Below are positions 1 to 23,175 of a stretch of 23,175 bases of DNA, piece after piece. Source of the DNA: a virus. A program made the position numbers and the translations under genes. How positions within the stretch are numbered: position 1 is the first letter of the stretch; every line of letters starts with the position of its first letter. The notes under the pieces are model-generated. The model ran no database searches and was not told the DNA's origin. It saw nothing but the letters and a program-made list of their open reading frames with translations. The stretch lies in IMG/VR virus record IMGVR_UViG_3300030108_000511, positions 1 through 23,175 of that record. One strand, written 5' to 3'.

Positions 1-480
1 TGCGACACCTGTTGGTCTGTTTCCTGTAGTCCCAGATGGGACATAAAAAGCCTGTGCGCCAAAAGCCGCTGCCGTAACATCCACAACTGCTGCACTACCC
101 GCTGCTCCGTCAAGATATACGATCCTTTTTGTTCCAGCAAGGATAGTGACTGTAGAACCAGAACCTTGCTTGATAATGATCGACTGACCACCGCTGGTCG
201 CATTCTCAATAATCTGTACTCGTTTTATAGTATTGGGCGAAATAGTGATCGTACAAGTAGAGTCTAGTGTGCCTGTGTACTGAAGATGCATGGCTCTTCC
301 GGGGTCAGTAGCCCCTTGAGCAATAATTGTATTGTGCGTGTTTGCATTAGTGACTATGGCTTCTGTGCCTATACCTAATGCTTCGCCTATTAGTTCTAAG
401 CTAGTGTTGGTAAGTGTACCCCAGCCACTTTCTCCATCTGCGGGTTCTGCTACTACTAAATTATTTTCATAGGTTGCCAT
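1..480 (-). CDS. Tail fibre-like protein, N-terminal part (cut by window edge)
   Basis: An open minus-strand frame starts with ATG at 480 and runs off the left edge after 160 codons with no stop. The N-terminus reads MATYENNLVVAEPADGESGW, followed by a region rich in Thr, Ile, Gly and Ala that looks like beta-structure (for example TCTITISPNTIKRVQIIE), and ends near VPSGTTGNRPTGVA. Short 'SGTTGNRP'-type segments are common at the start of repeat regions in phage tail fibres and receptor-binding proteins. It follows the 115-residue tail-type gene by only three bases and ends the visible late operon, where tail genes are expected. The family assignment is inferred from composition and position; the C-terminal part that would identify it is outside the window. 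Confidence 0.6.
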   Translation of the reverse strand, partial: MATYENNLVVAEPADGESGWGTLTNTSLELIGEALGIGTEAIVTNANTHNTIIAQGATDPGRAMHLQYTGTLDSTCTITISPNTIKRVQIIENATSGGQSIIIKQGSGSTVTILAGTKRIVYLDGAAGSAAVVDVTAAAFGAQAFYVPSGTTGNRPTGVA

Positions 481-483
481 AAT

Positions 484-831
484 TTATGCCGCTATGTCCG
501 TCCAATTTGGTGTTTGTGTGGTTGATATAGCTTGGTAGTTAGGTGTTTGGCTAGGGTCTACCTCAGACCATATACTCACGGAACTGAGTGCTGATGTACC
601 CGCTACACCTGTAACACCTAATGATATACCTCCACCAGCCGTTTCTGTTGTATTACCAACCGTGGCACTGGCTGAGACTCCAGTAACATTTATCCCCGTT
701 CCGTCTGTAGCAGTAACACTACCTAGTGCGCTAGTTAGTCCTGTAAAAGCTATGTCTTGGTTATAACCACCTTCGTTATAACCTTGAGTTATACTGTTAT
801 AGCCTTCAAAGACTATGTTTACATTAGACAT
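484..831 (-). CDS. Small Gly/Thr-rich tail-type structural protein
   Basis: This 115-residue protein has a Tyr/Asn/Gly-rich start (EGYNSITQGYNEGGYNQD). A middle of short repeating Thr-Gly-Val and Ser-Ala-Thr-Val-Gly units follows, giving alternating beta-strand-like segments, and it closes with a Trp-containing tail (SQTPNYQ and TPNWTDIAA, themselves similar to each other). This composition is typical of small marine phage virion proteins next to tail fibres. Its start overlaps the stop of the upstream gene by one base, so translation is probably coupled. No catalytic motif is visible. The virion role is inferred from composition and position in the late operon; the exact function is unknown. 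Confidence 0.65.
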   Translation of the reverse strand: MSNVNIVFEGYNSITQGYNEGGYNQDIAFTGLTSALGSVTATDGTGINVTGVSASATVGNTTETAGGGISLGVTGVAGTSALSSVSIWSEVDPSQTPNYQAISTTQTPNWTDIAA

Positions 832-1301
832 TAAGCAATCCTAATTATTGCGCTACTTGCGTCTGCGGTTGGGAAAGTTATTGTAAAGTCCCCAGAACTA
901 GTTGTCTTATCAGTACCAAAGTCTAATACTGCCACCGCCCTATTTGCAGACCCTGCCGTGGTTGAAGAATTATATATAAGTGCTCCTCTGGCCGTTATGG
1001 TAGAACTACTCCATGTAGTGTCCGCAAAATCTACCAATGCCGTGGTGCTTGAGGTTGTAGGGGTTACGTTAGTTAACGTATTACCTCCTGCTGAATACCC
1101 TGTTCCAGACGCTTGGTTACTATCGGCATAAGCAGTTGTACTCGCTCCAAGACTAGCACTACTAGTAAACAAAGCTATTTTAAAAGTATTACCAGTGCCA
1201 GTAGAAGTAGTGGTGCCTCCACCAGAACCATTAGTAAAATTATGTATACCCTGTAGTATCTCTTGCTTGAACGATGTACATAACGCTTGCGTTATAGCCA
1301 T
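831..1301 (-). CDS. Conserved phage virion/tail protein (156 aa)
   Basis: The protein starts MAITQALCTSFKQEILQGIH, a helical N-terminus, and continues into a Thr/Ser/Gly-rich beta domain containing FKIALFTSSASLG, a Gly-Tyr-Ser-Ala-Gly-Gly turn, and a C-terminal block with TARGALIYNSS and VAVLDFGTDK, ending ADASSAIIRIA. This pattern matches a small protein family widespread in phages and prophages, usually annotated as putative structural or tail protein with no assigned biochemical role. One-base overlaps join it to the genes on both sides, so it is part of the late operon. The family recognition is from memory of the pattern, and the structural role is inferred. Confidence 0.7.
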   Translation of the reverse strand: MAITQALCTSFKQEILQGIHNFTNGSGGGTTTSTGTGNTFKIALFTSSASLGASTTAYADSNQASGTGYSAGGNTLTNVTPTTSSTTALVDFADTTWSSSTITARGALIYNSSTTAGSANRAVAVLDFGTDKTTSSGDFTITFPTADASSAIIRIA

Positions 1302-1591
1302 TATAGTTTCCTCAGTGTTTCAGCCACATCAGCGTGGCCCTGCTTCTTAAATTCATTATAGAGTGTAGTTCTATCACTTTTAATAGCTTGATTCAAAGCA
1401 TGTACGATGACATAGAACATTCTTTCTCTAAACGCTTCTGCCTGTTGTCTTAGTACAGGATCGGCACTATCGGCAATGTTTATGATCTTAGCCACAGCGT
1501 TTGCCGCTAACTCTTCTGGAGTGTGTCCTCTCTCGTTAGTAGTCTGTACTTCAAAGCCTCCTACAGAAGCTTTTACCTCTACATCAAACAT
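1301..1591 (-). CDS. Conserved hypothetical phage protein (96 aa)
   Basis: A 96-residue, mostly helical protein. A short beta-like N-terminus (MFDVEVKASVGGFEVQT) precedes a helix with HTPEELAANAVAKI, a middle helix containing RQQAEAFRERM, and a C-terminal segment (SDRTTLYNEFKKQGHADVAE). It has no membrane segment and no recognisable catalytic motif. Similar short helical proteins occur beside tail genes in other marine phages, so a tail assembly or accessory role is possible, but nothing in the sequence proves it. It shares its last base with the start of the 156-residue gene and starts two bases from the stop of the adaptor-like gene. Confidence 0.65.
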   Translation of the reverse strand: MFDVEVKASVGGFEVQTTNERGHTPEELAANAVAKIINIADSADPVLRQQAEAFRERMFYVIVHALNQAIKSDRTTLYNEFKKQGHADVAETLRKL

Positions 1592-1592
1592 A

Positions 1593-2219
1593 TTAACCTA
1601 CACTCATTCTATATTGACCAGAACGATAAGCGTCTTCTCGTAACTTGTTATCCCCAAGGGCACCCAGTAGAGTAATCGCCTCTACATACATTTTTTGATA
1701 AAGAGCGACCATATCAGCTTCGCCTTTCATAAAACGTATGGCTTCTACCAAGGCTCCGTTCAACAGTGCGCTATCAAAGTCATCTCCTAACCAAGATGTA
1801 CTAGCGGTAACTATTGATTCTGGGTAGTACCCATAATGAAACTCAACGTCAAATGCTGCGTTAGGAGTTGGACCTATAATTAAAGACTCGTCTGTAAAAA
1901 ACGCATAATGTTTAGGAACACCCGTTGTAGCTGGGTTGGGGTAGGCTTCTCGTATAAAATTTACGTCTTTATTCAAAAGGTATATGTATTCACTTGAACT
2001 TATAATAGCTAAAGAATACGACCACAAAAAATCAGTAGGTAGAGTCAGGTATTTGTTTCCACTACTCATGTTACCTGTTTGGTTTTTACGTAACGCAGGA
2101 AACTGAACGGTATTGTATATTTTCTGCTCGGCTTGTTGAGTGAACAGCTTTAACTGATCATCTGTGAAAGTAGTCTCACATATGTCCTGAATATTTGCCT
2201 TTAACTCAGTATAGTTCAT
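1593..2219 (-). CDS. Phage adaptor-like (head-tail connector) protein
   Basis: A 208-residue protein that begins with a helical segment (MNYTELKANIQDICETTF) containing the DDQLKLFTQQAEQKIY pattern typical of phage head-to-tail adaptor proteins of the gp6/DUF6682 type. A beta-rich middle (GNKYLTLPTDFLWSYSLAI, then SLIIGPTPN and VEFHYGYYP) and a C-terminal helical block (LLNGALVEAIRFMKGEADM) follow. In known adaptors, helices dock on the portal ring and the beta part makes the joint to the tail. The order (short helix, beta core asking for 'LP.DFL', Tyr-rich strand, helices) is what I recognise. The role is inferred from this pattern and from its place before the tail genes. Confidence 0.7.
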   Translation of the reverse strand: MNYTELKANIQDICETTFTDDQLKLFTQQAEQKIYNTVQFPALRKNQTGNMSSGNKYLTLPTDFLWSYSLAIISSSEYIYLLNKDVNFIREAYPNPATTGVPKHYAFFTDESLIIGPTPNAAFDVEFHYGYYPESIVTASTSWLGDDFDSALLNGALVEAIRFMKGEADMVALYQKMYVEAITLLGALGDNKLREDAYRSGQYRMSVG

Positions 2220-2222
2220 AAG

Positions 2223-2348
2223 TTATGCCATCGGGCCTCTTGCATACAGACCTTTAGTGGCTGCTCCTGTGCCGCGTATCTTTACACCTTTAGAGTTGTC
2301 CACTTTCTTCTTTTTCTTCTTTTTGTTCTTTGGTTCTTCAAATAACAT
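2223..2348 (-). CDS. Very small lysine-rich protein (41 aa)
   Basis: A 41-residue minus-strand gene fills the gap between the adaptor-like and zinc-ribbon genes. It starts with ATG at 2348 after an AAGGATG-type ribosome binding site, and stops at TAA at 2223. The N-terminus is MLFEEPK, followed by an unbroken run of lysines (residues 9 to 15) and a C-terminal block with GVKIRGTGAATKG and LYARGPMA. The C-terminal block resembles the end of the 135-residue lysine/methionine repeat protein (GVRIATKGFRPAKM). The tight fit between neighbours, good ribosome binding site and shared motif support a real gene. Binding to nucleic acid is plausible from charge only. Confidence 0.65.
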   Translation of the reverse strand: MLFEEPKNKKKKKKKVDNSKGVKIRGTGAATKGLYARGPMA

Positions 2349-2358
2349 AATTACATCC

Positions 2359-2709
2359 TTATGTTGTGGTGACTGTTACGGAACCCACACTTCCAGTTCC
2401 AACCAAATCGTTATCTGTTAGATCAAAAGGATTGTTACCATTACCCACAGGATTCCAACCCCATTGTATCTTTCTACTACTCTCTCGACCTGCAAAATCT
2501 GGTCTTGGGTCACGTATAGCTTGCGGGTCATCTACCGGAAACTCTCCCAACCTAAGTTGTGGTTGGTCTGGGTTCCAACATTCAGGACAAGCTTTTATGT
2601 TTGTATCTCGCCCTTTTACTATAAGATTTTTTAGTTCTTTTAGTTTATACCGAAACCCGCAAACGTCACACTCTGCTACCGCTATTTTTGCAGAAGCGTA
2701 CCTAGCCAC
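2359..2709 (-). CDS. Zinc-ribbon phage protein (116 aa)
   Basis: Two CxxC pairs are visible, Cys14/Cys17 (CDVC) and Cys41/Cys44 (CPEC), separated by a Lys-rich stretch, giving a classical zinc-ribbon or rubredoxin-like knuckle. A Pro/Asp-rich middle (FPVDDPQAIRDPRPDF) and a tail ending in Thr/Val repeats (GSVGSVTVTTT) follow. The start at 2709 overlaps the stop of the adaptor-like gene by one base. The metal site is seen in the sequence. What the protein binds is unknown; the position between two adaptor-type genes suggests a virion or neck-associated role, and the Gly-Ser-Val-Thr tail resembles the beta repeats of the tail-type proteins. Confidence 0.7.
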   Translation of the reverse strand: MARYASAKIAVAECDVCGFRYKLKELKNLIVKGRDTNIKACPECWNPDQPQLRLGEFPVDDPQAIRDPRPDFAGRESSRKIQWGWNPVGNGNNPFDLTDNDLVGTGSVGSVTVTTT

Positions 2710-3398
2710 TATATGGCTCCTATGCGCGGTACGTAATAATCAGAAGTTTTTTCTCTATCTTCTGCGGCTGCTAAAGCAAATGCCTCTTCGTACACTGTTT
2801 TTAACATCGGCACTCTATCCATTAATTCAGGCACCTTCAAAGCTATGTTGTAAGCTAACCCTGCAACCAAACAAGGTAAAAACCTGTAATTCATATCTGC
2901 TGTTTGCACTCCGCTACCTGCGTCTTGGATACGTCTGATACGCCAATACGCTATGACATAAGTATCGTTTTTATCTGGGACAGGCCATAGATTCAACACA
3001 GGTGCATCTCTTTGCCTATCTATCCACACCTGTATAGGTCTACCCTCAGTTAACTTATTGGGTATGGAAGCAAAGGTGCTAACGCCTATTCTATTTAATG
3101 TAAGGTCAGATTGCGTAGACGTATTACCAGAATTCGTTCTTATAACTTGCTCTAGTAAATCTATCGTGTCTGCGGGTAGTGTGTACTGAGAGGAGCCTTT
3201 AGTTAAAGTTACAGTTCCCTCTTCTATCGTCCACAAATTAATACCACGGTTCTGCCACTCTATTGTCATTAAATTCATAGACCTACGTGCTGTACGTAAA
3301 TCGTAACCAGAACGCATCTCTCGTCCAGCCCGTTCCCACGCTTCTTCAGCGATCTCTGTAAAATCCATGTCAAACGCTGTAGTGCCTGATGTTGTCAT
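2709..3398 (-). CDS. Head-tail adaptor, P22 gp4-like
   Basis: A 229-residue protein whose N-terminal helices (DFTEIAEEAWERAGREMRSG, then LRTARRSMNLMTIEWQNRG) carry the layout of phage head-tail adaptor/connector proteins of the P22 gp4 group. A beta part (WTIEEGTVTLTKGSSQYTLP, residues about 56 to 75) includes the 'LPAD' turn. A second beta part contains VLNLWPVPDKNDTYVIAYWR, and C-terminal helices follow. In related phages this protein forms the ring below the portal after packaging. It ends one base into the zinc-ribbon gene. The assignment rests on this pattern; a related second adaptor-like gene lies at 1593..2219, so the exact division of labour is open. Confidence 0.75.
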   Translation of the reverse strand: MTTSGTTAFDMDFTEIAEEAWERAGREMRSGYDLRTARRSMNLMTIEWQNRGINLWTIEEGTVTLTKGSSQYTLPADTIDLLEQVIRTNSGNTSTQSDLTLNRIGVSTFASIPNKLTEGRPIQVWIDRQRDAPVLNLWPVPDKNDTYVIAYWRIRRIQDAGSGVQTADMNYRFLPCLVAGLAYNIALKVPELMDRVPMLKTVYEEAFALAAAEDREKTSDYYVPRIGAI

Positions 3399-3400
3399 AA

Positions 3401-3682
3401 TTACTTACCTTTTCTAGCTCTTCTCAGAGCTTCTTTTCCACGTTTAGCTATAGCTGCCTGTTGTGGTTTACCTGCCACTTTAGCTCTTTGTTCAAGCACG
3501 GTCAGTATCTGTATCTTTCGAGCAAAAGGCTTATTCACATTCTTAACTTTTTTTACTGTGTCCCTAGCATCTTGCACAGTGGCGTATTTTATACGTACTG
3601 TATCTCTAGGGTTTTCGTCAGTATAGAGTCTTCTACCACTACCTTTCGGTTTCTTACCTGTTCCTTTCTTTGGGTCTGGCAT
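3401..3682 (-). CDS. Small basic conserved phage protein (93 aa)
   Basis: A very basic 93-residue protein: a Lys/Gly-rich start (MPDPKKGTGKKPKGSGRR), then a conserved-looking core with RLYTDENPRDTVRIKYATV and a helical segment with KIQILTVLEQRAKVAG, ending in RRARKGK. I recognise the 'LYTDENPxDTVxIK' core as a recurring family of small proteins in marine phages and cyanophages, catalogued as unknown function. It has no Cys and no membrane segment. It starts at the stop of the 118-residue gene with one base shared. DNA or RNA binding can be supposed from charge only. Confidence 0.65.
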   Translation of the reverse strand: MPDPKKGTGKKPKGSGRRLYTDENPRDTVRIKYATVQDARDTVKKVKNVNKPFARKIQILTVLEQRAKVAGKPQQAAIAKRGKEALRRARKGK

Positions 3683-4038
3683 TACATACTCTTTAAATAA
3701 GCAACAGCTTCTTTAACCAAATCATTCTTAGACTTTCTGCGATCTAACTCTAACCCATGAAACCGCATCTCCTCTTCTATTTCTATCTTAGTCATACCGC
3801 TAAGATCAGATTTAGAAGGTAGCTTTACCGCTGGTTTAGCTTTAGGCTTTGTTTTAGGCTTTGCTTCTACTTTAGTTTCAGGTTGTAGTTCCTGTAACTT
3901 TGCTTTAGCTTGGCTTTCATCCATAAGGTCGTACACAACAATAGTATAAGTACCATCCTCGTTTTTAGTGCCTATCTGATATACAGGCAAGCCTGTAGCA
4001 GAAAACACGCCATTTTGGAACACCTCAAGTTTTTTCAT
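3682..4038 (-). CDS. Two-domain protein with Lys/Pro linker and SAP/HeH-like C-terminus
   Basis: The 118-residue protein has an N-terminal beta-like domain (about residues 1 to 40, with GLPVYQIG and YTIVVYDLMDE). A Lys/Pro linker of repeating Lys-Pro-Lys units follows (about 56 to 74), and then a C-terminal helical module (about 78 to 118) with LSGMTKIEIEEEMRFHGLEL and KNDLVKEAVAYL. The helix-extension-helix pattern, with 'MTK.EIEE..R..G.EL....KKxxLV', resembles SAP or HeH/LEM-like DNA-binding modules such as those found in Rho N-terminal and phage proteins. This is a pattern judgement. The gene lies within the run of small basic proteins of the late operon. Function is unknown; nucleic-acid binding is the best guess. 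Confidence 0.6.
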   Translation of the reverse strand: MKKLEVFQNGVFSATGLPVYQIGTKNEDGTYTIVVYDLMDESQAKAKLQELQPETKVEAKPKTKPKAKPAVKLPSKSDLSGMTKIEIEEEMRFHGLELDRRKSKNDLVKEAVAYLKSM

Positions 4039-4045
4039 TATGACC

Positions 4046-4372
4046 TCACGCGTATAAAGTTTTCTTTCTTCGGTTGTTCATAACAGCACCGCATCCTTTG
4101 TGGTGTCTACGTTTCCTAGCTAGACCACCCCCACTAAGTTTTACTTCCGCAGCTTTTGTATTTTTCACAACAGTTTTTCCTTTGCTACCTTCTCGTTTCT
4201 TTTTTCTAGCAGTAGTGGCTCTTTGTTTACGCGACAGACTATTCGCTTTACTGCGAGGTAAACACCGATCAGGGTTCTTCTTATCTTTAGAAGTACCGCA
4301 TTTGCCTTTTATCTTGCCATCAGTGCCTATACGAACCCAATCTTGGTCACGCCATTTCTTTAGCTCACCCAT
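4046..4372 (-). CDS. Small Lys/Arg/Cys-rich conserved phage protein (108 aa)
   Basis: A strongly basic 108-residue protein. The N-terminal part contains WRDQDWVRIGTDGKIKGKCG and DRCLPRSKANSLSRKQRA, with Cys25 and Cys37 close enough for metal or disulfide pairing. The C-terminal part contains GGGLARKRRHHKGCGAVM, adding a His-His/Cys motif. The 'W(V)xIGTDGKIKGxCGxSK' plus 'CLPRxKAxSL' core belongs to a small protein family that recurs in marine phages; I do not know a function. It starts directly beside the stop of the 51-residue gene. Its charge suggests association with packaged DNA, which is inference. Confidence 0.65.
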   Translation of the reverse strand: MGELKKWRDQDWVRIGTDGKIKGKCGTSKDKKNPDRCLPRSKANSLSRKQRATTARKKKREGSKGKTVVKNTKAAEVKLSGGGLARKRRHHKGCGAVMNNRRKKTLYA

Positions 4373-4528
4373 CTATTTTCTCTTTGATTTCTTACCATAG
4401 TTAGGATCTTTACAATACTTACTAGCTGCCATATTTGCATAAGCAGAAGGGTAAGTATCGAATGTGCGTTTTGCCCAAGCTTTACCTTTAGGGCAAATCT
4501 TGCCTCCGCTTTTATAGTATCTTCGCAT
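4373..4528 (-). CDS. Small basic conserved phage protein (51 aa)
   Basis: A 51-residue minus-strand gene occupies what would otherwise be a gap. It starts with ATG at 4528, just after the TAA stop of the 135-residue gene (4530..4532), and stops at TAG at 4373. The protein reads MRRYYKSGGKICPKGKAWAK, then RTFDTYPSAYANMAASKYCK, and ends with DPNYGKKSKRK; Cys12 and Cys39 are the only cysteines. 'GGKICPKGKAWAKRTFDxYPSAYAN' is a recognisable small phage family of unknown function. Its first residues are like those of the 103-residue gene at 5614..5925 (MRxYYKxGG[KR]I). Tight packing and family recognition make it a real gene. Confidence 0.8.
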   Translation of the reverse strand: MRRYYKSGGKICPKGKAWAKRTFDTYPSAYANMAASKYCKDPNYGKKSKRK

Positions 4529-4529
4529 A

Positions 4530-4937
4530 TTAAGAACCTTTCATCTTAACCATTTTTGCGGGTCTAAAGCCTTTAGTAGCAATTCTAACGCCACGTACTT
4601 TACCTTTACGCTTGCCGCCCGCTGCGCCACCTTTTGAGTAGCCCTTTTTCATGCCGCCCATAGCGTAGCCCTTCTTTTTCTTAGCCATACCACCGTCAGC
4701 CATATTCTTCTTTTTCTTCATACCTCCAGCGGGCATACCTTTAGCCATACCACCAACGGCCATGCCTTTTTTCTTTTTCTTCATACCTCCAGCGGGCATA
4801 CCTTTAGCCATACCACCCGTAGCCATGCCTTTCTTTTTCACATCGCCTCCTGTTTTCATGAATCCCATTTTATTTCTTACTGATTTGGGTAACTTAGGTA
4901 AACCCTTATTGCCTTCAGGTATTTCTCTATTCGCCAT
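4530..4937 (-). CDS. Lys/Met/Gly repeat protein (135 aa)
   Basis: The start chosen is ATG at 4937, preceded by a GAGGACGGAG-type ribosome binding site and overlapping the end of the upstream gene by 11 bases; an ATG at 4988 would need a long overlap. After a normal N-terminus (MANREIPEGNKGLPKLPKSV) the protein becomes low complexity. Two near-identical 21-residue units at about residues 38 to 58 and 59 to 79 (GMAxGGMAKGMPAGGMKKKK) are followed by degenerate copies and a basic tail with GVRIATKGFRPAKMVKMKG. It has no acidic region and is strongly positive, so it probably binds nucleic acid or coats DNA in the virion; this is inferred. It lies in the late operon. Confidence 0.7.
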   Translation of the reverse strand: MANREIPEGNKGLPKLPKSVRNKMGFMKTGGDVKKKGMATGGMAKGMPAGGMKKKKKGMAVGGMAKGMPAGGMKKKKNMADGGMAKKKKGYAMGGMKKGYSKGGAAGGKRKGKVRGVRIATKGFRPAKMVKMKGS

Positions 4938-5613
4938 CTCCGTCCTCACTATATAAGTTGTTAAATACTCTTGCCGTATCCCAAACATACTCTACATCTT
5001 CTTTAGAATTATAGATATGTTGGTTGGGTCTAAAGTCTGGTGCGCCTTCTCCTGTCTCGAACCAAGCAGGGTGGGTCACGCGAACTCTATTATTTGGTAA
5101 TGCAACAATGTTACCTGTGTATTCTCCTGCGTCTAACAGTTCTAACACATGGCTTTGTTTGTGTTGTGCGGGGTCATCTGCAATCTCACTGTTAGTATAA
5201 TCAACAGTAAAATAATATTTAGCTGGGTAGAACTCACCATCCACTTTGGCTATCCAAGGTGCAGGAGTAGCTCTGTTTATTTTATAAACCGCATGTTCGT
5301 GGGACATACAATCCCAAGGTTGTGCGGCCCAAACAGGTAACTCTGTAGGCCACTCTTCCAGAGGGGTATCTCCAACTAGTGCCGTTATCGGCATCCTTGC
5401 CCACATAGCCCCACCATGTACGTTCGGTTCATCAGTGTCGTCAGACTCACACCCGGTAAATATGACCTGAAAACTAAGGCATCTATTAGGCATACTCGTA
5501 ACAGCGACGACCATAGCGTGTAAGAACTCACCATGATACATCTCCATGTTCTTTGTATACTCTCTTCGCACCCAAGCTTTGAAATACGGTACATTCGATT
5601 GTAAAAAAGCCAC
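4927..5613 (-). CDS. Conserved hypothetical virion-module protein (228 aa)
   Basis: A soluble-looking 228-residue protein, acidic and rich in aromatic residues, quite unlike the basic proteins around it. Readable segments are NVPYFKAWVRREYTKNMEMY, the middle HGGAMWARMPITALVGDTPL, WAAQPWDCMSHEHAVYKI, and the C-terminal RPNQHIYNSKEDVEYVWDTA. I recognise no domain. Similar full-length proteins occur in marine phages of this type as unknown proteins. A tailspike or neck protein is less likely given the absence of repeats. Its start is one base after the end of the 103-residue gene and its end overlaps the repeat protein gene by 11 bases. Confidence 0.65.
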   Translation of the reverse strand: MAFLQSNVPYFKAWVRREYTKNMEMYHGEFLHAMVVAVTSMPNRCLSFQVIFTGCESDDTDEPNVHGGAMWARMPITALVGDTPLEEWPTELPVWAAQPWDCMSHEHAVYKINRATPAPWIAKVDGEFYPAKYYFTVDYTNSEIADDPAQHKQSHVLELLDAGEYTGNIVALPNNRVRVTHPAWFETGEGAPDFRPNQHIYNSKEDVEYVWDTARVFNNLYSEDGDGE

Positions 5614-5925
5614 TTAACATCTCCACCTTCTTCTAGCTTGTCTCAACCTAGAGTTTGGGTTTTTAGCCGCTTTAGGGAACTTCTTCATCTGTCCTGCAGA
5701 ACGAGCGCAGAAGGATTTTCTTCTTGCTGCTCTTTTACCTGTAGGCTTCTTTTCTGTTACGGCTGTTTGTAATTTGCTTCCGGGGTTGTTTCTACGATAT
5801 TTAGCAACCCCTTTAGCAGTCATGCCAGCACCCGATTTAGTGGGTCGTTTATCCCCACTTTTAACCGACATGCCTTTCATGCCTTTCCCTTTTATTCTGC
5901 CGCCTCTCTTATAATAAGTACGCAT
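5614..5925 (-). CDS. DUF6321-like small basic phage protein
   Basis: A 103-residue, very basic protein. The N-terminus MRTYYKRGGRIKGKGMKGMS is followed from about residue 33 by a conserved core with GMTAKGVAKYRRNNPGSKLQ, then RRKSFCARSAGQMKKFPKAA, and a C-terminal NSRLRQARRRWRC. The 'AKGVxKYRRxNPGSKLxTAV...KRRKSFCAR' pattern is what I associate with the DUF6321 family of phage proteins, whose function is not known. Cys73 and the terminal Cys103 are the only cysteines. The start lies just after the TAA of the upstream structural gene. A DNA-binding or packaging-associated role would fit the charge, but is inference. Confidence 0.75.
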   Translation of the reverse strand: MRTYYKRGGRIKGKGMKGMSVKSGDKRPTKSGAGMTAKGVAKYRRNNPGSKLQTAVTEKKPTGKRAARRKSFCARSAGQMKKFPKAAKNPNSRLRQARRRWRC

Positions 5926-5926
5926 A

Positions 5927-6550
5927 TTAAGAAAAGAATGTAGTCATCGCTGTAAGGTCTGTTACTGCGGTAAAGGTAACAAACCCTCCACCCACAAATA
6001 AGAGACCGTCATCAGGAACGTCAGGGTAAGAGTTGGTGCTTACTCCTGCAACCGTAGCAAACTGCATTTTTATGGTTCCTGTGCCAGAACCTTCCCTAAA
6101 CACAATAGTAGCGGCTGAACTACCGTTGACCACATAAATACCACGTAATCGGCAACGTGCTACGGAGATAACTCCACAACAACTAGTGCCAGAACCTGCG
6201 CTAACATTACCCGCTGAAGAACCAGAAGTGGCTATCTGAGTCACTGTTTTAAAGAACTTAGTTCCTGTTGCAGTGGTAGAGTCAGCCCCTGTAATTACTT
6301 CAGTCTGAGCATTATTAGATTCATCTGTTCCAGTAACTGTAAAAGTAATACCAGAATCATCAGACGCAGAGAGTATGGTGACGTTTCTAGGGGAGTCCAT
6401 AGTAACAGACCCTCCACTAGCTAGTGCGCCCCCGATAGTTAAATTAGCGGCTCCACTAACACTAGCGGCAGTCGAAATACCATCTGGATCTGCGGCAGCA
6501 GCAGTTATAAAACTGGATGTTACATCACTACCTGAACCTTTTAAGGCCAT
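5927..6550 (-). CDS. Gly/Ser/Thr-rich structural protein (207 aa)
   Basis: A 207-residue protein with a low-complexity, beta-rich composition: it opens MALKGSGSDVTSSFITAAAA. The middle has TILSASDDSGITFTVTGTDE and a Cys-rich point (GTSCCGVISVARCRLRGIYV). The C-terminus has FREGSGTGTIKMQFATVAGV and GLLFVGGGFVTFTAVTDL. No enzyme motif is seen. Proteins like this, just downstream of the capsid gene, are usually virion components (decoration, tail tube or head fibre). It is separated from the 206-residue gene by 16 bases. The role is inferred from composition and location. Confidence 0.65.
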   Translation of the reverse strand: MALKGSGSDVTSSFITAAAADPDGISTAASVSGAANLTIGGALASGGSVTMDSPRNVTILSASDDSGITFTVTGTDESNNAQTEVITGADSTTATGTKFFKTVTQIATSGSSAGNVSAGSGTSCCGVISVARCRLRGIYVVNGSSAATIVFREGSGTGTIKMQFATVAGVSTNSYPDVPDDGLLFVGGGFVTFTAVTDLTAMTTFFS

Positions 6551-6566
6551 AGTAATTTACCTCCAA

Positions 6567-7187
6567 TTAAGATGCTACATCATAGCCGACAACTTCAATC
6601 ATAAACCGCCCAGCAGTGTATGTTGCATCGCCAGTGCCTTGACTCACAAGATATAAGTATTGGTCTGCTGCAATGTCTCCACCAGCAACCATTGTTCCAG
6701 CAGAAGCAGCACCAGCATTAATAATTTGAGTTTCTGTCAAATCACCAATAGCAGTGTCATTAACACCTGTGCCCTCTGTAGCAGAGAACAAGTCAATGTC
6801 TGTGCTTCCTCCAGCAGGAGTTTCTAAACAAGTCATGGTAACGCCAAACACTGTGCCTTGATTAGCAGTGGTTACTTGCCCGATAAACGCAACACCAGAA
6901 CCATCTTTACCAATAATGTCACCTGCAGTGCCACCGTCTTTCAAACCTGTTAGATCAATCATAATAGTTGACTTGACAATGTTGACGTTTGTATCTACAT
7001 CGCTTTTTAAACGATTAACTTGAGTGACGTAAACAGCGGCAGTGCCTTCAATACCTGCACCTCCAGTAGCTTCAACAGCCCACTTATCACCACTAGTTAC
7101 GGTAACCGTACCAGTAGTAGCGTTCTTTGAAACCATTTGAAACCCCTTTTCGGAACGAACGGGGCCGTTAAAAGTAGTTTTAGCCAT
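6567..7187 (-). CDS. Probable virion structural protein (206 aa)
   Basis: A 206-residue Gly/Thr/Ala-rich protein starting MAKTTFNGPVRSEKGFQMVS. It has repeated beta-type segments (TGTVTVTSGDKWAVEATGG, VAFIGQVTTANQGTVFGVTM) and a C-terminal AADQYLYLVSQGTGDATYTA. Such proteins lie next to the major capsid gene in many marine phages and are thought to decorate the head, though I cannot identify a named family. The ribosome binding site is strong (AGGAGG, about 6 bases before the ATG). It starts after the terminator that closes the capsid gene, so it depends on read-through or on a promoter that I could not define. Confidence 0.65.
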   Translation of the reverse strand: MAKTTFNGPVRSEKGFQMVSKNATTGTVTVTSGDKWAVEATGGAGIEGTAAVYVTQVNRLKSDVDTNVNIVKSTIMIDLTGLKDGGTAGDIIGKDGSGVAFIGQVTTANQGTVFGVTMTCLETPAGGSTDIDLFSATEGTGVNDTAIGDLTETQIINAGAASAGTMVAGGDIAADQYLYLVSQGTGDATYTAGRFMIEVVGYDVAS

Positions 7188-7237
7188 GTATCCTCCTGTC
7201 GTGGCTAGTGTCAGTCATAAGACTGTCAGGATAGAAC

Positions 7238-7262
7238 AAAAAGGGGGGCTTTTACACCCCCC
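7238..7262 (-). terminator. Rho-independent terminator after the capsid gene
   Basis: On the minus strand, six G pair with six C around an 8-base loop (stem arms 7257..7262 and 7243..7248), followed by five T (7238..7242 on the plus strand as A). It lies five bases past the capsid stop and 50 bases before the next start, a fitting place for a factor-independent terminator or transcript-processing stem. Confidence 0.8.
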
Positions 7263-7267
7263 TAATA

Positions 7268-8176
7268 TTATGCTCCGGGTGAACCGAAAATGCCAAGCGG
7301 ATCTGATACTCCAAATGAATATCTTTCCCTCGCTTTATAACGGCTGTTGCCCGTATCAAAGTCAGCATCCATAGATGTAGACATCGGAGTTCGCACAAAG
7401 TGCTTGAGTCCGTTAGGTACGTCAGTCATTAAGAACCACGCATCTGTGTCTGTCAGATAGTGATTAACTGAGTATCCACCGGGAATAGCACCATTGTTGC
7501 GAAGCGCATTGATATCGTTATCTGCGGTTCCAACTCTTCCTTCTGTTTCTAACAATCGTGTTGCCACAAACTGTAGGTCAGATGGAATGATTAGCTTAGT
7601 TGGCCTAGCGGCAATCAACAAACCACGCTCGTCCGTCCAACCAGCAATTTGAATGACAGCGGCTTCCAAAGAAGTCTCATTCAAGTCAGCGTTGGTGCCG
7701 GGGCGGTTTGAGTTAGTACCACCTGATACTAATGGGTGAGCAGTAGAACATAAGGTCTGTCCGTCACCATAAGTAGTACCAGCAGCAAAAGCATTATTCA
7801 ATATAGCAGCAGCTTTTACTTGCTTGGTATAAGCCATTGCACGAGCCAATGCCTTGGTGTATCTAGCAGAGAGGGAGTCGTAAAGGTTGTCCTCTATAGC
7901 TTCCTCCGTCACTGAGAAACCCATTGCGATGGTTTCGTGTGTGTACCTAGCTGTGAAAGTCTCTTGAGCATTGTCATATTCGATGGCAGAGCCTTCGTCT
8001 TTAACAGGTGCCGCAGAAAAACCAGACAGCTTGGTTTCTTCTTCAAAAGAACGATCAGAAGATTCTGTTTCAAAAATCTCTGCGTGTTCTTCGCCATACT
8101 TGGCGTACTCCAATCCGAACAAAGCGTTCAGTCCGGGTAGGAGTTCCTTTAGTAATTGGGCGCGTGATATTGCCAT
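7268..8176 (-). CDS. Major capsid protein (HK97-fold, Mu gpT-like)
   Basis: A 302-residue protein that reads as an HK97-fold major capsid protein. It begins with a helical N-terminus (MAISRAQLLKELLPGLNALF), followed by an acidic loop-like region, then TARYTHETIAMGFSVTEEAI, which starts the long 'spine' helix (SARYTKALARAMAYTKQVKA). A cluster with YGDGQTLCSTAHPLVSGGTN recurs in gpT-type and other phage capsid proteins. The C-terminal part has PTKLIIPSDLQFVATRLLE and ends KARERYSFGVSDPLGIFG. It assembles the icosahedral head shell. No protease or delta domain is seen in it; a separate scaffold gene lies upstream. A terminator follows, and the ribosome binding site before the ATG is GGAG. Confidence 0.9.
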   Translation of the reverse strand: MAISRAQLLKELLPGLNALFGLEYAKYGEEHAEIFETESSDRSFEEETKLSGFSAAPVKDEGSAIEYDNAQETFTARYTHETIAMGFSVTEEAIEDNLYDSLSARYTKALARAMAYTKQVKAAAILNNAFAAGTTYGDGQTLCSTAHPLVSGGTNSNRPGTNADLNETSLEAAVIQIAGWTDERGLLIAARPTKLIIPSDLQFVATRLLETEGRVGTADNDINALRNNGAIPGGYSVNHYLTDTDAWFLMTDVPNGLKHFVRTPMSTSMDADFDTGNSRYKARERYSFGVSDPLGIFGSPGA

Positions 8177-8188
8177 GTTACGCTACTC

Positions 8189-8782
8189 CTATATTCCGGT
8201 TGTATTATCGAAGGCATGTCCAGCGTTCCACTTGACAAGAGCCTCTGTGAAGCCACCTGAAGAGTTTTTAGTCTCTTGCACTAGATCGACAATGCGAAAA
8301 GGTAGCGAGCTAGTTGTTGCGGAAGTGTCAGATATGGCACTCTTAGAATTACCAGTAATGGTACTACCAGTGTTATCCACACCAGCTACATTAGCACCTA
8401 TATCAGTAATTGCCAGATCACCAATCGTTTCGCCCGAAGATACAACTGCTACTTTGAACAGCACATCTGTGGCATCTACAACGTAAGCTTGTATATCAGA
8501 CGCTGCCGTACTAGCAGGATAATACTGCTTGAACGTAGGCTGACTTGTACCGGGGTCAGTAAATGAACACCCTAAAAAGACACCAATAGGTGTCATGGCA
8601 GCATCAAACGTATCACGCTCGACAGTGCCTCCGGTAACAAGTTTAACAGCGTCCCCGTAAAAAATATTAGTACCGTAGCCACTAGCAATAGAATAATGCC
8701 GAGTCGTACCAACAAAAGGGACACCGCTTAACAGTTTTACCGGAAGTAGCCCATAAGGGGCAGCAATAGTTGGATAAGCCAT
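8189..8782 (-). CDS. Probable capsid decoration/head protein (197 aa)
   Basis: A 197-residue protein with the start MAYPTIAAPYGLLPVKLLSG, a beta-rich Gly/Thr/Ser body, and an end reading ALVKWNAGHAFDNTTGI. No catalytic residues are visible. It lies directly upstream of the major capsid gene (gap 12 bases), where phages commonly carry a cement or decoration protein. Similar 'GLLPVKLxSGxPFxGxTRxYxIASGY' proteins are known to me from marine phages as structural proteins. The decoration role is an inference from position; alternatives are a minor head or head-tail protein. Confidence 0.65.
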   Translation of the reverse strand: MAYPTIAAPYGLLPVKLLSGVPFVGTTRHYSIASGYGTNIFYGDAVKLVTGGTVERDTFDAAMTPIGVFLGCSFTDPGTSQPTFKQYYPASTAASDIQAYVVDATDVLFKVAVVSSGETIGDLAITDIGANVAGVDNTGSTITGNSKSAISDTSATTSSLPFRIVDLVQETKNSSGGFTEALVKWNAGHAFDNTTGI

Positions 8783-8801
8783 CGCTTATACACTCCTATA
8801 G

Positions 8802-9251
8802 TTAAGTTCCGTTTCCAAAAGTAACTTTCGTCTTTCTATCATTAAAGATAGGCATACGAGCATCACTTTCTCTCATAAGGTTGTTATCCACGGACTGCAT
8901 CTGAGATTTAGTTTGAGTTTCGTAATATTCGCTACGCTCCTCTACCATCTCTTTTGGAGCCTTACAAAGCATCAATCCACCCATCACTATATTGTCGGAA
9001 AACTTCTCGTTCTCTACGCTGACTAATGTAATCTCTGGATGATCTACCGCTTTTACTGGTTCCCAACCTTCTCGTAATTTAGAGGAAACATTTGTGGCAT
9101 CAGTTGTACCACGAGACGCTACTCGTATCCAACGGAAAACATAACCCTCTTCAGGCGTGGGAGAAGGTAAAACTTCTGGTCGCTGCCAATGCCTTTTTCG
9201 GGTTGTTCTTTCCCTTGTTTCTAACTGGCGATCTAGTCTATTCTGAGCCAT
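8802..9251 (-). CDS. Conserved head-module protein of unknown function (149 aa)
   Basis: The start chosen is ATG at 9251 (MAQNRLDRQLETRERTTRKR), with GAGGAAAC as ribosome binding site and a one-base overlap with the scaffold stop. An open extension to 9347 has no such site and overlaps the scaffold gene by nearly 100 bases. The body has WIRVASRGTTDATNVSSKLR, WEPVKAVDHPEITLVSVENE and SDNIVMGGLMLCKAPKEMVE, then a helical, Gln/Ser-rich end with QSVDNNLMRESDARMPIF. The same proteins appear between scaffold and capsid genes of many marine phages, as unknown proteins. Head assembly is the natural inference. Confidence 0.7.
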   Translation of the reverse strand: MAQNRLDRQLETRERTTRKRHWQRPEVLPSPTPEEGYVFRWIRVASRGTTDATNVSSKLREGWEPVKAVDHPEITLVSVENEKFSDNIVMGGLMLCKAPKEMVEERSEYYETQTKSQMQSVDNNLMRESDARMPIFNDRKTKVTFGNGT

Positions 9252-10294
9252 TATTGTTTCCTCGCATCTAATGCCAACTGTTTGGCGTATTGTGCAGGGG
9301 TAAGTCCTAATCGTTTTGACAAAGCGACTTGTGATTGATTTAACCAAACTTTCTTTGGTCCTGTGCTCCGCGTAGCGGGTGCAACCACACTTCTTACTTT
9401 TTGTTTAGGGGTACTTACCTCCCGTTCATTGGTTTCCTCGAATAATTCAGGAAACTTTTCTCGCATACGAGAATTTATTTTCTCGTAGTATTCATCGCTA
9501 CCAACAGGTACCCCTTCTTTTTGGGTAATCTGTTTGTGTAATCCTAACGCAAATTGCGTTTCTGGTTCATAATTAGGATTAGTAAACCAAGTATTTTGCT
9601 TTCTCCACTCCATCGCTTTTGGATCAGGAGGAGGAGTATTAGTAAGTTGTTCTTGTACATTAGCTGTATTTTGTACTTCTTCTGGAGAATCTTCAAGTGT
9701 AACTAAACGATCTGCTTTTAGTTTTGCATTAGTAAAGCGTTCTTGAGCACTTAAAAGAGCCTCTGTATCACCTGACTCATGCGCTGCTTTAAACGCTTCT
9801 TTTGCTTGTGATAACTCTCCATCAACACTGTGCCTAGCCTGTTTAAGTAAAGTGTCTTGGTTCCTACTAACCGTGTCTTTAAGTGCATTATTTTCAGCCA
9901 ATACGTTTCGCATTGCTCGTTCAAGTTCATCACGCTCTCTTTCAGCCGTCTCTTTAGCTCTCCGTTCATCGTGATATCCTTTACTAAAGTGTCGTATTCT
10001 TCTTTGTACTTTTTCTGAATAACTAGCCAGTTCTTCTTTAGTAACATCTTCAGGTGGTTCAGACGGGGTACGATTCCTGTCCTTTTCGGGTACGTCATTG
10101 ATTATCTCCACCTCGGGTTCAGATTCAGGTTCAACTTCTACTTCTACTTCTACCTCTGCTTCTGCTTCGACAACGGGTTTTTCATTTCCCGGTATTTCCA
10201 CTTCTATCTCTCCAGAGGGTTCTATTTCTATCTCAGTGCTTGTCTCAACAGCATCAGGATCAGGAAACTCAAATTCTACTTTTTGAAATGGCAT
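9251..10294 (-). CDS. Scaffolding protein-like coiled-coil protein
   Basis: The 347-residue protein has a strongly acidic, repetitive N-terminal part (about residues 15 to 75) with Glu-Val and Glu-Ile dipeptide runs. A long helical, coiled-coil segment follows (about 85 to 190) with SEKVQRRIRHFSKGYHDERR and AKETAERERDELERAMRNVL. A C-terminal helix ends LGLTPAQYAKQLALDARKQ. This plan (acidic, highly charged, coiled coil, basic C-terminus) and a place just upstream of the capsid gene are typical of phage internal scaffolds, which direct capsid assembly and leave before packaging. No protease motif is seen. The call is from composition and location. Confidence 0.7.
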   Translation of the reverse strand: MPFQKVEFEFPDPDAVETSTEIEIEPSGEIEVEIPGNEKPVVEAEAEVEVEVEVEPESEPEVEIINDVPEKDRNRTPSEPPEDVTKEELASYSEKVQRRIRHFSKGYHDERRAKETAERERDELERAMRNVLAENNALKDTVSRNQDTLLKQARHSVDGELSQAKEAFKAAHESGDTEALLSAQERFTNAKLKADRLVTLEDSPEEVQNTANVQEQLTNTPPPDPKAMEWRKQNTWFTNPNYEPETQFALGLHKQITQKEGVPVGSDEYYEKINSRMREKFPELFEETNEREVSTPKQKVRSVVAPATRSTGPKKVWLNQSQVALSKRLGLTPAQYAKQLALDARKQ

Positions 10295-10303
10295 GATAAG
10301 TCC

Positions 10304-10681
10304 TTATACTCGTGATATTCCAGTGGGGTCAGGGACAACAGCTTCTATAGAATCATCGTTCATAAGACGATACTCAGTGTTGCCTATCCTGAAACGTGTG
10401 CCTGAATTAGCGCGAAACATGACATAATCGCCTTGTTTGCACCATGCGCCTGTAGGAAAACGCTCTTCATCGGCATACGCTTGTTCACCCATATCTACAA
10501 CTAACCCTATTATTGACATGATATGTTCTTCATTCCTCGTCTGTGACGATTTAAGAAGATCGGTGCCATCAAACGTCTCTTCTACCTGCGGCAGTGCTAT
10601 AAGCACTCTATAGCCCACAGGCAAGGGGATCATAGCTTCTAACTGTTCATCAGTTATATTTTCAGCTTCACTCATCATCAT
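10304..10681 (-). CDS. GroES-like co-chaperonin
   Basis: A 125-residue protein with the GroES beta-barrel pattern: LPVGYRVLIALPQVEETFDG at the start, a likely mobile-loop region (TDLLKSSQTRNEEH), then IGLVVDMGEQAYADEERFPT, GAWCKQGDYVMFRANSGTR and the final YRLMNDDSIEAVV, where GroES proteins have '...D.I.A.V'. It would cap the host GroEL during folding, here presumably of capsid-type proteins, comparable in role to T4 gp31. Three ATGs in tandem (10681, 10678, 10675) are possible starts; GGAAG lies best placed for 10675. It is longer than GroES (about 97) by a short N-terminal and C-terminal tail. The overlap with the 65-residue gene is 14 bases. Confidence 0.8.
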   Translation of the reverse strand: MMMSEAENITDEQLEAMIPLPVGYRVLIALPQVEETFDGTDLLKSSQTRNEEHIMSIIGLVVDMGEQAYADEERFPTGAWCKQGDYVMFRANSGTRFRIGNTEYRLMNDDSIEAVVPDPTGISRV

Positions 10682-10865
10682 CTTCCATGTAATTGCGCGA
10701 GAGGTCTTCTACAGTTCGCATACAGGTTTCCAGACCTCGAATGTAACCTGTTGTTTCTTTGTACTGGGCAAAGTCTTTAGCTCCTCCAGATGCAAGAGAT
10801 TCTATAGCAGAAGTTCTATCTTCTTCAAACTTTTTCTTTAACACTGTAAATAAATTATCTGCCAT
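10668..10865 (-). CDS. Small helical acidic-tailed protein (65 aa)
   Basis: A 65-residue protein predicted to be all-helical: MADNLFTVLKKKFEEDRTSA, an Ala/Gly turn, then QYKETTGYIRGLETCMRTVE and an acidic end (MEDDDE). Its start overlaps the portal stop by one base (TAATG), and its end overlaps the GroES-like start, so it is translationally coupled on both sides. I recognise no function. The position between portal and chaperonin genes suggests a head-assembly accessory role; the Phe-Leu-Lys helix might be amphipathic. Confidence 0.6.
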   Translation of the reverse strand: MADNLFTVLKKKFEEDRTSAIESLASGGAKDFAQYKETTGYIRGLETCMRTVEDLSRNYMEDDDE

Positions 10866-13306
10866 TATTCTTGATTATTTTCTTGCATGGCTTTTAAAAG
10901 GTCCATGTCCATTTTATTTTTTTGTTTTTCTGTGTCTAAAGCTAACTTTACTCCTGCTTTTTTAGCTTCCAACTCTAGTTCTTTCGCTTCTAAATTTAAC
11001 TCTTTATTATCCATCAACGCATCGACTGTATCTTTCTGCTGTTTGCGTTTTTGCTCTGCCACTCTAAGTTGTATATCTGCAATATCTTTTTGTGCTTTCT
11101 GTTGTATTTTTTGCGCTTCAAGTTGCAGTTCTTGTTGTTGCATCTGTATAACTGGATCTTGTGCTCTTTGCTGTGCTTGCATTTGCGCGGCTTTCTGTTG
11201 GTTGCCTTGTGTTAGTTGTTGTGCCGCTTGAGCCACTAATCTAGCCATAGACGTTTCAATCTCTTCTGGTAACGGCTCGTTAGGAGGCGGTAAAGGTGCC
11301 CCCAGATTTTCTTCAATTTGCTGTCTGTACAAGAACGCATAGTGTTCTAATATATGTGCCTGTAGTGCTCCTAATATTCGCTGTGCTTGTGGGGTTTTAC
11401 CTAACGCTTGAAGGATCATAGGATCTTTCATAAAGGTTTCATGCACTGCTATGTGAGCAGAATGGTCTTGATAGATAAACGCTTTTAAAGGTTTACCCAT
11501 AAGTGCGTTCATATTCTCACTAACTGGATCTACAGGTTCTGCATCGTCCTCTATAGGAACAAGCTTTTCTGCGTTTTTTATACCTAAAACTTCTATCATC
11601 TGCCTGTGTAGCTGTGGAAGATTATATATCTGCGGTGCTGACTGCGACATCTGTAACACGGCTTGGTATTGAACTACCCTCTGCGCCATCGTAGAACTAT
11701 TTGGATCGCTAACAGGTATGACATCAACCATCATATAGTCAGATTGTCTTGCGCTAACTTCTCCACGATTAGGTTGGTAGCCGTATTCCGCAGGGGCATA
11801 TTCGGCCATGATTGCTTTAAGTAACTTAAACTCTTGTTTCATGGCGTAGTGAACACGAGATTGAACTGCTGCCATGGGCTTCAAAGTTCTCTCTAGTAAC
11901 GCCAAGGTAGTACCTACAGGTGCATTAGCTGACATATCAGAGATATTCATGTCACTAATTGCTCCTAACCTGCGACCTTCATTCGTTATCTTGTCGAGTA
12001 AGGCCAATAGTGTTTGGCTAGGCTCTTTGTAAGGTAGCGGCATAATGTTGTCTTTTATGCTACCAGAAGGTACGTCTACATCTTTAAACTCACCCGGTTC
12101 TATCGGAGTGTCGTCTCCTTTTATCCGTAACCCACGAGATTTCAGACCCCCCGGAAGATTAGCAAGCGTACCTGCATCCACCAACTGCCGTATAATAGAC
12201 GTACCCGCCCGTGCATACCCCCCTACGATATGTATAAGACCAAGGCCATAGAAGCCAAATCCGGGGACATACACGTAATGTACAAAGTGTTGCCGTTTTA
12301 ATTGAAGCGAGTCATCAGGATTCCAGTTTCTTCTGATGGCAAGCACCGCATTACTGCTTTTTTCTATCGTAACTACGTAAGGTTTAGCAATATCGTCCTC
12401 TGAATCCACACCTTCTATTACTAAATCAGCGTGTATTTCGTAAACCGCATACCTATTGTCGTCAGTAAGAGAAAAACCTTCATCTTCAGCTTTTCTTTCT
12501 TCGATATCAGAGTGGTAAGGCGCGGGTTCTCCTAAATCTACGTTTTTATAGAAGCCACTTGCCTGTAATTTACGCAATTCGTTCTTAGTTTTTCGCATTA
12601 TGTGCGTTACACGCTCTGCGGTTTCTATATTTGAAGCCCCATAAGGCACAATTACGTCTTCTGCGGGTATATATAGAGCAACTTGCCGCCCTAAATTGGG
12701 ATCAAAGTAGACTTTTTTGAACGCAGACCCCGATAAACCCAAACTGTAGAGCAATCTTTCGTGTTCTGACCTATATTCGACCATTTTTTCGGTCAATTCG
12801 TAGTTCATATCCGCTCTTACACGGTCTGCGGCCTCTAATGTGTCCTTATCTTCCTCTCCAATAACTTTTGTTCGCACTGGACCAGCCGCAGGAAAAGTTT
12901 CGCTCATGGCTTCTGCCTGAAAACGTATGGCAGCTTCGGATAAAACAGTGGAATACACCCCGCAAGCCCCTTCCCAAGGCTCAGAACGCTCTTCATAATG
13001 GAATCCAAGCACGTCGAGTCCTTTTACAAAGGTGTCTGCCCACTCTTTTCGAGCGTCCATGTCCGACTCAACCATCTCCATCAGTTCATTTGCCATAATA
13101 GATAGCTGATCTTCTTCTAAAAACTCTGCTAAATTAGCGTCAAAAGCGGTTATATCTCCTATGTTGGCATCAGGGACTATGGTTATCTCCATACTACCGT
13201 CATCCAACGTGACCATTTCAGGGTCAACTATCTCTATTTCTAACCCTTCACCCCTCTCTTCTTCCAATCCTTTTGGTGCTGTATATAGACCTTTTTCAAT
13301 AGCCAT
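10865..13306 (-). CDS. Portal protein
   Basis: An 813-residue portal protein. After an acidic tail (about residues 1 to 60), the core contains MDARKEWADTFVKGLDVLGF, the signature SEPWEGACGVYSTVLSEAAI and RFQAEAMSETFPAAGPV, then a stretch with YIPAEDVIVPYGASNIETAE and VTHIMRKTKNELRKL. Wing and clip-like segments follow with HFVHYVYVPGFGFYGLGLIH and LVDAGTLANLPGGLKSRGLR, a feature of portals of P22-like and other large-portal podoviruses. The last roughly 118 residues are Gln/Lys/Glu-rich coiled coil, matching the barrel found in long portals. It forms the dodecameric ring through which DNA enters and leaves. It lies 11 bases after the 297-residue gene. Confidence 0.9.
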   Translation of the reverse strand: MAIEKGLYTAPKGLEEERGEGLEIEIVDPEMVTLDDGSMEITIVPDANIGDITAFDANLAEFLEEDQLSIMANELMEMVESDMDARKEWADTFVKGLDVLGFHYEERSEPWEGACGVYSTVLSEAAIRFQAEAMSETFPAAGPVRTKVIGEEDKDTLEAADRVRADMNYELTEKMVEYRSEHERLLYSLGLSGSAFKKVYFDPNLGRQVALYIPAEDVIVPYGASNIETAERVTHIMRKTKNELRKLQASGFYKNVDLGEPAPYHSDIEERKAEDEGFSLTDDNRYAVYEIHADLVIEGVDSEDDIAKPYVVTIEKSSNAVLAIRRNWNPDDSLQLKRQHFVHYVYVPGFGFYGLGLIHIVGGYARAGTSIIRQLVDAGTLANLPGGLKSRGLRIKGDDTPIEPGEFKDVDVPSGSIKDNIMPLPYKEPSQTLLALLDKITNEGRRLGAISDMNISDMSANAPVGTTLALLERTLKPMAAVQSRVHYAMKQEFKLLKAIMAEYAPAEYGYQPNRGEVSARQSDYMMVDVIPVSDPNSSTMAQRVVQYQAVLQMSQSAPQIYNLPQLHRQMIEVLGIKNAEKLVPIEDDAEPVDPVSENMNALMGKPLKAFIYQDHSAHIAVHETFMKDPMILQALGKTPQAQRILGALQAHILEHYAFLYRQQIEENLGAPLPPPNEPLPEEIETSMARLVAQAAQQLTQGNQQKAAQMQAQQRAQDPVIQMQQQELQLEAQKIQQKAQKDIADIQLRVAEQKRKQQKDTVDALMDNKELNLEAKELELEAKKAGVKLALDTEKQKNKMDMDLLKAMQENNQE

Positions 13307-13317
13307 TAATAATACTC

Positions 13318-14211
13318 CTAAATTAGTCTCACACGCCCGCCATCACGGTAGCTTTCGGGCATTTCAGTGGTTTGTCTGGGAGGTAAAGTAAATTCAACAG
13401 GGCTTTGTTTGTCTTTGAATAAAGACCTCATTAATAGGTTACCTGCAATTTCTGGACTTAACATCTTAGGTAAATTTTTTATAAAGTCTGAAAGAGATAC
13501 ATCAATTTCTCCTTCGGGATCGCCTCTTTGACCCGTCCAATTATATGTATCTCTAATCGTTACTGTACCATCTTTATTCTTAATGGCCTTAAACTGCCCC
13601 AATGTTGTTGCTATGTTATACGCATCTGAAGTAAAAGCCTTTTTAATTACAGTAAGGGGGTTGTACTCGTTGATACCCTCACCATACTTGTAGTCGTATA
13701 TAACATCAGTCTCATTACCTTTATATTTTTTTAGTAGTCCCTCGGCTTTATCTATTTCATCTTGTATGAGTGCTGTAACCTCTGCTTCAGTACGGGGGAT
13801 TTTATATTTTTGATAATATTCTCTTGGTGCATCTGCACTAGACCGAGTAGCCCCACGAGCTACTACTTCTCGTCCAGCAGGGTCATCAAGTGCCATAAAT
13901 TGTTCGTACGTCACCTTTTCGGGGTCAGAAACAGTATACCCTACACCTTCCTGTGGCCGATAAAGTTTGCCTTCAGGAGAAGACGGATCAAGCGCTTTTC
14001 GCGCCACTTCAAGGAACGTCTCAGCCCTTTCTTTTATATCATCTTGTTTCGCAGTTTGTCTTTCTATTTCTTTATAGATATATTCAATTTGATCGTCAGT
14101 AAAGTCTTCTGCGGTAAGGAGACTGCTAGTGTCCCCCTCATCACGCATAAGGTTCCGAAAAAAAGCTCTCGTATTAAGTGGTACCAAAGAAGCTATCCCT
14201 TGTTCAGCCAT
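13318..14211 (-). CDS. Unknown protein between terminase and portal (297 aa)
   Basis: A 297-residue protein, mostly charged and helical at the start (FRNLMRDEGDTSSLLTAEDF and EDFTDDQIEYIYKEIERQT). A beta-like later part has DAYNIATTLGQFKAIKNKDG and TVTIRDTYNWTGQRGDPEG, and the C-terminus ends YRDGGRVRLI. The 'GGRVRLI' ending is a motif I associate with proteins of marine phages in this place. The segment with Thr-Leu-Gly-Gln-Phe, 'DGTVTIRDTYN', resembles that of large virion proteins of pelagic phages. No enzyme motif is certain. It starts on the last bases of the terminase gene (TAATG overlap). It may be a virion or injection protein, but this is not established. Confidence 0.55.
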   Translation of the reverse strand: MAEQGIASLVPLNTRAFFRNLMRDEGDTSSLLTAEDFTDDQIEYIYKEIERQTAKQDDIKERAETFLEVARKALDPSSPEGKLYRPQEGVGYTVSDPEKVTYEQFMALDDPAGREVVARGATRSSADAPREYYQKYKIPRTEAEVTALIQDEIDKAEGLLKKYKGNETDVIYDYKYGEGINEYNPLTVIKKAFTSDAYNIATTLGQFKAIKNKDGTVTIRDTYNWTGQRGDPEGEIDVSLSDFIKNLPKMLSPEIAGNLLMRSLFKDKQSPVEFTLPPRQTTEMPESYRDGGRVRLI

Positions 14212-15761
14212 TAGTAGTACCCACCTCGTTTCTGTTTGAAGTAGCTAATCTCTTCTGGCTCATCCGTTGGTAGACGGATAAACCCACCTTGTCTGAATCT
14301 CATTAGTGCCATAACGGTGCTGTCCACGAGGTCATCATGGCTCATAAATGGAAACCCTGCAATCTCTTCTATCACTTCTTCTGCCCACCTCGTTATCGGC
14401 ATCCACACCATACCTGATGCTACAATATCTGCAACCGAATTCAACCGTGCCAGCTTGTCCCCCGACCCCCTGTGTGGCGTGTACTCCTGCACGGGCAGTC
14501 CCATGCGTCTCATCTCCTGATACAGAGCCGTGCCCGCACTCTTCTTCTCCACGATGAAGGAGTCAGGCTCCCACTCATTATACTCCTCCATCGCTAGGTC
14601 TTTTAGTTCAGGGAACTCCAGACGCTTCTTTATACTATTCAGCAAAATGATGTGGTACGCATTTGCCTCTTCGTTGAAAAACACCCCCCACGTAGTGAGC
14701 GCAGTATAGTCAGCGCGGTTATGAGTTTCCGCTGCTGCATCTAGGGACATAATAATGTACTCACACATAGGGGGCGATTCGTTTTCCCATGACTGCCACC
14801 ACTCTCGTTTGACCAGAGCCGCTTCCTCTGCGGTAGGTTCTTGTTGGTACTGTGCGTTCCATTGGAAGGTCGGCATGGACGCTTTGGTGCGTAGTAACGC
14901 TTCTAAATTAAAAAACTCAGGCCACAAAGGTTTTTGCACGGGTTTGTTCTGTTTGTCTGCGGTGTCTATGATTGCTGGAAACTCCACCACTTCATATTGG
15001 TCAGAGCGATCATTGTTCACCATATCTCGTGTCACCCTGCCCGTCAGGTCATCCATGTGCCATCTGGTTTGTATGATTGCCACACGGCCTCCCGGCATCA
15101 GACGAGTCCGTGCTCCAAAGGTAAACCACTCGTAGGCTTTCTCGAACACCTCAAAGTTACCGTTAATCACATCCTGCTCAGAGTGGGGGTCGTCCACCAA
15201 TAATAGGTCTGCGCCTCTACCTGCGATAGACGAGCCAATACCACAAGCGTAGTATTCCCCACCCACGTTTGTATTCCATCTACCTGCTGATTTAGAATCT
15301 GAAGCCAAACTGACCACGGGGAAGATACTTCTGTACTCGTCAGTACTTATCAGGTTTCGCACCTTTCTACCAAAGTCCACCGCCAGATCAGTCGTGTGCG
15401 ACACCATCATCACTTTCTTATTCGGGTTCCTACCCAAGAACCACGCTGGGAAGTAAATAGATACTAACTGTGACTTACCGTGTCTTGGCGGTATGTTGAC
15501 GCATATTCTGTCTTTGTTGCCCTGCTCAATGTCCATGAGCATATTTGCTAATATATGGTGGTGCGCTCCCACAATATAATCAGGCTGCATACGTTTACAA
15601 AATTCTATCAGGTCGTTGAAAGCCAACTCATTCTGTCTACGAGAAGATAGCTCATCAACAATACGATCTATCTCTACTACCTCGTCAGGCGAAAAAGAAT
15701 CAATGTTATCCAGCATCTTCTGGATTTCTTCTTCCGAAAAGTCTAACGCGGCCTCAGTCAT
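14211..15761 (-). CDS. terL: Terminase large subunit
   Basis: A 516-residue terminase with both expected halves. The ATPase half has the Walker A PPRHGKSQ at residues 91 to 98, Walker B LLLVDDPH around 187 to 193, and the coupling motif QTRWHMDDL near 231 to 239. The nuclease half has Asp341 in SLDAAAETH, Glu405 in IVEKKSAG, and the acidic cluster SHDDLVDS (Asp476, Asp477, Asp480), fitting an RNase H-like metal site. This is the packaging motor that pumps DNA into the prohead and cuts concatemers. Length and motif spacing are normal. The start overlaps the small-subunit gene by 8 bases. Confidence 0.95.
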   Translation of the reverse strand: MTEAALDFSEEEIQKMLDNIDSFSPDEVVEIDRIVDELSSRRQNELAFNDLIEFCKRMQPDYIVGAHHHILANMLMDIEQGNKDRICVNIPPRHGKSQLVSIYFPAWFLGRNPNKKVMMVSHTTDLAVDFGRKVRNLISTDEYRSIFPVVSLASDSKSAGRWNTNVGGEYYACGIGSSIAGRGADLLLVDDPHSEQDVINGNFEVFEKAYEWFTFGARTRLMPGGRVAIIQTRWHMDDLTGRVTRDMVNNDRSDQYEVVEFPAIIDTADKQNKPVQKPLWPEFFNLEALLRTKASMPTFQWNAQYQQEPTAEEAALVKREWWQSWENESPPMCEYIIMSLDAAAETHNRADYTALTTWGVFFNEEANAYHIILLNSIKKRLEFPELKDLAMEEYNEWEPDSFIVEKKSAGTALYQEMRRMGLPVQEYTPHRGSGDKLARLNSVADIVASGMVWMPITRWAEEVIEEIAGFPFMSHDDLVDSTVMALMRFRQGGFIRLPTDEPEEISYFKQKRGGYY

Positions 15762-16335
15762 CGTAGTCTTCTATGCCTAACTCCTCGTCCACATCTACGA
15801 CAACCGCCTCTTCTAACACTTCTCCCGCAACCAGCTTCTCCAATTTACCTTTCAACTTCGCCCGCAGGTCATCTGTAGACTGATGCGTGATCGTCACCTC
15901 GGACTTTTCAGAGAAGAGACCCACATCTGATATCTTACCTAGTAGCTCCAAGGCTCTCATGCGAATACGTGGGTCGGGGTTTTCAGACTCTAATAATAAC
16001 TTATTGGTCACTAAGTGTCTGATATGTAAGGAACTTTCTACAACGGACTGCCCGAACTCTTTGAGTATAGCATCAGTAAGCACTAACGAGGCGGGAGTCA
16101 GGGTTGCCGTTTTCTTCAAAGTGACTTTACTAGAAGTACCTTCAGGGTCTTCTGCGTAAGCGGCCACTAACTTAGCAGCGTTCTCTTGGTCTTCTTTGGT
16201 GGGTTTTAAGTTAACCCCATGCTCGGCCAACTCTACTGCGGTAGTAGCTGCGGCCTCCATCTTTTCGGGTAAGTCTAGCTCAAGGTCGGATTCAGGTATA
16301 TCTACCGCTATTTCAGGTTTTACCTTCAGTGTCAT
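15754..16335 (-). CDS. Terminase small subunit-like protein
   Basis: A 193-residue protein upstream of and overlapping the large subunit. It has an acidic N-terminus, then TLTPASLVLTDAILKEFGQS and a helical segment with RIRMRALELLGKISDVGLFS, followed by EKSEVTITHQSTDDLRAKLK, a coiled-coil type helix (KLEKLVAGEV) and an acidic end. The 'RMRALELLGKISDVGLFxEKSEVTITH' pattern is common in proteins annotated as phage terminase small subunits. No certain helix-turn-helix is visible, so DNA recognition remains inferred. It is the first gene of the late operon, and a good minus-strand promoter stands 32 bases before the ATG. No clear ribosome binding site is seen. Confidence 0.65.
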   Translation of the reverse strand: MTLKVKPEIAVDIPESDLELDLPEKMEAAATTAVELAEHGVNLKPTKEDQENAAKLVAAYAEDPEGTSSKVTLKKTATLTPASLVLTDAILKEFGQSVVESSLHIRHLVTNKLLLESENPDPRIRMRALELLGKISDVGLFSEKSEVTITHQSTDDLRAKLKGKLEKLVAGEVLEEAVVVDVDEELGIEDYDD

Positions 16336-16366
16336 ATGTAGTCGCAGGTCTAAGCCGTAAAACCGA

Positions 16367-16394
16367 TTTATACATGAAAAAAATTTTTTTACAA
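16367..16394 (-). promoter_or_regulatory. Sigma-70-type promoter for the structural operon
   Basis: On the minus strand, TTGTAA (16389..16394) and TATAAA (16367..16372) are separated by 16 bases that include seven A and seven T in a row. The -10 is one base off consensus and lies about 25 to 30 bases before the terminase small-subunit start. A run of six G borders the -35 box on the upstream side. Confidence 0.6.
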
Positions 16395-16440
16395 GGGGGG
16401 ACTTAAATTAACAAGGGGGGTGTTTCCTGTGAGAGGGGGG
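16391..16440. repeat. Repeated G-tracts in the divergent region
   Basis: Two identical ACAAGGGGGG decamers (16391..16400 and 16411..16420), 20 bases apart, are followed by a third GGGGGG run (16435..16440). G-runs of this kind could form a quadruplex with shorter runs nearby or be protein binding sites. The region lies upstream of the minus-strand promoter. Confidence 0.5.
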
Positions 16441-16664
16441 TCGAGACCAATCTCAAAATTTTAGGAGTCGTTCGTGCAAATTAGTAATATATACGCGCGT
16501 ATGGTACCAGACTGTGCGATTGGGGTATGGGGCTTCTGTAAGTGCTTACTGTAAGAATTGACATTGCCCTCCCGATTTGAGAAGATTGTTTTCGTTGGAG
16601 GGCGCCAATGCCCGCAACCCCACCTACTGCGGGTCGCAGTAGACCAGAAAGAAAAGGAAACATT
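16441..16664. promoter_or_regulatory. Divergent intergenic region with candidate plus-strand promoter
   Basis: The non-coding gap between the divergent operons spans 16336 to 16664. In its right half are a perfect 12-base palindrome ATACGCGCGTAT (16491..16502), an inverted repeat GTAAGTGCTTAC (16538..16549) and a perfect -35 box TTGACA (16558..16563) with only a weak -10 (AAGATT, 16582..16587, spacing 18). The two small palindromes could be operators; this is inference. The first hairpin repeat lies just downstream, at 16624..16642, then AAGGAAA as ribosome binding site. No RNA gene or other ORF is supported here. Confidence 0.45.
16624..16642 (+). repeat. 19-base palindrome, copy 1
   Basis: CTACTGCGGGTCGCAGTAG: an 8-base-pair perfect stem with a GGT loop. 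It lies 22 bases upstream of the ATG at 16665, just before the AAGGAAA ribosome binding site, in what would be the 5' leader RNA. Confidence 0.9.
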
Positions 16665-17495
16665 ATGGATATTAAAAACGCATTCAACGTGCAAGCGGTA
16701 AAAGCGGACATCATCGCCGACGGCCATGGGTCTAAAGAGTTAGAGCTAAATGGCAAACGCAAGCTGACCAAGGACGCCATTCCTGCAGTGGTTCAGAATA
16801 TCAACTTGCTAGATCAAGCTGACTCAAGGGTAAATAATTTGTTCGCTGATCTAGCTGAGACTGGTATGTCAGGTGCTCTTATCTCGCCCCACGTTGGCGA
16901 GATTGACGGTGTGAAGAGTTTGCACGATAAGAAAACCAAAACGTGGGAGACTTTGGTCTTCTGTTCGAGAATTGCACTCTTTAACAGTGACACGTTTTTC
17001 GGTGGGAAGTATAAAGTCTATGCTCCTCTATTCGAGTACATCGCAACCTTTCCAGTTAAGGGTAACAAGCTATACTCGCAATTTGCTGAAGATGGTAAAA
17101 GCCTATCTGATAACGCTGATCCAAAGTTTAAAGAGCTTTATGGCAACGGCGAATTAGGCGGGTACAAATCCACTAAAAAGATTTGGGACGCTGGCAAAAA
17201 ACAAACTTCCTCTAAGCTTCACAAGCTTCAAACTAAATTGCTCAAGCTGGACCCGAAAGCGATAGCCTATCGTGAGGCGAATCCAGTGGTTAAGGGTAAG
17301 GACGACTCATTACCTAAAAGCGATAAAGCTAAATTAGAGGACATGGTTAGTGAGTTATCAGCAACGGTTTTAGCGCTCAAGGACGCTGAAGCAAAGCTAC
17401 CTGAAAACGAGCAAAATACTGCTCCCGTAGATTTTGAGGCGATTATCAAAGCAATCAAGGAAGTAGAAAAATTGCTGAAGAAAGTCAATTCCTAA
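16665..17495 (+). CDS. Unknown 276-residue protein, first gene of the plus-strand region
   Basis: The start chosen is ATG at 16665 (MDIKNAFNVQAVKADIIADG), with AAGGAAA seven bases upstream. An in-frame ATG at 16608 would add 19 residues, partly encoded by the palindrome, and lacks a good site. The N-terminal half contains QNINLLDQADSRVNNLFADL and HVGEIDGVKSLHDKKTKTWE, the middle FFGGKYKVYAPLFEYIATFP, and the last 120 residues are Lys-rich and helical (SKLHKLQTKLLKLDPK, then a coiled-coil end KAIKEVEKLLKKVNS). I recognise no domain. Standing at the origin-side of the early region, it might be a DNA-replication or host-takeover protein, but this is a guess. A strong terminator follows at once. 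Confidence 0.75.
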   Translation: MDIKNAFNVQAVKADIIADGHGSKELELNGKRKLTKDAIPAVVQNINLLDQADSRVNNLFADLAETGMSGALISPHVGEIDGVKSLHDKKTKTWETLVFCSRIALFNSDTFFGGKYKVYAPLFEYIATFPVKGNKLYSQFAEDGKSLSDNADPKFKELYGNGELGGYKSTKKIWDAGKKQTSSKLHKLQTKLLKLDPKAIAYREANPVVKGKDDSLPKSDKAKLEDMVSELSATVLALKDAEAKLPENEQNTAPVDFEAIIKAIKEVEKLLKKVNS

Positions 17496-17515
17496 AATCT
17501 ACACTGGAACATTTA

Positions 17516-17541
17516 GGGAGCCAATCGGCTCCCTTTTTTTT
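17516..17541 (+). terminator. Rho-independent terminator
   Basis: A perfect 7-base-pair stem GGGAGCC/GGCTCCC (17516..17522 and 17527..17533) around the tetraloop AATC is followed by eight T. It begins 21 bases after the stop of the 276-residue gene and makes it a separate transcription unit. Confidence 0.92.
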
Positions 17542-17558
17542 GCCCAAAAAAATCGATG

Positions 17559-17631
17559 CCAGTTACCTCGACTGCGTTGAGTCCGAGCCGCCATGCCTAG
17601 CAATAATACCAGTTCCCGCGACTGCGTTGAG
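17559..17631. repeat. Pair of 23-base direct repeats
   Basis: Two copies of a 23-base sequence (17559..17581 and 17609..17631) differ at two positions and share CGACTGCGTTGAG at their right ends. They are 50 bases apart, between the terminator and the tandem hairpins. No coding frame with a ribosome binding site uses them. They may be binding sites of a phage protein. Confidence 0.75.
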
Positions 17632-17645
17632 CCTGACGTAAGAAC

Positions 17646-17664
17646 CTACTGCGCCCCGCAGTAG
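17646..17664 (+). repeat. 19-base palindrome, copy 2
   Basis: CTACTGCGCCCCGCAGTAG: 8-base-pair stem with a CCC loop, followed by ACAATGTTCG. Together with copy 3 it forms a 30-base identical repeat with a 31-base period (17645..17674 and 17676..17705), in non-coding DNA. Confidence 0.9.
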
Positions 17665-17676
17665 ACAATGTTCGCC

Positions 17677-17695
17677 CTACTGCGCCCCGCAGTAG
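17677..17695 (+). repeat. 19-base palindrome, copy 3
   Basis: It is identical to copy 2 and directly in tandem with it, one base separating the two 30-base units. Both units end in the AATGTTCG box that recurs through the candidate origin. Confidence 0.9.
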
Positions 17696-18079
17696 ACAAT
17701 GTTCGTTTTTTCGGGACAATGTTCTTGCAATGTTCGCTTTTTTTTTCAATGTGCGTACATTATGTATTCGTGGTTATTGGTGTTAGATAGTGGTGGTGTT
17801 TGCCTATGTAATTATTACTAATCTTATCTATCTATATCTATAACTATAATTGTATTTATAATGTTCGTTTTTTCAAAAAGAGAGTCCAAATACTTTAAAG
17901 TCTCTCCCTATTGTTCGCGGATTCGCCAGCACATATTTTTCCCTTGTCCTCTCTCAGAAAATGCGAACATTAGAACATTGCTTACATTTCAAAAACTTAG
18001 GTAACCACATTAGTAGAACATTATACTTTTACATAGGACATTACCTAAAAAGCAATAAAGAGACACTAAACTACACGAA

Positions 18080-18108
18080 TTGACATATGTAGCTACCCGT
18101 GAGATAAT
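18080..18108 (+). promoter_or_regulatory. Strong sigma-70 promoter of the MoxR/VWA operon
   Basis: A perfect TTGACA (18080..18085) and GATAAT (18103..18108, one base off consensus) are separated by the ideal 17 bases. Transcription should start at about 18115, where an ATG happens to lie. The leader of roughly 95 bases carries hairpin copy 4 just before the ribosome binding site of the first gene. Confidence 0.85.
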
Positions 18109-18114
18109 ATGTTT

Positions 18115-18222
18115 ATGGCTGGGATATTGAAAAATTTTTACAGATCAGTGCTCGGCCTTCGACCTACTGCGGAACGCAGTAGATACTTTTCAAAAACTAG
18201 GAGTAACAAATGGGTATCATAA
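18115..18222 (+). CDS. Possible leader peptide (35 aa), weak support
   Basis: An open frame starts with ATG at the predicted transcription start, so it would be a leaderless message, and overlaps the next gene's start in another frame. The peptide reads MAGILKNFYRSVLGL, then RPTAERSRYFSKTRSNKWVS, with the palindrome coding for PTAERSR. It has a basic, amphipathic look. There is no ribosome binding site. It may be a chance frame: the palindrome has no stop codon in two of its three frames. It is listed because its start coincides with the predicted transcription start. Confidence 0.2.
   Translation: MAGILKNFYRSVLGLRPTAERSRYFSKTRSNKWVS
18164..18182 (+). repeat. 19-base palindrome, copy 4
   Basis: CTACTGCGGAACGCAGTAG: 8-base-pair stem with a GAA loop, in the 5' leader of the MoxR/VWA operon, 27 bases before its first ATG. 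It begins a 41-base block (18163..18203) repeated, with three differences, at 19254..19294 before the next gene. Confidence 0.92.
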
Positions 18223-19253
18223 ACAAGGTAAAAGAAAGATCAGAACAGCAGAGTCAACCATCGGAAGGTGTCCTACTGCCGAGCGCAGTAGAGTCGGACG
18301 GTGAACAACTCACGCAACAATCCACCCAACACCAGAACCCGATCCAAGTAGATATACCTGACATACGTAGTTCTGCTATCTTGGTTGATCTGACCATCAC
18401 CGAGTGGTCGGGTAGTAAGAAGGACACGAGAGCGTCTGAGCAAGTAACTTCCATGAACCAAGCAGTAGAGAATTCTGCCAAGGTCATCAAGGAGTTGTTA
18501 CCCAAGTCGCATCTCCTCAAGGACTTGCACAACTACGTGGCGAGGGTTCGCAAGCAACATATCCAGCTGACTATGCCGTGGGGCGAACGTGGCACGAGGT
18601 TACTACCTACCGCCATGCTACCTGATTACAAGGCGTGGGCAGTCGAGGCCGAAAAAGAGTTCCACGAGCGAGTTACTAAGTTTGTGGACAGCTACGAGTT
18701 TGAACTCAAGAAGGTCAACATCGAGCTAGGCAGTTTGTTCGATGCAGGTGACTACGATACCAAGGAGCAGGTCAACGCTAGGTTCTCGATTTGCTACGAC
18801 TACATACCTGTACCCAACTCTGGCGACTTCCGCGTGGACGTTGGCAAGGAAGCACTGGCAGAGTTACAGACAAGTTGTGACACGGCCTATGCACGTATCA
18901 TCGAGCAGACAACGGCTGACCTATGGAAACGGTTATCGCAACCGCTGACCAACATGGTAAACCAATTACAAGAATCCAACTTTGACGGTAGCGTTCGTGG
19001 TTACAAGCAGAACGGTGAACCGAAAGAAGCAGGGTTCAAGGCCACGCTAGTGCCTAACGTACTAGACATCATCAAGATGATGAAGGCCGCAAACTGGGGT
19101 GATGATCCGACGATGAACAACGCAATACTTTCGTTGGAAACCACCCTCACAGGCGTAAGTTCTGACATGTTGAAGGGTAACACCACGACACGCCAGAGAG
19201 TACGTACCACAGCGGAGCAGGTGTTGAAGTCAATACCTACTCTAAACATCTAA
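18210..19253 (+). CDS. DUF3150-like protein of the MoxR/VWA operon
   Basis: A 347-residue protein with a probable disordered N-terminal tail (residues 1 to about 48, Gln/Ser/Glu-rich). This tail holds a palindrome copy coding for LLPSAV at 22 to 27. The body starts with SSAILVDLTITEWSGSKKDT, then long helices including KEFHERVTKFVDSYEFELKK and NARFSICYDYIPVPNSGDFR. The 'LVDLxIxxWSGSKKD' start, the length and the place before a MoxR ATPase and a VWA protein suggest DUF3150, a family often found with such pairs, whose function is unknown. The assignment is moderate. GGAG lies seven bases before the ATG. It ends 48 bases before the ATPase start. Confidence 0.7.
   Translation: MGIINKVKERSEQQSQPSEGVLLPSAVESDGEQLTQQSTQHQNPIQVDIPDIRSSAILVDLTITEWSGSKKDTRASEQVTSMNQAVENSAKVIKELLPKSHLLKDLHNYVARVRKQHIQLTMPWGERGTRLLPTAMLPDYKAWAVEAEKEFHERVTKFVDSYEFELKKVNIELGSLFDAGDYDTKEQVNARFSICYDYIPVPNSGDFRVDVGKEALAELQTSCDTAYARIIEQTTADLWKRLSQPLTNMVNQLQESNFDGSVRGYKQNGEPKEAGFKATLVPNVLDIIKMMKAANWGDDPTMNNAILSLETTLTGVSSDMLKGNTTTRQRVRTTAEQVLKSIPTLNI
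18273..18291 (+). repeat. 19-base palindrome, copy 5 (in coding sequence)
   Basis: CTACTGCCGAGCGCAGTAG: 7-base-pair stem with a C-C mismatch at the top, in reading frame (LLPSAV) within the N-terminal low-complexity tail of the DUF3150-like gene. It differs from the consensus inside the upper stem. Confidence 0.85.
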
Positions 19254-19254
19254 C

Positions 19255-19273
19255 CTACTGCGGATGGCAGTAG
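19255..19273 (+). repeat. 19-base palindrome, copy 6
   Basis: CTACTGCGGATGGCAGTAG: 7-base-pair stem with a G-G mismatch beside the GAT loop, one base after the stop of the DUF3150-like gene and 28 bases before the ATPase ATG. It starts the second copy of the 41-base leader block. Confidence 0.9.
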
Positions 19274-19301
19274 ATACTTTTCAAAAATTAGGAGACTACT
19301 T

Positions 19302-20387
19302 ATGTCAGAAATAAGACTTAACACAGGACTAGAACTACAACTTGACGAGTGCGTTGACTTCATTGCCGAGGTCGGGCACAAGCTAACCGTACTACTCGAA
19401 GGTGACATGGGTAACGGCAAGACCTCAACACTAGATATGCTTGCCAAGCGATTCCCTGACCACACTCCGATACTGTTTGATACTACTACCAAGGACATCG
19501 GTGACATGCTGATACCCAAGGTGGCAACGATCAACGACAGCAACGTGGTACAGTTTGCCGTCAATGAAGAACTAGGTATTCATCTCAACAAACCAGTGCT
19601 AGTTTGCATTGACGAGTTTGGTAAGGGTAACCAAGGCGTGATACGTGCGCTGACTAGGTTCTGCTTAGAACGTAAGATTGGTATGTACGAACTGCACCCT
19701 GATTCGATTGTCTACGCTACTACCAACAAGGGAAGCGAAGGGGTCGGTGACCTACTGTTACCGCATCAACTTGATCGAGTTATCAAGGTCAAGGTGCGTA
19801 AGCACAAGGCAGTCGAGTGGATCGATTGGGGTATCGCTAACGATATAAACCCTGCCATCTTGGGGTTCGTTAAAGAGTTTCCACAAGTGTTACAGTCTTT
19901 TGAAGACGTACCCAATCCCGAAGACAATCCTTATATCTTCCACCCACAGGCGCAACGCGAAGCGTTCGTTACTCCTCGGTCGTTATCTATGGCGAGTTTT
20001 ATACTCAACCATCGGGACGGGCTGACTAAGACTACCTTGAGAGCAGGACTTACTGGTGCCATTGGAGAAAGCGCCGCTCGTGACCTCGTAGCGTTCATCG
20101 ACTTGGCTGACCAACTACCCACCATCGATTCTATCAAGGAGTCACCTGAGACTGCGTTAGTACCTACCAGTAACTCCGCTGTGTGTATGGTTGTGTACAG
20201 AGCGTTGGCAGTCATGGAGCGTGATTGGGTCAACTCATGGGTTACCTACATGAACCGACTCAACAAGGAAGCGCAGGGTTTGTTCGCCAATGGCGTTCGT
20301 GCCAAGAACTACCACAAGAAAGAGTTACTCACTACCAACAAGAAGTTTACTGATTGGTGTCGTGAGAATCACTACTTGTACTCATAA
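19302..20387 (+). CDS. MoxR-type AAA+ ATPase
   Basis: A 361-residue single AAA+ domain. Walker A is GDMGNGKTS at residues 34 to 42, Walker B VLVCIDE at 99 to 105, sensor 1 Asn142 in YATTNKG, and a probable arginine finger Arg159 in LPHQLDRVIKV. The C-terminal part (about 180 to 361) has VTPRSLSMASFILNHRDGL and the helical lid, ending NKKFTDWCRENHYLYS. MoxR ATPases work with VWA-domain proteins to insert cofactors or remodel client complexes. The partner here is the next gene. Which client the phage targets is unknown. TAGGAG lies just before the ATG, after hairpin copy 6. It is in frame with the preceding gene, with only that gene's stop codon between. Confidence 0.88.
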   Translation: MSEIRLNTGLELQLDECVDFIAEVGHKLTVLLEGDMGNGKTSTLDMLAKRFPDHTPILFDTTTKDIGDMLIPKVATINDSNVVQFAVNEELGIHLNKPVLVCIDEFGKGNQGVIRALTRFCLERKIGMYELHPDSIVYATTNKGSEGVGDLLLPHQLDRVIKVKVRKHKAVEWIDWGIANDINPAILGFVKEFPQVLQSFEDVPNPEDNPYIFHPQAQREAFVTPRSLSMASFILNHRDGLTKTTLRAGLTGAIGESAARDLVAFIDLADQLPTIDSIKESPETALVPTSNSAVCMVVYRALAVMERDWVNSWVTYMNRLNKEAQGLFANGVRAKNYHKKELLTTNKKFTDWCRENHYLYS

Positions 20388-20402
20388 GGAAGGGGGTGAC
20401 TA

Positions 20403-21599
20403 ATGCAACTATCAACTCTTACTCAAGAACAACGTCTCGAACGGGCGTTCGTTGAGATTATCAACAAAGATAGGTACTTATATCTAGCCAGCATACTTAT
20501 GCACGGGGCAAGTATAGTTACCGATGACCCAAGCGTACCGACAGCGTGTACCGATGGCCGAGACGTTATGTACAATCGGGCGTTTCTGGAATCTCTGACA
20601 GACGAGGAGCTACGGTTCCTTGTCTTGCACGAGGTATACCACAAATTGTTCCGACACTTGCGTACGTGGAAGCACTTACACGACAAAGACCACGAGTGCG
20701 CTAACGGTTCTTGTGACTACGTGATTAACTTAATGCTCGTGGACGAGAACAAAAAGGACGGTTTCGCCAAGATGCCCAAGGGTGGTCTACTCTCTGAGAA
20801 GTACCGAGGCATGAACACGCAACAGGTGTTCGACTTACTCTACAAAGAGAAAGAGGAGCAAGGAAGCCAAGGTGGTTCTACTGCGGAGCGCAGTAGCCAA
20901 GGGTTTGACGAACACGATTGGGAAGGCGCACAAGAACTGACCGATGAAGAAGCCGAAGAACTTGAGGCCGAAGTAGACAGCGCACTGCGTGAGGGTGCTA
21001 TCTTGGCAGGTAAGGCAGGTGGTAACATGTCAGATGACATCAAGGAACTGCTACGCCCCAAGGTCAACTGGCGCAAGGTGTTACGAGACTTTGCCACGGA
21101 GCAATGCGCGGGTAGGGAGTACGGTACTTATGCCCGTCCTAACCGTAGGTTCGTTGGTTCTGATATCTACTTACCAACGCCTGTATCGGACACGGTGCCA
21201 GAGTTGTCCTGCGATATGGACACCTCTGGTAGTTGTTGGAATGTCCTGCCTTACTTCTTGGCAGAGTTGAAAAGCGTGTGTTCAACGATCAAGCCACACA
21301 AGCTACACGTTCTCTTTTGGGACACTGACGTAGTACACGAGGAGTACCAACAAGATGAACTAGATACCTTGGAGGTCAAGCATGCACACGGTGGGGGCGG
21401 TACAGATGTTCGTTGTGTTACTAAGTACCTACAATGCAACAACATCAAGCCAACCGCATCGATTGTGTTTACCGATGGTTACCTGAGTGCTGGGTGGAGC
21501 GAGTGGAATCACCCTGTGTTGTGGGTAATTGTGGATAACCCTAGTGCTAGGCCACCAGTAGGTAAGTACGTACATGTTAGCTCGGCAGATATACAATGA
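20403..21599 (+). CDS. Metallopeptidase-like/VWA-like protein (DUF2201 type)
   Basis: A 398-residue protein with two parts. The N-terminal part has HEVYH (His76 to His80, an HExxH zinc motif) followed by DYVINLML (Asp105), as in putative metallopeptidases of PF13203 type. The C-terminal part has a MIDAS-like set: DTSGS (273 to 277), GGGTD (Thr334, Asp335) and TDG (357 to 359), as in VWA-like domains of DUF2201. Between them lies a Gly/Ser/Glu linker (about 147 to 195) with palindrome copy 7 coding for STAERSS. The usual partner is a MoxR ATPase, here immediately upstream with a strong AAGGAAGGGGGTG ribosome binding site. The catalytic activity is not known even in relatives. The stop overlaps the next gene's ATG. 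Confidence 0.85.
   Translation: MQLSTLTQEQRLERAFVEIINKDRYLYLASILMHGASIVTDDPSVPTACTDGRDVMYNRAFLESLTDEELRFLVLHEVYHKLFRHLRTWKHLHDKDHECANGSCDYVINLMLVDENKKDGFAKMPKGGLLSEKYRGMNTQQVFDLLYKEKEEQGSQGGSTAERSSQGFDEHDWEGAQELTDEEAEELEAEVDSALREGAILAGKAGGNMSDDIKELLRPKVNWRKVLRDFATEQCAGREYGTYARPNRRFVGSDIYLPTPVSDTVPELSCDMDTSGSCWNVLPYFLAELKSVCSTIKPHKLHVLFWDTDVVHEEYQQDELDTLEVKHAHGGGGTDVRCVTKYLQCNNIKPTASIVFTDGYLSAGWSEWNHPVLWVIVDNPSARPPVGKYVHVSSADIQ
20878..20896 (+). repeat. 19-base palindrome, copy 7 (in coding sequence)
   Basis: CTACTGCGGAGCGCAGTAG: perfect 8-base-pair stem with a GAG loop, read in frame as STAERSS (residues 159 to 165) in the linker between the metallopeptidase-like and VWA parts. Confidence 0.92.
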
Positions 21600-21799
21600 T
21601 CGGGCGCATGTGGTACACGGATAGCAACGAGGGACATCAAGCGTACATCGAGTATGCTCTCGTTGATAATCCGAGACTCTCTCACGTTACCTACAAGGTA
21701 AAGGTGAGTGACATTAAACTGATCGGGAAGTTTGACCGCAAGGCCGCTTCCCGAATCAAAAACGAAATTGTGCAAGATATGAAGGAGAACGAAGCATGA
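21596..21799 (+). CDS. Small unknown protein (67 aa)
   Basis: A 67-residue protein that starts on the stop codon of the VWA gene (ATGA) and ends on the start of the next (ATGA), so translation is coupled at both ends. It contains MWYTDSNEGHQAYIEYALVD and a basic helical end (GKFDRKAASRIKNEIVQDMK). No motif is recognised. It may be an accessory to the MoxR/VWA pair, judged by position only. Confidence 0.6.
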   Translation: MIGRMWYTDSNEGHQAYIEYALVDNPRLSHVTYKVKVSDIKLIGKFDRKAASRIKNEIVQDMKENEA

Positions 21800-21996
21800 T
21801 TAGATTACTCCTCGCTGCGACAGCGATAGGTTTTTACCTTGTGATAAGTACTCACGATTACAACAACGAAGTGATAGCGGAGCGGGCATACATTACTAAT
21901 GTATGCTCTGGCGTGTACCCTGATTACAAAAACTTAAACCCAAAATGTTCTACTGCGGAGCGCAGTAAAGGAGACTTAAATGAAGATATTAGATAG
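21796..21996 (+). CDS. Small membrane-anchored protein (66 aa)
   Basis: A 66-residue protein with a hydrophobic N-terminal segment (residues 2 to 18, MIRLLLAATAIGFYLVIS), so it is either anchored in the inner membrane or exported. It is followed by NEVIAERAYITNVCSGVYPD, with Cys37 and Cys51. The C-terminal end is the palindrome-coded STAERSK plus a short acidic tail. Small phage membrane proteins with this 'VCSGVxPDYKNLxPKC' pattern are known to me, with no function. The last 17 bases overlap the start of the next gene. A spanin-type role cannot be excluded, but there is no partner gene. Confidence 0.6.
   Translation: MIRLLLAATAIGFYLVISTHDYNNEVIAERAYITNVCSGVYPDYKNLNPKCSTAERSKGDLNEDIR
21950..21968 (+). 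repeat. 19-base palindrome, copy 8
   Basis: CTACTGCGGAGCGCAGTAA: identical to copy 7 except that the last base is A, so seven pairs and a C-A mismatch. It codes for STAERSK at the end of the 66-residue protein and is also directly upstream of AAGGAG and the ATG of the 338-residue gene. Confidence 0.88.
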
Positions 21997-22996
21997 TATA
22001 GACCTCAATGACCCAAGTGTGGAAGCATATTACCACAAATATCACAGGGGTTTTAACAGTGCGGCTGGCATTGAGATTATTAAATCACCTATGGGCAGTA
22101 GTCGCCACTACGTAGAAGTGTCAGCCACAGACCCACAACACAGTGAAGCGTTTGCTATGTATGCTTCACAGGTCAAGCACGAGTTCCCGAATGTAAAGTT
22201 CCTTAAAGATGACCTAGCACAAACGTGGACTTGGCTTTATCTAGCGGTAGATGATTGCCCCTACACGTTAGGCACGATTGGTTACACTGGGCTATACGGA
22301 GGAGACAAGAAAGATAAATATCGTTTCAAATCACCTTTCATCTGGAACCGTATTTACACGGACGGAGATAGCAACAGCTTCATGGCAAGTTCTGCAAATC
22401 TTGAGACGATCATGAAGCGCATACGTAAGTGCTTACGTCCTTTCTACCCACACGAACTATTTTACCGACAACGTAGAATCGTTTCTAACGAGAAAGATAA
22501 CGCAGGTGACCAGTTCGAGGGCGTTATGCGAGATAAAGGTAAGAAAGTAATCGATGCGTTATTAGGAGGAGGTTTAGGGAACGCCAAATTTAACTGGATA
22601 CCTCAGTTTATCAAGATGGTAGAGAATCCAGAGTTGAACGAAGACGGTACGCTATACCTACCTTTTGACGGACTTGAACTTGCTTTAATGAATTTTAAGA
22701 CCGAATTAGGTGAGCAAGCCCACATAGAAAACAACCATGATTATATTCAAGTTTGGCTTAACAACGGGCGGTATACACTTACTGCAATCTTGCATGACGG
22801 AAAAGGCGCACTCGAACAACTCGTTACCTTCAAGACAGGTTTGATCGAGGAGATGCCCGAAGAGGTATCCACCAAGGTCGCTACACTTGACTTCATGGGC
22901 AAAGAAGGAGAAAGCAAAAACTATGGCGAAAGTAACTGGGCGCTTGATGTTGGTTTTATGGCAATTAAAGGCGAGTTGTATTACATCGCTTGTTAG
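21980..22996 (+). CDS. Unknown 338-residue protein
   Basis: A 338-residue soluble-looking protein with no recognised domain. Segments: NDPSVEAYYHKYHRGFNSAA, EVSATDPQHSEAFAMYASQV, YTLGTIGYTGLYGGDKKDKY, KRIRKCLRPFYPHELFYRQR, GGLGNAKFNWIPQFIKMVE and HDYIQVWLNNGRYTLTAILH. The last part could be an antiparallel beta sheet. It has no membrane segment and no clear catalytic triad. The start has AAGGAG six bases upstream, right after hairpin copy 8, and overlaps the membrane protein gene by 17 bases, so it is the last gene of the operon. Nothing allows a function to be assigned. Confidence 0.7.
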   Translation: MKILDSIDLNDPSVEAYYHKYHRGFNSAAGIEIIKSPMGSSRHYVEVSATDPQHSEAFAMYASQVKHEFPNVKFLKDDLAQTWTWLYLAVDDCPYTLGTIGYTGLYGGDKKDKYRFKSPFIWNRIYTDGDSNSFMASSANLETIMKRIRKCLRPFYPHELFYRQRRIVSNEKDNAGDQFEGVMRDKGKKVIDALLGGGLGNAKFNWIPQFIKMVENPELNEDGTLYLPFDGLELALMNFKTELGEQAHIENNHDYIQVWLNNGRYTLTAILHDGKGALEQLVTFKTGLIEEMPEEVSTKVATLDFMGKEGESKNYGESNWALDVGFMAIKGELYYIAC

Positions 22997-23035
22997 TGCT
23001 ATGATGTAGTATAACTAACAAAAAGAGACGGTAAG

Positions 23036-23175
23036 TTGTTACTAGATACTATTACTAGAGTTTGCTATGACGATGATAACAATACTATCGAAGTAAGTAA
23101 GACAGTTAATAATAGAATCGAACTGACACAATCTACTGTCTACGGTAAGTACGAGGAGCTTCCTGAGTGGATACA
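23036..23175 (+). CDS. Partial ORF at the right edge, start uncertain
   Basis: An open frame begins at TTG (23036), eight bases or so after a GAGACGG stretch, and runs off the window. The translation reads LLLDTITRVCYDDDNNTIEV, then SKTVNNRIELTQSTVYGKYE and ELPEWI, which looks like a genuine protein start. No ATG lies in frame in the visible part, so the TTG start is a guess. It is not recognised. It would be the next plus-strand gene after the 338-residue gene. Confidence 0.45.
   Translation, partial: MLLDTITRVCYDDDNNTIEVSKTVNNRIELTQSTVYGKYEELPEWI

Follow-up and report, generated by a model that had tools for sequence, protein, structure and literature searches.

Why should one short palindrome recur through the early region of a phage, in gene leaders and also in frame within genes? 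The 23,175-nucleotide stretch analyzed here (IMG/VR virus record IMGVR_UViG_3300030108_000511; the window) contains eight copies of CTACTGC(N5)GCAGTAG, counted with at most one arm mismatch to the 19-mer pattern, where 0.11 are expected from dinucleotide shuffling (Table 1). A ninth copy lies just past the window, at 23259–23277 of the parent virus record (28,114 bases), and all nine are within the rightward early region. Copies 1, 4, 6, and 8 end 22, 27, 28, and 11 nt upstream of start codons, respectively. The in-frame copies of the original prediction are real: copy 5 forms codons 22–27 of the DUF3150-like ORF (LLPSAV) and copy 7 encodes STAERSS at codon 159 of the VWA ORF, both keeping the frame, and the 19-mer is indeed open in two of its three reading frames. 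Copy 8 can also be read as proposed, as STAERSK at codon 52 of a 66-aa ORF with eight residues remaining after it, but it is not mainly a gene-tail copy, being chiefly the leader of the next gene. Beyond this virus, the exact 19-mer was found in only two other viral contigs, as single copies at chance level. The early-region DNA had no match among named phages, and an Rfam search returned no match.

Table 1. Palindrome copies, genes, and other predicted features of the window
Feature	Position	Strand	Remarks
Palindrome copy 1	16624..16642	.	leader of first early gene (FEG)
First early gene (FEG)	16665..17495	+	276 aa, product encoded by 16665–17492; syntenic with FEG family of relatives; proposed palindrome-binding regulator
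Predicted intrinsic terminator of FEG	17515..17534	+	consensus match
Second cis element, copy 1	17556..17586	+	consensus about TGATACCAGTTN6gtaGCGttGAGCCt
Second cis element, copy 2	17606..17636	+	consensus about TGATACCAGTTN6gtaGCGttGAGCCt
Palindrome copy 2	17646..17664	.	non-coding stretch
Palindrome copy 3	17677..17695	.	non-coding stretch, in tandem with copy 2
Predicted sigma-70 promoter TTGACA-17-GATAAT	18080..18108	+	predicted to drive the DUF3150-MoxR-VWA gene set
Palindrome copy 4	18164..18182	.	leader of DUF3150-like gene
DUF3150-like gene	18210..19253	+	name taken from the original prediction
Palindrome copy 5	18273..18291	.	in frame, N-terminal tail of DUF3150-like ORF
Palindrome copy 6	19255..19273	.	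MoxR gene leader
MoxR-type AAA ATPase gene	19302..20387	+	PHROG 1297
VWA gene	20403..21599	+	domains DUF2201_N + DUF2201
Palindrome copy 7	20878..20896	.	in frame, variable inter-domain linker of VWA protein
Palindrome copy 8	21950..21968	.	leader of gene starting 21980; overlaps tail of upstream 66-aa ORF

A search with the MoxR protein gave 56 contigs (35–56% identity) and an alignment of the VWA protein gave 80 more, with 589 VWA relatives confirmed in all. The DUF3150-like protein reached the threshold for no Pfam or PHROG family, and the label is kept only as a name. About 100 related phage contigs carry palindrome families of their own, with more than 20 different arm sequences, among them TTCGGGCA, TTAGGGA, GTATGGG, GTTAGTG, GTAGTG, GTTAGTCC, and GATCAGA, as well as CCTTACA, GTAGGGG, TTATGC, TGTATACA, GTTCTAACA, TTTTGTGTAT, and others. 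Most relatives have a single dominant family with 3–13 copies per locus (3–16 over the phage group as a whole), compared with a recurrence of 1–4, usually 1–2, in shuffled versions of the records tested; the Planktothrix phage Pag-Yong1 has 22 sites of the GTTCAGNCTGAAC type. In most full-length records (57–67 kb) the palindromes are limited to one early region of about 8–20 kb. The comparison shows one main palindrome family per phage, placed in the predicted early region. Five named relatives, the pelagiphages HTVC027P, HTVC023P, and 023Pt_psg01 as well as DSL-LC04 and CRP-7, gave no significant match to the FEG, and their first 50 kb contain no palindrome family. We found no description of the palindromes of these phages in a literature search whose coverage mostly excluded subscription journals and preprints.

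The positions of the palindromes are far more constant than their sequences. In the set of 82 non-redundant loci, 61 of 81 MoxR genes have a palindrome less than 60 nt upstream (4–56 nt before the start), mostly ending 14–25 nt ahead of the start codon; among the palindrome-bearing phages compared first, all but one (L030) have it 7–57 nt upstream of MoxR. The linker of the VWA protein contains a palindrome in 26 of 81 loci, at residues 149–188 and from eight families, encoding STAERSS, GMGKPIQ, RSDPSDP, EVGDTPT, STSGEVQ, GSGSLPN, QSDPSDP, GRESPTD, and similar peptides; many other relatives have no palindrome there. The start or N-terminal tail of the DUF3150-like gene is a further shared position: the ORF holds a palindrome in 47 cases, almost all within its first 15%, and some of these N-terminal cases may be leaders with the true start codon downstream. 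Only four cases fall inside the conserved AAA protein. The tail and linker that carry the in-gene copies are length-variable and low-complexity in alignments and look disordered, in general agreement with the placement first proposed. Since different families encode unrelated peptides at the same positions, the coded peptide is a by-product, and it is the DNA site that is retained. We looked among the relatives for the opposite pattern, a retained peptide with diverged DNA, and it did not occur; the same VWA-linker position holds other palindromes with unrelated peptides, or none. We rejected an old protein motif as the source of the in-gene peptides, which are unrelated between palindrome families. 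Sequence comparison shows, then, that the putative site positions are conserved while the arm sequence changes completely.

The original prediction likened the in-gene copies to the palindromic elements of Rickettsia, which are mobile, roughly 100–150 bp long, and likewise palindromic and in frame within genes; the sites here are 13–20 bp and occupy conserved positions. Mobile repeats that spread by insertion and are tolerated in gaps and linkers would account for the many near-identical copies per genome, for adjoining copies that sometimes have the same centre, and for in-frame copies in variable regions. Such repeats would be expected at scattered sites that are empty in relatives, whereas most positions here are common to different families: distant phages carry more than 20 of them at the same places. 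The palindromes are also confined to early regions. Furthermore, sister phages differ in their arms within near-identical flanks, the arms having been swapped in place, and 17- and 19-mers would shift reading frames; a simple 19-bp insertion would break the frame of copies 5 and 7, which counts against insertion. VWA linkers with and without a site differ by about 6 residues in length (p = 0.07, a weak test on 32 loci). We consider a Rickettsia-type insertion element highly improbable, and the comparison did not support this part of the original prediction.

How the sites change among sister phages bears on whether they are read as DNA or as RNA. Most differences between orthologous sites concern the centre. 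Of roughly 450 site pairs, which are not independent, about 45 consist of two palindromes that are reverse complements of each other over their full length. Several of these flips have both 40-bp flanks identical (e.g. L025:10423 vs L028:7099 and L014:7038 vs L019:7066). Inversion of a short hairpin spacer is a known type of mutation in chloroplast DNA. That centres are reverse-complemented in sisters implies that their orientation is free, and within a genome the spacer hardly varies, having its modal length in 569 of 591 sites (96%). The free flips and the fixed spacer together point to dyad recognition of DNA. Elsewhere the arms are wholly replaced within conserved flanks, from GTATGGG to GTTAGTG between L025 and L027, and from TTCGGGCA to TTAGGGA between L016 and both L018 and L021.

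These patterns fit less well with action at the RNA level, in which hairpins in the early mRNA, bound by the FEG or cleaved, would control the translation or stability of the next gene. Most copies do lie between a stop codon and a Shine-Dalgarno site, and in the predicted folds of the window leaders (−9 to −15 kcal/mol) the palindrome forms the main hairpin. However, a copy inside the VWA gene or in a non-coding stretch lacks a start codon on which to act, the centre is free to flip, the spacer has a fixed length, and arms with a single mismatch show no preference for G-U pairing (3 G-T vs 7 A-C, too few to be decisive). It would moreover be unusual for an RNA stem to be read in a sequence-specific way. 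We regard the RNA-level reading as unlikely.

DNA-level recognition agrees with the placement of the sites in transcription units. We scanned the FEG-to-DUF3150 intervals and the 260 nt before the FEG and found 57 sigma-70 promoters that agree with the consensus at 11 or more of 12 positions, whereas shuffled sequence gives 1.3. In most cases the nearest palindrome begins 37–174 nt after the −10 and touches neither hexamer; copy 4 of the window begins 56 nt past the −10 of its promoter. The CCTTACA group and one CTGTAA group differ, with the site 47–62 nt upstream of the −10 end of the FEG promoter. The scan thus places the promoter-linked copies behind strong sigma-70 promoters, in leaders that are predicted to be transcribed. 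These promoters are of host type and lie upstream of the sites, whereas in N4-type hairpin or T7-type arrangements the sites are themselves promoters at transcription starts, used by a cognate phage RNA polymerase; no hit to the RNA_pol family was found in 14 records, and none in the control set. Further copies precede later genes or sit within gene bodies, at intervals of about 1 kb (median spacing between sites, 962 bp). A distribution over leaders, the approaches to later genes, and gene bodies fits control of elongating polymerase better than promoter occlusion.

The same distribution bears on a role in replication, in which the FEG would be an origin-binding protein and the palindromes its iterons, some of them dispersed. 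The non-coding stretch after the FEG has palindromes adjoining a conserved tandem element, and a precedent has been demonstrated in PLE, where the DNA-binding domain of RepA and its semi-palindromic origin sites covary and swap as a module (PMC8263062). PLE has one origin with three iterons, whereas here about ten sites stand at gene starts; most copies are at gene starts or in genes over about 7–20 kb, and the promoter-linked copies hold their leader position. A replication initiator seems to us improbable. The RepA precedent is informative in another respect, as it indicates that a protein and sites that covary in this way can belong together as a cognate pair.

We therefore asked which phage protein varies with the palindrome. 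The FEG lies after the first palindrome and before the non-coding stretch, and its family was located at 67 loci by profile iteration. Phages with the same palindrome and MoxR proteins 90–99% identical have FEGs that are 35–99% identical (Z 16–101), whereas in pairs of TTCGGGCA and TTAGGGA phages with MoxR at least 90% identical the FEGs are only 23–26% identical (Z 0.8–3.8). The pair L019/L018, with different palindromes, has 99% identity in MoxR and 23% in the FEG (Z 0.8). Conversely, L022 and L064 have a palindrome in common and FEGs 91% identical, with MoxR merely 68% identical. A further pair with different palindromes (L035/L047) has FEGs 24% identical with Z 10.4. Of 14 pairs whose FEG similarity is 0.40 or more, 13 have identical arms, and in the remaining pair each arm has a single changed letter (TGTATACATATGTATACA / TGTCTACATATGTAGACA); where the similarity is below 0.30 the arms are the same in 43 of 416. 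These locus pairs are not independent, and Mantel permutations are the fairer test. In 41 non-redundant loci with 21 core families, the partial Mantel correlation of the FEG with sharing a palindrome is 0.38–0.39 given MoxR, DUF3150, or VWA (p = 0.001), and that of MoxR, DUF3150, and VWA given the FEG is 0.05–0.09. Given the nearest flanking genes, the FEG correlation is 0.44 (p = 0.002) and 0.47 (p = 0.001). MoxR and the divergent gene retain small residual correlations given the FEG (p = 0.03–0.05). Across the relatives, the arm sequence is thus shown to track the predicted FEG and not the neighbouring genes.

The correspondence has exceptions. The 43 same-arm pairs below 0.30 mean that the FEG is sometimes very divergent within one palindrome family. 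L027/G003 has two palindrome families with one FEG found, and the FEG of this mixed-family phage (G003) is 72% identical to that of G010; L064 has one odd palindrome site, at MoxR; L065 and L066 have a FEG without a clear palindrome family; and in Pag-Yong1 no FEG was detected despite its 22 palindromes. Other candidate binders fared worse. The recognition region of the AlpA-like HTH protein is conserved across phages with different palindromes, which eliminates it, and the HTH-DUF6378 and SANT-like proteins occur in some of the phages but not in others. The palindromes could also be sites for a host protein that varies from host to host, with FEG divergence merely mirroring host range. Palindromes could follow the host in that case, but the palindrome is tracked better by the FEG than by the genes on either side, and we find host-protein sites very improbable.

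The covariation is shown in the relatives, and the FEG of the window joins their family weakly by sequence: its match to the family profile has an E value of 0.02. In the ranking, which included 405 background ORFs, it stands close to the top, and most of the adjoining ranks are also first early genes. The AlphaFold2 model of the window FEG is all-helical, with a similar helix order toward the C-terminus. Members of the family are mostly basic (median pI 9.3). No Pfam or PHROG family scored above the cut-off for the FEG. The protein has no clear fold relative in the PDB or BFVD and resembles no known DNA-binding fold there; the best BFVD match (E 0.02) is an uncharacterized phage protein, and the best PDB match (Z 6.0) is not meaningful for a helical bundle. 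The missing fold match does not show that the fold is new.

We think the palindromes are probably dispersed sites for the FEG, and that the palindrome–FEG pair probably serves DNA-level control of early transcription. The basic, all-helical FEG would bind the palindromes as a dimer on double-stranded DNA, and the bound protein would act on RNA polymerase after initiation. It would most likely form a roadblock that shuts down early transcription, including that of its own gene, in the manner of stoperators, although whether the effect is negative or positive is a guess. The in-gene copies would be FEG sites kept where the coded peptide may vary. Specificity would diversify through exchange of the FEG and adaptation of all sites, plausibly driven by competition among co-infecting phages or with parasites. 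A broader proposal, which we hold tentatively and with nearly as much belief as doubt, is that this is a previously undescribed and widespread form of post-initiation control in apparently lytic phages: a first early protein whose fold has no known relative would read dispersed palindromes in leaders and gene bodies with hypervariable specificity, protein and all sites being replaced as a set even where neighbouring genes encode 99% identical proteins. The probable benefit would be homotypic exclusion or a means of escaping competitors.

The pattern suggests an unrecognized gene-control system in which lock and key have been re-cut repeatedly. If so, these phages offer tens of natural pairs of one protein family and a changing DNA target (more than 20 arm sequences, 589 VWA relatives), and a direct route to how a DNA-reading protein shifts specificity and takes ten dispersed sites with it. 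An abundant, mostly uncultured phage group would also gain a named control system. DNA sites, moreover, can persist inside coding linkers, with the peptide sequence paying the cost.

Two mycobacteriophage systems offer further close comparisons. The SAS and ESAS of Cluster K are repeats at the translation starts of a subset of genes (PMC3203893), and the palindromes also stand at the translation starts of a gene subset. ESAS, too, include inverted repeats immediately ahead of the start, and related phages have them at members of the same gene families. SAS are asymmetric 13-bp elements shared between related phages, whereas the palindromes are symmetric with arms that differ completely; the inverted repeats of ESAS are 17-mers, imperfect and variable in spacer length, with related consensus sequences within the cluster, whereas here the spacer is fixed and the arms are hypervariable. 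Unlike both, some palindromes are inside genes. In the stoperators of Cluster A (L5 type), motif and repressor diverge together (PMC6550527, PMC9283540). In both systems a short site peculiar to the phage is dispersed in many copies, most of them off promoters and in transcribed regions, and in both the motif diverges with one phage protein, the repressor there and, on the sequence evidence, the FEG here. The protein bound at a stoperator blocks transcript elongation, an action with which the placement of the palindromes downstream of promoters would fit. A stoperator is asymmetric, 13 bp long, and preferentially oriented, whereas the sites here are orientation-free palindromes of about 13–20 bp. 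Stoperator phages are temperate, with a repressor that confers immunity; here no integrase was found in 18 records and no HTH_3 domain over the cut-off in 14, though the records may be incomplete. Here, unlike in stoperators, whole arms are replaced between close relatives, and the protein belongs to a different family with a fold that has no known relative. By analogy, the palindrome system is one that would work like stoperators but is not a member of that class.

The non-coding stretch 3' of the first early gene, whose protein is proposed to be a palindrome-binding regulator, holds a second cis element, mostly in two to four copies, in the window and 51 related loci. Across this set the element often lies 7–13 nt 3' of a palindrome, and its sequence is kept between phages whereas those of the palindromes are not. 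It may serve as an origin repeat, or a different protein may use it as a site.

Coordinates of the second cis element and of the proteins with a SANT-like N-terminus
Feature	Location	Consensus
Second cis element, copy 1	window 17556-17586	about TGATACCAGTTN6gtaGCGttGAGCCt
Second cis element, copy 2	window 17606-17636	about TGATACCAGTTN6gtaGCGttGAGCCt
Protein with SANT-like N-terminus	L071:12534-13247	
Protein with SANT-like N-terminus	L018:9573-10352	

The SANT-like proteins, each directly followed by a palindrome, are unusually divergent (41%) between two otherwise similar phages, L071 and L018. Elsewhere in the window, tandem repeats rich in lysine, glycine and methionine (GGMAKGMPAGGMKKKKK) occur at 4681-4842 within a structural-region ORF.

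Two palindrome families occur together in one phage (L027/G003, L080): GTATGGG has 8 copies and GTTAGTG 3–4, and GTTAGTG replaces GTATGGG at the MoxR leader, the stretch before the start of this AAA ATPase gene, between conserved flanks. Contig L064 has TGTTAGTATACACTAACA at its MoxR leader versus the GTTAGGG type at its remaining palindrome sites. The MoxR block of L064 looks recombinant, because MoxR is only 68% identical to that of its sister L022 despite 91% identity in the first early gene.

Between sister phages (L014–L019, L023–L063 and L044/L045), palindrome centres are inverted within identical flanks, a modest set of naturally occurring hairpin-spacer inversions.
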